Assembly: GCA_022792335.1 (NCBI GenBank)
Contig: JAAWAV010000021.1
Span: 27,275 to 91,274 of the forward strand
DNA length: 64,000 bases
Direction of reading: 5' to 3'
From: Lachnospiraceae bacterium
GTDB lineage: Bacteria; Bacillota; Clostridia; Lachnospirales; Lachnospiraceae
Shown: positions 1 to 64,000 of the stretch, piece after piece
Layout: every line of letters begins with the position of its first letter
How positions within the stretch are numbered: position 1 is the first letter of the stretch
The notes under the pieces: generated by a model
The model's database searches: none
What the model was told of the DNA's origin: nothing
Seen by the model: only the letters and a program-made list of their open reading frames with translations
Made by a program: the position numbers and the translations under genes

Positions 1-112
1 ATAGAATGCTTTCCGCCAGAGTTGTCTTACCCGCGTCCACATGGGCCAAAAGCCCCACACAGACTGGGCGGCCCGGCTCCCCTCCCCATTTATTTTCAGA
101 CGTATCTTCCAT
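1..112 (-). CDS. TetM/EF-G-like translational GTPase, N-terminal fragment
   Basis: Only the first 37 codons lie in the window; the rest runs off the left edge. The ATG at 112 is preceded by a GGAAAGGGA ribosome site 8 nt upstream. The translated start has a short hydrophilic lead followed by GLLAHVDAGKTTLAESILY, the P-loop (G1) motif typical of EF-G-type GTPases and of the TetM/TetO ribosomal protection family. The HVDAGKTTL form with Ala-Glu-Ser after it resembles TetM-like proteins more than housekeeping EF-G, but a piece this short cannot separate a resistance protein from a chromosomal EF-G paralogue. Function inferred: GTP-dependent action at the ribosomal factor site. Confidence 0.75.
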   Translation of the reverse strand, partial: MEDTSENKWGGEPGRPVCVGLLAHVDAGKTTLAESIL

Positions 113-239
113 CGAAAATATCCCTTTCCGTTCTACGACAATCAATTCTTATCATATCACAGAAACCAGGATAAGTCGACATATTCTTGATTCCGTAAAC
201 AGCCTTCGGCTCCTTCTCCAAACTTCTTTCCATACAGGA

Positions 240-516
240 TACCGTCGCTTGACAAGGACATACACGCCCTGAACCACGATATTTGCTTGATTTTCTGCGT
301 TATCCTTAGTCGATGTACGTCCGGTACACCTCCATCGTCTGCCTTGAAAATCAAGCAAATGTCAGTGGTCAGGGTTGAAAAGTCGAAAAGGGATGAAATT
401 CAGCCCCTGCAAGACACTTGACCGACGCGTACTGGACGTACGCGGAGTGAAAGTAACGCTGCAGGAGCTGAATTTCCCCCTTTTTCGACCGTGCGTGCTC
501 TTGTCAAGCGACGGTA
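240..516. repeat. Composite inverted-repeat element (copy 1)
   Basis: A 277-bp element bounded by perfect 17-bp terminal inverted repeats, TACCGTCGCTTGACAAG at 240-256 and its complement at 500-516. Inside are two large stem-loops: one around 267-374 (14-bp arms at 281-294 and 347-360) and one around 390-490. Their loops carry related cores in opposite orientation, GTACTGGACGTAC at 430-442 and a diverged copy near 314-328, so the element looks like two units joined head to head. The same ends recur at 12999-13015, 18320-18378 and 22442-22643. No open reading frame of its own is convincing, so a non-autonomous MITE-like or REP-like element is likely. Confidence 0.8.
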
Positions 517-836
517 ATACAAAATCCCATATTTGAAATCTACTTTCATCGTTTCTTTTCGTCTAAGTCCTCCCTTTTCCCGGTGTTTTTCTTGACATGG
601 CAATTTGTACATACTAAAATGGAGGATATCAAAATGATTGATAGCGCGTTCGCTTATATCGTTTGAGTATTTTTTGCAATGAACAATGTGAATGAAAACG
701 ACTTTCGAAAATCGGATCAGGGTTAAAAAGCGCAGAAAGCTCGTTTCATGACAGAATCCTTTCTCGTGTGATTTACTCGCCTGGTACGTTTTTTATTCGG
801 ATTTCATAATCTTTTACCCAAGGGAGAATCCTCATA
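517..836. other. Intergenic stretch, no gene seen
   Basis: About 320 bp between the repeat element and the next gene. It contains only very short frames and no clear intrinsic terminator. It presumably holds the promoter of the gene at 837, but I could not pick out a convincing -35/-10 pair. Confidence 0.5.
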
Positions 837-1658
837 ATGAAAAACAAAGCGACTATTCTTTTTGCTGCTCTTTCTCTGGTTCTGACGGTGATCTTGCTCC
901 TGCAAAACCTGGGTGTCCTCGGTCTGTTATCGAAAGGCGGTACTGGCGGTTCCTCCACCCAAAGGCTGGAAGGGAACGGATATGACTCTGCCGAAGAAGC
1001 GCTGGAGGCTTATATCGAGGCAATAAGAAACGGGGACGTCCCGGCCATGCTTTCTACCTTTGCCATAGAGACTTATATAGACAGCTATGATACAAAAGCC
1101 AGCCTCCTTCGCACAGGGGCCTGGCTTCCCCCCATTAATTCCGAAGGCACTTATGAGATTATCGGCAGTGATTATGAGCGACAGCTTCGTCTCTTTGCAA
1201 GGCAGGCTTCTATCGTGAGAAAAGTCTATGAGCAGCTTATCACCTATTCGGCTTTTTTTGTAGAAGATTCCAACTCCTATAATGGCCTGGAACCGATTAC
1301 CTTTCATACGGAAGAGGATGTCGAACGCTTCCTCAATGCCTACCGGAAAAGCTCTTTTGGTAAAGCTTTGACCGAAATAAAACTGGAAGAATTTATAAAA
1401 CCGGAACAGTTAAGTGAGCCTTACGGTTCTGAAGCCCACCTAAAGAATATGAAGCAGCTTGGAAACATCTGCGGGTGTGACGAATACAAGAGCGTCGCCG
1501 CCCGCATCACCTTAAATGGAGAATCCTGGCTCCTAACTATGGACTGTGGAAGTTACCATGGACGCTGGTACAACATCAGTCTGCCCGGCACTCTGGCCAC
1601 TTTACTTGGGGCCAACGTTCAACAGTACGGGCTGATTCCCTATTTCCAGATTCAGTAA
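837..1658 (+). CDS. Membrane-anchored extracytoplasmic protein, unknown function
   Basis: I do not recognise a named family. The 273-residue product has a short basic start (MKNK), one hydrophobic helix at about residues 5-30 and no lipobox, so it is probably anchored by an uncleaved signal sequence with the rest outside the cell. Residues 45-80 (DSAEEALEAYIEAIRNGDVPAM) resemble the first helix of NTF2-like or DUF4878-type extracytoplasmic domains. The C-terminal part has 'NGESWLLTMDCGSYHGRWYNIS', like the 'W.v...GGkWyi' ending of that fold; this assignment is inference. Three cysteines are seen near residues 215-240. AGGGAG precedes the ATG, and a strong terminator follows. Confidence 0.75.
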   Translation: MKNKATILFAALSLVLTVILLLQNLGVLGLLSKGGTGGSSTQRLEGNGYDSAEEALEAYIEAIRNGDVPAMLSTFAIETYIDSYDTKASLLRTGAWLPPINSEGTYEIIGSDYERQLRLFARQASIVRKVYEQLITYSAFFVEDSNSYNGLEPITFHTEEDVERFLNAYRKSSFGKALTEIKLEEFIKPEQLSEPYGSEAHLKNMKQLGNICGCDEYKSVAARITLNGESWLLTMDCGSYHGRWYNISLPGTLATLLGANVQQYGLIPYFQIQ

Positions 1659-1727
1659 GGAATTTTTCCTGAAATCACGCAGATTGGAGTATTGGGGTAC
1701 ATCGGTAAAGGCCATGGGCTTTGCCGT

Positions 1728-1782
1728 AACTACAGGAGGGCTGTTTTCCTTAAATGTTGGAAAACAGCCCTCCTGTAGTTTT
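1728..1782 (+). terminator. Intrinsic terminator after the membrane-anchored protein gene
   Basis: A perfect 20-bp stem (1730-1749 with 1759-1778), 9-nt loop, followed by TTTT. It separates the plus-strand gene ending at 1658 from the convergent gene ending at 1790. Confidence 0.9.
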
Positions 1783-1789
1783 CAATCTC

Positions 1790-2338
1790 TTATGGATGCT
1801 GAATCGCCTCCCGCACGTTTGCTGAAACTTCCTCGCTCACCAATACTTTGAGAAGCTCCAAGCCTTCGTCGATGGCAAAGCCAAGCCCCCGCCCTGTAAT
1901 CACATTGCCATCCCGAACCACGCCTTCTTTAGAGTGCTCCGCCCCCAGAAGTTTATCCTCCCAGCCAGGATAGCAGGTGGCCCGCTTTCCTTCCAGGCAA
2001 TGGTATTTTCCAAGAACACTGGGCGCCGCGCAGATGGCCGCCAACACTTTTCCTTCTGAATAGAACTTCTGGAGCATCTCTCCCAGTTCCTCATGTTCTG
2101 CCAGGTGTGCCGTCCCAGGCATGCCTCCTGGCAGAAAGATTGCATCGCATTCCTCGCAGGCTTCCTTTGACCACATGTGATCTGCCCGGATCACCATCTT
2201 GTGAGAGCCAGTCACCCACAGTTCCTCTCCCATAGATGCCAGAACCACTTCAACACCGCCTCGTCTCAAAATGTCCACAACTGCCAGACATTCCACTTCT
2301 TCCAGCCCCTCGGCCAGACAAGCGTACACCTTACTCAT
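1790..2338 (-). CDS. DJ-1/PfpI family protein
   Basis: This 182-residue protein has the DJ-1 fold signatures: the conserved acidic residue in CLAEGLEEVE near the N-terminus, PGGMPG in the middle, and the nucleophile elbow AAICAAPSVL with the reactive cysteine. Members act as small-molecule or protein glyoxalases/deglycases or as redox-sensitive chaperones; the exact activity here is not predictable. The start is set at the ATG at 2338 because AGGAGG lies 9 nt upstream; a frame 7 codons longer would run through that ribosome site. It stands alone between a terminator and an unrelated plus-strand gene. Confidence 0.9.
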   Translation of the reverse strand: MSKVYACLAEGLEEVECLAVVDILRRGGVEVVLASMGEELWVTGSHKMVIRADHMWSKEACEECDAIFLPGGMPGTAHLAEHEELGEMLQKFYSEGKVLAAICAAPSVLGKYHCLEGKRATCYPGWEDKLLGAEHSKEGVVRDGNVITGRGLGFAIDEGLELLKVLVSEEVSANVREAIQHP

Positions 2339-2612
2339 CAAACAACCTCCTCCTGTCAAATCTCATTCCCTCTGTAACGATAGCTTCATTATATCATTTC
2401 CTTTTGTCTTTCACAATGCAGGACAGATTTTTTATCCAGGCAATTTCTGAGGCAATGTCTTGCTTCCAGCCGGAAAATAGAAAGGAATGAGGGGAAGGTA
2501 ATACTGATTTTTCGCCTCTTTTCCTGTATTCAAAAGAATGGGAATATGATATAGTAATAAACAAACTATCTGAAAAGAAATGACCAGATTTTTTGCTGAA
2601 AGGAGCCCTCTG

Positions 2613-3044
2613 ATGGAAATCGAACGAAAATTCCTGGTAAAGAAACTTCCGGAACAACTGGAGACTTATCCCTGTCTCTCTATCGAACAGGCCTACCTTT
2701 GCACGGATCCGGTGATCCGCATCCGTCGTCAGAACGACGATTACTATATCACTTATAAAGGGCGTGGGCTGATGGAACGGGAAGAGTATAACCTTCCGCT
2801 AAACGCCGAAGCTTATGCCCATCTGAGGACCAAGGCAGACGGCCGTATTATCACTAAAAATCGCTACTGTATTCCTCTGGGAACGCTCACTGTCGAGCTG
2901 GATCTGTTTGCTTCTCCCAAAGGTCTGATTCTGGCCGAGGTGGAATTTCCCACAAGGGAGGCCGCCCTTTCTTTCACGCCTCCGGAATGGTTCGGTGAAG
3001 ATGTGACGGCCGATGTCCGGTATCATAACAGTAATATGATTTGA
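2613..3044 (+). CDS. CYTH domain protein (tripolyphosphatase-type)
   Basis: The 143-residue product opens with MEIERKFLV, which is the ExExK signature of the CYTH superfamily (Glu2, Glu4, Lys6). Alternating basic and acidic strand residues follow (IRIRRQ, YITYKGRG, EREEYN, ITKNRYCI, VELDLF, LAEVEFP), as expected for the metal- and triphosphate-binding tunnel. Single-domain bacterial CYTH proteins usually hydrolyse inorganic tripolyphosphate or nucleoside triphosphates. The start at 2613 is chosen from the AAAGGAG site just upstream and because the ExExK motif normally sits at the extreme N-terminus; an 11-codon extension is not supported. Confidence 0.9.
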   Translation: MEIERKFLVKKLPEQLETYPCLSIEQAYLCTDPVIRIRRQNDDYYITYKGRGLMEREEYNLPLNAEAYAHLRTKADGRIITKNRYCIPLGTLTVELDLFASPKGLILAEVEFPTREAALSFTPPEWFGEDVTADVRYHNSNMI

Positions 3045-3122
3045 AATTTCCTTCCGGAAACGCTTTATGCTCAGAAAAACCTAGGCAGACGTCTGTTCCA
3101 GGGCAGAGCCGTAAATTTCCGT

Positions 3123-3632
3123 TTATACAGAGACAGAAATATTGGTACCGGACTCTGCCTGGCTCTGGCTTATCTCCCCGGATTCTGTATACACTACAGG
3201 TTCTATTTGAATGGCATCTGCCGTTGTTCCGGCAAAAACGCCGCTGTTGGAAGCGGTCGTATTCGAATTGATATTTTCCTCTAACGATGCTTTACCATCT
3301 TTACTGATTTCAACAATATCTGTATTTTTATCTCTGGTTTCTTCTATCCTCTTTTCAAGTGCTTCCCGCTCTTCCTTGCAGTTTTGGATTGCTTCTTCCC
3401 GTTCTATTTCTGCTTTTTCCTTTGCCGCCTCGGCCTCCTCTTCCATTCCCTTCTCAGCCTTTGTCTTGTATTCCTCCGCCTGCTCTGAAAGTTCATTGGC
3501 ATATCCCATTGCCCGTTCCATCGTTGCAGTATCGCCTCTACGCTCTGCTTCCTCACAGACTCTGAGTGGAGTATTGATCAGATTTATGTTCGTATTGGCC
3601 CCCAGAAGTCCTTCCATCGTTTTCGTATGCAT
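3123..3632 (-). CDS. Coiled-coil protein of unknown function
   Basis: A 169-residue soluble protein that I do not recognise. Residues about 25-105 are rich in Glu, Lys and Ala with long uninterrupted helix (AEEYKTKAEKGMEEEAEAA, EREEAIQNCKEEREALEKRI), so an extended coiled coil is expected. The C-terminal 55 residues are Ser/Thr/Glu-rich and probably disordered. There is no signal peptide or membrane segment. AGGAG lies 6 nt before the ATG. It is the last gene before the leader-distal end of the CRISPR array and has no evident functional link to it. Confidence 0.65.
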   Translation of the reverse strand: MHTKTMEGLLGANTNINLINTPLRVCEEAERRGDTATMERAMGYANELSEQAEEYKTKAEKGMEEEAEAAKEKAEIEREEAIQNCKEEREALEKRIEETRDKNTDIVEISKDGKASLEENINSNTTASNSGVFAGTTADAIQIEPVVYTESGEISQSQAESGTNISVSV

Positions 3633-4045
3633 CCCATGCTCCTTTCTACACCTATCGCCCGGTTTCTCTTGCCCTCACTGATACGGCCGTCCGCCGGACA
3701 ATATCATTCACAGAACTTTACTCTCTTTATCTCTTTCGACTGTATCAGTCAACCAGTTATCTCCCCTGCTGTGAGACGCCTCCTGAATGCTGTGAAAGAA
3801 TAAACAACACACTGTAGGCAAGTATCATACTCTGTGCCTTTCCCTTCATTCCTCTCTCCGTAATACCACAATGTTTGTTGTCGTCCTGGATTGATAAAAA
3901 TATGGACGACCAAAACAAAGTGGTTCCGGTTTAAAAAATAGACGGCAAAGGGATATAACGCTTTACCGGTGAATGACGACATTTCAATTCCGGTTCCCAC
4001 GGAGAGGGCAATATTTGTCACTTCGGCAGTGAACACCAACTACCA
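3633..4045. other. Intergenic region flanking the old end of the CRISPR array
   Basis: About 410 bp with no convincing gene. A 96-codon minus-strand frame (3749-4039) lacks a clear ribosome site and protein-like composition. The region presumably includes the promoter of the coiled-coil gene. Confidence 0.5.
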
Positions 4046-5332
4046 ATTTCAATCCACGCTCCCGCCAAGGGAGCGACTCTGAAATTCTAATGGCGTATAT
4101 AAGTTTACAAATTTCAATCCACGCTCCCGCGGAGGGAGCGACATTTTATACGATGAATCAAGTGCGATGTTGCACAATTTCAATCCACGCTCCCGCGAAG
4201 GGAGCGACGAACCTTTTCAGTGATGAATGTAATAAGGTTCCAATTTCAATCCACGCTCCCGCGAAGGGAGCGACATGGATTTACCGACTACGAGTCGGAT
4301 AGCATTGAGATTTCACTCCACGCTCCCGCGAAGGGAGCGACGGTGGCAATTGGTCTTAGATAACAGTATAAGCAAATTTCAATCCACGCTCCCGCGACGG
4401 GAGCGACGTCAATCGACTTTTCAAATGCTTGCACCCATTACGATTTCAATCCACGCTCCCGCGAAGGGAGCGACAGGGTTCGTTTTGAGTGAGGATAAGA
4501 ACATGCAGATTTCAATCCACGCTCCCGCGAAGGGAGCGACCGGTGGAAACTGTGGATGTAACGGTTGCTAGTGATTTCAATCCACGCTCCCGCGAAGGGA
4601 GCGACCGTCTCGGATTGACTGGAACCGTGGTGAGGCCAATTTCAATCCACGCTCCCGCGAAGGGAGCGACGAGAAAATGCTGCCATTATTACAGTAGTAA
4701 AGATTTCAATCCACGCTCCCGCGAAGGGAGCGACAAAGTTTGTTCAATTTGTTCGTTTTTTTATGGTAATTTCAATCCACGCTCCCGCGAAGGGAGCGAC
4801 TATTTGAGGGTGTCAAAATTTGTATGGTCTACTGATTTCAATCCACGCTCCCGCGAAGGGAGCGACGACAAACAGCCGGGGTACTTCATGGAGCAGTCTC
4901 AATTTCAATCCACGCTCTCGCGAAGGGAGCGACGCAGAAAAAGCGTGAAATGCAGCGGAAAGCAGAGATTTCAATCCACGCTCCCGCGAAGGGAGCGACC
5001 GCGAAGCTGCTTGTAAGATACCTGTCCGATGTAATTTCAATCCACGCTCCCGCGAAGGGAGCGACGTTGCAGTGCCGCCGACATGTGATAGACCCACGCA
5101 ATTTCAATCCACGCTCCCGCGAAGGGAGCGACGCAGGTGGTACACTGATTGCGTATATTATCGGAATTTCAATCCACTCTCCAGCGAAGGGAGCGACAAT
5201 GTGGTCAAGGACAAAACGCTGGTTGCCGGTAGATTTCAATCCACGCTCCCGCGAAGGGAGCGACTAGGCAGCCTTGTTGGGTCTGTTCTTGGCGTAATCG
5301 ATTTCAATCCACGCTCCCGCGAAGGGAGCGAC
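4046..5332 (-). CRISPR. Type I-C CRISPR array, 20 repeats and 19 spacers
   Basis: Twenty 32-bp repeats start at 4046, 4111, 4177, 4243, 4310, 4376, 4443, 4509, 4574, 4639, 4703, 4769, 4835, 4902, 4968, 5034, 5101, 5166, 5233 and 5301; spacers are 32-36 bp. On the minus (transcribed) strand the repeat is GTC, a 6-bp stem GCTCCC/GGGAGC with loop TTCGC, then GTGGATTGAAAT, the classic I-C form. Orientation follows from cas2 and the A+T-rich leader at the 5332 side, so spacer 5265-5300 is the newest. Variant repeats: 4046, 4111, 4310, 4376 and 4902 with one change each, as expected mostly at the old end, and 5166 with two changes although only third from the leader. Confidence 0.98.
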
Positions 5333-5511
5333 AGCAAAAACAAACAAATTCACAGTGAAAACTCATCTTTCATTTGTTTATTTCTGCCATGTATTATCAT
5401 ATATTTTTTATTTTACCTTATTTAAGCGTATATGTGTACAAGATTTTCCAGAATTTTTGGTGCGAATCTCCCAGCGTTTTCATGTATGCTGGAAGTTCGC
5501 ACCGAAGGCTT
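5333..5511 (-). promoter_or_regulatory. CRISPR leader
   Basis: A 179-bp stretch between the cas2 stop and the first repeat. The repeat-proximal part is strongly A+T-rich with a TATGATAAT-like box on the minus strand near 5395-5403, a candidate pre-crRNA -10. Just after cas2 lies an imperfect inverted repeat (5459-5503) with arms GGTGCGAA/TTCGCACC and CCAGC/GCTGG but no following T-tract, so it is not an ordinary terminator. It may mark the cas2 mRNA end or be a leader element bound during adaptation. Confidence 0.75.
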
Positions 5512-5802
5512 CTACAGAAACAAAGGAGCTTTCATATCCACGCTTTCTTTCACGCCTATATGCTCGACTTTATTTTTATAATTATTTCCAAGGTAATAAA
5601 AGCGCAGGCTGTCTGTCCTGGTGTCAATGATTTCCTCCAAGATCGCTTTTACCTCCCTGCATTTGGCCGCATCCATCTCACATTCAAAGACGGAGTTTTG
5701 GACTCTCGTACCATAATTGACGCATTGCTTTGCCACCTGCCGCAGCCGCTTTTTCCCTGCTGCTGTTTCTGTATTGACGTCATAAGTGATCAATACCAAC
5801 AT
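5512..5802 (-). CDS. cas2: CRISPR-associated endoribonuclease/integration subunit Cas2
   Basis: A 96-residue protein, the usual Cas2 length, beginning MLVLITYDVNT with the conserved Asp8 of the ferredoxin-like fold and containing RVQNSVFECE, the typical second-strand motif. With Cas1 it forms the spacer integration complex. The start at 5802 is chosen because it begins the Cas2 fold and leaves 8 bp after the cas1 stop; a longer in-frame extension would run back into cas1. It is the last gene of the cas operon, followed directly by the leader. Confidence 0.97.
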   Translation of the reverse strand: MLVLITYDVNTETAAGKKRLRQVAKQCVNYGTRVQNSVFECEMDAAKCREVKAILEEIIDTRTDSLRFYYLGNNYKNKVEHIGVKESVDMKAPLFL

Positions 5803-5810
5803 CCCGTCAC

Positions 5811-6842
5811 CTACTTCCACATGAACGGCGGATAAGCATCCAGGTCGCCCCGGATATAACGCGCCAGGAGCAGCGCCTGTGCATAAGCCGCCATTCCCCA
5901 TTCCATTTTTACTTCCAGAAACGGATGTTTGATGCTTTCCTGCTTTCTTGCCTGCCAGGCCGATAATACCGCTTTCCTCGTGTCGTCATCCATAATGACC
6001 GCTCCATTCTCCTTCCTAAAAAATCCAGAAGGCGAAACAATTCTCTTGTTAATCAAAGAAAGCACAAAGCGGTCTGCGTATACTGGACGCAGTTCTTCCA
6101 TAAGATCCAACGCCAGAGAAGCTCTTCCTGGGCGGTCCGTATGCAGAAAACCCACATACGGATCAAGACCCACAGTTTCCAGTGCAGCCGCAGTCATATG
6201 GGCCAACAGAGTATAAGTAAATGAAAGCAGCGCATTGACCTCGTCCAGCGGAGGCCGTCGGTTCCTTCCCCTGAAGGAAAACGTTTCTTTTTGCTGAAGA
6301 ATCAGTTCGTCGAACACGGAAAAATACAGACTCGCCGCCTCCCCCTCGATCCCCCGAAGAGTTTCCATAGAATCACAGATCTGTACGGCTTTCAACGCAT
6401 TTTTTAATCTGCCGGAGACCAGTTTCAGCCGCTCCACGTCCACCCGCATAGCATGGTCTCTCGTCGCCCGCTCCAGCACCCATCTTCCATTAAACAGCTT
6501 TCCGCTAATGAAGCTTTTTGCGATATCCAGACTGCTCTCTGTATCCTCCGACAGAAAATACTGCCTTTTGCGAAGCAGAACGTTTCCCCGGCTCTCGCCG
6601 GAAACTCTTGCAAGAAAGCGGCCGGACCGGGAAAGAAACGAAAGCGCCACGTTCCGCTTTGCACAGGCTCCCATCAGGGCCGGACTGGCGCCGGCAAAGC
6701 CAAGGGTCACAATGGCCTCCAGGTTATGGAGCGGTATCCTTCCCACTTCTTCACCCTCTGACAGGACGACCACATTTTCTCCGTCCAGCGACAGATATCG
6801 GTCAGGAGAAGTCACATATAATGTATTCAGAAGTCTCTTCAA
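5811..6842 (-). CDS. cas1: CRISPR-associated integrase Cas1, type I-C
   Basis: The 343-residue protein has the full Cas1 architecture: N-terminal beta domain (1-90), then the helical catalytic domain with Glu166 (RGIEGEAA), His234 (GFLHTDRPGR) and Asp246 (SLALDLMEE) as likely metal ligands. The N-terminal sequence MKRLLNTLYVTSPDRYLSLDG is typical of I-C Cas1. It integrates prespacers at the leader end of the array. The ATG overlaps the end of cas4 by 4 nt, indicating translational coupling within the operon. Confidence 0.98.
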   Translation of the reverse strand: MKRLLNTLYVTSPDRYLSLDGENVVVLSEGEEVGRIPLHNLEAIVTLGFAGASPALMGACAKRNVALSFLSRSGRFLARVSGESRGNVLLRKRQYFLSEDTESSLDIAKSFISGKLFNGRWVLERATRDHAMRVDVERLKLVSGRLKNALKAVQICDSMETLRGIEGEAASLYFSVFDELILQQKETFSFRGRNRRPPLDEVNALLSFTYTLLAHMTAAALETVGLDPYVGFLHTDRPGRASLALDLMEELRPVYADRFVLSLINKRIVSPSGFFRKENGAVIMDDDTRKAVLSAWQARKQESIKHPFLEVKMEWGMAAYAQALLLARYIRGDLDAYPPFMWK

Positions 6843-7525
6843 TCTTCATCCTCCTTCACCCGTCTGGAAATATATTCTTTTGCCGATCTCTTTTTCATTA
6901 ACTGGGGCAGGCAAAGATCTTTCAGCGAACAGGCATTGCAGGCTTTCGTTCTCTTTACCATCGGCGTATGCTTCCGCTCATAATACTGATGCATCTCCCG
7001 AAAGGCATCTTTAACCCGCCTCCGGATCTCTTCGCCCAGTGGCACCTCGATCCGCCGCCTGATCTCCCCGTAGAATAGATATCCTTTCCTGATCTCACAT
7101 CCGAGCATTTCCTCCAGGCACATGGCCTGGGCCGCCATCTGGAGGATGTCCGTTTCCTCCTCCTTTGGCTGACCTTTCTTATATTCTACCGGATATACCA
7201 GATATCTGCCCTCCCGTCCCCGCAAAGGAATCCCGTCTCCATCTGTCCGGTGAAATTCAACGATGTCGCAGACACCGTTTGTACCAAGGGTTCTGGAAAA
7301 CACGGGCATCCCCCTGGAAATCAGGATATCTCCCCTTTTTTCCGTGGAATAACCGTCGTGGGCTTTTTTATGGAACAGCTTTCCCTCCACAGTTCTCAGA
7401 TTCTCTTCCCACTGCTGTTCCAAATGGATCAATGCCCACTGCCTTCTGCAGAATAAAAAATGTTGGATGCCGGAGAGCATCAAATAATCCTCTTCCTCAT
7501 ATCCATTCAGTTCTTCCGAATACAT
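6839..7525 (-). CDS. cas4: CRISPR-associated Fe-S exonuclease Cas4
   Basis: This 228-residue protein has the RecB-like nuclease core with Asp87, Glu114 and Lys116 (PVEYKKG) and Gln129, plus four cysteines for a [4Fe-4S] cluster: Cys26 (FCRRQW) and Cys196, Cys199, Cys205 near the C-terminus. In type I-C, Cas4 works with Cas1-Cas2 to trim prespacers and enforce the PAM. The start at 7525 has GGAAGGAG just upstream and overlaps the cas7 end by 19 nt, so it is coupled to cas7. Confidence 0.97.
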   Translation of the reverse strand: MYSEELNGYEEEDYLMLSGIQHFLFCRRQWALIHLEQQWEENLRTVEGKLFHKKAHDGYSTEKRGDILISRGMPVFSRTLGTNGVCDIVEFHRTDGDGIPLRGREGRYLVYPVEYKKGQPKEEETDILQMAAQAMCLEEMLGCEIRKGYLFYGEIRRRIEVPLGEEIRRRVKDAFREMHQYYERKHTPMVKRTKACNACSLKDLCLPQLMKKRSAKEYISRRVKEDED

Positions 7526-8397
7526 GTCACTCCTTCCGGAATCTGTTCTTCACAGACGGTCACTTCATAATCTCCATAGCATCGGGGCTGCATTTCGGCT
7601 TTCCTCTTTTTCACCTTCACGGCGTCAAACAATTTATGGGCCGGCGCATCGCCAAGCTCTGAATGATGTTTGAAAATGATCAGCTCCCGGACTGCCATTT
7701 TTCCTCTGGCCGCCGAACGGTCATGTTCAAACATATTTAAAATCGCTTCCCACAAAAGCTCCGTATCCGCTTCACTGAATCCTGTCACCTTCCTTGCCAG
7801 ATTGGCAGACACAAATCCCTCCGCCCGATACAATCCGTAGGGGACGATCTCCTTTCTTCCCATCTCCGTTTTCTTTTTCTCCGCATCCTTTTCCGTAGTA
7901 ATGGCAACTCTCGTTATGGTCAGGCTCTGTGGCACGATGGGATCCACTGACCGGGCAAAACCAAACTGTACCGGCCCCCTCACCTGCCCGCAGTTTAAAT
8001 TGGCTTTGACGAAGGTGGTCATGACTGCCCCAAAGGCTCGGATATCGAAAAATCGGGAGCACATAAAGTCCCGGATCCTCCGGTCCAGCTCCGGGTCGTC
8101 CTTTTTTAACGCCGGGATCTTTTTTTCATCGATGGATAATTCTGCAAAAGCCCCGGCATCCTTGACGTTTAAAGGCGTTCCTTCTTTAATATAAATCTGA
8201 TATCCCGGATCTTCTTCCTTCACAGTCTCCACATAGTTGCGGATCTTCCGTTTCAGACAGACGTCGGTTACGATCCCATGCCCCGTATCCAGGTCCACTC
8301 TGGGCGCATTTCCATTGTCCGGGTCTCCATTGGGATTTCCGTTTTCCACGTCGAACAATACCACAAAATCATATCTGTTTCTGATTGCTTCTCCCAT
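7507..8397 (-). CDS. cas7: Cascade backbone subunit Cas7 (Csd2), type I-C
   Basis: A 296-residue Cas7/Csd2 protein with the family-defining N-terminus YDFVVLFDVENGNPNGDPD and a central FGAVMTTF...GPVQFGFARSVDP segment. Several copies coat the crRNA spacer in the Cascade complex and impose the 6-nt kinking of the guide, which is relevant to the crRNA-like RNA at 13164-13276. GAGGAGG lies just upstream of the ATG, and the gene follows cas8c by 2 nt. Confidence 0.97.
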   Translation of the reverse strand: MGEAIRNRYDFVVLFDVENGNPNGDPDNGNAPRVDLDTGHGIVTDVCLKRKIRNYVETVKEEDPGYQIYIKEGTPLNVKDAGAFAELSIDEKKIPALKKDDPELDRRIRDFMCSRFFDIRAFGAVMTTFVKANLNCGQVRGPVQFGFARSVDPIVPQSLTITRVAITTEKDAEKKKTEMGRKEIVPYGLYRAEGFVSANLARKVTGFSEADTELLWEAILNMFEHDRSAARGKMAVRELIIFKHHSELGDAPAHKLFDAVKVKKRKAEMQPRCYGDYEVTVCEEQIPEGVTCIRKN

Positions 8398-8399
8398 AG

Positions 8400-10133
8400 T
8401 TAAGCCTCCTCTTTCTTTTCGTATCTTGTCTGTGTCTGGTGATAATATCCGAGCATAAATACTGCCTGTTCCTCCGGGCCGAACTGCCTGGGAACCGGAG
8501 CCTCCAGCCGGCCGATAATTTCTACGATTTGCATTTCCAGTTTGTCCGCCAGTTCCGGTCTATCCCGTTTCAGCTTTTTCATATGGCTTTCTTTTAACTT
8601 CAAAAGTGGCGCGAATGCTAAAACTGGCGTACAGCACATACTGTTTAAATAGCGATCTTTAATTGTCGTGTTTAAAGGATCTTTCTGGGAATCCTTTCCT
8701 TTTGCCGCCGTCACCTGCACATTCTCCAGCAGAGAAAACAGCCGTCCCAAAAGATACGCCTGATGATTCGTCTCCATGTTCAGTCCCACGCTACATCCCT
8801 CCTTATTTTTATCACTCATGCTGTTTTTCCATAAATATGCTTTCAACATAGCCGCCCGCTTCCAGTTTAGATCATGGTCTGCCCGGATTCTCCGCAAAGT
8901 ACAAAAAAGCAGTTCCTCCGGATATCTGGAATCCATAAGGACCGACTGGAAAAAGGCCGTCGTCAAGGTCGGAAGCTTGTCCTTCCCTCCTGGAGCCTTC
9001 ATTTCATCCAGTATCACCCAAACAGGCAGGTAAGGCTTTTTTACAAACGCCGGAAGAACGATCTCCAGCCGTTTCTCGTGGGCCCGGATATTGGCCAGCC
9101 ATCTCCCAAACTGGTCTTTCAAAAAGAAGCGTACTGAAAGTCGGGCCGCATTGGGAGAAAGGCCCAGGATATAAAACAGATGATCCGGCCGAAGCTCCTG
9201 ATCTTTCCACTCCACCTTTTCGCCCCGGCACAGCTTTTTAAGCGCTGCCTGGACATCCGCGTCCCGGATAGAATCCTCCTGATTTAAATATGCCATCAAA
9301 ATATCCTGATGAACCGTATTTCCCTCGAAGGCCCAGCCAACCACCGTCACATCCCCCGCCCTAAAAACCCGTTGTGAATCCGACAAAAGATAATTGAGAG
9401 CTGCGCCATAGGCTCTGGCCGCACTTTCTCCAGTCTGTGCGTTTCCTCCATTCTCCATCTCATAAGAACAAAACGCCTCCGCATTGAAAGATACCAGCGA
9501 CGCTCCGCTGGACTGGGCCCCCCATACCCCCTTGATTAAGGGATGGAGCCTTGCGATCGGCTCCCGCTTTCCGGTCACCAGGCAGATTCCCGATTCTCCA
9601 TCCTTCTCCCGGTTCCTGTACTGTTCCCAGGCCTCCCGGATTTCAGGATTTTCCGCCACCGGCTTCCCTTCATAATAAAAGACCAGATTTGCACCTTTTT
9701 GAAGCTCCTCCATTTCTGGCTTCAGTACTTCATGTTCCGAGATACATTTGGGATTCCAACTGCCAAAAAAATTTTTCACTGCCTCCGCCGCTTCCGTATG
9801 CACCTCTTCCAAAAGCTCCAGGTGTTTTTTTTGTGACGCGGCAAACCGTTCCATCGCCTTCTCTGGCTTTCCTCCGCCGTCCGTTCCCAGAAGGTATCCG
9901 GCGTTGTCCCAGAGGAAAAATGCCAGCACCCCGCTTGTCCTTGTCTGGTGCTCTGGTACTCTCATCTTCCGAGGCTTTCCATTCTCGTCCTTCAGAGAAA
10001 GAAGCTGTCGGATCTCTCCGTCTTTCCCAAGCAGGATTCCGTAAGACACCTTTTCATCCATCCAGCCAGGGGCGCCGATCTTCCCCTGCTTCACAAGTTT
10101 TTCATATAGTCTTGTAAGTTCATAAAAGATCAC
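8400..10133 (-). CDS. cas8c: Cascade large subunit Cas8c (Csd1), type I-C
   Basis: The 577-residue size, MIFYELTRLYEKLV start and the GKREPIARLHPLIKGVWGAQSSGASLVSFN block are characteristic of Csd1/Cas8c. It recognises the PAM (TTC in characterised I-C systems) and recruits Cas3; in other I-C systems an internal start also yields a small Cas11-like subunit, which could apply here but was not mapped. The GTG start at 10133 overlaps the cas5 stop as GTGA. Confidence 0.96.
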   Translation of the reverse strand: MIFYELTRLYEKLVKQGKIGAPGWMDEKVSYGILLGKDGEIRQLLSLKDENGKPRKMRVPEHQTRTSGVLAFFLWDNAGYLLGTDGGGKPEKAMERFAASQKKHLELLEEVHTEAAEAVKNFFGSWNPKCISEHEVLKPEMEELQKGANLVFYYEGKPVAENPEIREAWEQYRNREKDGESGICLVTGKREPIARLHPLIKGVWGAQSSGASLVSFNAEAFCSYEMENGGNAQTGESAARAYGAALNYLLSDSQRVFRAGDVTVVGWAFEGNTVHQDILMAYLNQEDSIRDADVQAALKKLCRGEKVEWKDQELRPDHLFYILGLSPNAARLSVRFFLKDQFGRWLANIRAHEKRLEIVLPAFVKKPYLPVWVILDEMKAPGGKDKLPTLTTAFFQSVLMDSRYPEELLFCTLRRIRADHDLNWKRAAMLKAYLWKNSMSDKNKEGCSVGLNMETNHQAYLLGRLFSLLENVQVTAAKGKDSQKDPLNTTIKDRYLNSMCCTPVLAFAPLLKLKESHMKKLKRDRPELADKLEMQIVEIIGRLEAPVPRQFGPEEQAVFMLGYYHQTQTRYEKKEEA

Positions 10134-10810
10134 CGGAGCACCTCGCTTTCCGAAAGGTCCAAAACTCCGTCCGAAAGTATCGCCCGGAAAAATGTCGGAC
10201 TAGCGTCATAAACCACGGTTCCGTCTTTCAGTTTGCGGGAACTGTATTCCATGTGGTGGAGCATGAGTCCCAGATCTTTCTCCCGTCCTTTGTATTCCGA
10301 ATCCGGAACCTCTCCCTCCAACAGTCTAAAGTGGGCTGGAAACTCCCGGACTCCGAAATAAGGTTGATGGTAGCATTGCCCCTTCCGCGCCCGCCGCTTC
10401 AAGATATCCTGGAATTTCCCCGAATTATCCGTGTCATTGGCTTCCGGGCCAATGTCAAAATGTGCTTCGATTACGTAGCGGACGTTTTTTAACACAGTAG
10501 ACGCCCGCTGTACGATATCCGTTTTCGTATTCAGATAAAGCCCTCCGAACGCTTCTTTCTTGATGATGGTTTTCACTCCGGAGCATCCGATCTTGGACTT
10601 CACCTCGTTTCTCCGCACTCCCGCAAACTGTATGGCATTTAACACATGGATTCGGTCGATCTGATAATGCAGGCCCGGATGCCAGAATATGGCCTCCAGA
10701 ATCCCGACTGCCGCTCCCGGTGTCATAACGTCGTAGCTATACCGCTCCGTCTTAAGCTCCGGCCTGGTAAAGCATGCGTAATCTCCCCATACCTCCAGTT
10801 TTATGGACAT
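10130..10810 (-). CDS. cas5c: Cas5c (Cas5d), crRNA-processing Cascade subunit
   Basis: A 226-residue Cas5 of the I-C branch: MSIKLEVWGDYACFTRPELKTER, then TPGAAVGILEAIFWHP, the G-rich turn typical of Cas5. Type I-C lacks Cas6, and Cas5c itself cleaves pre-crRNA at the 3' base of the repeat stem, leaving an 11-nt 5' handle. The same cut would release a guide from the pseudo-repeat RNA at 13164. The ribosome site AAAGGAGG is well placed before the ATG. Confidence 0.96.
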   Translation of the reverse strand: MSIKLEVWGDYACFTRPELKTERYSYDVMTPGAAVGILEAIFWHPGLHYQIDRIHVLNAIQFAGVRRNEVKSKIGCSGVKTIIKKEAFGGLYLNTKTDIVQRASTVLKNVRYVIEAHFDIGPEANDTDNSGKFQDILKRRARKGQCYHQPYFGVREFPAHFRLLEGEVPDSEYKGREKDLGLMLHHMEYSSRKLKDGTVVYDASPTFFRAILSDGVLDLSESEVLR

Positions 10811-10827
10811 GTCTTTCCTCCTTTCTC

Positions 10828-12960
10828 TTACACAAAAATTGCAGCGCCTTCCTCCTCCGAAAAGGTAAGGCCGGCACGTTTATCATACAGTTTCTCATTT
10901 ATTAAAACTGCCGTTCCCTGAATCAGCTCTATATCTCCCAACCGCAAGAGTTCCCGGTAATGAGGTTCGTAGACATTCACGCTGTATCTCCCCAATTTTC
11001 GGAAAAGCCCCCCGCCTGTCTGCCCGCCCCGAAGCTTTCGGACCAGTTCTTTTCCCTCTTCCTTCCAGGGAATATAAACCGTATCCGTATCCTCATTGAT
11101 CAGCCGGAAGGTTTTCGCAATCTCCCGGAACGCATACTGCTCCACCTTCTCCATGATCTTTTTTCGATCCAGGTTTTCCTTCCCCCGAAGCTCCCTCCAG
11201 AAGCGGAAATAGGCTTCAATCGCCTCCAGGCTGTCCCATTCCTTATACTCCTCCATAATACAGCGAGCCACCTTCACCTGCTGACTGATGGAATCCGGAA
11301 GCCTGCCGCCCTCCAGGGAGAACACCTCCACGATGCTTTCCTCCGGTTTCCCCATTCCGTTCCGGTTACACCGGCCCGCCGCCTGCAAGATCGAGTCCAG
11401 CCCGGCCTGTTCCCTGAGCACATACTGGAAGTCCAGATCCACGCCCGCTTCCACCAGGGAGGTGGCGATCACAAGGCAGGGAAGGTTTTCTTCAAGCCGC
11501 CTTTTAATCTCAGAAAGTACTTCTTCCCTGTGAGCCGGGACCATCATCGTTGTCAGATGAAAACACTCTTCCCGTCTTTCCAACAGTTCATACAGCCTCC
11601 TTGCTGTCCGCTTCGTATTGACAATGCAGAGCGCCTGTCTGTGGGACTTCAGTTTTTCCGCAATTTTTTCCAGTGGCAACGCCCCTCCATTCACGAACGT
11701 GACCCGTTTCAGCCGTTCAAACTGCTTTTTCGTGTCTTTCGTAATCTCCTCCGGCTCTGTCCCCTTTGGAAATGTAATTGCCGGCTGAGTCGCCGTGCAA
11801 AGAACCTGAGTTGCCCGAAAAAGAGCAGATAGTTCCTCCATGGCATGGATACAGGGTGTCCAGTAAGCGACCGGAAGCATCTGTACCTCGTCATAAATGA
11901 TCACGCTGTTCGCGATATTATGGAGTTTTCTGCACCTGGAAGATTTATTGTGAAACAGAGATTCAAAGAACTGAACTGCCGTCGTTACAACAATCGGCAT
12001 GTCCCAGTTTTCACTGGCCAGTTGGAACGGACTCCACTCCTCCTCAGAACCTGCTTCATAAATCACATTGGAATGATGCTCCAACACATTTTCTTCCCCC
12101 AGAATCTCCCGGAATTTCTTTGCCGTCTGCTCAATGATATTCATATAAGGGATCACATAGATCACTCTGTCCAGTCCCTGAGATACCCCGTGGCGTAACG
12201 CCCAGTATAGGCTGCTCACAGTTTTTCCGCCTCCCGTGGGCACTGTCAGTGTGTAAATTCCCCGCTTCGCTTCCTGCCCATGAGCCGCCACAGTCTGGAG
12301 AAGCTCCGAACGCATTCCGTTTATGCCTGTTTTCCCCATCAGCCAGCCCTGTTCTTTCAACCAGGCTTCCAGCCTCCCCAGCAGTGTTTCCAGACATTCG
12401 CCCGTTCCCCTTGACGCTGGTTTTCCATTCATAAATTCTTCTGTATTTAAAAAATCAGCGTCCACCAGAGACGAATACAAAAATTTCGTCTCCATGTATC
12501 TATCAAAAGTCGTCTGAGAAGGATCCATTTCCGGTACATCATGGATATGTAGAAAAGGACAGAGCTCCTCCCATCCGCTGTAGTCCGGAATTTTCCCGGA
12601 CTGTCCTTTTTTTAAACGTCCCCGGACTGTTCCGTCGTCGGTATCCATCTGCCCGCCAAAATCCAACAAGCCGCTGTGATGTCCCATTATACACATAGCC
12701 GCCGTCATCTGTCTCCTTTTAAACGCCTCCAGGGCTCCGGCTGTGGAATGATCACATCTTTCTGTGGACTTCGGATTCCGAAGCCTGGCCTGAAATTCCT
12801 CGCTGCATTTCCCAAGATCATGGAAACCTCCCGTCAGTTCTCCCAAAGGCTGCTTTCCGAATGCGGCTGCAAATTCCCCCGCTAACTTCGCCGTCTCCTG
12901 CAGATGCTCCAAAACAGTCTGTTCTCTGTCCTCTGCTTTGTGTGCCAGATAAGTTTTCAT
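10828..12960 (-). CDS. cas3: Cas3 helicase-nuclease, type I-C
   Basis: This 710-residue protein carries an N-terminal HD nuclease (His47-Asp48 in GGFHDLGK, His71, His94-His95) and a superfamily 2 helicase with Walker A TVPTGGGKT (about 239-247), DEVQ box at 357-360 and the SLVEAGVDLDF/QAAGRCNRNG motifs VI region. It is recruited to the Cascade R-loop to unwind and degrade target DNA. It is the first gene of the cas operon; AAGGAG precedes the ATG. Its promoter (13021-13049) overlaps a PAM-flanked match to the divergent crRNA-like RNA. Confidence 0.98.
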   Translation of the reverse strand: MKTYLAHKAEDREQTVLEHLQETAKLAGEFAAAFGKQPLGELTGGFHDLGKCSEEFQARLRNPKSTERCDHSTAGALEAFKRRQMTAAMCIMGHHSGLLDFGGQMDTDDGTVRGRLKKGQSGKIPDYSGWEELCPFLHIHDVPEMDPSQTTFDRYMETKFLYSSLVDADFLNTEEFMNGKPASRGTGECLETLLGRLEAWLKEQGWLMGKTGINGMRSELLQTVAAHGQEAKRGIYTLTVPTGGGKTVSSLYWALRHGVSQGLDRVIYVIPYMNIIEQTAKKFREILGEENVLEHHSNVIYEAGSEEEWSPFQLASENWDMPIVVTTAVQFFESLFHNKSSRCRKLHNIANSVIIYDEVQMLPVAYWTPCIHAMEELSALFRATQVLCTATQPAITFPKGTEPEEITKDTKKQFERLKRVTFVNGGALPLEKIAEKLKSHRQALCIVNTKRTARRLYELLERREECFHLTTMMVPAHREEVLSEIKRRLEENLPCLVIATSLVEAGVDLDFQYVLREQAGLDSILQAAGRCNRNGMGKPEESIVEVFSLEGGRLPDSISQQVKVARCIMEEYKEWDSLEAIEAYFRFWRELRGKENLDRKKIMEKVEQYAFREIAKTFRLINEDTDTVYIPWKEEGKELVRKLRGGQTGGGLFRKLGRYSVNVYEPHYRELLRLGDIELIQGTAVLINEKLYDKRAGLTFSEEEGAAIFV

Positions 12961-12973
12961 ACCATTTTTCTCC

Positions 12974-13015
12974 TTTTTCCACGGTCCAGGCGTGTGCTCT
13001 TGTCAATCGACGGTA
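12974..13015. repeat. Half copy of the dispersed inverted-repeat element (copy 2)
   Basis: The 42-bp segment ends in CTTGTCAATCGACGGTA (12999-13015), 16 of 17 identical to the right end of copy 1, and its inner part (CTTTTTCCACGG, then GCGTGTGCT) also matches copy 1. No left half is present. It sits between the cas3 ribosome site and the predicted cas3 transcription start, so it forms most of the cas operon 5' leader. Confidence 0.7.
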
Positions 13016-13020
13016 GCTGA

Positions 13021-13049
13021 ATGATAACATTTTTACATTTAAATTTCAA
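13021..13049 (-). promoter_or_regulatory. Predicted promoter of the cas operon
   Basis: Read on the minus strand: -35 TTGAAA (13044-13049), 17-nt spacer, -10 TATCAT (13021-13026), predicting a start near 13014, about 54 nt before the cas3 ATG. Upstream sequence is A+T-rich and includes a perfect dyad AGATAT-C-ATATCT (13067-13079) that could be a regulator site. Confidence 0.75.
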
Positions 13050-13060
13050 TTAACTTATAA
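13045..13060 (+). promoter_or_regulatory. Candidate Cascade target inside the cas3 promoter (PAM plus seed)
   Basis: TTC (13045-13047), the I-C PAM, is followed by AATTAACTTATAA (13048-13060). The guide part of the RNA at 13208-13220 reads AATTATCTTATTA: 11 of 13 positions identical, with mismatches only at 6 and 12, the nucleotides flipped out in type I R-loops. Similarity ends after position 13. The PAM lies within the complement of the -35 hexamer. Confidence 0.8.
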
Positions 13061-13128
13061 TATATAAGATATCATATCTGGAAATAAAAGGCAAGCAGAA
13101 TTTGTCGAAATAAATATTTTTTTTAACT

Positions 13129-13157
13129 TTGCTTCTCTCTTCTTTCTGTGTTATGAT
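13129..13157 (+). promoter_or_regulatory. Predicted promoter of the crRNA-like RNA
   Basis: -35 TTGCTT (13129-13134), 17-nt spacer, extended -10 TGTTATGAT (hexamer TATGAT at 13152-13157). The predicted start is about 13164, exactly the G that begins the pseudo-repeat. The -35 is weak but the extended -10 compensates. Confidence 0.65.
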
Positions 13158-13163
13158 AGCTTT

Positions 13164-13276
13164 GTCGTGGAAAAAATATCAGATCCATTTTCCATGTGGA
13201 TTGAAATAATTATCTTATTAAGCGAGTGCTTTCCAGCCATGCATCTTTCATGCCGGACCGGACGCACTCTTTTTTT
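13164..13276 (+). ncRNA. CreR-like crRNA-like RNA, predicted autorepressor guide for the cas operon
   Basis: Seen directly: GTC, a stem-loop (TGGAAAA 13168-13174 with TTTTCCA 13188-13194, extendable by one G-U pair), then GTGGATTGAAAT (13196-13207). The first 3 and last 12 nt equal the ends of the CRISPR repeat while the stem is different, so this is a pseudo-repeat that should still be bound and cut by Cas5c. The following guide starts at 13208 and matches the cas3 promoter next to a TTC PAM except at positions 6 and 12. No second repeat follows; instead a terminator (13224-13276) closes the transcript. Established knowledge: Cas-regulating RNAs (CreR, and related scaRNA or tracr-L guides) redirect Cas effectors with short, partially matching guides to repress cas promoters. 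Inferred: the same role here, in type I-C. Expression is not shown. Confidence 0.8.
13224..13276 (+). terminator. Intrinsic terminator of the crRNA-like RNA
   Basis: Arms GAGTGC (13224-13229) and GCACTC (13264-13269) enclose a loop with smaller CATG and TCC/GGA pairings, followed by seven T (13270-13276). It faces the minus-strand terminator of the next gene, so the RNA is an isolated transcription unit. Confidence 0.8.
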
Positions 13277-13280
13277 ACAC

Positions 13281-13325
13281 AAAAAACCGGCACGGCTGGC
13301 AACTCTATGCCAAACCATGCCGGTT
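13281..13325 (-). terminator. Terminator of the SpoIIQ-like gene
   Basis: Arms AACCGGCA-type (GCCGGTT at 13319-13325 with its complement at 13285-13291) and an A6 run on the plus strand at 13281-13286, i.e. U6 on the transcript, just after the stop at 13331. Confidence 0.8.
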
Positions 13326-13330
13326 CTCCT

Positions 13331-14140
13331 TCAATCCTCTGCGTAATCCACAAAATCCAGCGGGTCGATGGGCGCACCGTCCTTGGTCATCTTAAGATAC
13401 AGATTGACGCCCTCTACCACATAATATTTGGTAGGAGAAGCCAGCGTTCCAACCTGAGCTCCCGCCTCCAGATAATCACCGGGGGTCACCTGTGGATCGG
13501 CAAGCTGCCCGTAGGTAAGCTCGTATCCGTTCCCCAGATCCAGAGTCACATAATTCCCAAGTTCAGCGTCTGTTCCAACTACTTTTACAACGGCTGCCGC
13601 CGCGGCTGTCACAGGCATTCCCACTTCGCCCTGAATGAGCACCGCCGGATTGCATTTATACTGATCCAGCGTGGGGAAATAGACCGTCTTGTCCATGGAA
13701 TATTCCATAATGACATTGCCCTGGGCCGGCCAGAGAAGTCCGTTCTCTGCCTGGAAGTTTACCGTCTGCACCTGGGATACGGCTGCCGGAGCTTCAGAAG
13801 GCTCTTCCGGTTCTTCTTCCGGCGCTTCCGTCTCATGGCGGGCTTCCAGTGTGGGAGCCTCCGTCGTCTGCTCTCTCTCTTCCGTTTCCACAGGCGTCGT
13901 CTCTCTTGCTTCTCTCACGGTCTCTTTCGTTTCTGTCACGGCTTTCGTCGTCTCTTCTTTTGTACCTGTTGTTTCTTCGTCATTCCATAAGAGTTGTTCT
14001 GAGGAACCGTCTGATTCCGCGTATTGACGATCCTCTTCATCCTTCTTGCCCGTTCCCTGCCATACCAGTACTCCGGCGATGGCGCTCACGGCAACAAGAC
14101 ACCCCAGCAGCATGACCAGCAATCCTTGCTTCTTTTTCAC
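13331..14140 (-). CDS. SpoIIQ-like membrane protein with degenerate LytM (M23) domain
   Basis: The 269-residue product has an N-terminal membrane helix (about 6-28), a Thr/Glu/Pro-rich linker (35-125) and a C-terminal LytM-like domain (about 130-255) with LLWPAQGNVIMEYS and GNGYELTYGQL. This is the arrangement of forespore SpoIIQ, which meets SpoIIIAH across the septum during engulfment. All expected zinc ligands appear lost: the HxGxD position reads NPAVL, the mid-domain DHGNG is DLGNG, and YxHL is YGQL. It is therefore probably a structural rather than hydrolytic protein. Adjacent spoIID supports the sporulation role. The GTG at 14140 is chosen because AGAGGTG lies 6 nt upstream. Confidence 0.8.
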   Translation of the reverse strand: MKKKQGLLVMLLGCLVAVSAIAGVLVWQGTGKKDEEDRQYAESDGSSEQLLWNDEETTGTKEETTKAVTETKETVREARETTPVETEEREQTTEAPTLEARHETEAPEEEPEEPSEAPAAVSQVQTVNFQAENGLLWPAQGNVIMEYSMDKTVYFPTLDQYKCNPAVLIQGEVGMPVTAAAAAVVKVVGTDAELGNYVTLDLGNGYELTYGQLADPQVTPGDYLEAGAQVGTLASPTKYYVVEGVNLYLKMTKDGAPIDPLDFVDYAED

Positions 14141-14191
14141 GATAATCACCTCTGTATTATTCTTACCCGATTACCGTGTCCTATTCAAAAA

Positions 14192-15142
14192 TTAACTGGG
14201 CATTTCTGGTTGAGATATTTCGCCGCCATACCTTTCTATGGTAATATTCTGAAAATAATAGTTTAAAATATCTGCCGCGCCTTTTCCTTCCAGCGCCAGC
14301 TTGTTGGCTCCCCACTGACTCACTCCGTAGCCGTGGCCGGAACCTTTTACAACAAACTTAAGCCCCTTTTCTGTCTGGGAAATGGAAAACGCCGAAGAAG
14401 GAAGAGCCAAGGCAGCCGCCAGTTCTTCACCCGTATATTCCTCTGTGCCTGCCATGACCTGCTCCACATAACCTGCCTGATCTCTGGATACAATCTGAAG
14501 TCCCAGAGCTTCTCCAGTTCCCAAGTTCTGGCCGCGAATGCCGCCAATGGCCGCTGCCAGCTCCGATTCGGAATACTCTTTGATGGTCACATAATTTTCC
14601 ATATCCACATCACTGCCGCTGTCCACACTCTTCATATAAGGCATCCCTTCACCGCCGTCTCTGGTAACACCTGCACTTGCCCGGTGAAACATGGCGTCTG
14701 CCAGCCCGCCTTCGTAAAGGATCACCTGGCCGGCTGTCTCTGAGGCTACCGCCTCAAATTTTTCTTCGTATTCGGAAAACGCTTCCCCCCATTCCTTCTT
14801 TCTTCCGGATACATCCAGATATGTACAATATAAATCTGCTTCCGAAATACTATCTGCCTCCCCCATGGCTTTATACAGATATGTTCTGGCAAGAATCATC
14901 TGGACTTTCACAGCTTCCTTTTCATAATTTCCCGGAATCTGCGAAGCCGTCACGCCAAGAATATATTCTTCCAGATCGATCTCCTCTCTTCCGTATACCC
15001 CTTCCCGCAAAATCGTTTTTCCGCTCTTTGCGATTTCCTTTGGTTCCTCCGAAATACTTCCACTCACAAACAAAGTAAATATATAGGGAAACAGAAAGAG
15101 GAGGATTGTCCCCCCGAGAACTGTGGAATAACTCTTTTTCAT
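14192..15142 (-). CDS. spoIID: SpoIID/LytB family sporulation protein
   Basis: The 316-residue protein has a signal-anchor helix (about 8-30) and the SpoIID domain: EEYILGVTASQIPGNYEKEAVKVQ...ARTY, then FHRASAG, MPYMKSV and GSGHGYGVSQWGAN. SpoIID strips glycan of stem peptides or cleaves glycan strands in the septum during engulfment together with SpoIIM, SpoIIP and SpoIIQ. Notable: the family motif AxEMP, whose Glu is the proposed catalytic residue, is ASQIP here (Gln68). If that alignment is right, lytic activity may be lost or moved to another paralogue. It lies upstream of the SpoIIQ-like gene in the same direction, 51 bp apart. Confidence 0.9.
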   Translation of the reverse strand: MKKSYSTVLGGTILLFLFPYIFTLFVSGSISEEPKEIAKSGKTILREGVYGREEIDLEEYILGVTASQIPGNYEKEAVKVQMILARTYLYKAMGEADSISEADLYCTYLDVSGRKKEWGEAFSEYEEKFEAVASETAGQVILYEGGLADAMFHRASAGVTRDGGEGMPYMKSVDSGSDVDMENYVTIKEYSESELAAAIGGIRGQNLGTGEALGLQIVSRDQAGYVEQVMAGTEEYTGEELAAALALPSSAFSISQTEKGLKFVVKGSGHGYGVSQWGANKLALEGKGAADILNYYFQNITIERYGGEISQPEMPS

Positions 15143-15222
15143 GAAAAAACTCCTTTGGCCTGTCTTATAAAACAGTGTACGCCAAAGAAACTCTTTCTAT
15201 GATTTATTTTTCTCTGATCGCT

Positions 15223-15936
15223 TCACTTACGTCCCATGCCAATCGCCATGTTTAAAAGAAATATCCGGTGGGCCCCCGCCGAAAGAAGCGCCGCTGTACA
15301 CGCCTCGGCCGTCGCTCCTGTGGTATAAATATCATCCACCAGAAGCAATGTCTCAAGGCCGTCGCAGTCTGTCGCCTGAAATGCCTTCTCCTCATTTTTC
15401 TGACGTGCCTCGTAACCCAGCTTTTTCTGGGCCGTCGTATTTTCCACCCGAAACAAAAGCGTTTTCACTGGTATGGAAAGTCGCTTTGAGAGTCCTCCTG
15501 CCAGGAGCTCCGCCTGATTATAGCCTCTCTCCCGGCGACGTTTTTTATGAATCGGGACCGGTACGAGAGCATCCGCCTTCAGTCTAAGAATCTGCCTTCC
15601 ATGACGTTTTACCATCTCTTCTGTCAGAAACTCTGCATATTCCCTACGGTTTTTATATTTAAGTCCCGCCATCAGCCTTCTGGCCGCCTCATTATAATTA
15701 AGCAGGGCAATTCCCCCGGAAAAACTTCGCATATGGCGCATACAGTCCGGACAGTATTCTACTGCTCCGAAACTGTCAAAGCCGCTACTTTCCAGTTCTT
15801 TTCCACAACTCATGCAGACTGGCTGACTGACAAAAGAAAGAGTCCTCCCGCAGTCTGGGCAGATCCCCCGGTTCCCATAGGGTAACACTTCGTTGCACAC
15901 AGGACAACGTCTGGGATAGAGCAGATCCAATATCAA
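15223..15936 (-). CDS. comFC: ComF family protein (ComFC-like phosphoribosyltransferase fold)
   Basis: The 237-residue protein begins with paired zinc-finger motifs (CPVC, CPDC, CMSCGK, CPDC between residues 11 and 66), followed by a phosphoribosyltransferase fold with the PRPP loop LLLVDDIYTTGAT near residue 200. ComFC family members act in late stages of DNA uptake and recombination in naturally competent bacteria; many non-competent clostridia keep them. It lies between recD2 and spoIID, all minus strand. Confidence 0.92.
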   Translation of the reverse strand: MILDLLYPRRCPVCNEVLPYGNRGICPDCGRTLSFVSQPVCMSCGKELESSGFDSFGAVEYCPDCMRHMRSFSGGIALLNYNEAARRLMAGLKYKNRREYAEFLTEEMVKRHGRQILRLKADALVPVPIHKKRRRERGYNQAELLAGGLSKRLSIPVKTLLFRVENTTAQKKLGYEARQKNEEKAFQATDCDGLETLLLVDDIYTTGATAEACTAALLSAGAHRIFLLNMAIGMGRK

Positions 15937-15996
15937 GTACGCACCGTTCCTTTCTCATAAAGAATTTACAAAGAAGCTGTCTACAGGAAAACTTAT

Positions 15997-18207
15997 TTAT
16001 AACTCCTCAAGACGTTTGTCCAGGCTGGAATAGCGCCTCTGTTCCGTCTCATTCTGAGCCATAGCCAGAAAGGTTTCCGCAAGTCCCACAATACAGACAC
16101 AAGACCTGGCTCTGGTGACTGCTGTATAAAGAAGATTTCTCGTCATTAACATCCGTGGACCGGAAAGGAGCGGAATGACTACTGCAGCATATTCACTGCC
16201 CTGAGCCTTATGAATGGTAATGGCGTAGGCCAGCTCCAACTCATGGAACCCTTCAAAGTCGTAAACGACAACTTTTCCCTCATCAAACTCTACTTTCATC
16301 TCCTCCGCAAAAACATTGATCTCCTTTACAATACCGATATCGCCGTTAAAGACCCCCGTCCCGTGGTCTGCTATCGTCCCACTCTGGCCTGGGATTTCCC
16401 ACTCTAGCTGATAATTGTTTCTAATCTGCATAACCTTATCGCCCTCGCGGAATATTCCTTGGCTCCACTCCCTTTCCGCTTTCTTTCCGTCCGGCGGATT
16501 CAAATATTCCTGGAGGATTCGGTTCAGCCGTTCCACTCCCAACGCTCCCTTGCGCATGGGCGTGATAACCTGAATATCGTATTCAGATACTCCCAGATAC
16601 TCCGGCAGTTTTCGACACAATAGTCCAATGACTGCATTGATCACCGCGTTGGCGTCCGGTCGTTTCACAAACAGGAAATCTCGGCTCCTCCCATGGACGT
16701 CCACCGGCTCCCCCCGATTGATCCGATGTGCATTGACAATAATATCACTGGCCTCCGCCTGTCTGAAAATCCTGGTCAGCCAGACCACATGGAACCGATC
16801 CGACTGGATGATATCCTTCAGCACATTTCCCGGCCCTACGCTGGGGAGCTGATCTCTGTCTCCCACCAGGATCAGCCTGGTCCCTGCCGCCACTGCATCT
16901 AAGAGGGAATCCATGAGCTGAATATCCACCATGGACATCTCGTCGATGATGATTACATCTGCTTCCAGAGGATTCGTCCTGTTTCTGGAAAACCGAACCT
17001 TTTCCTGTTCCTCCTCCTGCATCCCATTGAGCTCCAAAAGACGATGGATCGTCCTTGCCTCGCGCCCGGCCGCCTCCGACATACGTTTGGCCGCCCGCCC
17101 CGTAGGCGCCGCCAGCTCGATTTTCAACCCTTCCAGCTCAAAAAAACGGATGATCGCTCTGATGGTGGTGGTCTTTCCTGTTCCCGGACCTCCAGTAATC
17201 ACCAGAACCCCCCTGGCGGCTGCCCCTCGTACTGCTTCCCGCTGTTTTTCGTCCAGCTTCTGGCCTTCTTCTTTTTCAATCCGGGAAAGTCTGGAACTTA
17301 CCTCTTCCTCCGACATCTCCCAGGAAAAATCCAGCTCCAGAAGCCGCTTGGCCGCTGTCATTTCCATATAATAATATTTCGCCGCATAGACGATGGGTCC
17401 GCTTTCTTCTTTCTTGACAATCAGCCGCTTATCCATAACCAGGTCCATCACATACTCCTCAATGGAGGGCAGGTCCACGCCCAAAAGCCGGTTGGTCCCC
17501 TGCCAGAGCTCCTCCATGGGCAGATACGTATGCCCTCCTGTAATGGCCTGTAAAAGTGTATACAGAATCCCGCTCTTAATCCGATAGTCAGAATCTGACC
17601 GGATCCCTGCTTTTACGGCAATGTCATCGGCAATTTTAAATCCCACCCCGGCAATATCATCAGCCAGGCGGTATGGATTCTGTTCTATAATGGTATAAAG
17701 TTCAGAACCGTACTGCCGAAAGATCTTTGCCGCCAGATTCAGAGAAATCCCATATTTCTGCAAAAACAGCACTGCTTCGCGCATATCCCGTTTTTCTGCT
17801 ATCTGACTTCCAAGCTCCATGGCCATCCGTTCGCTGATTCCTTTTATCTGAACCAGCCGTTCCGGCTCCTCCTCCAGGATCCGAAAAGTATCTTCCCCGA
17901 ATTTTTTTACAATCCGCGCCGCCAGCGCCGGTCCGATTCCCTTTATGGCTCCGGAACTTAAATACCGCTCTATGGACATGGCATCCTCCGGCGCCTCTAC
18001 CTGGTAGGACTCCACCACGAGCTGTTCTCCGTAAACAGGATGCGTCTTTACAATGCCCTCCGCCTTTATGTACTCCCCCTCTTCCAGCATGGAGAGGGAG
18101 CCGACCACCGTGGTCTCTTCTCCTCCGCCAAACAGTTCCACCACCGCATAGCCGGTTTCTTCATTCCGATATACGATTTTGTTTACATAACCAGAAACAG
18201 TTTCCAT
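15997..18207 (-). CDS. recD2: ATP-dependent RecD2-like DNA helicase
   Basis: The 736-residue length, the N-terminal OB-like and helix-hairpin-helix region (IKGIGPALAARIVKKFGEDT, VQIKGISERMA), Walker A GGPGTGKTTTI near 345, DEMSMVD and the C-terminal AITIHKAQGSEYAAVVIPL motif identify RecD2, a 5'-3' superfamily 1B helicase independent of RecBC that acts in DNA repair and fork stability. The ATG has GGAGGAG upstream. A hairpin at 18237-18269 lies in its 5' region. Confidence 0.96.
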   Translation of the reverse strand: METVSGYVNKIVYRNEETGYAVVELFGGGEETTVVGSLSMLEEGEYIKAEGIVKTHPVYGEQLVVESYQVEAPEDAMSIERYLSSGAIKGIGPALAARIVKKFGEDTFRILEEEPERLVQIKGISERMAMELGSQIAEKRDMREAVLFLQKYGISLNLAAKIFRQYGSELYTIIEQNPYRLADDIAGVGFKIADDIAVKAGIRSDSDYRIKSGILYTLLQAITGGHTYLPMEELWQGTNRLLGVDLPSIEEYVMDLVMDKRLIVKKEESGPIVYAAKYYYMEMTAAKRLLELDFSWEMSEEEVSSRLSRIEKEEGQKLDEKQREAVRGAAARGVLVITGGPGTGKTTTIRAIIRFFELEGLKIELAAPTGRAAKRMSEAAGREARTIHRLLELNGMQEEEQEKVRFSRNRTNPLEADVIIIDEMSMVDIQLMDSLLDAVAAGTRLILVGDRDQLPSVGPGNVLKDIIQSDRFHVVWLTRIFRQAEASDIIVNAHRINRGEPVDVHGRSRDFLFVKRPDANAVINAVIGLLCRKLPEYLGVSEYDIQVITPMRKGALGVERLNRILQEYLNPPDGKKAEREWSQGIFREGDKVMQIRNNYQLEWEIPGQSGTIADHGTGVFNGDIGIVKEINVFAEEMKVEFDEGKVVVYDFEGFHELELAYAITIHKAQGSEYAAVVIPLLSGPRMLMTRNLLYTAVTRARSCVCIVGLAETFLAMAQNETEQRRYSSLDKRLEEL

Positions 18208-18236
18208 CCGGTTTCTCCTCCTGTATGTCCATCTGC

Positions 18237-18269
18237 CGGAGCTCTTTTGGTATTGCCAAAAAGGCTCCG
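18237..18269. repeat. Inverted repeat upstream of recD2
   Basis: Nearly perfect hairpin with arms CGGAGC-TCTTTTGGT and CCAAAAAG-GCTCCG around a 4-nt loop. No T-tract follows on the minus strand, so it may be an mRNA leader structure or a terminator relic rather than a working terminator. Confidence 0.6.
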
Positions 18270-18319
18270 AAAGCCCATGGCTTCCGCAGCCTCTCTTTGA
18301 AAAATCAACATTGTAAGAT

Positions 18320-18378
18320 TACCGTCGGTTGACAGGAACCTACAGCTCTACGCTGCATATTTCTGTCAACCGGCAGTA
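18320..18378. repeat. Short copy of the dispersed inverted-repeat element (copy 3)
   Basis: A 59-bp unit with ends TACCGTCGGTTGACAG (18320-18335) and the complement of TACTGCCGGTTGACAG (18363-18378), 14 of 16 pairing. It keeps the ends of copies 1 and 4 but has almost no interior, so it folds as one hairpin. It lies between the mreB stop and recD2. Confidence 0.75.
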
Positions 18379-18387
18379 AGGTTGTCC

Positions 18388-19386
18388 TCAGTCGGAATCC
18401 CTTTGTCCATGCATAAATTCAATAAACTTTCCTGTACCAATCGCCACTGCAGTCAAAGGCTCCTCAGCAATGACCGTATTGATTCCTGTTTTTTCCTCAA
18501 TCAGTGCGTCCAGGCCGCTGAGCAGACTGCCGCCTCCTGTCATCACAATACCTCTGTCGTATACATCCGCCGCCAGTTCCGGGGGAGTCCTCTCCAGTAC
18601 ATTGTGTACGGCGTCCACGATCTGCATGGCGGGCTCTCTGAGCGCCTCCAGAGTCTCGTCTGAAGTAATGGTAATGGTCTTGGGGAGGCCAGTCACCAGG
18701 TTCCGGCCCCGGACATCCATCGCCACAAGCTCCGGCCGTTTGAAGGCACAACCAATCTGGATCTTAATCTCTTCTGCCGTTCTCTCGCCAATCAGCAGAT
18801 TGTGTTTCTTCCTCATAAAACGGACAATCGCCTCGTCAAAATCGTCGCCGGCCACCTTGACGGAAGTGCTGACCACTGTTCCGCCCAGGGAGATCACCGC
18901 AATATCGGCAGTGCCGCCGCCGATATCCACGATCATATTTCCGCAGGCCTTGGAAATATCAATGCCAGATCCAATGGCAGCCGCCACAGGCTCCTCAATG
19001 ATCGACACCTCCCTGGCTCCTGCCTGATAAGTGGCGTCTTCCACAGCCTTCTTCTCTACCTCCGTCGCTCCGCTAGGTATACAGACACTGATCCTCGGCT
19101 TTCTCAGGGTTTTCTTCCCAAGCGCCTTTCGGATAAAATATTTTAACATTTTTTCCGTCACCGTATAATCAGAAATAACTCCCTGGCGCAGCGGCCGGAC
19201 AGCCACGATATTCCCCGGTGTTCTTCCAATCATCAGACGCGCCTCCTCGCCGATGGCTTTGATCTGATTGCTGTCCCGGTCAAAAGCCACGACTGAGGGT
19301 TCTTTTAATACGACACCTTTTCCTTTTATATAAACCAATATGCTGGCAGTACCCAAATCAATTCCGATATCCGTTGATAATAACAT
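18388..19386 (-). CDS. mreB: MreB/Mbl family rod-shape actin homologue
   Basis: The 332-residue product shows all actin-family ATP-binding blocks: phosphate 1 DIGIDLGTASILVY, connect 1 EPVAAAIGSG, phosphate 2 NMIVDIGGGTADIAVISLGG and adenosine TGGGSLLSGLD. It forms membrane filaments that guide lateral wall synthesis. No mreC or mreD is adjacent; with spoIIID 3.3 kb away the locus resembles the spoIIID-mbl arrangement of bacilli, so Mbl-type is plausible. A good promoter lies upstream. Confidence 0.95.
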   Translation of the reverse strand: MLLSTDIGIDLGTASILVYIKGKGVVLKEPSVVAFDRDSNQIKAIGEEARLMIGRTPGNIVAVRPLRQGVISDYTVTEKMLKYFIRKALGKKTLRKPRISVCIPSGATEVEKKAVEDATYQAGAREVSIIEEPVAAAIGSGIDISKACGNMIVDIGGGTADIAVISLGGTVVSTSVKVAGDDFDEAIVRFMRKKHNLLIGERTAEEIKIQIGCAFKRPELVAMDVRGRNLVTGLPKTITITSDETLEALREPAMQIVDAVHNVLERTPPELAADVYDRGIVMTGGGSLLSGLDALIEEKTGINTVIAEEPLTAVAIGTGKFIEFMHGQRDSD

Positions 19387-19431
19387 TTTCTTTCCTCCTA
19401 TGCTGTTCGCTGCCCGTTTCTAATCCTTTAT

Positions 19432-19459
19432 ATTATAAACAATTTTCTGGGTTTTTCAA
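19432..19459 (-). promoter_or_regulatory. Predicted sigma-A promoter of mreB
   Basis: On the minus strand -35 TTGAAA (19454-19459), 16-nt spacer, -10 TATAAT (19432-19437), 46 bp before the mreB ATG. Confidence 0.75.
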
Positions 19460-19576
19460 TTCCATTTTCAAAACTCCCTGGAAATTTTGTATTTCCATAA
19501 AATTTCTTTTAGGTTCTTAATGTTTTTTTCATAGTCTGAACATATTTTGGTCACATTTTCTCCGTATACTATAGGC

Positions 19577-19690
19577 ATACCAATTGAGGTTGGTATAAAC
19601 AAGCTTTTTCATACTCACGCCCGGCAGCTTAAGGCTGCCGGGTCCCCCCCTTTTATTCCCACCCGGTCAAACGGGTGTGTTTTATTTTTG
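19577..19690 (+). ncRNA. Candidate structured small RNA with a C-rich linker
   Basis: Three hairpins in 114 nt of non-coding sequence: ATACCAA/TTGGTAT (19577-19583 with 19590-19596), CCCGGCAGC/GCTGCCGGG (19620-19642), and CACCCG/CGGGTG (19660-19677) followed by TGTTTTATTTTT as a terminator. Between hairpins 2 and 3 is unpaired TCCCCCCCTTTT (19643-19654), which could pair with ribosome binding sites, as C-rich motifs do in known Gram-positive sRNAs. TATACT at 19565-19570 is a possible -10 but no good -35 is seen. I cannot assign it to a known family. Confidence 0.5.
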
Positions 19691-19759
19691 GAATTATCCA
19701 TATTTTCTCCCAATGGCAAAAAGGAACACCTTCCGAATGGAAAAAAACGAGGGTTCTAT

Positions 19760-19809
19760 CCCTATCTTTAGAAAATCTTTCTTTAAAAAAGCCAGGCGAT
19801 AGGGTTTTT
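19760..19809 (+). terminator. Possible plus-strand terminator
   Basis: CCCTATC (19760-19766) and GATAGGG (19798-19804) with TTTTT after it. The loop is long (31 nt), so this is weak. Confidence 0.3.
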
Positions 19810-19819
19810 ACTTTTTTTC

Positions 19820-20779
19820 TTACTTTTCTTTTTTCTTCTGTTTCTCCTGTCTGCGTCTCTCATACCACTTGACCTGTTCCTCGCGCACCTGAGAAAATTC
19901 TTCTTTAAACTTTCCCGAAGTGGCAGTCGGATTCCGTCGGAACATCTTAAGCTTCAGATAAGCCATCCGTTCTGTCTGGGATTCATTTTCCCGTTTCAGA
20001 GATTTTAACCGCTCTTTTAATCCGGAGAGTGCGCGGATATCTTCCTGCTCTCCTTCTCCAGGCGTTCCTGTCAGGGCATTCAGCCGCTCATTCACTGCAT
20101 CCACCAAAGCATTCAGGCGTTCTCCGGCCGAACTCTTTCCAAACTCCATAAGCCTGTCCCCAAAAGATTCTGCCAGATTCTCCCATAGATTCCCAAGACG
20201 TTCGGAAAACTGCTCTGCCAGCTCTCCAACTTCTTTCTTAAACCGTACTCTGGCATCCAGCATGTCCCGGATCCCCAGAGCAACTTTCACAGACACCACT
20301 GTGTCACACACAAATATCACAGATATCACGACCACCGCCACCAGTACCGTAATCCAGGAAAGCCCCAGGACAAACTCTTCCACCGGCCTGTGGATGTATT
20401 GATTTAAAAGTACGGTAAACAGTCCCCAGCACAGGGAAGAGGACAGACAGATAACTCCCTTGTAACTAAACTTCTGATTGCTGTAATCCCAGTATTTCAC
20501 TTTGAAAATCGCTTCCATGGCAAGGCCGACTACCAATTCTAGCAGCGTGGCTCCTACCATACCGGCCAGAAACATGAGCACAAGGTGTTCTCTGAGTTTA
20601 AGCGTCACAAGCAGCATCACCACTGCTCCAGACCCATAAATCGGCAGCATAGGCGAATGAAGGAAGCCCCTGTTTACAAAACGGCGCTTCCTGATCGATA
20701 CATAGCTGCTTTCAAAACACCAGCCCAAAAAACAGTAGATATAAAAAAACAGCAGCCACTGCTGAATGGAATAGCTCAT
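19820..20779 (-). CDS. Putative ABC transporter permease, CmpB family
   Basis: The 319-residue protein starts with FFYIYCFLGWCFESSYVSI and VNRGFLHSPMLPIYGSGAV, the signature of the ABC_trans_CmpB (PF06541) family common in clostridia. About five membrane helices occupy residues 1-170; the remainder is a charged, probably coiled-coil cytoplasmic tail (180-319). No partner ATPase is nearby, and transport substrate is unknown. Its 5' region (20780-21030) holds an intrinsic terminator, suggesting attenuation or a separate small RNA. Confidence 0.85.
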   Translation of the reverse strand: MSYSIQQWLLFFYIYCFLGWCFESSYVSIRKRRFVNRGFLHSPMLPIYGSGAVVMLLVTLKLREHLVLMFLAGMVGATLLELVVGLAMEAIFKVKYWDYSNQKFSYKGVICLSSSLCWGLFTVLLNQYIHRPVEEFVLGLSWITVLVAVVVISVIFVCDTVVSVKVALGIRDMLDARVRFKKEVGELAEQFSERLGNLWENLAESFGDRLMEFGKSSAGERLNALVDAVNERLNALTGTPGEGEQEDIRALSGLKERLKSLKRENESQTERMAYLKLKMFRRNPTATSGKFKEEFSQVREEQVKWYERRRQEKQKKKEK

Positions 20780-20847
20780 ATTCTTACCCCCTGCATATCC
20801 AGTCTAGTGCAAGTACCGCCTTCTGTCAACCCCAATCCAGCCTTTGT

Positions 20848-21022
20848 AAAAAGCCGCGCCCCTGTCTGTCGTTTCTCCAAACCAGGGGCTGCGAAGTGCG
20901 GAGCCTCTCTCTAAACAGACGAAAGGCTCCGGCCGCTGCCTCTTTGAACCATAAACTTGCGTCCCATGTGCCGCAACCGGACCGGAAGAACTCCGGCAGC
21001 CCACAGCAGTAAGAAATGGATG
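20848..21022 (-). ncRNA. Candidate structured leader or small RNA ending at an intrinsic terminator
   Basis: On the minus strand a TATAAT (21029-21034) predicts a start near 21022. About 90 nt on is a hairpin CGGAGCCT/AGGCTCCG (20924-20931 with 20899-20906), then a stem CAGGGGC/GCCCCTG (20883-20889 with 20858-20864) extended by GC pairs and followed by U5 (20848-20852). It lies 69 nt before the CmpB gene, so it is either an attenuator leader or a stand-alone RNA. It contains GGGACGC..., but I could not match it to a known riboswitch class. The rest of 20780-21350 holds no gene. Confidence 0.45.
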
Positions 21023-21350
21023 TCTGTTATTATACCCCATTTCTTTCAAATTACAGAATATCCGACTGAAATCGACAGATTTTTCTGCGCAATTTTCTCC
21101 TTTCGACATCAATACCATCCATAACAATAGAAAAACTCCGGGGCTATCGCTTTAATGAGCCGTTTCTCTTGGCTTGAATGTTTGTTTTAAGATGTTTAAA
21201 TTTGAGCACTTTTCACTGGAAAAATCCGGTCTGCTCCGAAGGCTTATCACTTCAAAACAGACCGAAAATCTCTGTATCCCATTTAATTATTCAAACGTCC
21301 TAATTATCTCCATCCTATCTTTCAGAGAAAAACAGGAAAGATATCCTGTA

Positions 21351-22394
21351 TCAGTCCATCTCCTCCTCCACATGTTCCGCTTTTTCTGGAAATCTGGCAT
21401 CGACAAACTGTTTCTTTACCAGAAGAAAATCCTCCATATCCATCAGGATATGATACAGGAGCGCCCGGTGCTCAAACTCTTCTGCGTTTGTCGGCAAAGG
21501 TTCCTTCTCCATATCGCTGAAGATTTCCTTCAGCCGTCTAAGTTGTGGTTCTGGTACGTTTAATTCCAGTACATAATCCGTCATGTAAAGCATATAGTCC
21601 GCCACCAGCCTGGCCTGGTCCGGCATCGTCCGAAGCCGCCGCAGTTCAGAGTGAAGATGATACAGCACTTTGCACTGATCCATTCGCATTTCAAAATAAT
21701 CAATGTAATATCCAGGGTCTGAGCGAAAGGAATTTTCCTGATATTCGTAAGACTCCCTGATATATTCGTGAATGCGTTCTTCCAGACGGCAGATATGATC
21801 CCAGACATTGATCTGCATCGGTTTATCTGAAAGATAGGCGGCTGTCTCTCCCAGAATTAACTGCATCTGCTCTTCAATATAAACCATCTGCTCCCGCAGA
21901 TGTTCTTTCTGGCTGCGATTATGGTGAAAAAGATTGAGCACAAAAGCGATGGCGCTCCCAATAAATACCAGCAGAAATTCATTCAGAAAAAAAGAGGGAC
22001 TGAAATCAAGCGTTGTCAGAAAATGGGTCCCGATCACCGCATTGACTGACAAGGTTGCCATCCAGCCCGATGCCTGACACATGAGAACGGTCAGAAAAAT
22101 AAAGATTCCAAAAGCAAGCCACTCGCTTCGAAAGGGAATAAAGGTGATCCAAGAAAATAAAACAACAACTGCAAAAGTCACAAACCGGGCGATGGAAAGC
22201 TTGATTGTACCACGTTTCGTCGTAACCAAAGTCAGCAGCGTCACAATGCCTGCTGAAGCTGAAAACTGCAACTCAAGAAGTTCTGCCACATAAATGGCAA
22301 TACTGCTTCCCACTGCAATTTTCGCGGCAAGCATCAGCATCTTGATGATCTGTCTTTTTCCTGGCAGTAACCTTTTCTTTAACTGTTCTCCCAT
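21351..22394 (-). CDS. Aromatic acid exporter family protein (ArAE/DUF939-like)
   Basis: The 347-residue product has five or six N-terminal membrane helices (about 20-160) followed by a long helical cytoplasmic domain rich in Glu and Leu. The N-terminal sequence with AAKIAVGSSIAIYVAELL and SAGIVTLLTLVTTKRGTIKLSIARF matches the ArAE_1 (FusC-like) half-size family in Firmicutes. Family role: efflux or membrane homeostasis; substrate is unknown. GAGAGGGTGAGGT lies just before the ATG. Confidence 0.85.
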   Translation of the reverse strand: MGEQLKKRLLPGKRQIIKMLMLAAKIAVGSSIAIYVAELLELQFSASAGIVTLLTLVTTKRGTIKLSIARFVTFAVVVLFSWITFIPFRSEWLAFGIFIFLTVLMCQASGWMATLSVNAVIGTHFLTTLDFSPSFFLNEFLLVFIGSAIAFVLNLFHHNRSQKEHLREQMVYIEEQMQLILGETAAYLSDKPMQINVWDHICRLEERIHEYIRESYEYQENSFRSDPGYYIDYFEMRMDQCKVLYHLHSELRRLRTMPDQARLVADYMLYMTDYVLELNVPEPQLRRLKEIFSDMEKEPLPTNAEEFEHRALLYHILMDMEDFLLVKKQFVDARFPEKAEHVEEEMD

Positions 22395-22441
22395 ACCTCA
22401 CCCTCTCCTTCGTGTCCCAGTTTACAATTATCTCCTGATCT

Positions 22442-22643
22442 TACCATCGGTTGGCAAGCGCATACACGGTCGGAGAAGGAGAAAAATTTCCCTCTTTCCG
22501 ACTTTTCGACTCCATCTGCAAGGATTTGACTACTTTTCAAAGCGGACGACAGAGGCGTACTGGAGTACGCCGATAGAAAGCAACACGAAAAAACCGTCCA
22601 ATCATGCAGGTTGAAGCGTGTGTGTCCTTGTCAATCGATGGTA
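22442..22643. repeat. Dispersed inverted-repeat element (copy 4)
   Basis: A 202-bp element with ends TACCATCGGTTGGCAAG (22442-22458) and the complement of TACCATCGATTGACAAG (22627-22643). The interior shares the copy-1 core GCGTACTGGA-GTACGC followed by GA..GAAAG.AAC. Located between the ArAE gene and spoIIID. Confidence 0.8.
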
Positions 22644-22721
22644 TAAACATTCCTTCCTCTTCGATGGCCGCCCATTCTATCGGAATTGCTGTTCCTTTCT
22701 GTTATTATATCATCCTCTTAT

Positions 22722-23003
22722 CTATAAAGTAAACACATGATTGTCTTTCGGTGGAACCTGATGAAGGTATTTTTCCTTCGTAGCCATCCCTCCCCGGATA
22801 TGCCGCTCCGACTTGTTCACATCCAGCACCAGACGGGCTTTTGAGGCCAGCGCGGGATTGATCCGTACAAGACGGTCTGTGACGTCTTTATGTACCGTAC
22901 TCTTGCTGATTCCGAACTTTTTTGCAGTCTGACGCACGGTCGCGTTGGTTTCAATAATATAAGTGGCAATCTCCACTGCCCGCTCTTCAATATAATCTTT
23001 CAA
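22722..23003 (-). CDS. spoIIID: Sporulation transcriptional regulator SpoIIID
   Basis: The 93-residue protein has the SpoIIID helix-turn-helix TVRQTAKKFGISKSTVHKDVTDRL (about 26-49) and the conserved basic C-terminal segment NKSERHIRGGMATKEKY that contacts the minor groove. It controls mother-cell genes under sigma-E. Full family length, alone in its transcript, with spoIID, the SpoIIQ-like gene and mreB in the preceding 10 kb. Confidence 0.97.
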   Translation of the reverse strand: MKDYIEERAVEIATYIIETNATVRQTAKKFGISKSTVHKDVTDRLVRINPALASKARLVLDVNKSERHIRGGMATKEKYLHQVPPKDNHVFTL

Positions 23004-23249
23004 GGCTTAGCCCCTGCAACTGTTTTTTACATATTATGCAGGAGCACCACAGATTATTAATCACTGAAAAGCGCTCATGGGTTCTGCTTCTTTATATTAT
23101 TAGAACTTTTGTTATCAGAAATTCATCTATGATGTTCCAGTTCTAGAAAAAACTGGAAATAGTCTGCCTCCTCTTTCCTCCATCTGCTCTGTTATAGATC
23201 ACTTAAGAATCCAATTTCTCCCCAAATTTATACAATTAACAATAGGAGC

Positions 23250-23283
23250 TATCGCATTGATAGACACAACTATCAATGCGATA
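23250..23283. repeat. Perfect 14-bp palindromic hairpin
   Basis: TATCGCATTGATAG (23250-23263), six-base loop ACACAA, then the exact complement CTATCAATGCGATA (23270-23283). No T-tract on either side. The remaining 23004-23330 spacer shows no gene. Confidence 0.7.
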
Positions 23284-23330
23284 ACCCCTAGTTCTCTCTT
23301 ACTCTAAGATTCCCACCGACTGTTCCACTG

Positions 23331-23915
23331 TCATTCACTTTTATACAGATTTCGGATTTCCTTCAAATATTTTCTGTATCCTTTGATGAGCGCGGGAGGG
23401 GTGTTCAGTCGAACCTGGCAGCCAAATCCGGCCAACCAGCCATAAAATGCTTCCCCCGGATTTACTCTGAGCCGAAGGACCTTACCTCCGGCCTTTTTTC
23501 CCGGTTTTTCTCTGATAGAAACTGCTTCTCCAAGTTCCTTTTGAATCACAGCCGCCATTCCTTCCTCACAGGAAAGCTCTACCTTGGTATCTCCGGAAAA
23601 CCGCTCGTACCTCTCTCTCTCCCTGGAGGGCGCCGAAACTTCCTTCCGTTCCCAGCCAGAGACAGAAAGAAGCCCGTCTGTTCCCTTTTCCGACAGATAA
23701 TATCCCGCCATGCGGCCCCGTCTCACAGTTACAGGATAGCCAAAGTCGCGAAGAGCGCCCAAATCGTCATAAATTCGTTTCCGTTCTGCCCGGATTCCAT
23801 GACTGGCCAGCTCACCCAAAATCGCTTTCATGGTCACCACATGCGTTTCGTCACTCTGCTCCAAAAGCTTCAGGATATACAAAATCTTCAGTTTCTGATT
23901 CGCCGCCCTCGCCAT
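23331..23915 (-). CDS. HTH/WYL-type transcriptional regulator, short form
   Basis: A 194-residue protein with an N-terminal winged helix (NQKLKILYILKLLEQSDETH...IRAERKRIYDDLGALRDFGYPV) as in DeoR/WYL regulators. Residues 105-194 resemble the C-terminal extension (WCX) of WYL proteins (VLRLRVNPGEAFYGWLAGFGCQV...YRKYLKEI), while the canonical WYL core seems shortened. Such regulators sense ligands such as nucleotides or DNA ends; the target is unknown. Neighbouring malQ is 78 bp upstream in the same direction, so a link is possible but not shown. Confidence 0.85.
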   Translation of the reverse strand: MARAANQKLKILYILKLLEQSDETHVVTMKAILGELASHGIRAERKRIYDDLGALRDFGYPVTVRRGRMAGYYLSEKGTDGLLSVSGWERKEVSAPSRERERYERFSGDTKVELSCEEGMAAVIQKELGEAVSIREKPGKKAGGKVLRLRVNPGEAFYGWLAGFGCQVRLNTPPALIKGYRKYLKEIRNLYKSE

Positions 23916-23993
23916 ATTCAGCCCTCCTTTCTGTCATTCCCTACATCCGGTTTCTTTCCATCGTCGAGGTTGTGTCTCCTCCGGTCCCATTGA

Positions 23994-25493
23994 TCAATAG
24001 CGATGATATACATGCACCAGGAAACGTAAAAAGTCAACCTCATGATGCCCAAGTTGCCCTTTTCGCAACCTCCACTTCCAATTATCCCCCAGAGTAGAGG
24101 GGAAATTCATCCTGGCAGAATTGTCCAGACCAAGTACGTCCTGAGCCTGGAAAATAACCACGTCTGCGATACTTCCATAAGCCTGGCGGAATAGTCCTTC
24201 TACGATCTTATCCCTGTCCCTTGTACCCAGGAGCTGAAACAGATAGGTTAAAACTTCGTCTGATTTATCACAAAATAGTCCTGTCAGCGTCTCATTGTCA
24301 TGGGTGCCTCCATAAGCTACGCAGTTGGAGGTCCTATAATTATGAGGAAGGTGTTCGTTCGCCGGATCTCCGTCAAAACCAAAGGCCAGCACTTTCATTC
24401 CCGGATAACCGTTTTCCTTAAGAAGTTTCCGTACCTCAGGCGTCACCGTTCCCAGATCTTCCGCGATGATCTTCATTTCTCCGGCTTCCTCATTGATGAC
24501 ATCCGTAAGTTTTGTCCCCGGCCCCTGCCGGTAAGAGCCTTTTATACTGTCTTTTGCACCACCTGGCACTGCATAGTATCTCGTAATTCCAATAAAATGA
24601 TCAATCCGCAGAGCATCATAAAGTTCCCTGGACGAACCGATTCTCTTCCGCCACCATGTAAAATCATCCTTCTCCATGGCTTCCCAGTCATAAAGAGGAT
24701 TTCCCCAGAGCTGCCCTGTCTCACTGAAAGCATCCGGCGGTACTCCTGCAATAAATTTGGGCAGAAGATTCACCTCATCCAACTGAAATAGCCCCGTATG
24801 GCTCCACACGTCCGCACTATCCATCGCCGCGTAGATGGGAATATCGCCGATAAGCTGAATCCCTCTCTCCTTCGCATAAGATCTGAGTTTCTTCCACTGG
24901 CGGAAAAAATGGTACTGGCAAAATTCCCAGAACTCCATCTCCTTCTGCAAAAGATTCCGGTATTTGCTGAGAGCCTCTTTTTTCCGAAACCGGATATCTT
25001 CCTCCCAAAGCAGCCAGCTGGTATTCTCAAAATGCTCCTTGCAGGCCATATAAAGGCTGTAATCTTCCAGCCAGTAGCTATTTTCCTCCCGGAATTTCTG
25101 AAATTCCGCTGTTTCTTTATGAGCGCTACTCTCAAAAGCTTTCTTCAGAACGCGAAATCTGTTTCTGTAAATATCCTCATAGGAAACATAAGACTCCTGA
25201 TCCCCCCAGAAGAACTTCTCCGCATCCCATTTCTCCAGCAGTCCTTCCTCCATCAAAATTTCCAGATCAATAAAATAGGGATTTCCTGCAAAGACGGAAA
25301 ACGACTGATAAGGACTGTCTCCATAGCTGGTCGGTCCCATGGGAAGTACCTGCCAGTATTTTTGTCCCGCGCTCTTTAAAAAATCTATAAATTCGTAGGC
25401 GGCCTTTCCGAAAGTCCCAATTCCATAAGGAGACGGAAGGCTGGTGATCGGAAGCAAAATCCCTGCTCCTCTCTCTAAAGTCTGACTTTTCAT
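23994..25493 (-). CDS. malQ: 4-alpha-glucanotransferase
   Basis: The roughly 500-residue product is a GH77 amylomaltase: RGAGILLPITSLPSPYGIGTFG at the start, ALRIDHFIGITRYYAVP, AEDLGTV with the catalytic Glu, and GTHDNETL with the catalytic Asp. It transfers maltosyl units between alpha-1,4-glucans in glycogen or maltodextrin use. Two adjacent ATGs exist (25496 and 25493); 25493 gives 7 nt from GAGGGA and is preferred. A 21-codon extension upstream is not supported. Confidence 0.95.
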   Translation of the reverse strand: MKSQTLERGAGILLPITSLPSPYGIGTFGKAAYEFIDFLKSAGQKYWQVLPMGPTSYGDSPYQSFSVFAGNPYFIDLEILMEEGLLEKWDAEKFFWGDQESYVSYEDIYRNRFRVLKKAFESSAHKETAEFQKFREENSYWLEDYSLYMACKEHFENTSWLLWEEDIRFRKKEALSKYRNLLQKEMEFWEFCQYHFFRQWKKLRSYAKERGIQLIGDIPIYAAMDSADVWSHTGLFQLDEVNLLPKFIAGVPPDAFSETGQLWGNPLYDWEAMEKDDFTWWRKRIGSSRELYDALRIDHFIGITRYYAVPGGAKDSIKGSYRQGPGTKLTDVINEEAGEMKIIAEDLGTVTPEVRKLLKENGYPGMKVLAFGFDGDPANEHLPHNYRTSNCVAYGGTHDNETLTGLFCDKSDEVLTYLFQLLGTRDRDKIVEGLFRQAYGSIADVVIFQAQDVLGLDNSARMNFPSTLGDNWKWRLRKGQLGHHEVDFLRFLVHVYHRY

Positions 25494-25655
25494 CATTGGT
25501 TCCCTCACTTTTTGTTTTTTTATTATTATACTGAAAAGCCGAGGAATGTACAACAAAAACCGAATTTTTCCTTGCCAAGTACTTTGTATCTACCGCACGC
25601 AAACGTCCAGACTACGAACGCCAAACGCTCATAACAAGCTCACAAAACCGGCAAG

Positions 25656-25680
25656 CTCTGTCTGTCGGGCCAGGACAGAG
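25656..25680. repeat. Small inverted repeat in the malQ-aminotransferase gap
   Basis: CTCTGTC (25656-25662) and GACAGAG (25674-25680). The surrounding sequence, with GGCGACGACAGAGGC at 25693-25707, slightly resembles the interior of element copy 4, but has no recognisable ends. Confidence 0.3.
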
Positions 25681-25725
25681 ACGCCAAACGGACAGGCGAC
25701 GACAGAGGCAAAAATATAGGTAAAA

Positions 25726-26796
25726 TCAGGCTGATTCCCCGCCTTCCAGCTCATACAGCGCGTCCAGGAACTGTTTCATATGGCAGGTCTCTCCAGTAGT
25801 CACACGAAGGCAGGTTCCAAGTTCTCCAATTCCCTTGTAGGTTTTAATTAAAATCTTTTTCTCCGATTTCATCCTCTGAACCAGAATACCGGCGTCTGTT
25901 TTGGGCCGGATGAAAATAAAGTTCCCCTCTTTGGCATTGAACTGGTATCCATGCTCTGCTAAAGAAGCCGCCAGATATTCCTTTCCCTCTCTTTGGCGTC
26001 GAATCAAATCGTCCAGCATGCCGTCCGTTTCCAGAATGGCCTTCACAAACTTCATGGCAAAGGCGTTTACGTTGTGAGGCGTACACAGTTTCTGAACCAT
26101 TTTAATCCCTTCCGGCCAACCTGTCACATAGCCCAGGCGGCAGCCGGCCAGGGAAAACAGCTTGGAAAAAGTCCGCGTTACAAAAATATGCTCCCTGGTC
26201 AGCGCATAATCGATAAACGTATTCGGATAAAAATACACATAAGCTTCATCCACCAGCACCGTGATTTCCTGCTCTTTCGCCGCCTGTATAATCGCAGCAA
26301 ATTCTTCCTCCGAATATACATTACCCATGGGATTGTTCGGATTTACCAGAATCAGAAGCTCCACCTCCGGCGTCAGATTCTCAATGATACGCTCCACAGG
26401 CATTTCCAGATTTTCCGTATAAGAAACTGGTAAAAAGGTCCTGCCATACATCTTGGCATAAACTTCAAACATGGCATAAGAGGGCGTCACGCCTACAATC
26501 TTCCCGCCCGGAGAGGTAAACGCCTCTATAATATTCCGGATTCCTTCCGAGGAACCGTTCACCAGGCAGATATGCTCAATATCCGTACCCAGAAACTTTG
26601 CCAGGGTCTCCGTAAACTCCAGAGTCTCCGGATACTGGGAGACAAACTCCGGAGTCACATCCTTCAGGACTTCTGAAATAAACTCCTGTGGAAGTCCTCC
26701 AGGATTTTCATTCAGATCAAGACGCAAATATCCCGCCCTCTTATTCTGATCAAAAATTCTGTCAAGCGTCTCGATCTCCTTATTCAAATAGTACAT
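25726..26796 (-). CDS. PLP-dependent class I/II aminotransferase, HisC-like
   Basis: The 356-residue protein shows the fold-type I aminotransferase pattern: LDLNENPGG, NGSSEGI, LVNPNNPMG, VDEAYVYF and the PLP lysine in TRTFSKLFSLAGCRLGY. Histidinol-phosphate aminotransferase is the closest family, but there are no his genes nearby. It is divergent from a cytidylyltransferase-oxidoreductase fusion, so a role in making a modified, cytidylyl-activated small molecule is at least as likely. The ATG at 26796 has GGAGG 8 nt upstream; a TTG five codons earlier is less likely. Confidence 0.88.
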   Translation of the reverse strand: MYYLNKEIETLDRIFDQNKRAGYLRLDLNENPGGLPQEFISEVLKDVTPEFVSQYPETLEFTETLAKFLGTDIEHICLVNGSSEGIRNIIEAFTSPGGKIVGVTPSYAMFEVYAKMYGRTFLPVSYTENLEMPVERIIENLTPEVELLILVNPNNPMGNVYSEEEFAAIIQAAKEQEITVLVDEAYVYFYPNTFIDYALTREHIFVTRTFSKLFSLAGCRLGYVTGWPEGIKMVQKLCTPHNVNAFAMKFVKAILETDGMLDDLIRRQREGKEYLAASLAEHGYQFNAKEGNFIFIRPKTDAGILVQRMKSEKKILIKTYKGIGELGTCLRVTTGETCHMKQFLDALYELEGGESA

Positions 26797-26825
26797 TCCT
26801 CTGTCCTCCAAAATATAAAAACCAA

Positions 26826-26854
26826 TTGCCCAGCAAAACGAAGTATGCTATACT
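26826..26854 (+). promoter_or_regulatory. Predicted promoter of the cytidylyltransferase fusion gene
   Basis: -35 TTGCCC (26826-26831), 17-nt spacer, -10 TATACT (26849-26854), leaving a 5' leader of about 107 nt. Confidence 0.65.
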
Positions 26855-26967
26855 TTATCGTATCGTGCAGACGATTCCCCATAAAGTCTGCACTTATTAT
26901 AACAAGCCTGCCTTCTGATTTCAATACGGCAACGTACAAAATATCTGAAAGAGGGGAGCCTCCTGTC

Positions 26968-28296
26968 ATGAAAAAAGTCATCACCTACGGTACCTACGAC
27001 CTGCTCCATCATGGCCATATCCGGCTTCTGGAACGTGCAAAAGCTCTGGGAGATTATCTGATTGTCGGGGTCACTGCGGATGATTTTGACAAGGTACGCG
27101 GGAAGATTAACGTACAGCAGTCCCTGATGGAACGCATTGAAGGAGTCCGGGCCACCGGACTGGCCGATGAGATCATTGTGGAAGAATATGAGGGTCAGAA
27201 AATCGACGATATCCGTCGATTTGGTGTGGATATCTTTACCGTCGGCTCCGACTGGGTCGGCAAATTTGACTACCTGAATGAATACTGTCAGGTCGTCTAC
27301 CTATCTCGAACAAAAGGGGTCTCCAGCTCCGACGAACGGGCCAGAAAACGCGCCATCCGCCTGGGGCTTGTAGGAGAAACCAATATTCTAAGCAAATATA
27401 AAAATGAATGCGCCTTTGTCAACGGCCTCCAGGCCACCGGAATCTATACGACGGATCCCAAACTTCTGAAGATGGAAAAGCCTTCTCTCTTTACCGGAAG
27501 CTACGAGGAGCTGCTTGAACAAAGCGACGCTGTCTATCTCGTCTCCCATCCGGACGTCCACTATGAACAGATAAAAAAAGCTCTGCTTGCAGGAAAGCAT
27601 GTCCTTTGTGAGTCGCCGATCGCCCTCACAAAAAAACAGTGCCGGGAACTTTTTGCTCTGGCTGATAAACAACGTCTGATTTTAATGGAAGCCGTAAAAA
27701 CAGCCTACTCGACGGCCTATAACCGCCTTCTGCTTCTCATAAAAAGCGGGCAAATCGGAAAACTGGTCTGCATAAACGCCGTCTGTACCAGTCTGGCCTC
27801 TGACAAGGGCACGCAATTGGATGCCCGATGGAATAGTATTTGCGCCTGGGGGCCTACTGCCATGCTCCCGATTTTTCAGTTGTGCGGCGTGGATTATTCG
27901 GAAAAATCTATGATTTCCTGTGTAAAAGACAAGCATTTTGATATCTTCACAAAAATTGATTTCCTCTATCCGGAGGCCGTCGCCACTCTGAAAGTAGGAA
28001 ACGGCGTCAAATCAGAAGGAGAACTGGTGATTTCCGGAACGAAGGGTTATCTCTATGTCCCCGCTCCCTGGTGGAAAACAGATTATTTTGAAATCCGGTA
28101 TGAAAATCCGACAGAGAACAAACGGTATTTTTATCATCTGGAGGGAGAGGGGATTCGGTATGAACTTGTGCACTTTGCCCGATCCATTGAGGCCGGTCAG
28201 CCCAGCCAGTACATTGACAGGGCCGTATCCGAGACCATCAGTGCGGTGATCGAAGACTTCTATAATAACAAAGACTTGCGACATCTCTCTATCTAA
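26968..28296 (+). CDS. Fusion of glycerol-3-phosphate-type cytidylyltransferase and Gfo/Idh/MocA oxidoreductase
   Basis: The 442-residue protein joins two domains. Residues 1-130: MKKVITYGTYDLLHHGHIRLLERA with the HxGH nucleotidyltransferase motif and RTKGVSSS, equivalent to the RTEGISTT of TagD. Residues about 135-442: a Gfo/Idh/MocA-like fold with SDAVYLVSHPDVHYEQIKKALLAGKHVLCESPIALT, the diagnostic dinucleotide-domain segment. Established parallel: CDP-ribitol is made by a cytidylyltransferase plus a separate reductase. Inferred: this fusion makes a CDP-activated polyol or related alcohol for cell-surface polymers. The start follows GAGGGGAG; an upstream in-frame extension of 41 codons has no ribosome site. 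Confidence 0.88.
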   Translation: MKKVITYGTYDLLHHGHIRLLERAKALGDYLIVGVTADDFDKVRGKINVQQSLMERIEGVRATGLADEIIVEEYEGQKIDDIRRFGVDIFTVGSDWVGKFDYLNEYCQVVYLSRTKGVSSSDERARKRAIRLGLVGETNILSKYKNECAFVNGLQATGIYTTDPKLLKMEKPSLFTGSYEELLEQSDAVYLVSHPDVHYEQIKKALLAGKHVLCESPIALTKKQCRELFALADKQRLILMEAVKTAYSTAYNRLLLLIKSGQIGKLVCINAVCTSLASDKGTQLDARWNSICAWGPTAMLPIFQLCGVDYSEKSMISCVKDKHFDIFTKIDFLYPEAVATLKVGNGVKSEGELVISGTKGYLYVPAPWWKTDYFEIRYENPTENKRYFYHLEGEGIRYELVHFARSIEAGQPSQYIDRAVSETISAVIEDFYNNKDLRHLSI

Positions 28297-28387
28297 TCAG
28301 ACAGCCCGAAGGCAATGGGAATTTTCCGCATACCGACGGGCCGTTCGTCTGTTTTGAAGATATTTTTCTCCGTTTTTCGCCGGAAAC

Positions 28388-29758
28388 TTATTTCAGGAAA
28401 AATCTCAACAGCCGTTCTTTTCCCCTGGAATAGGGCTGATAGCGGATCGGCATGTCTATCCAGTTATATTTCTTCACAATACTTTTCTCATGACTGAAGG
28501 TTTCAAAGCTTTTTTTCCCGTGATAACTTCCCATTCCACTGTTTCCCACGCCGCCAAACCCCATGCGGGAAGTGGCCAGATGAATAATCGTATCGTTGAC
28601 ACAACCGCCGCCAAAGCTTAAGGAGGAGAGAAGCTTCCGCTCCGTTCCCTTATCTTTTGTAAAAAGATAACAGGCCAGAGGTTTTTCTCTCTCTTTTATA
28701 AAAGCTTCCGCCTCTTCAATTTCTTGGAACGTAAGTACCGGAAGCACCGGCCCGAAAATTTCTTCCTGCATCACGGCGGCCTCTGCCGTCACATGGTCAA
28801 GCACAGTCGGGGCAATCTGAAGCGTTTCTCGGTTCCTTTCTCCGCCGGTCTGAATCGTCATCCCCTCCAGCAAAGCGCTGATCCGTTCAAAATGTTTTTC
28901 ATTGATGATTTTCGGATAATCTGGATTCTCCAGAGGATACTTTCCATACATTTTCGTAATTGCCTTCTCAAACAGACCCAGAAACTGGTCTTTCACTGAA
29001 TCCTGAATCAGGAGATAGTCCGGCGCCACACAGGTCTGCCCTGCATTGAGAAATTTTCCAAAAGCCAGACGTTTGGCGGCTATTTTTAAATCTGCTGTCT
29101 TGTCAATGATGCAGGGGCTCTTTCCCCCCAGTTCCAGAGTCACCGGAGTCAGATGGCGGGAAGCCTTTTCCATGACAAGCTTTCCCACCTTGACTCCGCC
29201 GGTGAAAAAGATATAGTCAAACCGCTGTTCCAAAAGAGCTGTATTTTCTGCCCGTCCCCCCTCTACCACAGTCACATATTCCGGCGGAAATATGGCCTCC
29301 ACCAGTTCTTTGATCACTGCTGAAACTGCAGGCGCATAAGCAGAGGGCTTCAGGATGCAACAATTTCCGGCAGCTATGGCCCCTACCAGAGGCTCCATAC
29401 ATAACATAAAGGGATAATTCCAGGGAGACATAATGAGAACCACTCCATAAGGTTCCGACAGTACAAAGCTCTTTCCATGAAACTGGGCCAGGGGAGTCCT
29501 CTTCCTTTTGGGGCGGGCATAATTTTTCAGATGTTTTTTCATATAACCAAGTTCTGAAAGTGTTAGGCCTGTCTCCGTCATATAAGATTCAAACTCCGAT
29601 TTGTTCAGATCTGTCTTTAACGCCTGGTGAATCCGTCCCTCCTGTCTCCTGAGTTCTCGTTCCAGCGCGCGCAGCGCTTCCAAACGAAAAGCCACAGGTC
29701 TGGTAACTCCTGTGGCAAAATAATCTCTCTGTTTCTTTACAACTGCTTCCATTTCCAT
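28388..29758 (-). CDS. NAD(P)-dependent aldehyde dehydrogenase, ALDH3-like
   Basis: The 456-residue protein has MSPWNYPFML, TLELGGKSPCII with the catalytic Glu, and GQTCVAPDYLL with the nucleophilic Cys, in the compact ALDH3/CALDH arrangement (no N-terminal extension, C-terminal hydrophobic tail LRFFLK). These enzymes oxidise medium or long aliphatic or aromatic aldehydes. The ATG at 29758 follows GAGGTGG; a 37-codon extension upstream lacks a ribosome site. Confidence 0.92.
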   Translation of the reverse strand: MEMEAVVKKQRDYFATGVTRPVAFRLEALRALERELRRQEGRIHQALKTDLNKSEFESYMTETGLTLSELGYMKKHLKNYARPKRKRTPLAQFHGKSFVLSEPYGVVLIMSPWNYPFMLCMEPLVGAIAAGNCCILKPSAYAPAVSAVIKELVEAIFPPEYVTVVEGGRAENTALLEQRFDYIFFTGGVKVGKLVMEKASRHLTPVTLELGGKSPCIIDKTADLKIAAKRLAFGKFLNAGQTCVAPDYLLIQDSVKDQFLGLFEKAITKMYGKYPLENPDYPKIINEKHFERISALLEGMTIQTGGERNRETLQIAPTVLDHVTAEAAVMQEEIFGPVLPVLTFQEIEEAEAFIKEREKPLACYLFTKDKGTERKLLSSLSFGGGCVNDTIIHLATSRMGFGGVGNSGMGSYHGKKSFETFSHEKSIVKKYNWIDMPIRYQPYSRGKERLLRFFLK

Positions 29759-29868
29759 CCTGCCACCTCTTCCTTCTCTTCCCAAAAATTTCCTGCTATG
29801 ATTCAGACTTACCAAGCCAGAATCGCTGTCTCCCAGATCTTTCGTTCTCCTCTGAGCACCTTTTTCCA

Positions 29869-29918
29869 TGAGGCTGTTACAAAAACATTCCAGTAAATTT
29901 TGTTTTGCAACAGCCTCA
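29869..29918. repeat. Inverted repeat after the NhaC gene
   Basis: Arms TGAGGCTGTT (29869-29878) and AACAGCCTCA (29909-29918), extended by imperfect A/T pairing inside. Placed 20 bp after the NhaC stop, it may act as its terminator, although no U-tract follows the stem. Confidence 0.55.
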
Positions 29919-29937
29919 TAGATGTCTTATTTTCGTC

Positions 29938-31422
29938 TTATTTGGTTGTGGCTTTTCTGCCTGCCACAAACAGTATCAGACCCAGCTCTGCCAGGCCGAC
30001 AGCTGTTCCAACCCATCCGTTCGCAGTAATACCACCCGCCAGGAATCCTATCAGACAGCAGCCCGCCACAGTCATTGCATAGGGAATCTGTGTCGATACA
30101 TGGCTGATGTGATTGCACTGAGCTCCTGCGGAGGCCAGAATTGTCGTATCGGAAATCGGCGAAATGTGATCCCCGCACACGGCTCCTGCCAAAATTGCCG
30201 CCGTGGTAATGGTCAGCATATTGATATCTGCCGTGCCCACCACCTGAACTGCAATGGGAATCAGAATACCAAAGGTCCCCCAGGACGTACCAGTGGCAAA
30301 AGAAAGCCCGGTGGCAACTACAAACAGGATCGCCGGAAGCAGCATTCCTACCAGGACGCTTCCTCCCACCACATTGCTGACAAAACCGCCGATATTCAGA
30401 TAATCGTCGCGGCATACGCCGGACAGTGTCCATGCCAGACAGAGAATCATAATCGCAGGCGTCATGGCTTTGAAGCCTTCCACAAAACTGTCGCAAAACT
30501 CCCGGAAGGTAATCACTTTTCTGGGCAGATACATGATAAACACTACAACCAGCGTAAAGAAAGAACCAATTACCAGGCTTCTTGCGGAATCACAGTTGGC
30601 AAAGGAATCCACGATCCCAGCCCCGTCCAGGATTCCTCCTGTATAAAGCATGGCTCCAATGCAGAACACAATCAGTACCGCGATGGGTAAGACCAGATCG
30701 ATGACCTTTCCTTTTCCTGTCACTTCCAGATCTTTGTCGTCGCTGGTTTCCTCTCCTTCTGTAGCAACTTTCGCCTCATAGGCTTTCATGGTTCCATAAT
30801 CCACGTCTCGGACAATCAGATAAATCATGAAAATAATTGTAAGAATTGCATACAGGTTAAAAGGAATTGTCCGTAAAAACAAGTTAAATCCGTCGATACC
30901 ACTGTTTTCCGGCAAAGAAGAGCCCACTGCCGCCGCCCAACTGGAAATCGGGGCAATGATACAGATCGGAGCTGCCGTCGCATCAATGATATAGGCTAAC
31001 TTTGCCCGGCTCACCTGATACTTGTCCGTCACCGGCCGCATCACCGTGCCGACCGTCAGACAGTTGAAATAATCATCCACAAAAATCATAGAACCCAAAA
31101 GTACTGTAGAAAGCTGCGCTCCTTTTTTTGTTTTGATTGCTTTGGAAGCCCAGTTTCCATAGGCTCTGGAAGCTCCCGACTTGGTAATCAGCGCAACCAG
31201 GATTCCAAGCAGTACCAGAAATACCAGAATATCCACATTTCCGCCGATCTTCTCTCCCATAATGGTAAAAGTCGTCTCCACAGAAGTCAAGGGATTAAAT
31301 CCGGTAATCAAAAGTGCTCCCGACAAAATACCGATCAACAAAGACAGATAAACTTCTCTTGTAATCAGTGCCAGTGCGATTGCCACCACTGGAGGCAACA
31401 ATGCCCATACTGTTCCTGCCAT
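29938..31422 (-). CDS. Na+/H+ antiporter NhaC family protein
   Basis: The 494-residue protein has 11-12 hydrophobic helices and NhaC-family motifs: SMIFVDDYFNCLTVGTVMRPVTDK, ATAAPICIIAPISSWAAA, LSFATGTSWGTFGILIPIA and CGDHISPISDTTILAS. It exchanges sodium for protons or, in some relatives, carries amino or organic acids. The ATG at 31422 follows GAAGGAGGA. It lies 13 bp after the zinc-ribbon gene, so the two are probably co-transcribed. Confidence 0.92.
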   Translation of the reverse strand: MAGTVWALLPPVVAIALALITREVYLSLLIGILSGALLITGFNPLTSVETTFTIMGEKIGGNVDILVFLVLLGILVALITKSGASRAYGNWASKAIKTKKGAQLSTVLLGSMIFVDDYFNCLTVGTVMRPVTDKYQVSRAKLAYIIDATAAPICIIAPISSWAAAVGSSLPENSGIDGFNLFLRTIPFNLYAILTIIFMIYLIVRDVDYGTMKAYEAKVATEGEETSDDKDLEVTGKGKVIDLVLPIAVLIVFCIGAMLYTGGILDGAGIVDSFANCDSARSLVIGSFFTLVVVFIMYLPRKVITFREFCDSFVEGFKAMTPAIMILCLAWTLSGVCRDDYLNIGGFVSNVVGGSVLVGMLLPAILFVVATGLSFATGTSWGTFGILIPIAVQVVGTADINMLTITTAAILAGAVCGDHISPISDTTILASAGAQCNHISHVSTQIPYAMTVAGCCLIGFLAGGITANGWVGTAVGLAELGLILFVAGRKATTK

Positions 31423-31435
31423 ACTCTTTCCTCCT

Positions 31436-31639
31436 TCATAGATGTTTATATTTATTTTTCTCCGGATACATCCAGCTCTCTGATATCTGCTTTCGCTCCT
31501 CTGCGTCAAGCTCCACCCATCTGGAATAAGGAATATCGCAGAGGTTCATAGCCGCTCCGCAGCAGTGACAGTCTGCTTTCAAAAGCTTTGACACCATTCT
31601 TGTCCTTCCGCATTCCGGACATATAAATACCCGAATCAC
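31436..31639 (-). CDS. Small zinc-ribbon protein
   Basis: A 67-residue protein, MIRVFICPECGRTRMVSK then DCHCCG, i.e. two CxxC pairs that should bind zinc, followed by a conserved-looking acidic tail (SRWVELDAEERKQISESW). The family is not recognised. I choose the GTG at 31639: it overlaps the hsdS stop as GTGA and has GGAGGG about 10 nt upstream, implying translational coupling to the restriction-modification operon. It may be an accessory gene of that system or belong with the downstream antiporter. Confidence 0.7.
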   Translation of the reverse strand: MIRVFICPECGRTRMVSKLLKADCHCCGAAMNLCDIPYSRWVELDAEERKQISESWMYPEKNKYKHL

Positions 31640-33057
31640 TGTTCTTTGTCCCTCCCTGTCTGGGAAAAACACCCTTCAAAAATCTGTTCGTTTTCCTTTA
31701 AAAGAGTTTTCCTAGCCGCCTTTAACTGGAACGCTTTCCTGATGAGGGCGGTGATCTCTCTCATCCGCTCCGGCTCTTCTAAAGGAATCTCCAGAGCCTT
31801 AAGTCGCTCCTCTCTCAGATGGGGAATCGTCGAAGCCACGACAGTTCTCCGGACAGCCCCATATCCCCCGATCTCTGGCAGCGACAGCGCTGCAAATAGA
31901 TATTCTTGGGTCAGTCCAGAAGCCAGGGCCTCCTCCTTCAGCCTTAGAATCCCGATTCCCGACGACAAAACCATATCATCCGCCTCAGTCACCAATCCCA
32001 CGCATCCGATTTTTCCATCTTTAGTAAAAATAACATCACCGGCTTTCACTCGTTGTTTCACTTCCTCCAAAGCATCTGCCGATACATAATAATCCGGATA
32101 TAGATCCACTTCCCAGTTTACAATATCAGAAGTACGTATAAAAGGTTTATCTTCTCTGTTTCTCTCGATAAATTCTTTGTAATTTTCACTCCCGACCTCG
32201 TCTCCCCTGCTAATATTTACAATCATTCCCAGAGGAACCGCCTGATTACACTCTTCCAGCCGCTTTGCAGTTTTCACATACAATCTATCATAATAGTTCA
32301 CGGACCAGAGGTTACTTTCCCGCAGTTCTGAAAAAGAAACTCCGAAGGAAAACTCCCGTTTAATCTCCTTTGGTTCAAACTGCAACCCTTCATATAGCTT
32401 CTCCTGGGCCTTTCGGATCAGAGTCTGCGCCTCTATTTCATATTCCACAGCAATTTTCTCATTTTCTGTGATCTGCCTTATCAGTTCCTTCTGGGCAAGC
32501 GGTACCTCCAGTTCCCGCAGATTTTTCAAAGAAAGAAGCTGCTGAATATTTCCTGTCATAAAACTGAACATCTGACGTTTCCCTGCTTTGGAGCGAAAGT
32601 AGGCTGTCAGATACTCCGGAGTAATCGGTGCGCTGTTTTTTAGAGTAATGTTGGCAATATGGCGGGGAATCCCCGCTTTTCCCACATATTCCTCCCTGTA
32701 GACAGCCGATTTCCCTACAGTCCCGTAAATGGCAATCAGCACATCTTTCTGTCTGATATGGCACCGGAGATAACATTTATAATCGAGCTCCGTAATATAA
32801 GGATCGTCGGAGACCCCGTCAAAATCAATAATTCCTTCTTTGATATTTCGCCCGTACAGGTACCGGATCCCGCCCTTTTTATTTCGTGGAATATGGGAAT
32901 GTTCCCCGTCTGAAATGTCGCTGTATTCTCCGAGAATCAAAGACTCCATTCCTCTTGCCTGATTTTCCTCCCTGATTACCTTTGTATAGTAATAAAAAGA
33001 AGGAACCAGTCTGTCTCCAAATCTTAACTCTGTCGTAGATGCCGTAAAAATCTTCAT
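31636..33057 (-). CDS. Restriction-modification specificity subunit (HsdS-like)
   Basis: The 473-residue protein contains two target-recognition domains, each followed by a helical spacer. The first runs to about residue 185 with RYLYGRNIKEG, QKDVLIAIYGTVGK and QQLLSLKNLRELEVPL; the second spans 230-440 with PFIRTSDIVNW, AGDVIFTKDGKIGCVG and STIPHLREERLKALEIPL. This is the HsdS plan, defining a bipartite DNA site. It follows its methyltransferase partner by 3 bp. Confidence 0.93.
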   Translation of the reverse strand: MKIFTASTTELRFGDRLVPSFYYYTKVIREENQARGMESLILGEYSDISDGEHSHIPRNKKGGIRYLYGRNIKEGIIDFDGVSDDPYITELDYKCYLRCHIRQKDVLIAIYGTVGKSAVYREEYVGKAGIPRHIANITLKNSAPITPEYLTAYFRSKAGKRQMFSFMTGNIQQLLSLKNLRELEVPLAQKELIRQITENEKIAVEYEIEAQTLIRKAQEKLYEGLQFEPKEIKREFSFGVSFSELRESNLWSVNYYDRLYVKTAKRLEECNQAVPLGMIVNISRGDEVGSENYKEFIERNREDKPFIRTSDIVNWEVDLYPDYYVSADALEEVKQRVKAGDVIFTKDGKIGCVGLVTEADDMVLSSGIGILRLKEEALASGLTQEYLFAALSLPEIGGYGAVRRTVVASTIPHLREERLKALEIPLEEPERMREITALIRKAFQLKAARKTLLKENEQIFEGCFSQTGRDKEQ

Positions 33058-33060
33058 TTT

Positions 33061-34824
33061 CTAGTTTGCTCTTTCCAAGATGCCCTGGGCCTTAGCCCAT
33101 CTATGGTACTCCTCAGCAACCCGTTTGATATCGTCGCTTAAAGTCTCATTGCCCCTCCTGTCATGTCCACAGGTTTCTGCTATGGCCATAAAGATCTCAT
33201 ACTCCTTTGGAATCTCTTTCTCCGGAAGCTTCTGAAAAATCAGCACGCTGGTTTTTGTGGATGTATTCGGCTGAAAGGTTTCAATGGGAATATCAATAAT
33301 CGCCAAGATTCGTCCCTGTTTCCTCAGCCAGTTTCTGATATAGGCGAAGGTGTCATTGCCGAATATTCCGTCCGGCAAAACAATCCCCATCCGTCCATAG
33401 TCCTCCAGAAGCTGAATATCTCTCTCAATAAATAAGACCTGAGGAGACTCTTTTTCCTTGAGTTTACCTTTCTCCCATTGTCCGCTCTTCCCGTTATATT
33501 TCCATTTATGAGCCAGCTCATACTGTTTTAGCTTTTCTTCCCCACGGACCGGAATCTTGGAGCCAAAAGGAGGATTGGCCATCAGAACATGAAACCGCCC
33601 CTCTCCGATTTTAATTCTCGTCTTGCTCTGCCAGTTTGTCATCAGATCCAGACTATCCTCACAGAAAATGCCGCTCTTTCCATCCCCCAGGATCGCCATA
33701 TAAGCCTTGGCGACCTTAGATAGAAAATAGTCCTTGTCTAACCCGCAGATTTTATTTAAAGCGACTTCCATTTTCTCTTCTTTTAAGTTCGCCGCGCTCC
33801 AATGATATTTTTTTCCTTCTAAATCCAGCCTTCTCCATACATGCCTGAGCGCCTCCACCAAAAAGCCGCCACTCCCACAGGAGGGATCGATTATGGAATC
33901 TTCGTCGGAAGGATCCAGAATATCCACAATCATTTTTACCACATTGCGTGGTGTAAAAAACTGCCCCTGCCCACCTTTTAAAGCATGACCGATGAATGTC
34001 TCAAAAGCGTCGGCTACAGTATCCCGTTCAGCCTCCACCAGACAGTAATTCTGCAACTCTCCAACCACATAGACAATGGATTTGGCATCCAGCGTAATGC
34101 TGTCGTTAGAGTCAAGAACTTCCTTGTATTTCCGTTTCACCTTCTGAAACAATTCCAGAATCCGTTCCTGTACTTTCCCAGCCTCTTCATCAACCCCAGC
34201 CCGGAAAGTCACTATTTCCTCCGGCTCTGTAAATCGTTCGTCATAAATCTTGCAGAAAATCAAATTGATGAGCTGTTGGGCTAACACCTCATCCCGTGTG
34301 GCTCCCACCGTGTTCGCCGCCAGATGGTTTCGTATGGCCTTGAAAACTGCTTTCAGATTGTGGGTCGATTTTAAATCTTTCCTTTTGAACTGGCCGATAT
34401 CCTCCAGTCTCTGGCCAAATCTCGGAATATTGGGTATCTCGTCGAAGAATACTTTTCCATCCTTCTCGTATTTTCTCAGGAAAAAACGTTCTTCCCCATT
34501 GAACCATACTCCCAGCCTGGCTTCGCAGAACCGCAGATAAGACTCAAGCTGTCCTCTTCCGTCTTTTCGGTTCTTCTTTTTACACTCAACGACGATTTCC
34601 AGGTCCCCCGCTTCTGACAGTACGCCAATATCGATGGGGTACTCCTTTTTTTCATCGGAAGGGCGCACCCGCACCCGGTACTGGGGATGAGTAACAATTT
34701 GTTTCTTCGGATACCCGTAGTCCTCCACAAGAATCCTGGCAAAGACCTGGACAGCCTCCACCTCCTCCGGGGTTCCCTTCACTTCCAGACCGGAGATATA
34801 ATCGACAATGTAACCTTCTTTCAT
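33061..34824 (-). CDS. Restriction-modification fusion: HSDR_N nuclease domain plus N6-adenine methyltransferase
   Basis: The 587-residue protein has an N-terminal PD-(D/E)xK-like domain (about 1-130) with PIDIGV (63-68) and VVECKKK (78-84) as the likely metal-binding Asp and ExK. An HsdM-type helical region follows, then methyltransferase motifs DPSCGSGGF (313-321) and NPPFG (417-421). No HsdR motor gene is present. With the HsdS partner this resembles a two-gene, BcgI/type IIB- or IIG-like system in which one chain both cuts and methylates, although some HSDR_N-HsdM proteins may only methylate. The ATG lies 1 nt after the prfA stop, so the system sits inside the prfA operon. Confidence 0.88.
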   Translation of the reverse strand: MKEGYIVDYISGLEVKGTPEEVEAVQVFARILVEDYGYPKKQIVTHPQYRVRVRPSDEKKEYPIDIGVLSEAGDLEIVVECKKKNRKDGRGQLESYLRFCEARLGVWFNGEERFFLRKYEKDGKVFFDEIPNIPRFGQRLEDIGQFKRKDLKSTHNLKAVFKAIRNHLAANTVGATRDEVLAQQLINLIFCKIYDERFTEPEEIVTFRAGVDEEAGKVQERILELFQKVKRKYKEVLDSNDSITLDAKSIVYVVGELQNYCLVEAERDTVADAFETFIGHALKGGQGQFFTPRNVVKMIVDILDPSDEDSIIDPSCGSGGFLVEALRHVWRRLDLEGKKYHWSAANLKEEKMEVALNKICGLDKDYFLSKVAKAYMAILGDGKSGIFCEDSLDLMTNWQSKTRIKIGEGRFHVLMANPPFGSKIPVRGEEKLKQYELAHKWKYNGKSGQWEKGKLKEKESPQVLFIERDIQLLEDYGRMGIVLPDGIFGNDTFAYIRNWLRKQGRILAIIDIPIETFQPNTSTKTSVLIFQKLPEKEIPKEYEIFMAIAETCGHDRRGNETLSDDIKRVAEEYHRWAKAQGILERAN

Positions 34825-34825
34825 T

Positions 34826-35908
34826 CTACACTCCCTGGTTTTCTCCCAGCTTTGTAAGCTTCGCCGCCTGATCCGCCGCGATACAGGCATCCATGATTTC
34901 CTGGATATCCCCGTTCATAATCTTATCCAGTTTATAGAGGGTCAGGCCGATCCGGTGATCCGTGACACGTCCCTGTGGAAAATTGTACGTGCGAATTTTT
35001 TCAGATCGATCTCCTGTTCCAATCTGGCTCCGTCTGGCCTCGGCCTCAGCATCGTGAGCCTTCTGGCATTCGATGTCATAAAGCTTCGTACGAAGCAGGG
35101 CAAACGCCTTGGCTTTGTTCTGAAGCTGGGACTTCTCCGTCTGGCTGTAAACCACAATACCAGTAGGATAGTGGGTCAGGCGGACTGCGGAGTCTGTGGT
35201 ATTGACGCACTGTCCGCCATTTCCGGACGCCCGCATGACGTCGATGCGGATATCTTTCTCATCAATCTGCACATCCACTTCTTCTGCCTCCGGCATCACT
35301 GCCACCGTAATGGTGGACGTATGGATTCTTCCACCAGACTCTGTCTCCGGTACCCGCTGTACCCGGTGAACGCCGGATTCATATTTCATCACGGAATAAG
35401 CGCCCTGTCCTTTGATCATAAAACTGACGCTTTTCATTCCGCCGATTCCGATTTCATCCGACTCCATCAATTCCAGCTTCCAGCGTCTCGTCTCCACATA
35501 ATGCGCATACATCCGGTAAATCTCCGCTGCAAAAAGCGCCGCCTCGTCTCCGCCGGCTCCTGCCCGGATTTCCACGATTACATTTTTGTCGTCATTGGGA
35601 TCTTTGGGAAGCAGAAGGATTTTCAGTTGTTGCTCCAGGTCCGTGATCTTTTCTCTGGCCATAGCCAGCTCCTCCTTGAGCATTTCCCTCATTTCCCCGT
35701 CGTTTTCTTCCTCCAACATGGAAAGGCTGTCCTGGGCATCCTGCTTCGCCTTTTTATATTCCCTGTAAGCCTCTACCACAGGCGAAAGCTCTGTCTGTTC
35801 CTTCATCAGTTTCCGGAATCTTGTCTGGTCCTCCACCACATAAGGGTTATTCAGTTCCTCCAGGATTTCCTCAAACCGAATCAGGATATCATCCAGCCTG
35901 TCAAACAT
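34826..35908 (-). CDS. prfA: Peptide chain release factor 1
   Basis: The 360-residue protein has the RF1 stop-codon recognition tripeptide in [11 protein letters not shown] and the universal GGQ in [18 protein letters not shown]. It terminates translation at UAA and UAG. The ATG at 35908 follows AAAGGAGG; a 26-codon extension is not needed for normal RF1 length. It is preceded by prmC, whose product methylates the GGQ glutamine, the standard pairing. Confidence 0.97.
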
Positions 35909-35999
35909 GGCTCTTTCCTCCTTTTTCTTTCTCTCGGTATTCGCCGTCAGTCTCCGGTCACCGCCGTTTTCTGTCCTTTCAGGCATATACCCTTCTTTC

Positions 36000-36932
36000 T
36001 TATTCCGGCCGCGCTGCTTTCACCACCCGGTCATTTCCCGTCAAATCTTTCACCACTTCTATGGAGACAAAACCGGCTGTTTGCAGAAGCCTTGGTACAG
36101 ACCTCCCCTGGTCCCAGCCAATCTCCAGATAAAGGCGCCCTCCGGGAACCAGATATTTCATCGCCTCTTCGCTGATCGCTCTGTAAAAAGTCAGACCGTC
36201 CTTTCCCCCGTTCAGGGCCATTCCCGGTTCATGGTCCCGTACCTCCGGCGAAAGCTTCTCAATCTCTCCCTCTGCAATATAGGGCGGATTCGATACAATA
36301 CAGTCAAACTGCTGTTCCTCAAAAGCCTCAAACAAATCAGACTGTGTGATCGTGCAAAGTCTTTCCAGACCAAGGCGGCCGATATTTTCTTCCGCCACAA
36401 GAAGCGCTTTTTCGGAAACATCGCTGAGGATGATTTCCATTCTCGCCCTTCCTGCTTCTGATTTTTCTTCTCTACTTTGTTCTCTTGGGATTCCATCCCA
36501 CGTATGCCATTCCCCGGGCAGATATACGGCCAGGCTCAGACCAATACATCCGGATCCTGTACACAGATCCAGAAGCCGGGTCGGCTGCCTTCGCCTCTCT
36601 GACGAAAGAACAGTCTCCACCAGTGTTTCCGTATCCTGCCTGGGAATCAATACATGCTCATTGACAAAAAAGGAGAGCCCCATAAACTCCTGACTCCCCA
36701 GAATCTGCTGCAGAGGAATCCGTTTTCTTCTTCGGTCTACCAGCCGCAAAAATCCTTCTTTCGCTTCCGTCTCTCCCTCGGAAAGCGTCTCCCCCCGGTG
36801 CAGAAAATACGCTCCCCGATCCATAGAAAAACAGTGAGAAAACAGATACCAGGCGTCCAAGCCTGCCTCAGCTATACCGGCCCCCTGGAGAAGCCGTTCT
36901 CCCTCTCCAAGAAGCATTCCGTAAGTCATCAC
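36000..36932 (-). CDS. prmC: Release factor glutamine methyltransferase
   Basis: The 310-residue protein has an N-terminal helical domain, the [12 protein letters not shown] segment, SAM motif [14 protein letters not shown] and the catalytic [11 protein letters not shown]. It N5-methylates the glutamine of the GGQ loop in RF1 and RF2. A GTG at 36932 overlaps the upstream stop and is followed directly by ATG (36929); either may be the start. A low-complexity insertion ([16 protein letters not shown]) sits in the middle of the Rossmann domain. Confidence 0.96.
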
Positions 36933-37873
36933 GTTTCCGAAAAGTCTCTGCCGAAGGCTTCCCTCTCATACTCCCTCCAGTCAAAGACTTCCTCCACCGA
37001 TCGGATAGCCACTTCAATCATATCATCCTCCGGCTCTCTAGTCGTCAGCCGCTGGAGCAAAAGTCCCGGTTTGCTGATCAGATTTATCAGCCAGTTGTCG
37101 CTACGCCCCGCAAGCTTTAAAATCTCATAGGAAATCCCCGCAATCACCGGAATCAGAAGAATCCGCAAAAGGATCTTCAGCCATACCTCGTCCACCTGTA
37201 TCACCATAGAAAAAAGAATGCTCACAAATACTACAAAAAGAAGAAAACTAGTGCCGCAGCGCTTATGCTGCTTGGAACTCTTCCTCACATTTTCCACTGT
37301 CAAATCCAGGCCGTGCTCCACACAATTGATGCATTTGTGCTCCGCCCCATGGTACATAAACACCCGGCGGATATCCTTCATAAGCGAAATCAAAAGGACA
37401 TATCCCACAAAAATCGCCAGGCGGATTACCCCTTCTATCAACCCCATAACCGCTCTGGATTCCACAAAACTCTGGAATAGACCGGACAAAAGCGTGGGCA
37501 GAACAAAGAAAATTCCCACAGCAAGAACCATGGCCAAAGCCATGGAAAGCCCCATAAGAAGGCTTTCTTTTTTCTCATCTTTTTTTTCTTTTTTTTCTTC
37601 TTTTTCCTCTCCCTCTCCCGTTTCTTCCTCCTCATAAAAGCTGGCGGAAAAGGTCAGAATCTTCATCCCCAGCCGCATGGAATCTATAAAATTAAAAATC
37701 CCCCTGACAAACGGAACATTGAAAGACGGGTGTTTTCTCGTAAAGGTCTGCCAGGTATCCTTCGCCACTTCAATCTCCCCGTCCGGCTTTCTCACCGCCA
37801 CGGCGTATATATCCCGATTCTGCATCATAACGCCTTCGATCACTGCCTGACCGCCGATTCCTGATGACTTCAT
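36929..37873 (-). CDS. DUF1385 membrane protein (YqhQ-like)
   Basis: The 314-residue protein begins MKSSGIGGQAVIEGVMMQN, the signature of DUF1385, and has about four membrane helices plus YHGAEHKCINCVEHG. In Gram-positive genomes it is regularly found just before prmC-prfA, as here, but its role is unknown. A very charged tract (about 88-110, mostly Glu and Lys) follows the first conserved part. The ATG at 37873 has AGAGGAG 7 nt upstream. Confidence 0.92.
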   Translation of the reverse strand: MKSSGIGGQAVIEGVMMQNRDIYAVAVRKPDGEIEVAKDTWQTFTRKHPSFNVPFVRGIFNFIDSMRLGMKILTFSASFYEEEETGEGEEKEEKKEKKDEKKESLLMGLSMALAMVLAVGIFFVLPTLLSGLFQSFVESRAVMGLIEGVIRLAIFVGYVLLISLMKDIRRVFMYHGAEHKCINCVEHGLDLTVENVRKSSKQHKRCGTSFLLFVVFVSILFSMVIQVDEVWLKILLRILLIPVIAGISYEILKLAGRSDNWLINLISKPGLLLQRLTTREPEDDMIEVAIRSVEEVFDWREYEREAFGRDFSET

Positions 37874-37974
37874 CCGGTGCTCCTCTCTGTAACCCAGAGG
37901 CCTTTCGGCCATATAGTCAAAAAGGTTGAGATTCCACAACATCCGAAATCTCAACCTCATTCTCTGTGCAATGC

Positions 37975-38184
37975 CTATTTCCCTGCGTTTACGCCATACT
38001 TACGGTTAAACTTCTCGATACGTCCTCTCGCAGACGCCGCTTTCTGCTGGCCTGTGTAGAACGGATGGCATTTGGAACAGATTTCCACGTGAATGTCCCC
38101 TTTTGTAGAACCGGTCACGAACTCATTCCCACAGTTACATACAACCTTTGCCTGATGATACTCAGGATGAATCCCCTCTCTCAT
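37975..38184 (-). CDS. rpmE: 50S ribosomal protein L31, zinc-binding type
   Basis: The 69-residue protein begins [19 protein letters not shown] and has [13 protein letters not shown], the CxC...CxxC zinc site of the C+ form of L31. Position before DUF1385, prmC and prfA is typical of clostridia. GAGAGGTGA precedes the chosen ATG; six further in-frame codons upstream overlap that ribosome site. Confidence 0.97.
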
Positions 38185-38418
38185 GTTTTTCACCTCTCTC
38201 ACTACAATTTCTATCTTCTCACGGACGCAGCTCCGTCCGCCCCGCAGAAACCCCCACTCCGGTATGCTCCTCCGGTACGCTCTGACGCCTCCGCGCCTAT
38301 TCTTACAATAAAACAGCAGACATTATTATACCATAAGCTTATCCTGAATGCAAGCTTTTTCGCCTTTACTTTTTGGCCTTCCTCCGCCGCCCACTGGCAA
38401 ACGCTTACCTGAACAGAC

Positions 38419-39852
38419 TCAAACCTTCAGCTTTCCCACCATCGCCATAAACTCTCGGTTGTTCCTGGTATGGCGGAACAGATCCAGCACCCGCTCCACA
38501 GCCTCGTCAGCCTTTAAGCCTCCCGTGGCCTTTCTCACAATCTCCACAGCCGCCTGCTCCTCCTGAGTCAGAAGCAGATCGTCCCTTCTGGTCCCTGATT
38601 TTAAAATATCGATAGCCGGAAAAATCCTCTTCTCCGACAACTTCCTGTTTAACATCAGCTCCATATTTCCCGTGCCTTTAAATTCCTCAAAGACCACATC
38701 ATCCATCCGGCTGCCGGTCTCCACCAGAGCCGTAGCCAGAATGGTCAGACTTCCCCCTTCTCTCATATTCCTGGCGGCGCCAAAAAACCGCTTCGGCATA
38801 TGAAGGGCGGCCGGATCAAGACCTCCGGACAGCGTTCTGCCGCTGGGCGCTACCGTCAGATTGTAAGCGCGGGCCAGCCTGGTAATGCTGTCCAGCAGAA
38901 TCATCACATCCCGGCCATGCTCCACCAGGCGTTTCGCCCGCTCCAAAACCATCTCAGATACCCGCTTATGATGCTCCGGGAGTTCGTCAAACGTCGAATA
39001 AATCACCTCCACATTGGGGCCTTCGATGGACTCCTTGATGTCTGTAACTTCTTCTGGCCGTTCGTCAATCAGAAGAACGATCAGATGCATATCTTTGTGA
39101 TTTCTGGTCACTGCCTTCGCAACTTCTTTCAGAAGAGTTGTCTTTCCGGCCTTCGGCTGGGAGGCAATCATCCCCCTCTGCCCCTTTCCAATCGGCGAAA
39201 GGAGATCCACGATCCGCATGGAAATACTTCCTCCGGGCATTTCCAGATGAATCCGGTCATTGGGAAAGATCGGCGTCAGATCCTCAAAATTGGGCCGCCG
39301 CTCCGCGATCCCAAGGGGCAGACCATTGATTTTCGAAACATACAAAAGCGCGGCAAATTTTTCCGCCGAAGTTTTTACCCGCTGGCTGCCACTGACAATA
39401 TCTCCTGTCTTTAAATTAAAGCGCCGGATCTGAGACGGAGATACATAGACGTCGTTGTCTCCCGGCATATAATTCTCACACCGGATAAACCCGAAACCAT
39501 CCGGCATCACTTCCAAAATCCCATGGGCAGGAATCCCGCTATCCAGGTTCTGGAGCTCTTCCGGGTTGATATTCGGCGCTACAGAAGGTTGTCTGGCCCC
39601 ACTCTGGGAAGTAGGACTGTTTCCCTTGGGAAACGGGACGGCACAGGCGAGCTTCTTTGTCGCTCCCTCCTGGGAGGGAACTGCTCGCTTCTGGAAAGCC
39701 TCCTGGGAAGGAACACATTCTCTGGCCTTATGTTCCGCCAGAATGCTGTCAATCAGCTCTGCCTTTTTCTTTCCGGTAATACTCTTAATTTCCAAATCCT
39801 TCGCTATCTGACGCAGTTGCGCCAGTGGAAGAGTTTCCAGTTTTTCCCTCAT
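38419..39852 (-). CDS. rho: Transcription termination factor Rho
   Basis: The 477-residue protein has the Rho N-terminal SAP-like domain (1-45), the RNA-binding cold-shock domain (about 110-180, [15 protein letters not shown]) and the ATPase ring with [23 protein letters not shown] and [12 protein letters not shown]. Between the first two domains is a low-complexity linker (about 46-95) with repeated VPSQE units, from a repeated TTCC(C)TCCCAGGAGG DNA motif. Linkers are common in clostridial Rho; the repeat suggests recent expansion. Confidence 0.97.
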
Positions 39853-40011
39853 AACCTCTCCTTTTTGTTTTGTCTCTCCGATATTTTAAACTCTGGTACT
39901 GCATAAAACCATGGGATTTTTTTAGACTGCCGCCTTCGAAAATGGCAGATATAGAATGTCAGATTCTCTGTGAATTACTATACAGTTTCAGTGTACCACA
40001 GTTCTAAAAAA

Positions 40012-40040
40012 TTTACAACGTCAGATTTTTCTGATATACT
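40012..40040 (+). promoter_or_regulatory. Predicted promoter of ade
   Basis: -35 TTTACA (40012-40017), 17-nt spacer, -10 TATACT (40035-40040), start near 40047, about 23 nt before the ATG. The short leader leaves no room for a purine riboswitch downstream of this start. Confidence 0.75.
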
Positions 40041-40069
40041 GTCTGTAAAATCTATACAGGAGGCGCCTT

Positions 40070-41860
40070 ATGATCAATACATTCTGCAAAAAACCGCTCT
40101 GGGAAGTCAGCCGGACGCTGGCCGCCGTCGCCGGTGGAACTACCCCTGCGGAAACAGTCCTTACTGGAGCGCGGCTTGTCAATGTCTGCACCCATGAAAT
40201 CCAGGAGCATATTTCTGTAGCCATCTCCTGCGGCCGCATTGCCTTGGTGGGCGATGCTTCCCACTGTATCGGCCCTGATACTACAGTGATCGACTTAGAC
40301 GGCCAGTATCTGGCTCCCGGTTTTCTGGACGGCCATATCCATGTGGAATCTTCCATGATGGGTGTGGGAGAATACGCCCGCGCTGTGATTCCCCATGGTA
40401 CCACGGGCATTTATATGGACCCCCACGAAATCTGCAACGTACTGGGCCTGGAAGGGGTCAGATGTATGTTGTCGGATGCCGCCAGAACTCCTCTGAAAGC
40501 CATGATGACCACTCCGTCTTGCGTCCCGGCTGTCCCCGGCTTTGAAGATACCGGTTCCTTCATCGGCCCGGACGAAGTGGCGGAAACCATGAACTGGGAG
40601 GAATGCGTCGGTCTTGGAGAAATGATGAACTTTCCCGGCATCCTGGGCTCCTCTGACCATGCCCATGGTATCACCGGAGCCACTCTAAAAGCAGGAAAAA
40701 TCGTGACCGGCCATTATTCCATGCCGGAAACAGATAGAGGACTAAACGCTTATATTGCTTCCGGCGTCCGCTGCTGCCATGAGTCTACCAGAGAGGAAGA
40801 CGCCCTGGCCAAAATGCGTCTCGGCATGTACGCCATGCTCCGGGAAGGTTCTGCATGGCACGATTTAAAGGAAACTGCCAAAAGCATCACTGCCCGTCAG
40901 GTAGATTCTCGCTTTGCCGTTTTGATCTCTGACGATACCCATCCCCATACGCTGCTGTCCCAGGGGCATCTGGATCACCTGGTCCGCCGGGCTGTGGAAG
41001 AGGGTATCGATCCCATTACCGCCATTCAAATGGTCACCATCAACTGCGCCCAGTGTTTCCAGATGGATCATGATTTTGGAAGCGTGACTCCCGGAAAATG
41101 CGCGGATCTGGTCCTTCTTGACAACCTGAAAGATCTGACGGTTACGAAGGTCTGGATTGACGGAGAACTGGTCGCAGAAAATGGTTCCATGGCCAGAGAG
41201 TTTGCACCCTATACTTATCCGGAATGGGCCACTCATTCCATGCACATCGGAGAAACCATCACCAGGGAAACCTTTGAGATCCCTGCTTCTCAAAAGCAGG
41301 TGACTGTGAGGGCCATCGAAGTCATCCCCGCCAAAGTCGGTTCCTTTGAACGGCATGTGACTCTGACGGCAAAAGACGGAAAGCTGGAATCGGATCCCTC
41401 CCAGGATGTCTTAAAAACCGTCGTTTTTGAACGGCACCGGGAAACGGGAACCAAAGGCTTCGGATTTGTCAAGGGATTCGGTATCACCTGCGGCGCCATG
41501 GCTTCCACAGTAGCCCACGACGCCCACAATCTGCTGGTCATCGGTACCAATGACGAGGACATGGCTCTGGCCGCCAATACGCTCATAGCCTGCGGCGGCG
41601 GTATGACTGCCGTTCAAAACGGAACTGTTCTTGGCACAGTTCCCCTGCCCATCGCCGGACTTATGAATGATAAATCTGCAGAAGAAATGAGCCTGCTGGT
41701 AGAAAATCTGGAAGAATCCTGGAAGCAGATCGGCTGCCAGATGCCTTCTCCCTTTATGACCATGGCCCTGATTCCTCTGGCCTGCCTGCCGGAGCTTCGC
41801 CTTACCAATCGGGGGCTGGTAGACTGTACTACCTTCCAGTTCGTCCCCCTGGAGGTATAA
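40070..41860 (+). CDS. ade: Adenine deaminase
   Basis: The 596-residue protein is of the amidohydrolase adenine deaminase family: metal site FLDGHIHVESSM, DPHEICNVLG, the bridging Glu in LGEMMNFPG, and the SDDTHPHTL region. It converts adenine to hypoxanthine in purine salvage. GGAGG lies 7 nt before the ATG. Full length and alone in its transcript on the plus strand. Confidence 0.96.
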   Translation: MINTFCKKPLWEVSRTLAAVAGGTTPAETVLTGARLVNVCTHEIQEHISVAISCGRIALVGDASHCIGPDTTVIDLDGQYLAPGFLDGHIHVESSMMGVGEYARAVIPHGTTGIYMDPHEICNVLGLEGVRCMLSDAARTPLKAMMTTPSCVPAVPGFEDTGSFIGPDEVAETMNWEECVGLGEMMNFPGILGSSDHAHGITGATLKAGKIVTGHYSMPETDRGLNAYIASGVRCCHESTREEDALAKMRLGMYAMLREGSAWHDLKETAKSITARQVDSRFAVLISDDTHPHTLLSQGHLDHLVRRAVEEGIDPITAIQMVTINCAQCFQMDHDFGSVTPGKCADLVLLDNLKDLTVTKVWIDGELVAENGSMAREFAPYTYPEWATHSMHIGETITRETFEIPASQKQVTVRAIEVIPAKVGSFERHVTLTAKDGKLESDPSQDVLKTVVFERHRETGTKGFGFVKGFGITCGAMASTVAHDAHNLLVIGTNDEDMALAANTLIACGGGMTAVQNGTVLGTVPLPIAGLMNDKSAEEMSLLVENLEESWKQIGCQMPSPFMTMALIPLACLPELRLTNRGLVDCTTFQFVPLEV

Positions 41861-41889
41861 ATAAAATCCTGCTCCTGCAGGATTCTCCG

Positions 41890-41935
41890 CCTGCGGCGGG
41901 TTGCGTCAGCAACCATCCCTCTACTCCGCCGCAGG
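41890..41935. repeat. Nested G+C-rich palindrome after ade
   Basis: Outer arms CCTGCGGCGG (41890-41899) and CCGCCGCAGG (41926-41935) enclose GGTTGC-GTCA-GCAACC (41899-41914). It has no T-tract. The 41861-42163 gap otherwise contains only the bidirectional terminator below. Confidence 0.6.
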
Positions 41936-42070
41936 ACCCTTGCTTCGCTGGGGCCGCTCCTGCCATCCCCCGGAGGGCTTTTGTCCTATAGAGGATGGAG
42001 CATAATTGGGGAATAGAGACGAAGTTTCTGTCAAACCACAACTAGATTTTTACACATTTTCTCACACAAT

Positions 42071-42135
42071 AAAAAGCTTCTCCCGCTTCAGATGGACGCA
42101 TTTTCCTGCGCCTGTCTAAAACGGGGAAGCTTTTT
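42071..42135. terminator. Bidirectional terminator between ade and prs
   Basis: AAAAAGCTTC-TCCCG (42071-42085) pairs imperfectly with CGGGG-AAGCTTTTT (42122-42135), with an inner GACGCA/TGCGCCTGTC stem. A and T runs on the two sides suit both convergent transcripts. Confidence 0.8.
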
Positions 42136-42163
42136 ATAATATACAGAGCCTGCAGACAGATCC

Positions 42164-43339
42164 CTACAGGTCTTTGCTCCTGTATTTTGCCAGCAGACGA
42201 TTGATCCTGCCTGTGGGATTCAAAAGCTGATTGAGGGAAACATCATGGTTCATATAATCAACCAGCATGGCGATATATTTACTCATATCCACATTGATAT
42301 AATAAGGCTTTGCCAGAAGCTCCGGCGTCTGATAAACCAGATTCGTCGTCAGCATCCGATCTAACAGCCCGTCCCGATAATACTCGTCAAATTTTTTCAG
42401 TCCTCCCGTAAAAAGGCCGAAACTGGCGCAGATAAAAACCTTCCCGGCCTTTCTCCGCTTTAATTCCTTGGCCACATCCAGCATACTGTCTCCGGAAGAG
42501 ATCATATCGTCGATGATGATGACGTCCTTTCCCTCCACGGAAGCGCCCAGAAATTCATGGGCCACAATCGGGTTTCTCCCGTCCACCAGTCTGGTATAGT
42601 CCCTGCGTTTGTAGAACATCCCCACATCCAGCCCCAGCACATTGGCAAAATAAATGGCCCGTTTCATACCGCCCTCGTCCGGGCTGATCACCATCATGTG
42701 ATCGCTGTCAATGGACAGATTTTCTTCATGGAGCAGTAGGTGTTTGATAAACTGATAGATGGGCTGCACAGTTTCAAACCCTTTCAAAGGGATGGCGTTT
42801 TGCACGCGCTGATCATGGGCGTCAAAAGTAATAATATGATCGACCCCCATATGCACCAGCTCCTGAAGAGCCAGCGCACAGTCCAGGGATTCTCTGCCAT
42901 TGCGCTTGTGCTGTCTGCTCTCATACAAAAACGGCATCAACACCGTAACCCGTCTTGCCTTTCCTCCCACAGCTGCAATGATCCGCTTCAAATTCTGAAA
43001 ATGATCGTCCGGAGACATGTGGTTGATTCGTCCGCATAGGGAATAAGTCAGGCTATAATTGCAGACATCCACCATAATAAACAGATCGTCACCGCGAACA
43101 GATTTGTCGATTACGCCTTTGGCCTCTCCTGTCCCGAATCTGGGAACATGACTTTCAATAATATAACTGTCCTTCTCATATTCCGAAAAAACGACCGACG
43201 TCTTGTGTTCGTTCTGGCGTTCTCTTCTCCATTCCACCAGGTAGGCGTCTACTTTCCGCCCCAGCTCCTGGCATCCGTCAATGGGAATCAGGCCCAGAGG
43301 ACCAACCGGTATTGTATTTAGCTCATGCTCTTCCCGCAT
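42164..43339 (-). CDS. prs: Ribose-phosphate pyrophosphokinase, long form
   Basis: The 391-residue protein has the Prs fold: FLYESRQHKRNGRESLDCALALQEL, the divalent-metal DHIITFDAHDQRVQNA, and the PRPP loop VIIIDDMISSGDSMLD. It is about 70 residues longer than the usual 315-residue enzyme, with extra N-terminal sequence (RERQNEHKTSVVFSEYEKDS), a form seen in clostridia. It makes PRPP from ribose-5-phosphate and ATP. The ATG overlaps the end of the upstream dnaI-like gene by 22 nt and has AGGAG 7 nt upstream. Confidence 0.93.
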   Translation of the reverse strand: MREEHELNTIPVGPLGLIPIDGCQELGRKVDAYLVEWRRERQNEHKTSVVFSEYEKDSYIIESHVPRFGTGEAKGVIDKSVRGDDLFIMVDVCNYSLTYSLCGRINHMSPDDHFQNLKRIIAAVGGKARRVTVLMPFLYESRQHKRNGRESLDCALALQELVHMGVDHIITFDAHDQRVQNAIPLKGFETVQPIYQFIKHLLLHEENLSIDSDHMMVISPDEGGMKRAIYFANVLGLDVGMFYKRRDYTRLVDGRNPIVAHEFLGASVEGKDVIIIDDMISSGDSMLDVAKELKRRKAGKVFICASFGLFTGGLKKFDEYYRDGLLDRMLTTNLVYQTPELLAKPYYINVDMSKYIAMLVDYMNHDVSLNQLLNPTGRINRLLAKYRSKDL

Positions 43340-44340
43340 TCCACTACTCCTCTCGTGGTTGTAATTTTCTTTTTGATCCGAATATCCTCCCCAAATAAAG
43401 GGATAATGCGATAGCCGCTGGAAATCCTGGATGTAATCCGCTCAGAATAATTATCCCGAAGTTCATTCATCGGCAGATTCGTAGAAATAATCGTGGAGAG
43501 TCCTTTCAGGGCCCTGCCGTTCAGGCAGTAAAACAGATCAGAGTTCCCCAAACTATTGTTAAGCTCGGTTCCCAGATCGTCGATGATCAGGAGATCACAG
43601 CCCAGGATTCCCACATAACGTTCTTCCCTGTCCGGATCTCCTCGGTCAAAACGCCTGTCCGAAAATATCTGAAACAGATCCGAAGCTGTCAGATACACCA
43701 CCGCCTCCGACCGATCCAAAAGAGCCTTGGCAATGCAATTGGTCAGAAACGTTTTCCCCGTACCGGCTTCACCCTGGAACAAAAGATTGCCGCCCCGTTC
43801 CCGGAAATGTTCCACATAAGCATGGCACTCTTCAATAACTGCCTTCATATAGTCATACTGGCTGAGACCTCTTTTTTCATTGACAATCCACTCTTTGTCA
43901 TAATAATCATAGGAAACCCTGTCAAAATTTTCCTGTTCCAATACGCACCCCAGATTGGACTGATGGTAAAGGACCGCGATTTCCGCCTGTCTCAAACAGT
44001 GACACTTTTTTCCATCCACATACCCTGTGTCCCGGCACGCGCTACAGGTATAGGTCTGTTCCATATAATCCGGAGGGAATCCCCCCACCGCCAGCAAAGC
44101 CTCTCTGCTTTCTTTTAATTCCTTTAATTTAAAGCGGAGTTTGTGAAGCGCATCTTCTTCTCCGGCCAGAAGCTTTTTGGCCTGTTCCAAAGACACGGCG
44201 CCAATCTCTCCGTCGAACTGCTCCATCCGGGGTAACGCCTGATAGACCTCCCGTATCCTGGCCTCCTGCCTGTGTCTGTTTTCCAGTTGCCGTTTCTGAT
44301 ATTCCCGCATCAGCGCGTCATACTGCGCATTGTTTAACAC
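43318..44340 (-). CDS. DnaC/DnaI-like helicase loader ATPase
   Basis: The 340-residue protein has an N-terminal helical region, a CSACRDTGYVDGKKCHCL zinc-binding motif (about 98-116) and an AAA+ ATPase with GEAGTGKTFL (Walker A), LLIIDDLGTE (Walker B) and ISTNLPMNEL (sensor 1). Such proteins load the replicative helicase DnaB/DnaC at origins and restart sites. The preceding dnaD-domain gene, 31 bp upstream, supports a primosomal role. The start is GTG at 44340 with GGAGGGAG upstream. Confidence 0.93.
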   Translation of the reverse strand: MLNNAQYDALMREYQKRQLENRHRQEARIREVYQALPRMEQFDGEIGAVSLEQAKKLLAGEEDALHKLRFKLKELKESREALLAVGGFPPDYMEQTYTCSACRDTGYVDGKKCHCLRQAEIAVLYHQSNLGCVLEQENFDRVSYDYYDKEWIVNEKRGLSQYDYMKAVIEECHAYVEHFRERGGNLLFQGEAGTGKTFLTNCIAKALLDRSEAVVYLTASDLFQIFSDRRFDRGDPDREERYVGILGCDLLIIDDLGTELNNSLGNSDLFYCLNGRALKGLSTIISTNLPMNELRDNYSERITSRISSGYRIIPLFGEDIRIKKKITTTRGVVECGKSMS

Positions 44341-44371
44341 CGGCTCCCTCCTTTTCTTCTCATTTCCTTAT

Positions 44372-45550
44372 CTAAAACCCGTTCAATTCCTTTACCAGCG
44401 CATCGTAATCATAGTCCCGCTGGGGAAAGTTGTGGAACCGGTTAGGTTTCTTTCCTTCTCTCTTTCCCGTTCCCCGCTTTCCTACCTCTGTCCTTCCCGC
44501 CTCTGTCTTATCTGTCTCCTTCTTTTTCCCCTCCGGCCAGGCGCCCGGCCTTCCGTCCAATCTGGCAATATCGTCTTTTTTCTGGATTCCTCTGGCCTTC
44601 CATTCTTTCAGAATTTTATCCGCATATTCAAAGCTGGGCTGATGAATGGCCCGCATGGTTCTGTCGCAGGCTTCCAGCACCATTTCCACGGAAAAGCCAT
44701 AATCCCGGAACCAGCGGTCAATCATGGAACGCTCCACTGCCGCCGGATTCCTTCCACCCAGTCCAAAAGCTTTTAACACGGCGTAAGTATTCTTTCCCCC
44801 GTTTACCATCCCTGCTCTGGCTTCCTCCACAGTCCGGATTCCCCGTTCCTTCCAGTTCAATGCCACAGTCTCAATGTAGCGCATGCTTTTATGGCCGTTG
44901 GAGACGCAGTATTCCACCAGATACTCCAAAAGCTCCGCCGACATCCCCTCTCCTGCATAAAGATTTGCAAGGATATCGCAGTCTCTGGGCGTCAGGTTTT
45001 TGGCTGTATAGCGTCCTGCCAGATATAGAAGCTGGCAGAAATCCTCGTCCTCATTTAACGCCTGCAAGTCCACAGTCCTTTTCAAGGGCTGGTTTTTCTC
45101 CAGAGGATTCTCTTCCCTGTTAGCTTCTGGCCCGGAGATCTCTGGCCTGTCCGACTCCTCTGCCGAAAGCTCCGTCCTGTCCGTCGCTTCCTGCACGTCG
45201 CTCAGGCTGACCTTCTCCTGGCTCTCCTCCTGCATAAGATCCCCTCTCTCAGATGTCTCCTCCTCTAAAAGAACAATCCCCGAAAGAGTCCGATCCTCTC
45301 CGTATTCCAGCTTCAAAAGCTTCATCTTTTCCCAGTATTTTAACGCCCGTAATACATCCTTTTCCGTATTGTCGAGCCCGTCTGCCATACGGGAAACCGA
45401 CAGCTCTCCTCCACCGGAAACCTGCCTCAAAAGCAACAAATATACTTTTACAAATTCCCCGTTTGCCTCTGGAAGAAACTGGTCAATAAAACGGTTGGAT
45501 ACCAGCGTAACACTGCATCGACGCCTGTTTTTCACGGATAACCCTGCCAT
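44372..45550 (-). CDS. DnaD domain protein
   Basis: The 392-residue protein has an N-terminal winged helix (VKVYLLLLRQVSGGGELSVSRMADGLDNTEKDVLRALKYWEKM), an acidic variable region (about 90-165) and a DnaD/DnaB_2 domain (about 175-330: YTAKNLTPRDCDILANLY..., GMSAELLEYLVEYCVSNGHKSMRYIETVALNW), which appears partly repeated to 330. The C-terminal tail is basic and disordered. DnaD-type proteins remodel DNA and help load the helicase. The ATG at 45550 follows GAGAGGTGAGG. Upstream is a cluster of DnaA boxes. Confidence 0.93.
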   Translation of the reverse strand: MAGLSVKNRRRCSVTLVSNRFIDQFLPEANGEFVKVYLLLLRQVSGGGELSVSRMADGLDNTEKDVLRALKYWEKMKLLKLEYGEDRTLSGIVLLEEETSERGDLMQEESQEKVSLSDVQEATDRTELSAEESDRPEISGPEANREENPLEKNQPLKRTVDLQALNEDEDFCQLLYLAGRYTAKNLTPRDCDILANLYAGEGMSAELLEYLVEYCVSNGHKSMRYIETVALNWKERGIRTVEEARAGMVNGGKNTYAVLKAFGLGGRNPAAVERSMIDRWFRDYGFSVEMVLEACDRTMRAIHQPSFEYADKILKEWKARGIQKKDDIARLDGRPGAWPEGKKKETDKTEAGRTEVGKRGTGKREGKKPNRFHNFPQRDYDYDALVKELNGF

Positions 45551-45634
45551 GGCCCTCACCTCTCTCATTCGCCCTCATTATAACACAGAGAATCAAAAAA
45601 GAGAACCTGTTTTTCCATCCACAATTCCACCCTC

Positions 45635-45821
45635 TTTTCCACAACTTTTCCCTGTGAACGCAGCGGATTCTGTGGATAACTTTTCCCCCTCTCTGGCATC
45701 AGTGAAAAAGCCCTTGATTTTACAGAGGTTGTCTTACTTCTGAAAGCAGCTGTTTTTCCACAAAAAAATCCACATACTTATCCCCAAAAATTGTTGATAA
45801 GCCTGTGGATTTTGTGGATAA
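45635..45821. promoter_or_regulatory. Cluster of DnaA boxes
   Basis: Two perfect boxes, TTATCCACA on the minus strand at 45671-45679 and 45813-45821, and one-mismatch boxes at 45635-45643 and 45754-45762 (TTTTCCACA), 45778-45786 (TTATCCCCA) and 45792-45800 (TTATCAACA, minus). They fill the gap between murC and the dnaD-dnaI operon, so DnaA may regulate that operon or be titrated here. Confidence 0.65.
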
Positions 45822-47204
45822 CTACTGTCCCAACAGATTTTCTCCAATCTTTACAACGTCTCCGGCCCCCATGGTTATCAACAATTCACCGGGGACAAGC
45901 GCTGTCAGCAAAAACTGTTCAATTTCGTCAAAGGACTCAAAATAATGCACCTTTTTTCCCAGCTTTTCCAGTCTGGCGGCAAGATCTGCCGAACTGATTC
46001 CCAGAGTATCTGTTTCTCTGGCAGGATAAATCTTTGCCAGAATCACCTCGTCGGCCAGAGAAAGCGCCTCCGCAAATTCTCCCATAAGCGCTTTTGTCCT
46101 GGTGTAGGTATGAGGCTGAAACACACACCAGAGTTTTTTCTTGTGCAGTCTCCTGGCAGTCCTCAGCGTCGCAAGAATCTCGTCTGGGTGATGGGCATAA
46201 TCGTCCACCACCGTAACGCCTCCAAGCTCTCCCTTTACCTCAAAGCGGCGCTCCGTTCCCCTGTAACCGTCAAGTCCCCGCTCCATATCTTTCCACGCCA
46301 CTCCCAACGCTTCGGCCGCGGCAACTGCCGCCAGAGCATTGGTCACATTGTGTTCTCCCGGAACTCCAAGATCCACATGGCCAACCCTCTCTCCTCGTCG
46401 GATCACATCAAAGGACGCATGACCTTCTTCATTATAATGAATCTTCTCCGCCCGGTAATCAGCCTCCAAAGACTCCAGGGCAAAGGTCACCATCCGACAT
46501 TTTATATCCGCCATCAACTCCCGGTAATCCGGAATGTCCGCATTGATAATCAAAAGTCCTGTCTCTGGCAAAAGTCCTGCAAAGGTACGGAAGGATCTTC
46601 GGATGTCCTCCAGATCTTTAAAAAAGTCCAGATGGTCCGCCCGGATATTTAGAATGATTTCCATGGTTGGAAAAAAGGAATGATAACTGTTGGTATACTC
46701 GCAGGCTTCCGTCACAAAACAGCCGGAATGCCCGATCCGGATATTTCCGTCGATGCTATGAAGGATTCCTCCCACAGAGATGGTCGGATCCATCTTCGCC
46801 GCCAAAAGAATTTCTGTCACCATGGACGTGGTCGTCGTCTTTCCATGGGTTCCTGCAATGGCTACTGCCTCCGAATAATTTCTCATCATCTGCCCCAGAA
46901 GTTCCGCACGGGTCAGAACGGGAAGTCCCCTTCGGATCGCTTCGGCAAGTTCCGGATTGTCCTTATGGACTGCCGCCGTATATACTACCACTTCCACATC
47001 ATCCGTAAGATTGGAAGCTCTCTGTCCCTCGTAAACGATCGCTCCCGCATCTTTTAAATGATCAGTCAGCGAAGATACTGCCGAGTCAGAACCGCTGATC
47101 CGAAAACCCTTAGATAAAAGTACCTCCGCCAGACCGCTCATGCTGATGCCGCCGATTCCGATAAAGTGGACTGACGCAGGCTTTTCAAAATCTATCTGAT
47201 ACAT
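45822..47204 (-). CDS. murC: UDP-N-acetylmuramate--L-alanine ligase
   Basis: The 460-residue Mur ligase has the N-terminal UDP-binding motif HFIGIGGISMSGLAEVL, the P-loop GTHGKTTTTSMVTEIL, EACEYTNSYHSFFPT, and the C-terminal YAHHPDEILATLRTAR. It adds the first amino acid of the peptidoglycan stem in the cytoplasm. Full length, monocistronic in appearance. Confidence 0.97.
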   Translation of the reverse strand: MYQIDFEKPASVHFIGIGGISMSGLAEVLLSKGFRISGSDSAVSSLTDHLKDAGAIVYEGQRASNLTDDVEVVVYTAAVHKDNPELAEAIRRGLPVLTRAELLGQMMRNYSEAVAIAGTHGKTTTTSMVTEILLAAKMDPTISVGGILHSIDGNIRIGHSGCFVTEACEYTNSYHSFFPTMEIILNIRADHLDFFKDLEDIRRSFRTFAGLLPETGLLIINADIPDYRELMADIKCRMVTFALESLEADYRAEKIHYNEEGHASFDVIRRGERVGHVDLGVPGEHNVTNALAAVAAAEALGVAWKDMERGLDGYRGTERRFEVKGELGGVTVVDDYAHHPDEILATLRTARRLHKKKLWCVFQPHTYTRTKALMGEFAEALSLADEVILAKIYPARETDTLGISSADLAARLEKLGKKVHYFESFDEIEQFLLTALVPGELLITMGAGDVVKIGENLLGQ

Positions 47205-47322
47205 GATAATGTCCTTCCTTCACCTTTCCTTTTGTCCAGTATAACACAAAAGACAGCATCTTCCAATACTGTCTTTTGTACGATATCTTCGCTATTTATT
47301 TCTGAAAAACCACGGAAATCCT

Positions 47323-47832
47323 TTATGCCTGCCTGCGTGCAAAAATTACCATGCGGTATTTTTCCAACAGTAAAAGCAACGCATTTCCCAATACGGCAAT
47401 TGCCAGAATCTCACCGACTCCTACGGTGATCATCATCCACCAGATGGCGTCCGGCGCTCCATAAGCCACCCGCAACACCCAGGGAACAATCAGGATGTTG
47501 GCCACAATGGGCGGCATACATACCAGGAATTTGTACTTTTTTAGCAGCCTGGAACCGACCGCGCCGATCAAGGTCGCCAGACTGCCAAACACAATATCCA
47601 GCACAACGCCGCTTCCAAGCAGGTTGGATATCAGGCACCCAATAAACAGGCCCGGTATTGCCGCTGGAGTAAAGTAAGGCAAAACCGCCAGCGCTTCGGA
47701 AATCCGAAACTGAATGGGGCCGAAAGCAATGGGGGCGAAGGGAACCGTCAGGGCCACATAAATGGCCGCAATCAGCGCTCCCTGCACCGTAAATAGGACT
47801 GCTCCGGAGGATACTTTTTTTCTGTTCATCAT
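47323..47832 (-). CDS. queT: QueT family queuosine-precursor ECF transporter S component
   Basis: The 169-residue membrane protein has five to six helices and the QueT (DUF988) motifs ALTVPFAPIAFGPIQFRISEALAVLPYF and GCLISNLLGSG. QueT is the substrate-binding subunit of an energy-coupling factor importer for queuosine precursors; the shared ECF module must be encoded elsewhere. A preQ1-I-type riboswitch sits directly before the ribosome site, which independently supports the substrate. Confidence 0.95.
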   Translation of the reverse strand: MMNRKKVSSGAVLFTVQGALIAAIYVALTVPFAPIAFGPIQFRISEALAVLPYFTPAAIPGLFIGCLISNLLGSGVVLDIVFGSLATLIGAVGSRLLKKYKFLVCMPPIVANILIVPWVLRVAYGAPDAIWWMMITVGVGEILAIAVLGNALLLLLEKYRMVIFARRQA

Positions 47833-47839
47833 TCAATTG

Positions 47840-47885
47840 TCTCCTTTAGTTTTGTTTTACGAGTGGAAGGTCTCGAACACTCGGC
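47840..47885 (-). promoter_or_regulatory. preQ1-I riboswitch controlling queT
   Basis: On the minus strand: stem CGAGTG/CACTCG (47883-47860), loop TTCGAGACCTTC, and an A-rich tail AAAACAAAACTAAAGGAG that contains the ribosome site. This is the small H-type pseudoknot layout of the preQ1-I aptamer (stem, TTCnAG loop, A-rich ACTAA tail). Since the tail overlaps AAGGAG, control is probably at translation. Confidence 0.85.
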
Positions 47886-48009
47886 TTTCTTTTTGGGAAA
47901 CCAGAGTTCTTTTCTGGTCCCGGCAGCTTTCAGTATAGCACGACAAAAGGGGAAAAGCAAGCTCCTGCTCAAAAAAACCGGAGGAACTCATCCATCCGTC
48001 TTTCGGCTT

Positions 48010-48870
48010 CTACCGGCGACACCGCTCCGCCACTTTTTTTATATATTCCGGCGTGGTTCCGCAACAGCCGCCGATGATATCGGCTCCGGCCTTTACCAAG
48101 GTCTCCATATGAAGCGCGAACTCGTCCGGTCCCATGGAATAAACAGCGTCCCCCGTATCTGTAATCGTCGGCATCCCCGCATTGGGTTTCACCAGAACCG
48201 GTACGTTTACTGACTTTTTTATGTTCCTCACCACAGCTTCCAGCCGATCGGGTCCTACGGAACAGTTGATTCCCACTGCATCTGCCCCCATCTCTGAAAG
48301 GGCCGCCGTAGCCTCAAAAATCGTTCCGCCGAAAAACAGGCTCCCATCCGACTCAATGGTCAGGGAACACAGGACCGGAAGGCTACAGACTGCCCTGGCC
48401 GCCTCCAAAGCCGCCATGGTTTCTTCCAGCCCCAGCATCGTCTCCACCATCAGAAGATCCACTCCCGCTTCTGCAAGAATTTGAATCTGCTCCTGATAGA
48501 TATCCAAAAGCATCCCATAATCCTCCGCCGTCTTTCCGGTGGTGGTCAGATCTCCGCCCACCAGAAAGTTCTCTCCCACAGCCTCTCTGGTAATTCCCAC
48601 CAGTCTCCGGTTAATCTCTCCGATGCGGTCTCCAAGTCCCCGATCCTCCAGGTTCATCCGATTGGCAGAAAACGTGGGAGCCAGTACAATTCTGGATCCC
48701 GCCGCCTGGTATCCCCGCTGCAATTCTATGATTACTTGGGGATTGTTGCAGATCCACTCCTCCGTACAGATTCCCCTTGGCATTCCCGCCTTCAAAAGAT
48801 TGGAGCCCGTCGCTCCATCCAAAAGTACTGTCTCCTGCTCCGTTAATATACGAAATTCTTCTCTTGTCAT
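48010..48870 (-). CDS. Homocysteine S-methyltransferase family protein
   Basis: The 286-residue barrel has DGATGSNLLKAGMP at the N-terminus and the zinc ligands GINCS and GGCCGTTPEYI. It transfers a methyl group to homocysteine from S-methylmethionine, betaine, or, in a modular MetH-like setting, methyltetrahydrofolate. It stands alone without cobalamin or folate domains, so the donor is undetermined. Confidence 0.93.
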   Translation of the reverse strand: MTREEFRILTEQETVLLDGATGSNLLKAGMPRGICTEEWICNNPQVIIELQRGYQAAGSRIVLAPTFSANRMNLEDRGLGDRIGEINRRLVGITREAVGENFLVGGDLTTTGKTAEDYGMLLDIYQEQIQILAEAGVDLLMVETMLGLEETMAALEAARAVCSLPVLCSLTIESDGSLFFGGTIFEATAALSEMGADAVGINCSVGPDRLEAVVRNIKKSVNVPVLVKPNAGMPTITDTGDAVYSMGPDEFALHMETLVKAGADIIGGCCGTTPEYIKKVAERCRR

Positions 48871-48927
48871 CCGTCATTCTCCTCTGTCTCAGTTTTTGAT
48901 TCTATCTGCCTTCTTTGCCTACACTGG

Positions 48928-49890
48928 CTACCCCTTCTGATCTGTTTCCTCTTCCATCCGTTCCGTCTCCTCTTCTGCAATGGCCAGGAAATCCCGATCC
49001 TTATTTTTAAGCCTTGGAATAAACCTTCTTGCAAAGCTTCCCTTTCCCCTGTTTTTCACATAGAAAAATCCCACTGTGGAAAAAACCACTGCCCCGACAA
49101 AATTCACAAACAAATCTTTCATCGTATCATAAAGACCGATATCCAAATATCCCCCCAGGCCCAGGCTCTGTCCGTTTATGGACACATCCTGGATTCCGTT
49201 TATAACCACAGGCACATTGACGCCCTCCGGATTCAACATCACAGAGCTGATGGATGGAAGGATGGTGTCTTTCTGCATGTCCAGTTGAAAAAACATATCC
49301 ATGCCCCATTCAAAAAACTCCCACAAAACACCGATGGTCATAGAAAAGCAGAATGCTACCACCGCCATAAAAGCCGGCGATAGCTGAAAAGAAAATCTCT
49401 CATGACGGTTCAGAATATCCACCAGAGAAAAGCCAATCGCCGCCATCAAAAATCCGTTCATGGTGTGAAGAATCGTATCCCAGGCCGGAATCCGCAAATA
49501 AAAAGCATTGATTTCTCCCAGAATTTCCGCCGAAAAAACAAACAGCAGCATAATGATTTCCAACCCTGTGGGAAGCTCCACTTTAATCGTCACCTGTACC
49601 AGACTTGGCACCACCAGAAGCAACAGCGTCAGAAAACACACATACACATTTTCATAGTTCTTGTTAAAGAATTGCAAAATCATGGTTACAACTACCAAAA
49701 AGCGGAGCACTGAAAATACCAGAAAAGAGCTTTTATGCTCCCGAAGCTCCATCCCAAGCGCCTTCTTCCACGCCTCCCACTTCCGTTTCCACCTGCCTTT
49801 TTTCTGTCCCTCCATTTGTTTCAGAGCATCTTTCTCTTCGTTTTGCCCTTCCTGTCCGAGTTTCTGTTCTTTCTCTTGTTTTTCCGTCAT
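48928..49890 (-). CDS. Multi-pass membrane protein, possibly YjdF/DUF2238-like
   Basis: The 320-residue protein has a very charged N-terminus (1-50), then seven or so hydrophobic helices and a basic C-terminus. The segment RIPAWDTILHTMNGFLMAAIGFSLVD, with W-D-x3-H-x3-G, and GVLWEFFEWGMDMFF resemble the DUF2238/YjdF membrane family. The function is unknown; no enzymatic motif is otherwise evident. Confidence 0.75.
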   Translation of the reverse strand: MTEKQEKEQKLGQEGQNEEKDALKQMEGQKKGRWKRKWEAWKKALGMELREHKSSFLVFSVLRFLVVVTMILQFFNKNYENVYVCFLTLLLLVVPSLVQVTIKVELPTGLEIIMLLFVFSAEILGEINAFYLRIPAWDTILHTMNGFLMAAIGFSLVDILNRHERFSFQLSPAFMAVVAFCFSMTIGVLWEFFEWGMDMFFQLDMQKDTILPSISSVMLNPEGVNVPVVINGIQDVSINGQSLGLGGYLDIGLYDTMKDLFVNFVGAVVFSTVGFFYVKNRGKGSFARRFIPRLKNKDRDFLAIAEEETERMEEETDQKG

Positions 49891-50057
49891 GTTTTCCTCT
49901 TTCTAATTAGCGTATATTTTCATATCCTCTTTACCCTATCCAGTCAGGTCCGATCCTAAAATTTCTTTCCTGTCTGTCCTGTGGGCGTTCTATTCCGGCT
50001 TTGAGGCCTGATCTTTTCCCTCCATTGTAACCTGATTTAAGATTCCCTGCAAGTCCA

Positions 50058-50086
50058 TTGACATTCTTCCGGTTTTGTTCTATTCT
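50058..50086 (+). promoter_or_regulatory. Predicted promoter of the PHP phosphatase gene
   Basis: Perfect -35 TTGACA (50058-50063), 17-nt spacer, -10 TATTCT (50081-50086), start near 50093, 64 nt before the ATG. Confidence 0.8.
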
Positions 50087-50156
50087 GTTTGCAGGTGCCG
50101 GAAAGCGCTTTTTTCGCCGCCCGGTTTTCCAGTTATTTTAAGGAAAGGATACGATT

Positions 50157-50963
50157 ATGTCCCCCTATATCGACACACATCTGCATACCAGTTTTTCCGC
50201 TGACTCCGACACCGCTCCAAGGCTCCAGATAGAACGGGCCATCGCCCTAAAGATGCCAGTTCTTACCATCACGGATCATCAGGACTTTGACGGCCCGCCT
50301 GACGTCATGGATTTCACCTTTGATACAGCCTCTTATTTTGAAACGCTCCTGCAGTGGAAACAACATTTTCAAGGCAGAATTGAACTTCGAATCGGCGTGG
50401 AACTGGGCCTTCAGACAGAGATCCCTACGGACCTGTCCGCCTACGCTTCCGCCTGGCCCTTTGATTTTATCATCGGATCCACCCATTTCTGTGATGGAAT
50501 GGACCCTTATGATCGGAAATTTTTTGAAGGGCGCACCGAAGAAGAGGCTTACCGTTCCTACCTGGAGCAGGAGCTTAAGAACCTGACTGCCTATGACTGT
50601 TTTGACGTGGCCGGACATCTGGACTATGTCGTCCGCTATGGTCCCCACAAAAATACATTCTATCGTTATCAGGAATACCAGGACCTCTTTGACTCGATCT
50701 TAAAAAGTCTGATCGAAAGAGGAAAGGGGATTGAATGCAATACGGCTGGTTTCAAAGCCGGCCTCGGCCATCCCCACCCCAGAGAAGAGATTTTAAAACG
50801 TTATCGGGAACTTGGCGGTGAAATCCTGACCCTCGGCTCTGACGCTCACACTCCGGAATACCTGGCTTATCAGTTTGATCAGACAGGCGATTTGTTAAAA
50901 GCCTGCGGTTTCCGATACTACACCGTTTTCCAAAACAGAAAGCCGGAATTTCTTCCGCTGTAA
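50157..50963 (+). CDS. PHP-domain histidinol-phosphatase family protein (HisJ/HisK-like)
   Basis: The 268-residue protein has the four PHP metal motifs: DTHLHTSFSADS, TITDHQDFD, VAGHLDYVVRYGP and LGSDAHTPE. HisJ-family members release phosphate from histidinol phosphate. No other his genes are nearby, so a generic phosphatase role cannot be excluded, but the HisC-like gene at 25726 is in the same segment. AAGGAAAGG lies before the ATG. Confidence 0.9.
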   Translation: MSPYIDTHLHTSFSADSDTAPRLQIERAIALKMPVLTITDHQDFDGPPDVMDFTFDTASYFETLLQWKQHFQGRIELRIGVELGLQTEIPTDLSAYASAWPFDFIIGSTHFCDGMDPYDRKFFEGRTEEEAYRSYLEQELKNLTAYDCFDVAGHLDYVVRYGPHKNTFYRYQEYQDLFDSILKSLIERGKGIECNTAGFKAGLGHPHPREEILKRYRELGGEILTLGSDAHTPEYLAYQFDQTGDLLKACGFRYYTVFQNRKPEFLPL

Positions 50964-50986
50964 AGCGGAAAGCTCCGGCTTCTTTT
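50940..50986. terminator. Terminator of the PHP gene
   Basis: Arms AGCCGGA (50941-50947) and TCCGGCT (50974-50980) with inner TTCCGCT/AGCGGAA and a following TCTTTTT. The stem includes the last codons of the gene and also faces the convergent gene ending at 51010. Confidence 0.8.
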
Positions 50987-51009
50987 TCGCCATATATGCA
51001 GCACTCTTT

Positions 51010-51882
51010 TTATTTGCTTTTTACCATCTGCTTCGCAAGGTATTTTATGGCGGAATGGGCGGCGACATTTCCTTCCCCCACCGCCTTTGCAATCTGATAG
51101 GGAACCCCTGTACAGTCTCCGGCCGCATAGCAGCCTTTGATGTTGGTCTCCATATTCCGATTCACCGCCACATGACCGTCCTCCACAGAAAGGCCCGGAA
51201 GAAGGACTGCCGGCGAAACAGATTCTTTCAGAAAAAATACCCCGTCCACAGAAATCTCCGTTCCATCTTTGAAACGGACACCACTTACCCGTTTCTCCCC
51301 CAGAATCCCCGCCAAAGGACTGGAAAGCCGCTCTGCATTGTCCGAAGAAAAATTACTCCCCTTAAAGATGGGCAGATAATAGATCGTTTCTGCAAGCTCC
51401 GACAGATAGGAAACTTCTTCTTCCATTTCTATATTATCACAGACGACCGCTATCTTCTTTCCTCTATACAGATTTCCGTCGCAAGTGGCACAATAGCTCA
51501 CGCCACGGCCCAGAAGTTCCCGTTCCCCCGGAACTGGACGTATCGTCTCTACCCCAGTCGCCAGGATTACAGTCTTTGCATAAAATTCTTCCTGATCAGC
51601 CAAAAGAGCAAAATACTCTCCCATATAATAAATTCCGGTAATTCGTTTTTCCGTAATCTCAATACCTGCCTGTGAAAGCTGGTTCGTAAAGGACCTGTGA
51701 AGTTCCATGCCTCCCACGTCCGAAACCCCCGGATAATTGGAAATACATTCTGAGCGGCGAACCTTATCGCTGAGAGCTACTGTTCCAAAAAGATAATGGC
51801 TTTTGTTTCTGATTTTCGCATTGAGGGCCGCTGAAATTCCCGCCGGGCCGCTCCCTACAATTGCCATATCTACAATATTCAT
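51010..51882 (-). CDS. Thioredoxin reductase-like FAD/NAD(P)-dependent oxidoreductase
   Basis: The 290-residue protein has FAD motif VGSGPAGISAALNA, ATGVE, active-site CATCD (GVSYCATCDGNLYRGKK) and C-terminal GCYAAGDCTGVPYQIAKAVGEG. The CxxC is as in thioredoxin reductase, although no thioredoxin is adjacent and the NADPH loop is diverged (VCDNIEMEEEV instead of GGGDSA), so the electron donor may be a ferredoxin or another protein. The ATG at 51882 follows AAGGAGG. Confidence 0.9.
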   Translation of the reverse strand: MNIVDMAIVGSGPAGISAALNAKIRNKSHYLFGTVALSDKVRRSECISNYPGVSDVGGMELHRSFTNQLSQAGIEITEKRITGIYYMGEYFALLADQEEFYAKTVILATGVETIRPVPGERELLGRGVSYCATCDGNLYRGKKIAVVCDNIEMEEEVSYLSELAETIYYLPIFKGSNFSSDNAERLSSPLAGILGEKRVSGVRFKDGTEISVDGVFFLKESVSPAVLLPGLSVEDGHVAVNRNMETNIKGCYAAGDCTGVPYQIAKAVGEGNVAAHSAIKYLAKQMVKSK

Positions 51883-52118
51883 ATTCCTTTCGTCCTCCTT
51901 ACTGAAAACGTTCACTGACGCCTGTCACATTTTAAAACCATTATATCTGATTCCTTCCGGCGGCGCAAGGTCCCTGATTTTTCTACTCTGTCCCTTGATG
52001 TCGAGAAATTTAAGGCGGACAGATAACATACGAGCATGTGCAAGGGAGATTGTGAATCGTAAAGTCATTTTTACATATTGTAATTGCTATAGATAATTTC
52101 CTTCTAATATTTCAAAAG

Positions 52119-52136
52119 TCAATCGTATGCTATTGA
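52119..52136. promoter_or_regulatory. MarR operator 1
   Basis: TCAATCGTATGCTATTGA, a dyad (CAATnGnATnCnATTG) overlapping the -35 of the marR promoter (TTGATT 52133-52138, 16 nt, TATACT 52155-52160). Nearly the same sequence recurs before the MATE gene. Confidence 0.7.
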
Positions 52137-52184
52137 TTTTTGAGAAAAAGATGTTATACTTAGTATCAGATTGGAGGGATTCGG

Positions 52185-52616
52185 TTGATACAAGAAGAAC
52201 CTTATGGCATGTTTATCCATCAGATACACAATATTATTGAGAAGAACGTAAATAACCAGCTTCGGAAGAAAAGACTTACTCTTTCGCAGATGAATGTGCT
52301 GATAGCCCTTGTTTCTGTTTCTGAAAAAAAGCTTTCTTTTAAAGAATTGGAAAAGCGGCTGACATTGGCGCAATCTACTACGGCAGGGCTGATTTCCCGA
52401 TTAGAGCAAAAGGGACTTGTATCTGTTTTGGGAGACGAGGACGACAAAAGGATTAAATATGTAGAAATAACAGGGCTTGGCATAGAATATTGCGAAGAGG
52501 CCAGACTGAAAATGAATGATACAGAGGAAAAGATTATATCCAGTCTTTCAGAAACAGAAAGAAAGACGTTTCTTTGTTTGCTAAAAAAGATAAACGATAC
52601 ATTAGTAAAAAACTAA
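52185..52616 (+). CDS. MarR family transcriptional regulator
   Basis: The 143-residue protein has the MarR winged helix: QLRKKRLTLSQMNVLIALV, then LTLAQSTTAGLISRLEQKGLVSVLGDEDDKRIKYVEIT, including the D-x-R wing. The start is a TTG at 52185 with GGAGGG 7 nt before it. It probably represses itself and the adjacent MATE exporter through the paired operators. The gene and its neighbour are more A+T-rich than the rest of the window, suggesting acquisition. Confidence 0.93.
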   Translation: MIQEEPYGMFIHQIHNIIEKNVNNQLRKKRLTLSQMNVLIALVSVSEKKLSFKELEKRLTLAQSTTAGLISRLEQKGLVSVLGDEDDKRIKYVEITGLGIEYCEEARLKMNDTEEKIISSLSETERKTFLCLLKKINDTLVKN

Positions 52617-52650
52617 TGCCTGTTCTCAAGTAGGTATGAAATTCGCCCCT

Positions 52651-52670
52651 ATTAATCGCATGCTATTAAT
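52651..52670. promoter_or_regulatory. MarR operator 2
   Basis: ATTAATCGCATGCTATTAAT, an almost perfect 20-bp dyad, 38 bp before the MATE start. It shares ATCG-ATGCTATT-AT and the following TTGAGAAA with operator 1. Confidence 0.75.
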
Positions 52671-52707
52671 CTTGAGAAATTAAAATGTAGGAACGGAGGA
52701 TTTAGAC

Positions 52708-54051
52708 ATGGAAAATAAGAAATCTATGGAATTGTTCAGCAACACTCCAATATCACAGGCTGTATTTAAAAACGCATTGCCAGCAACGGCGGCAATGCTT
52801 ATGGTTCTGGTTTATAATCTGGCAGATACTTTTTTCATCGGTCAGACGCATGATGCTTTGCAGGTAGCGGCAGTGTCTTTGGCGACTCCTGTATTTTTAA
52901 TGTTTATGGCGGTGGGCACGATGTTTGGAGTAGGCGGCACTTCTGTTATATCAAGGGCTATGGGAGAAGGCAGGACTGTCTATGCGAAAAAGGTATGTTC
53001 TTTCTGTATGTGGGGCTGTGTGATGGTTGGGATTGTCATGTCAGTTTGTATGCTTATCTTTATTGATCCGATTTTATCTTTGATTGGCGCAAGTACAGAC
53101 ACTTGGAATTTAGTAAAAACATACCTGACGATTGTCGTGTGCAGTGGACCGTTTGTACTTATTTCTAATTGTTATTCTAATGTAATCAGGACAGAGGGAG
53201 AATCGACAAAAGCGATGATGGGTACGCTCCTTGGTAATCTGATGAATGTTATTCTTGATCTCATATTCATTTTGGGATTTGGGTGGGACATTGCAGGGGC
53301 TGCGATTGCAACGGTAATCGGAAACGTCATAGGCGCTGGGTATTATATTGCCTATTTTGTCTGGGGGAAATCTTTATTAAGTATTAGCATGAAAGATTTT
53401 TCAATAAAGGATAAAGTGGCAAGTGATGTGCTTGTAATTGGAGTACCTGCCGCATTAGGTTCTATGCTTATGAGTGTTTCACAAATCATAATTAACAGTC
53501 AGATGGCGGAATATGGCGATATAGCGGTTGCGGCAATGGGGATAGCTATGAAAGTGGTTATCATAACTGGTATGGTTTGCATGGGGTTAGGACAAGGAGT
53601 TCAGCCGATTTTGGGATATTGCGTAGGCGCAAAATTATGGGACAGGTTTCAGAAAGTATTGAGGTATTCTTTGGCATTTGCCTTTCTTTTGAGTGTAATT
53701 CTAACAGGTGTTTGTTATTTATTTACCAATCAGATTGTAAGCGCATTTCTTACGGATGTAACTGCATTTGGATATGCGGCACAATTTTCAAAGATTTTGC
53801 TTTCCACGAGTTTTCTGTTTGGGGTGTTTTATGTTCTCACTAATGCATTACAAGCTATGGGCGCAGCAACGGCGGCTCTTGTCATTAACGTAAGCAGACA
53901 GGGAATTATCTTTATTCCTGCTTTATTTATTCTGAAAACAATTGTGGGAATGACTGGGCTGGTGTGGGCGCAGCCTGTGGCGGATGTCGTTTCTCTGGCT
54001 ACCGCTTATATTCTGTATATAAATACATCAAAAAAGATGGCTGTTCAATAA
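52708..54051 (+). CDS. MATE family multidrug efflux transporter
   Basis: The 447-residue protein has 12 hydrophobic helices in two homologous halves, with NLADTFFIGQ, GTMFGVGGTSVISRAMGEG and GLGQGVQPILGYCVGA typical of MATE exporters (NorM/DinF/MepA branch). It extrudes cationic drugs by Na+ or H+ antiport. The upstream MarR gene and shared operator imply induction by a ligand of the regulator. Low G+C compared with its surroundings. Confidence 0.95.
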   Translation: MENKKSMELFSNTPISQAVFKNALPATAAMLMVLVYNLADTFFIGQTHDALQVAAVSLATPVFLMFMAVGTMFGVGGTSVISRAMGEGRTVYAKKVCSFCMWGCVMVGIVMSVCMLIFIDPILSLIGASTDTWNLVKTYLTIVVCSGPFVLISNCYSNVIRTEGESTKAMMGTLLGNLMNVILDLIFILGFGWDIAGAAIATVIGNVIGAGYYIAYFVWGKSLLSISMKDFSIKDKVASDVLVIGVPAALGSMLMSVSQIIINSQMAEYGDIAVAAMGIAMKVVIITGMVCMGLGQGVQPILGYCVGAKLWDRFQKVLRYSLAFAFLLSVILTGVCYLFTNQIVSAFLTDVTAFGYAAQFSKILLSTSFLFGVFYVLTNALQAMGAATAALVINVSRQGIIFIPALFILKTIVGMTGLVWAQPVADVVSLATAYILYINTSKKMAVQ

Positions 54052-54061
54052 ACCGCTACAC

Positions 54062-54145
54062 TCTGGATGTAACTGTGTAAACGCCTTGATCGACAAGATA
54101 CTGGTTTCGGAGCGTGAGAAGATGGCAAACAGAACAGTAACGCAG
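54062..54145 (+). pseudogene. Possible C-terminal remnant of a serine recombinase
   Basis: The frame reads VNALIDKILVSEREK then RTVTQ, similar to the C-terminal 'LIDKIvVhE...r.tQ' segment of large serine recombinases of conjugative elements. There is no catalytic domain and the frame degenerates afterwards. It borders the A+T-rich MarR/MATE island. Confidence 0.35.
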
Positions 54146-54268
54146 AGCGAAGGACAGATGGGTATCGTTGTCTTTGGGTTTTACTGTTTTACTGTTTTGC
54201 TGTTTGCCGCCTGCCTCTGCTTCCATAAGAACCTGTCAACAGAGCAGGCGACGCTGTCGCACATCTGT

Positions 54269-54688
54269 TTAAAATTCAAACAGATTTAATCCAATCTCCT
54301 CGCTAAATTTCCGGTCCACCTGGCCGTCAATGATCTGAATCACCATTTCACAGGTGGCGCTGACAATGGCCTGATTCAGATGCCCGCCGACCACCTGGCC
54401 TTTTTCGTCTCCGGCGCTCATATGCAGATGGCTATAAAAGGCCCCGTCCATTGTATTGATTGTCCCATGGAGAGACACAATTTCATAGCTCCCTGCAAAA
54501 TGGTTGGAGTAGTAATGCTTCTCCTCTGTCTGAAATACTCCTACAGTAAAATCTCCCACTGCTCCCAGCGCGTGTACACTGGCCAATTGGATGTCCTCTC
54601 TTCCGGCAATCTCTTTCACCTGTTCCAGGATTTCTTCTCCCTTATCTATCCTGGCGATCACCATATTTCCAAACCTTTTATATTCCAT
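54269..54688 (-). CDS. PPC (DUF296) domain protein
   Basis: The 139-residue protein is a stand-alone PPC domain: FGNMVIARIDKGEEILEQVKEIA, ASVHALGAVGDFTVGVF, and SHLHMSAGDEKGQVVGGHL, whose histidines could bind metal. Bacterial examples form trimers of unknown role. The start at 54688 follows AAAGGGG. The last codons fold into a small hairpin (54263-54285). Confidence 0.9.
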   Translation of the reverse strand: MEYKRFGNMVIARIDKGEEILEQVKEIAGREDIQLASVHALGAVGDFTVGVFQTEEKHYYSNHFAGSYEIVSLHGTINTMDGAFYSHLHMSAGDEKGQVVGGHLNQAIVSATCEMVIQIIDGQVDRKFSEEIGLNLFEF

Positions 54689-54770
54689 TGATAATCCCCT
54701 TTCATTCCGGCTTAAACGCTTCCGTATCCCTACAAACGGAGCTCTCCCCAATGCAAACTGCCTCTTCTGT

Positions 54771-55205
54771 TCAGGCGGAGTGGTCTTTCTTCGCCACGCT
54801 GTTGGTATCCAGAGAATCCCGGAACACAAAGAATCTGTCGTAGAGAAATTCCAACACAAAATTAGCGACCATATTGAGCGCCGTCACCAGATATTCATTC
54901 CACAAAAGCTCCTCAGCCAAATAATTTCCAAGAATCGTAGACACCGGCGTAAATACGCAGTAGAAAGCCGCTACCTTAAGCATCGCTACCGGGATATTGT
55001 TCGCCGACTGGAACGTATAACGTCTATTCAGGGTGAAGTTCCAGAGAACTGACAGAATCAGAGCGATCAGATAGCAGGGCCAGTAGCTCCACCCGGAACA
55101 CTCATTGAGCAGGGTAAAGACGGCAATCTCGATAACTCCTGCTGATACGGAAAATGCCAGAAATTTGAAAGAGCGGAGAAGCTCCTTTTTTCCATCGCCT
55201 TTCAT
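54771..55205 (-). CDS. GtrA-like family membrane protein
   Basis: The 144-residue protein has four helices and the GtrA pattern (FLAFSVSAGVIEIAVFTLL, WNFTLNRRYTF, NMVANFVLEFLYDRFFVF). GtrA-like proteins are thought to flip lipid-linked sugars for wall or O-antigen decoration. No glycosyltransferase is adjacent. The ATG at 55205 follows AGGGAGGA; in-frame codons further upstream are ignored. Confidence 0.9.
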   Translation of the reverse strand: MKGDGKKELLRSFKFLAFSVSAGVIEIAVFTLLNECSGWSYWPCYLIALILSVLWNFTLNRRYTFQSANNIPVAMLKVAAFYCVFTPVSTILGNYLAEELLWNEYLVTALNMVANFVLEFLYDRFFVFRDSLDTNSVAKKDHSA

Positions 55206-55281
55206 ACAAGGTCCTCCCTTTGCTTTATGGATTCCATTATACTTCATCCGCTCGTTATTCTTCAATATGATTCTCTGTTTT

Positions 55282-56073
55282 TTATTCTTTTCCTTTTCTG
55301 TCCCAGCTATAACCCGGATCTTGCACAATATACTTGCCTCCGGATATCTCAAAATCAAAACCGGTGACATAGCCGCAGGCATCAGAAGCTAAAAATACCA
55401 GCGGTTTCGCCAGATCCTCCGGTACTCCCAACCGTTTAAGAGCCACATTGGCCGTATAAAGATCTCTGTTTTCTGAAATCGCGTCTTTTGCGATATCTGT
55501 CTGGATCATCCCGGGAATATACCCCACCACCCGGATTCCGTAAGGAGCAAAATTGGCCGCAAAAGTTTTTGTAAAGCTGGAAACTCCTGATTTTGCCGCA
55601 GCATAGATAGCGCCTTCCGTATGGGGGATCTTGGAGGCAAAGGAGGAGGCATTGATGATTACTCCGCCCCTTCCCTGGCGGATCATGTGCCGGCCGGCAA
55701 TCCGGCAGCCCTCAAACACGCCCTCCAGATCAATCTGCATCACACGGTCATAATCCTCTTTCGTAAAATCCAGAACCGGTCGGTCAATCGCGATCCCTGC
55801 ATTATTTACCCAGACATCAATGCCGTCGTTCTTTTCCGCCACTTCCTTGGCCATGGCTTCCATCGCCTTTGTATCTGACACATCTGCCTGATAAATGTCT
55901 ACCTGAAACCCCTGCTTCTCACATTCTTTCTGCATGGCTACCAGCTTTTCCATGGTACGGCCACAGACGGAAACGGCCGCTCCCTCTCTGGCAAATTCCA
56001 AAGCCGCCGCTTTTCCGATTCCAGTGGCGCCCCCGGTGATCACTACATGCTTTCCTTCCAAATGTAATTCCAT
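55282..56073 (-). CDS. SDR family oxidoreductase
   Basis: The 263-residue protein has the classical short-chain dehydrogenase motifs TGGATGIGKAAA (cofactor), NNAG, the catalytic Ser in INASSFASK and YAAAKSG (Tyr, Lys). It reduces or oxidises a hydroxyl group with NAD(P). It is the last gene of the apparent liv operon (66 bp after the dehydrogenase gene), which suggests it acts on the imported substrate. Confidence 0.94.
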   Translation of the reverse strand: MELHLEGKHVVITGGATGIGKAAALEFAREGAAVSVCGRTMEKLVAMQKECEKQGFQVDIYQADVSDTKAMEAMAKEVAEKNDGIDVWVNNAGIAIDRPVLDFTKEDYDRVMQIDLEGVFEGCRIAGRHMIRQGRGGVIINASSFASKIPHTEGAIYAAAKSGVSSFTKTFAANFAPYGIRVVGYIPGMIQTDIAKDAISENRDLYTANVALKRLGVPEDLAKPLVFLASDACGYVTGFDFEISGGKYIVQDPGYSWDRKGKE

Positions 56074-56104
56074 AAAAATCCTCCTTGGCGTACTACAATC
56101 GTAT

Positions 56105-56131
56105 GCCCTTCGGGCGGCCGCCCGGAAGGGC
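56105..56131. repeat. G+C-rich hairpin between dehydrogenase genes
   Basis: Arms GCCCTTC/GAAGGGC around GGGCGGCCGCCC, a 27-bp near-perfect palindrome with no T-tract, inside the predicted operon; possibly an mRNA processing or stability element. Confidence 0.6.
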
Positions 56132-56139
56132 TCACAATT

Positions 56140-57105
56140 TTAATTAAGCGCAGTTTTCGGTTTTCTCCCCTCCAGTGCGTCGATCACACACTGAGCACAG
56201 TCCACACTCACCGCTTCCTTGGACTCCCAGGTCTCGGAGGAAGAATGAGGCTGCAAGACCACATTGGGGCAGGAGAGAATCGGCATATCCTTCTCCGGCG
56301 GTTCCTGCTCGTAGACGTCCACTCCGGCGGCGCCCACCTTACCGGATTTTAATCCTTCATAAATGGCGTCCAGATTCCAGGCCGGTCCTCTGGCCGTATT
56401 GACGATAACGACACCGTCTTTCATAAGGGCCAGCTCTTCTTTGTCGATGAAATGGTAATTCTCCGGCGTATTAGGGATATGGAGTGTGACACAGTCGCTC
56501 TCTTTTAGAACTTCTTCCTTGGACGCAAAGGTCACGCCGAGTTCCTTCGCCGCCTCCTCGTTGGGATAAGGATCATACGCCAGCACCCGGGCCACGTCAA
56601 ATCCCTTCATAAGTCTTGCAAAGCAGCGCCCAATGGCTCCAAATCCCATGATTCCTATCGTCTTTCCATGAAGCTGGCTTCCGGTAAAACGATCCCAGCG
56701 ATTTTCCCGCATCACCTTATCCATGGGAATCACATTTTTCATGGCAGAAAGCATCAGAGTCAGAGCATACTCGGCCACACTGTTGGAGAGCATGAAGCTC
56801 CGCACATTGCAGGCGACGATGCCATGGTTCTTTGCCGCTTCCAGGTCTACGGTATCATAACCGACGCCAAAGCGGGCCACCACTTTGAGTTTCGGCGCTT
56901 TTGCGAACACTTCCTCGCACCAGGGCTCCATCCCGGCAATCGCCCCGTCAATATCTCCGGAAAGCTCCATCAGCTCTTCTTTTGTATAAGGTTCTTCTCT
57001 GTCAATCTCCAAAAGCTCATAGCCTTTATCCAAAAGCATCTTTCTGGCTTTCGGACAGTTCTTTTCGTAATTGCTGACTCCCACCAGTATCTTTTTCTTG
57101 TCCAT
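56140..57105 (-). CDS. D-isomer-specific 2-hydroxyacid dehydrogenase (phosphoglycerate dehydrogenase-like)
   Basis: The 321-residue protein has the NAD motif GKTIGIMGFGAIGRCFARLM and catalytic Arg/Glu/His in VNTARGPAW, GAAGVDVYEQEPP and LQPHSSSETWES. There is no ACT domain. Five bp after livF, it is likely co-transcribed and acts on a 2-hydroxy or 2-keto acid derived from the transported compound rather than in serine synthesis. Confidence 0.92.
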   Translation of the reverse strand: MDKKKILVGVSNYEKNCPKARKMLLDKGYELLEIDREEPYTKEELMELSGDIDGAIAGMEPWCEEVFAKAPKLKVVARFGVGYDTVDLEAAKNHGIVACNVRSFMLSNSVAEYALTLMLSAMKNVIPMDKVMRENRWDRFTGSQLHGKTIGIMGFGAIGRCFARLMKGFDVARVLAYDPYPNEEAAKELGVTFASKEEVLKESDCVTLHIPNTPENYHFIDKEELALMKDGVVIVNTARGPAWNLDAIYEGLKSGKVGAAGVDVYEQEPPEKDMPILSCPNVVLQPHSSSETWESKEAVSVDCAQCVIDALEGRKPKTALN

Positions 57106-57110
57106 TTCCT

Positions 57111-57830
57111 TTAACCTCCCAGGTATGCTTTCTTTACTTCCTCATTGACCAAAAGGTCCTTACAGTAGCCCTCCATGGCCACTTCCCCTACCTGCATCAC
57201 ATAGCCGCGGTTCGCTGTGTTCAGCGCGATTTTCGAGTTCTGCTCCACAAAGAGAATCGTCATACCATCTTTGTTAATTTCCCGGATGGCTTTAAATACT
57301 TCTTTTACGATAACCGGGGCAAGCCCCAGAGACGGCTCATCCAAAAGCATAAGCTTCGGCCGGTTAATTAGCGCCCTGCCAATGGCTAACATCTGCTGTT
57401 CTCCGCCGGATAAGGTTCCCGCCAGCTGGTTTCTCCGCTCCTCAAGCCTGGGAAACCGGCGGAAAATATCCTGCATATCAGACTTCACATTCTTTGCGTC
57501 CTTTCGCAAATAGGCGCCTGTCATCAGATTTTCCTCCACCGTCAGCTTAGAAAATACATGGCGACCCTCCAAGACCTGGCAAAGGCCCCTGGCGGCAACC
57601 TTATGACCACTTAGCCCCTGGATTTCCTTTCCGTCGTAAATGATCTTCCCGCGAATGCCTTTTCCGTCTTTCAGCCCGGAAATCGACTGGAGGGTCGTGG
57701 TCTTTCCCGCGCCGTTGGCTCCGATAATGGTGACCATTTCTCCCTCATTCACCGTCATATTAATTCCCTTGACTGTATGAATGTTTCCGTAGTAATAATG
57801 AAAATCCTGTAATTCCAAAATAGGCGCCAT
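57111..57830 (-). CDS. livF: Branched-chain-type ABC transporter ATP-binding protein LivF
   Basis: The 239-residue ATPase has Walker A GANGAGKTT, signature LSGGEQQML, Walker B LMLLDEPSLGLAP and LFVEQN, the LivF pattern. The start overlaps the livG stop (TAATG). It energises a Liv-type importer together with LivG. Confidence 0.96.
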   Translation of the reverse strand: MAPILELQDFHYYYGNIHTVKGINMTVNEGEMVTIIGANGAGKTTTLQSISGLKDGKGIRGKIIYDGKEIQGLSGHKVAARGLCQVLEGRHVFSKLTVEENLMTGAYLRKDAKNVKSDMQDIFRRFPRLEERRNQLAGTLSGGEQQMLAIGRALINRPKLMLLDEPSLGLAPVIVKEVFKAIREINKDGMTILFVEQNSKIALNTANRGYVMQVGEVAMEGYCKDLLVNEEVKKAYLGG

Positions 57831-58585
57831 TATTCGTCACCTCCCAAATATGCGGTAATTACATCCGGATGATTCTGTACCACCTCAGGAACCCCCTCAG
57901 CCAGAAGCGTTCCATGCTCCAGACAGTACACATAGTCGCACACGCCCATGACCAGTTTCATATCGTGTTCAATCATCAGGATGGTCACATCCAGATCCAG
58001 AATCCGTCTGAGAAGGGCGTCAAACTCTTCCTTTTCTTTTGAGTTCATTCCGGCTACCGGTTCGTCCAAAAGGATCAGCTTCGGATTGCTGGCAAGTCCG
58101 CGGACGATCTCCAGCAGACGCTGTTTTCCATAGGAAAGACTTCCGGCCTGCTGATTCGCCATGTCCTGAAGTCCTACGAACTCCATCCATTTCTCCGCTT
58201 CTTCCCGGACGAACTTCTCTTCCTTGCGTTCTTTCGGCAAGTGGAACAAATCGCTCCAGAACCCGGATTTTAATCTTGTATGCATCCCTACCATAATATT
58301 TTCCTGTACGGTCATTCTCCGAAACAGATTGATGACCTGGTAGGTTCTGGCCATGCCTTCCTCATTGATCTTATGAGGCCGCAGCCCTTCCACATTCTTT
58401 CCATCAAAGACCACGTGACCCTCGGAGGGTTTGTAGACACCGCTGATACAGTTGAAAAAGGTGGTCTTTCCCGCGCCGTTGGGACCGATAAGTCCGGTGA
58501 TTTGTCCCCTCTTCACATGAATGCTGACCTTGTTTACGGCAATCAGGCCGCCAAACTGAATCGTTACTCCATCTGTTTTCAGCAT
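57830..58585 (-). CDS. livG: Branched-chain-type ABC transporter ATP-binding protein LivG
   Basis: The 251-residue ATPase has GPNGAGKTTFFNCISG, the long LivG insert with MVGMHTRLKSGFW, LSYGKQRLLEI as signature motif and LILLDEPVAGMN. It lies 1 nt after livM and overlaps livF. Confidence 0.96.
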   Translation of the reverse strand: MLKTDGVTIQFGGLIAVNKVSIHVKRGQITGLIGPNGAGKTTFFNCISGVYKPSEGHVVFDGKNVEGLRPHKINEEGMARTYQVINLFRRMTVQENIMVGMHTRLKSGFWSDLFHLPKERKEEKFVREEAEKWMEFVGLQDMANQQAGSLSYGKQRLLEIVRGLASNPKLILLDEPVAGMNSKEKEEFDALLRRILDLDVTILMIEHDMKLVMGVCDYVYCLEHGTLLAEGVPEVVQNHPDVITAYLGGDE

Positions 58586-58586
58586 A

Positions 58587-59579
58587 TCATTCTCCCTCCT
58601 TTCTACTGTCCTGCTTTAAGGCTTTTCTCCTCAGGAAAGCTGCTTTCACGTCTCTCGCCGCTCCTACCAGACCGCCGGGCATCGCCACAATAACGATTAA
58701 GAGCAGTACGCCGTAAATCAACATCTGGTATTCTTCAAAGGTACGAAGTCCCTCCAGAAGCACTTCGATGGAGATAGCGCCGATCACCGGTCCAATCAGG
58801 GAAGCGCTCCCGCCAAAGAGCATCATGGTTACAAAAAGCACGGATTGTTTCTGCAGATACATATCAGGATGGAGATATCCGACCAGGCCCAGGTACATGC
58901 TTCCTGCAAAGGCTACAAAGAAAGCGCTGACTGCAAAGGCGATAATCTTATATTTGCGGACATTCACACCCATCCCTTCCGCCGCCTGCGTATTTTCCCG
59001 AATCGCCACAAAAGCACGTCCCGTCCTGGATTTGACCAGAAGCTGTTTTAAGACCAGGAATATGACCACACAGGCAATTCCGAAATAATAAAACTTCACA
59101 TTGGTATCCAGCTTCAGACCGAATATACTCAGCTTGCTGGAGAAAAACCCATTGAAATCCCCGGTAATCTTTTTCGGCGAATGGCAGGCGAGCTGATAGA
59201 TGATCTCGCCGAAAGAAATCGTCGCCAGAGAAAGGAAATGGAATTTCAGTTTGGAAGCCGGGAAGGCCAAGAGAGCGCCGATAACCGCTGCCAAGGCTGC
59301 TGCCAGAAACATAGAAATAAAAAGCGGAATCCCCAGATACTTCGACATCAGTCCGGCTCCATAGCCGCCGATGGCGTAAAAAGCCGCATGTCCCATGGAT
59401 ATCTGTCCGCTGTAACCGAACAGCACATCCAGGCCCGACGCCCCGATAATATAAATCGTCACAAAGCTCGCGATGAGACACAGATACGACGAACCGCCCA
59501 GAATCACCGGAACGAGAAGCGCGACGACAACGGCAATCAGGCATTTAAGCATATTTGTTGATAACCCTGTTTTCTTCAT
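58587..59579 (-). CDS. livM: Branched-chain-type ABC transporter permease LivM
   Basis: The 330-residue permease has eight to ten helices, with SGLDVLFGYSGQISMGHAAFYAIGGY and AIRENTQAAEGMGVNVRKYKIIAFAVSAFFVAFAG, the LivM core. Substrate class cannot be read from the permease. GGAGG precedes the ATG. Confidence 0.96.
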   Translation of the reverse strand: MKKTGLSTNMLKCLIAVVVALLVPVILGGSSYLCLIASFVTIYIIGASGLDVLFGYSGQISMGHAAFYAIGGYGAGLMSKYLGIPLFISMFLAAALAAVIGALLAFPASKLKFHFLSLATISFGEIIYQLACHSPKKITGDFNGFFSSKLSIFGLKLDTNVKFYYFGIACVVIFLVLKQLLVKSRTGRAFVAIRENTQAAEGMGVNVRKYKIIAFAVSAFFVAFAGSMYLGLVGYLHPDMYLQKQSVLFVTMMLFGGSASLIGPVIGAISIEVLLEGLRTFEEYQMLIYGVLLLIVIVAMPGGLVGAARDVKAAFLRRKALKQDSRKEGE

Positions 59580-59605
59580 ATTGTCCTCCTGCCTGTCCTG
59601 TCCGA

Positions 59606-60487
59606 TTATACATCCTGGATCGCCTGCTCATTGAAGATACCCGTAGGCTTCACAAACAGGAATACGATCAGAATAATATATGCAAACATGTTCTTGAAAT
59701 CCGATGAAATGTATCCGGCCACCAGCGTTTCCACAAGTCCCAGGATTAAGCCGCCGACCATGGCGCCATACATATTTCCGTAACCGCCCATGACGGCTCC
59801 GGCAAATCCTTTTCCTCCGATTTTAGAACCCAGAGTAACATACACGCCGTACATAGGACCGATAAAGATTCCCGCGATAGCGGCAATTCCGGAGGAAATC
59901 CCCCAGGTAATTCCCGTATTTAAGGAGACGTTGATACCACAGGACTCTGCCGCCATAGGATCCATGGCGGCCGCCCGCATGGAAGTACCGATCCTTGTCC
60001 TTGTCATAAAGATATGTAAAACTACCATACAGACCAGAGAAGCGCCTACACATAAGAGCGATTCCGGCTGTACTCCAACTCCCAGAATGGAAATGGAATC
60101 TACAGAGAACACCGTAGGGAAATATTCTACCTTGGAACTCCAGATCGCCTGCGCGCCGTTCTGGAAAATATAAGAAACTGCGATGGTCGCCAAGACAATA
60201 TAGATGGCCATGACATTTTTGTTCAAAAGCTTCCGGATGACCCCCTTCTCCAGAAGGAAACCAATGGCAAAGGTGACCAGCATGGTAAGAAGTACGGAGA
60301 TAATATAAGGAAGCTTTAAAAACCGGTAAAAAGTCAGGCCGAGAAAAGCTCCGACTGTCAGAATATCACCCTGCACAAAAGTCATCAGTCCCGACGCTTT
60401 ATAAATCAGGCTGTAGCCCATGGCAATCAGGCTGTAAACACTCCCCAGCGCCAGTCCCAGGATGATGAGCTGCGTAAACATTTTCAT
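59606..60487 (-). CDS. livH: Branched-chain-type ABC transporter permease LivH
   Basis: The 293-residue permease has eight helices, with LGLALGSVYSLIAMGYSLIYKASGLMTFVQGDILTVGAF and the GIAAIAGIFIGPMYGVY, KGFAGAVMGGYGNMYGAMVGG blocks of LivH. It forms the translocation path with LivM. It follows livJ after a 139-bp gap that holds a hairpin. Confidence 0.96.
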   Translation of the reverse strand: MKMFTQLIILGLALGSVYSLIAMGYSLIYKASGLMTFVQGDILTVGAFLGLTFYRFLKLPYIISVLLTMLVTFAIGFLLEKGVIRKLLNKNVMAIYIVLATIAVSYIFQNGAQAIWSSKVEYFPTVFSVDSISILGVGVQPESLLCVGASLVCMVVLHIFMTRTRIGTSMRAAAMDPMAAESCGINVSLNTGITWGISSGIAAIAGIFIGPMYGVYVTLGSKIGGKGFAGAVMGGYGNMYGAMVGGLILGLVETLVAGYISSDFKNMFAYIILIVFLFVKPTGIFNEQAIQDV

Positions 60488-60584
60488 ATGCCGTTCATTC
60501 TCCTTTCATTTTCGATTACAGTTCCTGCCAGGAATCCGCCAAAATATGTCGCTGACTATCCTGTCGAACCTCTTATAAATAATT

Positions 60585-60607
60585 GTGGGGGCCGGACAGG
60601 CCCCCAC
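60585..60607 (-). terminator. Hairpin between livJ and livH
   Basis: Perfect 9-bp stem GTGGGGGCC/GGCCCCCAC with 5-nt loop, without a clear U-tract. Placed directly after livJ, it likely stabilises the livJ mRNA or causes partial termination, raising binding protein over membrane subunits. Confidence 0.65.
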
Positions 60608-60626
60608 ATGTCAGACGCAAAAGAGA

Positions 60627-61928
60627 TTATTTGTCCCTTCCAGTCTCAGATTTGTATGTATCATAATCCTCGGCCAGCCAGGTTGTGAAATCTTTATTTT
60701 TGCCTCCGCCAACATAGATCCAGTTGTTGGAAGTATGATATCCTTCACGAGTACCATCATCATAAGTCAGAGGGCCTCCCAGACCATCCACCTTTACCTG
60801 AGGCATCGCATCTTTTAAAGCGTCAGATTCATTGGAACCAGCAATCTTAGTCGCTTCCCACATAACCATCATGGTATCCCATACACGATAGATAACTTCC
60901 GTGGTGGGAATCTCGCCGTAACGTTCTTCATATCTCTTGAGGACTTCTTTGATAGGCTCCACATCACAGTCATCAATGGTCGCATAGATCAGATAAGGAT
61001 AGGAAGCCGCCACATACTTGGCATTGTCGTCGCCAGCGATGTTGGCGTCTCTCATAGACATAATCTCTTTGCTGAACAGCACACCCTTGTAACCGCCCTG
61101 GCGAAGCTGTTTTACGAAAGGACCAATGTGCTCGCCACTGTTGGTCATGTAAACGCATTCCGGATCCGCAGCGATGATCTTCGCAACCTGCGCGGAGAAG
61201 TCACTGTCAGACATTGCATAAGTCTCTCTTGCAACCACCTCGACATTCTGCTCCTCGCAGAGTTTTACGAAAGCGTCTGCTGTAGAGAGGGAAGCGTCGT
61301 CCTGTCCGTTGCTGACTGCTACAGTCGTATATCCGGCTTCCTTGATCATCTCAACCGTATTGGTCGCCAGGTTCGCATTGTTTACTGTGGCGCGGAACAC
61401 ATAGGGCCAGTCCTCTGCCATCCAGGTGTTGGCTGTTCCAAGACCCATCATGAACACGCCGGCATCATTGACCTGCTGACCTGCAGCCAAGATCTCGCTG
61501 GAGTTTACAGAACCCATAATGGCGTCCACCTTGTCGTCATTGATTAACTTGGAAACAACCTTGACAGCCTCCTCCGGGGAACCCTGGCTGTCATAGACTA
61601 CCTTCTCAATCTTGGCGCCGTTGAAGCCGCCGTTCTCATTGATATAATCAATCGCAATATCCAACGTATTATTACTCTCATTTCCTGCTACGGAATTGGC
61701 TCCCGTAAGCTGCAGGAATGCTCCGAGCTTAAAAGTCTCGCCATTTGCAGCCGCCTCGCCACCTTCACTCTTCGTCTCTGCATCCGCGCCTTTTGTCTCT
61801 TTGGCGCCCTCTGTTGCTGGAGCCTTCGTCTGCGTATCTGCTTCTTTTTCTTTGTCCCCACCGCAGGCAGCCAGGCCAAAGACCATTGCCGCCGCGAGGA
61901 AAAGAGCCGTAAGCTTCTTCAGTTTCAT
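60627..61928 (-). CDS. livJ: Liv-type ABC transporter substrate-binding lipoprotein
   Basis: The 433-residue protein has a lipoprotein signal (MKLKKLTALFLAAAMVFGLA, then ACGG with the lipidated Cys), an Ala/Glu/Lys/Thr linker and a type 1 periplasmic-binding fold (LGAFLQLTGANSVAGNESNNTLDIAI, VVYDSQGSPEEAV). Substrate is not predictable; the surrounding 2-hydroxyacid dehydrogenase, SDR and HpaI aldolase favour an organic or sugar acid over branched-chain amino acids. AGGAGG precedes the ATG, and a TATAAT (61971-61976, minus) is the likely -10. Confidence 0.94.
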   Translation of the reverse strand: MKLKKLTALFLAAAMVFGLAACGGDKEKEADTQTKAPATEGAKETKGADAETKSEGGEAAANGETFKLGAFLQLTGANSVAGNESNNTLDIAIDYINENGGFNGAKIEKVVYDSQGSPEEAVKVVSKLINDDKVDAIMGSVNSSEILAAGQQVNDAGVFMMGLGTANTWMAEDWPYVFRATVNNANLATNTVEMIKEAGYTTVAVSNGQDDASLSTADAFVKLCEEQNVEVVARETYAMSDSDFSAQVAKIIAADPECVYMTNSGEHIGPFVKQLRQGGYKGVLFSKEIMSMRDANIAGDDNAKYVAASYPYLIYATIDDCDVEPIKEVLKRYEERYGEIPTTEVIYRVWDTMMVMWEATKIAGSNESDALKDAMPQVKVDGLGGPLTYDDGTREGYHTSNNWIYVGGGKNKDFTTWLAEDYDTYKSETGRDK

Positions 61929-62029
61929 TTTTTTTCCTCCTGTTTTACATATTTTTTTCATTACAAAGATATTATACTGGCTTTCGTTTTTTTCGAACTC
62001 GTCTGCTGACACAGGATATTTTGACGATT

Positions 62030-62046
62030 TTGTGTTCCAAACACAA
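62030..62046. promoter_or_regulatory. Operator-like palindrome between livJ and the divergent SDR gene
   Basis: TTGTGTT-CCA-AACACAA, a perfect 7-bp dyad with 3-bp centre, in the 182-bp divergent promoter region. It resembles GntR-type operators (TTGT-n-ACAA). Such a site could co-regulate the importer operon and the SDR gene. No regulator gene is in the window. Confidence 0.6.
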
Positions 62047-62110
62047 TCTTCTTCTGTGCAAATAGGCTAAAATGAGACATCATATAACGAAGCTACGCAG
62101 AGAGGAGATT

Positions 62111-62878
62111 ATGCGCGATATGAACATGTTTGATTTAACAGGAAAGAAAGCAATCGTTACAGGAGGATCCAGAGGACTTGGACGCGGAATGGCCGAAGGA
62201 CTTCTGGAAGCGGGAGCAGAAGTGGTTGTCTGGGGCCGTTCTGAGACAGTTCAAAAGACAGTCTGTGAGTTTAAGCGACAAGGTTTTCTCTGTCACGGCT
62301 TGAGCGCCGATATCGGAAACCCCTCTGCCAGAAAAGAAGCCTTTGAGAAAGCGCTTTCTATTCTAGATGGACTTGATATCCTAATCAATGCCGCCGGAAT
62401 TACTTTCCGCCATGAAAGTATGGATTATCCCCGTGAGAGCTGGGAAGAAATCCTGGAAGTAAATCTGACGGCTCCTTTTGAACTCTCTCAGATGGCGGCC
62501 AAAGAATTTGCATCCCGAAGCGGCGGAAAAATTATCAACGTGGCCTCTATGCTCTCCTTCTTCGGCGCCACAGTCGCTCCCGGATATGCCGCTTCCAAAG
62601 GAGGTATCGTCCAGATGAGCAAGTCTCTCTGCAACGAATGGGCTGCGCAGGGAATCAACGTCAACTGCATCGCCCCCGGTTTTATGATAACGGACATGAA
62701 CCAGGCGATCTTAGATCCGACGCTTCCCCGAAATCAGGAAATCAACGGCCGGATTCCTGCCGGACGCTGGGGAACTCCTGAGGATATGAAAGGGATCGCC
62801 GTCTTTTTGGCTTCCTCTGCTTCCGATTATCTCAATGGAACGGTCATCCCCATCGACGGAGGATATCTTGTAAGATAA
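62111..62878 (+). CDS. SDR family oxidoreductase (gluconate 5-dehydrogenase-like)
   Basis: The 255-residue protein opens MRDMNMFDLTGKKAIVTGGSRGLGRGMAEGL and has NAAGI, catalytic Ser in INVASMLSF and YAASKGG, with WAAQGINVNCIAPGFM. The start form 'MFDLTGKKAIVTGG' is typical of sugar-acid SDRs such as 2-deoxy-D-gluconate 3-dehydrogenase or gluconate 5-dehydrogenase. It is divergent from the liv operon and shares its control region. GAGAGGAG precedes the chosen ATG. Confidence 0.92.
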   Translation: MRDMNMFDLTGKKAIVTGGSRGLGRGMAEGLLEAGAEVVVWGRSETVQKTVCEFKRQGFLCHGLSADIGNPSARKEAFEKALSILDGLDILINAAGITFRHESMDYPRESWEEILEVNLTAPFELSQMAAKEFASRSGGKIINVASMLSFFGATVAPGYAASKGGIVQMSKSLCNEWAAQGINVNCIAPGFMITDMNQAILDPTLPRNQEINGRIPAGRWGTPEDMKGIAVFLASSASDYLNGTVIPIDGGYLVR

Positions 62879-62899
62879 ATAAAATCCTGAAAAATAATC

Positions 62900-62964
62900 G
62901 CCCGGCGCCCCCTTTGCTTTCATTCCAATCTGCTGATCGGATGAGCGCAAAAGGGGCGCCGGGC
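62900..62964. repeat. Long G+C-rich hairpin after the SDR gene
   Basis: GCCCGGCGCCCC (62900-62911) pairs perfectly with GGGGCGCCGGGC (62953-62964), extended by CTTTGC/GCAAAA. It precedes the T-tailed terminator at 62980. Confidence 0.7.
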
Positions 62965-62979
62965 GGTTATCCGTATCTG

Positions 62980-63020
62980 GCAGTTTTTTAACTGTCTCCA
63001 GTCAAAAAACTGCTTTTATT
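62980..63020. terminator. Bidirectional terminator between the SDR and HpaI genes
   Basis: GCAGTTTTTT (62980-62989) and AAAAAACTGC (63004-63013) followed by TTTTATTT on the plus strand. Serves the SDR gene and possibly the convergent aldolase gene ending at 63016. Confidence 0.75.
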
Positions 63021-63810
63021 TCGCTTTTCTGGAATCCTCAAAAGCCTTTCTCAGATTTCCAAGAGCCGTCTTGGAACCGTCGATCATGAACGCCGGCTCG
63101 CTGCCCACGGAAATCATGCTGACTCCCTTGTCTATCCACAGTTTCACGTTCTCATAATCGTAAGCGCCGATAGAAACGCCGATATGACGGCCTGCCGCCT
63201 TCACTTTTGCAAAGACTTCGTCTATTTTTTCCATCACTTCCGGATGTTTGAAATCCGGCAAATGGCCGAACGCACCGGAAAAATCACAGGGGCCCATAAT
63301 AAACATGTCTACATCTGTATTTTCCAGAAGAATATCAATGTTCTCATAGGCTGCCTTCGTCTCAATCTGAATCAGCTTCCAGATCCGGTCGTTGATCGTA
63401 TCTACGTATTCCTCTGTACTGTCAATCCCATATCGAACGGCTGCTCTGGGACTGAACCCCCGGATTCCCTTGGGCGGATAAGAACAGGCGCTTACAGCCA
63501 GTTCCACATCCTCTTTCGTAAAGATCATCGGGAAAATAATTCCGGTGGGCCCCATTTCCAAGATGGGCTTCACCTGCGCCGGATCCAGAATCGGCACCCG
63601 TACAAAGGTAGCCAAATCCGGTCCCACGGCTCTGGCCGCCAGCAGGATGTCACATACATCATGTTTCGTGATCTGGGTGTGCTCCATATCAATCCAGAAA
63701 TAGTCATAGCCACAGTGGCCGAGAATCTCTGCGTTGTGCATATCTGCATTGGTAATATGGGTGCCAAACAGCACCTCTCCATTTGCAATCTTCTGTTTCC
63801 ATCTGTCCAT
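63016..63810 (-). CDS. HpcH/HpaI aldolase family protein
   Basis: The 264-residue protein shows the HpaI class II aldolase barrel: LFGTHITNADMHNAEILGHCGYDYFWIDMEHTQ, FVRVPILDPAQVKPILEMGPTGIIFPMI, and IETKAAYENIDILL with the metal Glu, then MGPCDFSGAFG. These enzymes cleave 2-keto-3-deoxy acids (for example rhamnonate or glucarate derivatives) to pyruvate and an aldehyde. GGAGG lies 8 nt before the ATG, within the end of the upstream gene, 3 bp away. Confidence 0.93.
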   Translation of the reverse strand: MDRWKQKIANGEVLFGTHITNADMHNAEILGHCGYDYFWIDMEHTQITKHDVCDILLAARAVGPDLATFVRVPILDPAQVKPILEMGPTGIIFPMIFTKEDVELAVSACSYPPKGIRGFSPRAAVRYGIDSTEEYVDTINDRIWKLIQIETKAAYENIDILLENTDVDMFIMGPCDFSGAFGHLPDFKHPEVMEKIDEVFAKVKAAGRHIGVSIGAYDYENVKLWIDKGVSMISVGSEPAFMIDGSKTALGNLRKAFEDSRKAK

Positions 63811-63813
63811 GTC

Positions 63814-64000
63814 TTAGTCCTCCGTCTGTACGCTCTTTGGTTCCTCCGGGTTGTTGGGGCCGAAATGCTTCAGAATCACAATGGGTTCATACTTGCTGTG
63901 ATTCTCAATGACAATCCCCTCTTTCGCCGCCTTCTCCGATACGAAATACTCGTCGCCGCTCTGCTGTCCAAACCGGAGCATCGTCGCCGTCTCCGCCTCA
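63814..64000 (-). CDS. C-terminal fragment of an unidentified protein, upstream of the aldolase gene
   Basis: Sixty-two codons run from the right edge to the stop at 63814-63816, ending FGPNNPEEPKSVQTED. The readable part (ATMLRFGQQSGDEYFVSEKAAKEGIVIENHSKYEPIVILKHFG) does not identify a family for me. The 3-bp gap to the HpaI-type aldolase gene shows they share a transcript, so it is probably another enzyme or accessory protein of the acid-catabolism cluster. Confidence 0.7.
   Translation of the reverse strand, partial: EAETATMLRFGQQSGDEYFVSEKAAKEGIVIENHSKYEPIVILKHFGPNNPEEPKSVQTED

What the first reader, a model, noticed from the sequence alone, without database searches (positions are those of the whole stretch)
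13045..13060. PAM-flanked partial guide match inside the cas3 -35, with mismatches only at positions 6 and 12
The guide at 13208 reads AATTATCTTATTA; the cas3 promoter has AATTAACTTATAA at 13048, directly after TTC. Eleven of 13 positions match, and the two mismatches are at 6 and 12, the bases known to be flipped out of type I R-loops. Beyond 13 the match stops, as expected for a guide that permits Cascade binding but not Cas3 cleavage. The PAM lies in the -35 hexamer (TTGAAA on the minus strand), so binding should block transcription. This predicts self-regulation: free Cascade represses cas3, and loss of Cascade to crRNAs or anti-CRISPRs relieves it.
Basis: partly seen in the sequence, partly recalled or inferred. 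Interest (0 to 1): 0.95.

Follow-up and report, generated by a model that had tools for sequence, protein, structure and literature searches.

The report
Guide RNA brakes its CRISPR operon
Next to a type I-C CRISPR-Cas operon sits a predicted small gene shaped like a CRISPR guide RNA, and the first 13 bases of its guide match the operon's predicted promoter except at the two positions that a related Cascade is known not to read; it likely turns the immune machinery into a brake on itself, and 35 guide-target pairs with this match pattern, the window's included, lie in 192 I-C-like loci.

Summary
A standalone repeat handle and guide (13164-13276, +) lie divergent from cas3. Guide AATTATCTTATTA matches TTC+AATTAACTTATAA (13045-13060) except at positions 6 and 12, the only such site in the 2.67-Mb assembly (about 0.03 expected).

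Relatives decide the meaning. In L016 and L048 all 3 guide changes at read positions 1-11 are mirrored in the target; changes at 12 do not keep pairing. L017 and L018 lack both handle and target.

In 198 Cas3 loci (192 distinct), 35 of 176 standalone handles have a local TTC-flanked partner matching at least 9 of 10 read positions among 1-11; 0 of 166 array spacers and 0 of 512 control-motif guides do. Positions 6 and 12 mismatch in 29 and 30 of 35; pairing is enriched through 17 and ends at 18.

Best reading: a CreR-like crRNA mimic by which I-C Cascade likely represses its own operon. CreR is described for I-B, I-E and V-A; here it is I-C, with one repeat and a predicted terminator. Transcription, loading and repression are inferred, and promoter overlap is seen only in the window. 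Shmakov 2023 could not be read.

The parts
13045..13047 (+). TTC PAM of the target (non-target strand), inside the -35-like hexamer of the minus-strand promoter
   Evidence: TTC gave 33 pairs in the survey, the next trinucleotide (TTT) 3
13048..13060 (+). target AATTAACTTATAA; matches the guide at 1-5, 7-11 and 13
   Evidence: compensatory changes in L016 and L048
13021..13049 (-). predicted cas-operon promoter TTGAAA-17-TATCAT
   Evidence: consensus scan, 10 of 12; not shown to be active
13149..13157 (+). predicted extended -10 (TGTTATGAT) of the RNA gene
   Evidence: sequence; TATGAT kept in L016 and L024 and scored in L016 as TTGCCT-17-TATGAT with TG; in the window the -35 is weak and not called by the scan
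13164..13276 (+). predicted crRNA-like RNA (repeat-like hairpin, handle, guide, terminator); ends inferred
13166..13196 (+). repeat-like hairpin, 9 predicted pairs, 13-nt loop, sequence unlike the array repeat's stem
   Evidence: minimum-energy fold; the centroid structure differs and the fold of the whole RNA is not exceptional (z -1.15)
13196..13207 (+). handle GTGGATTGAAAT, identical to the 3' end of the array repeat
13208..13223 (+). guide AATTATCTTATTAAGC (first 13 used)
13224..13276 (+). predicted intrinsic terminator: GAGTGC ... GCACTC, then seven T
   Evidence: stem ends and T run kept in L016 and L024, with the L024 interior diverged; the stricter scans (loop up to 8) did not list it
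10828..12960 (-). cas3
   Evidence: TIGR01587 and TIGR01596 above cut-off
10130..10810 (-). cas5c (TIGR01876)
8400..10133 (-). cas8c (TIGR01863)
7507..8397 (-). cas7 (TIGR02589)
6839..7525 (-). cas4 (TIGR00372)
5811..6842 (-). cas1 (TIGR03640, type I-C)
5512..5901 (-). cas2 (open frame; the model matches from residue 34 on)
4046..5332 (-). CRISPR array, 20 repeats of 32 nt (GTCGCTCCCTTCGCGGGAGCGTGGATTGAAAT in guide sense)
   Evidence: repeat boundaries set by eye

Best explanation
A predicted crRNA-like RNA gene divergent from cas3 carries a guide whose first 13 bases match, except at positions 6 and 12, a TTC-flanked site in the predicted promoter of the type I-C cas operon, and it likely loads into the cell's own Cascade to repress that operon without cutting it. 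Shown from sequence: the anatomy, the guide-target match, its uniqueness in the assembly, its compensatory conservation, its joint loss, and its recurrence in other I-C-like loci. Inferred: the RNA is transcribed, trimmed by Cas5c, bound by Cas5c-Cas8c-Cas7, and holds an R-loop too short to call Cas3 for cleavage while blocking RNA polymerase at the promoter or just beside it. Also inferred: the brake senses free Cascade, so abundant crRNAs or anti-CRISPRs that occupy Cascade would release it.
For: Match and uniqueness. Covariation: L016 guide AACTATCTTACCA and target AACTAACTTACTG both changed at 3 and 11; L048 both at 7; changes at 12 do not keep pairing. Joint loss: L017 and L018 have no ATTGAAA within 500 nt upstream of cas3 and no TTC site better than 7 of 11 for three guides of the clade. 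Survey: 35 of 176 standalone handles pass against 0 of 166 array spacers and 0 of 512 control-motif guides; TTC 33, next PAM 3. Positions 6 and 12 mismatch in 27 and 29 of 33, not different from permuted pairs (means 25.1 and 27.0), so they behave as unread. Of 33 targets, by my reading of the ORF lists 14 lie upstream of cas3 and 13 upstream of cas5c. Terminator-like signals follow 17 of 33 guides (3.8 in mononucleotide shuffles) and -10-like boxes precede 24 of 33 (10.8). In L022 the target ends 5 nt before a cas3-directed TTGACT-17-TATGAT. Precedents: a type I-C CRISPRi system with a TTC-flanked spacer over a -10 lowered expression (PMC10865793, passages); in type I-E, pairing of as few as 5 seed nt is often enough for Cascade binding while interference needs extensive pairing (PMC5904413, passages).
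Against: No expression, binding or reporter data. In L016 and L024 the consensus scan finds no promoter-like site at the target (site numbers there are at shuffle level), so a promoter under the target is supported in the window only; in those two the R-loop would have to act as a roadblock or on a promoter that the scan misses. Only 32 of 198 loci (192 distinct) carry a pair by the rule, with none of 29 in the set (class of a Methanoculleus genome) or 18 in that, and 2 of 29 (tally): a common option, not a rule. L017 and L018 live without it. In the wider whole-locus test, shuffled guides did as well as the real one in 12 of 200 for L022 and 2 of 200 for L048. The L048 target changed at position 5 without the guide. 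The window's match ends at 13, shorter than many others. The overlapping + strand promoter-like site leaves open that the RNA controls a promoter of its own. The assembly is incomplete.
Confidence: 0.86

Rival explanations
1. The RNA is real and Cascade-guided, but the target is a + strand promoter (TTTACA-18-TATAAT, 13032-13061) that drives the RNA itself, so the loop regulates the guide and not mainly the cas genes.
For: scores this site 11 of 12, higher than the cas3 promoter; its -10 lies inside the target.
Against: In L016 and L024 the scan finds no promoter-like site at the target on the RNA's strand; in L016 the RNA has its own site TTGCCT-17-TATGAT next to the repeat. In the survey 27 of 33 targets lie upstream of cas3 or cas5c by my reading.
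Confidence: 0.07
2. A decayed end of a CRISPR array whose spacer happens to resemble the promoter.
For: The handle is identical to the array repeat's 3' end.
Against: The stem was replaced yet a hairpin remains predicted; guide and target co-vary; the match is confined to read positions; 0 of 166 array spacers show such a local partner.
Confidence: 0.03
3. Chance match in AT-rich intergenic DNA.
For: The region is AT-rich and the match is only 13 nt long.
Against: One site in 2.67 Mb, 16 of 100,000 shuffled guides, compensatory changes, and separation from controls.
Confidence: 0.01
4. A phage-derived anti-CRISPR decoy RNA (Racr) that occupies Cascade.
For: A solitary repeat; a type I-C Racr is known (PMC10651486, passages).
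Against: It lies beside the cas operon and carries a functional-looking guide and terminator; no match in phages, plasmids or an exact-pattern scan of viral contigs.
Confidence: 0.02

Closest known systems
CreR, cas-regulating RNAs of types I-B, I-E and V-A (described in PMC13131331, PMC12948488 and PMC12737573; passages read; primary paper not read)
   Same: crRNA-like RNA with partial complementarity to a cas promoter, using the effector for autorepression
   Different: type I-C (Cas5c processing expected instead of Cas6); one repeat and a predicted terminator, no second handle 15-90 nt downstream in 33 of 33; visible 5+1 match pattern
crRNA-like regulatory elements surveyed by Shmakov et al. 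2023 (NAR gkad495; not held; content recalled only)
   Same: standalone repeats or mini-arrays with partial matches to cas or cargo promoters, recalled as mostly type I
   Different: cannot be compared in detail; it may already list I-C elements, which would lower the novelty
CreTA and CrePA toxin-guarding modules (PMC12737573, section 10 read)
   Same: Cascade plus crRNA-like RNA represses a target gene
   Different: the window's target lies before the cas operon; four surveyed loci have a DUF3990 gene in the toxin's place, whereas the review gives KilA-N proteins as typical for CreP
Natural single-guide RNA (tracr-L) that autoregulates Cas9 systems (title seen in the reference list of PMC10651486; name and details recalled)
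   Same: a natural guide RNA represses cas expression
   Different: Cas9 single-guide form; unrelated RNA architecture

Membership tests
CreR | crRNA-like RNA gene in the cas neighbourhood | tested here: met
   handle, predicted hairpin, guide and predicted terminator beside cas3
CreR | PAM-flanked partial complementarity to a cas promoter | tested here: met
   for the window, where the promoter is itself a prediction; no promoter-like site at the target in L016 or L024
CreR | guide-target pairing maintained by selection | tested here: met
   3 of 3 guide changes at read positions 1-11 mirrored in the target; joint loss in two relatives; in L048 target position 5 changed without the guide
CreR | two-repeat mini-CRISPR form (mini-CRISPR from the passage; the two repeats are recalled) | tested here: not met
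   no GATTGAAA 15-90 nt downstream of the handle in 33 of 33; a very degenerate second repeat is not excluded. Hence filed as a variant that works like CreR
CreR | subtype I-B, I-E or V-A | tested here: not met
   type I-C by Cas5c, Cas8c, Cas7 and Cas1 models
CreR | effector-dependent autorepression, relieved by crRNAs or anti-CRISPRs | not testable with these tools
   needs an experiment
Racr (RNA anti-CRISPR) | solitary repeat carried by a mobile element | tested here: not met
   beside the cas operon; no match in phages, plasmids or viral contigs
CreTA / CrePA | guide directed at a toxin gene promoter | tested here: not met
   in the window the next gene downstream of the target is cas3; four other loci point at DUF3990 genes

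The most novel reading that the evidence does not exclude
Type I-C CRISPR systems in several bacterial phyla carry a compact, single-repeat, terminator-ended guide RNA that makes Cascade a transcription repressor of its own operon, or of a guarded cargo gene. Its targets record the reading frame of the R-loop in nature: three five-base blocks under selection, with sixth bases unread, even in the seed.
Probability: 0.75. Interest if true: 0.82.

Novelty: new variant of a known kind. Interest (0 to 1): 0.74.

Why it matters
It extends RNA-guided autorepression of CRISPR to type I-C, which the passages read here do not list for CreR, with a minimal one-repeat design that is easy to rebuild. The 33-35 natural pairs are evidence from evolution on which guide bases a Cascade reads. 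Position 6 matches in only 6 of 33, no more than in permuted pairs, whereas E. coli type I-E off-target sites match at position 6 more often than chance (45%, PMC5904413 passage). That makes a standing question on the seed directly testable. It also predicts that anti-CRISPRs which disable I-C Cascade would raise cas expression.

Tried and rejected
Chance, array debris and phage decoy were tested and rejected. The idea that mismatches at 6 and 12 are actively selected was tested: 56 of 66 against a permuted mean of 52.1 (10% of permutations reach it), so unread is enough and avoidance is not shown. Rfam found nothing in the window at gathering scores. A search of the I-C structure paper PMC11417383 for flipped or sixth bases found none of the terms. 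In some searches I assumed that loci from the genome search were turned to the match; they are not, so the first 1500 nt of minus-strand matches were mislabelled as upstream of cas3. scan both strands without that assumption and replace it.

Rows dropped before the count of 198: loci L001-L015 and L104-L114 (other searches), four Cas3 loci (L025, L032, L040, L045) and six duplicates (L047, L121, L123, L178, L190, L213). One search found six more duplicate pairs, none with a guide-target pair, so 192 loci are distinct; the handle counts (176, 166, 512) still contain them. Matches beyond the loci limit were not fetched: 30 of 37 were, 30 of 30 (two already held), 21 of 21, 30 of 63 (one already held), 21 of 21, 19 of 19, 30 of 32. 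Not every one of the 198 was checked for Cas5c; 10 of 10 chosen genomes have it. The handle pattern misses repeats with another 3' end, so 32 loci is a lower bound.

Full report
What is there. The window holds a type I-C system on the minus strand: cas3, cas5c, cas8c, cas7, cas4, cas1, cas2 and a 20-repeat array at 4046-5332. Only 17 nt separate cas3 from cas5c, so a promoter upstream of cas3 could drive the operon. On the plus strand, facing away from cas3, lies a compact predicted gene: an extended -10 (13149-13157), a sequence that starts GTCG like the array repeat, a hairpin of different sequence (13166-13196), the handle GTGGATTGAAAT identical to the repeat's 3' end (13196-13207), a guide from 13208, and a terminator-like GAGTGC...GCACTC-T7 ending at 13276. 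The terminator and hairpin are predictions: the stricter scan did not list the terminator, and the fold of the whole RNA is not exceptional (z -1.15).

The match. Guide AATTATCTTATTA and target AATTAACTTATAA (13048-13060, after TTC) differ at positions 6 and 12 only. The pattern TTCAATTANCTTATNA occurs once in the 2,665,725-base assembly, against 0 for the reversed control; a Markov model of the window expects 0.029. Among 3,163 TTC sites of the window, one has 11 of 11 read-position matches and the next best have 8.

Relatives. Two close relatives keep both parts. L024 has the same guide and target over 13 nt. L016 has guide AACTATCTTACCA and target AACTAACTTACTG: positions 3 and 11 changed on both sides and still pair, 6 stays mismatched, 12 changed on both sides without pairing, and 13 no longer pairs. 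The more distant L048 (Cas3 63% identical) changed position 7 on both sides; its target also changed at 5 without the guide. So 3 of 3 guide changes at read positions 1-11 are mirrored. L017 and L018 have no ATTGAAA within 500 nt upstream of cas3, and the guides of the window, L016 and L048 reach at best 6 and 7 of 11 at any TTC site there.

Promoters in relatives. L022, a distant locus with its own RNA, has its target 5 nt upstream of a cas3-directed TTGACT-17-TATGAT. In L016 the scan finds a cas3-directed site (TTGAAA-17-TAGTAT, 2185-2213) on the far side of the target (2231-2246) and the RNA's own TTGCCT-17-TATGAT; in L024 it finds nothing at the target. The number of sites in these three stretches is at shuffle level. 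The exact way in which transcription would be blocked is therefore open.

Survey. Cas3 of the window was used to collect 198 loci (192 distinct). In them 176 standalone handles were tested for a TTC-flanked partner within 600 nt. Selecting only on the ten read positions among 1-11 (at least 9), 35 pass; 0 of 166 array spacers and 0 of 512 control-motif guides pass. A rule that uses positions to 17 gives 33 pairs in 32 loci, all with distinct 17-nt guides; guides that share 13 or more of 17 fall into two groups (L016, L024, L048 with the window; L051, L053, L060). In the 35 pairs the mismatch counts by position are: 1-5: 1, 0, 2, 0, 1; 6: 29; 7-11: 1, 3, 2, 1, 2; 12: 30; 13-17: 7, 8, 7, 10, 12; 18: 24; 19: 30. 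The low values at 1-5 and 7-11 follow partly from the selection; those at 6, 12 and 13-19 do not. In the 33 pairs mismatch at 6 and 12 is not different from permuted pairs (23% and 21% of permutations reach it), so these bases look unread rather than avoided. By record title, nine pair-bearing loci belong to Lachnospiraceae (two), Pseudoflavonifractor, an uncultured clostridial bacterium, an uncultured actinobacterium, Parafannyhessea umbonata, a Desulfobulbaceae, a Cellvibrionaceae and an Armatimonadetes genome. By source: 9 of 26 loci, 9 of 29, 2 of 28, 8 of 19, 2 of 29, 2 of 20, 0 of 18, 0 of 29 (tally).

Where the guides point. By my reading of the ORF lists, of 33 targets 14 lie upstream of cas3, 13 upstream of cas5c, 4 upstream of a DUF3990 gene between cas3 and cas5c, 1 upstream of an HNH gene, and 1 (L117) is unclear, with a NUDIX gene on the other side. 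L077 has two such RNAs, one for each cas gene. No second repeat handle follows the guide in 33 of 33; terminator-like signals follow 17 (3.8 in mononucleotide shuffles) and -10-like boxes precede 24 (10.8).

Mechanism. Shown: anatomy, match, covariation, co-loss, recurrence. Established elsewhere: a type I-C CRISPRi system guided by a TTC-flanked spacer over a -10 lowers expression (PMC10865793, passages); in type I-E every sixth base is flipped out, short seed matches allow binding, and interference needs long pairing (PMC5904413 and PMC5965380, passages); in I-C, Cas5 does the crRNA processing (PMC5965380, passages); CreR represses cas genes in I-B, I-E and V-A and responds to crRNA competition and anti-CRISPRs (review passages). 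Inferred: the same loop works here.

Limits. There are no experiments. The promoter assignment rests on consensus in the window, where further promoter-like sites overlap the target, and is weaker in relatives. The most relevant earlier survey (Shmakov 2023) was not available. Full-text searches for CreR, mini-CRISPR, crRNA-like and type I-C terms listed no paper that I recognised as describing an I-C cas-regulating RNA, but most of the listed papers I judged by title and abstract start only.

Noticed in passing
L051, L053, L060, L061 (cas3-cas5c gap): A DUF3990 gene (PF13151; in L060 also a sub-threshold ADP-ribosyltransferase hit) sits between cas3 and cas5c and its upstream region is the target of the crRNA-like guide, as in CreTA/CrePA modules. 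A relative of this gene is present in 8 of 198 loci; no paper in the library holds both DUF3990 and CRISPR.
   Followed up: partly
L077 (1407 and 3794): Two separate crRNA-like RNAs in one I-C locus, one aimed upstream of cas5c and one upstream of cas3.
   Followed up: partly
window 12966-13015: The predicted cas3 5' leader contains one end of a dispersed element with ACCGTCG(A/C)TTGACAAG termini, 11 further matches in the assembly. Three of the seven other copies printed show the inverted end nearby (L003, L005, L006), so it looks like a miniature inverted-repeat element. Similar ends near 495 and 22622 in the window.
   Followed up: partly
L044 4799-5050: A small HNH-domain gene lies next to a crRNA-like guide and its target downstream of cas3.
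   Followed up: no
L117 4150-4845: A guide-target pair near a NUDIX-domain gene upstream of cas3; which gene is controlled is unclear.
   Followed up: no
L024, about 2285-2305: The handle-like motif is duplicated in tandem just before the guide (ATTGAAAT CCATGTGG ATTGAAAT), unlike its relatives.
   Followed up: no
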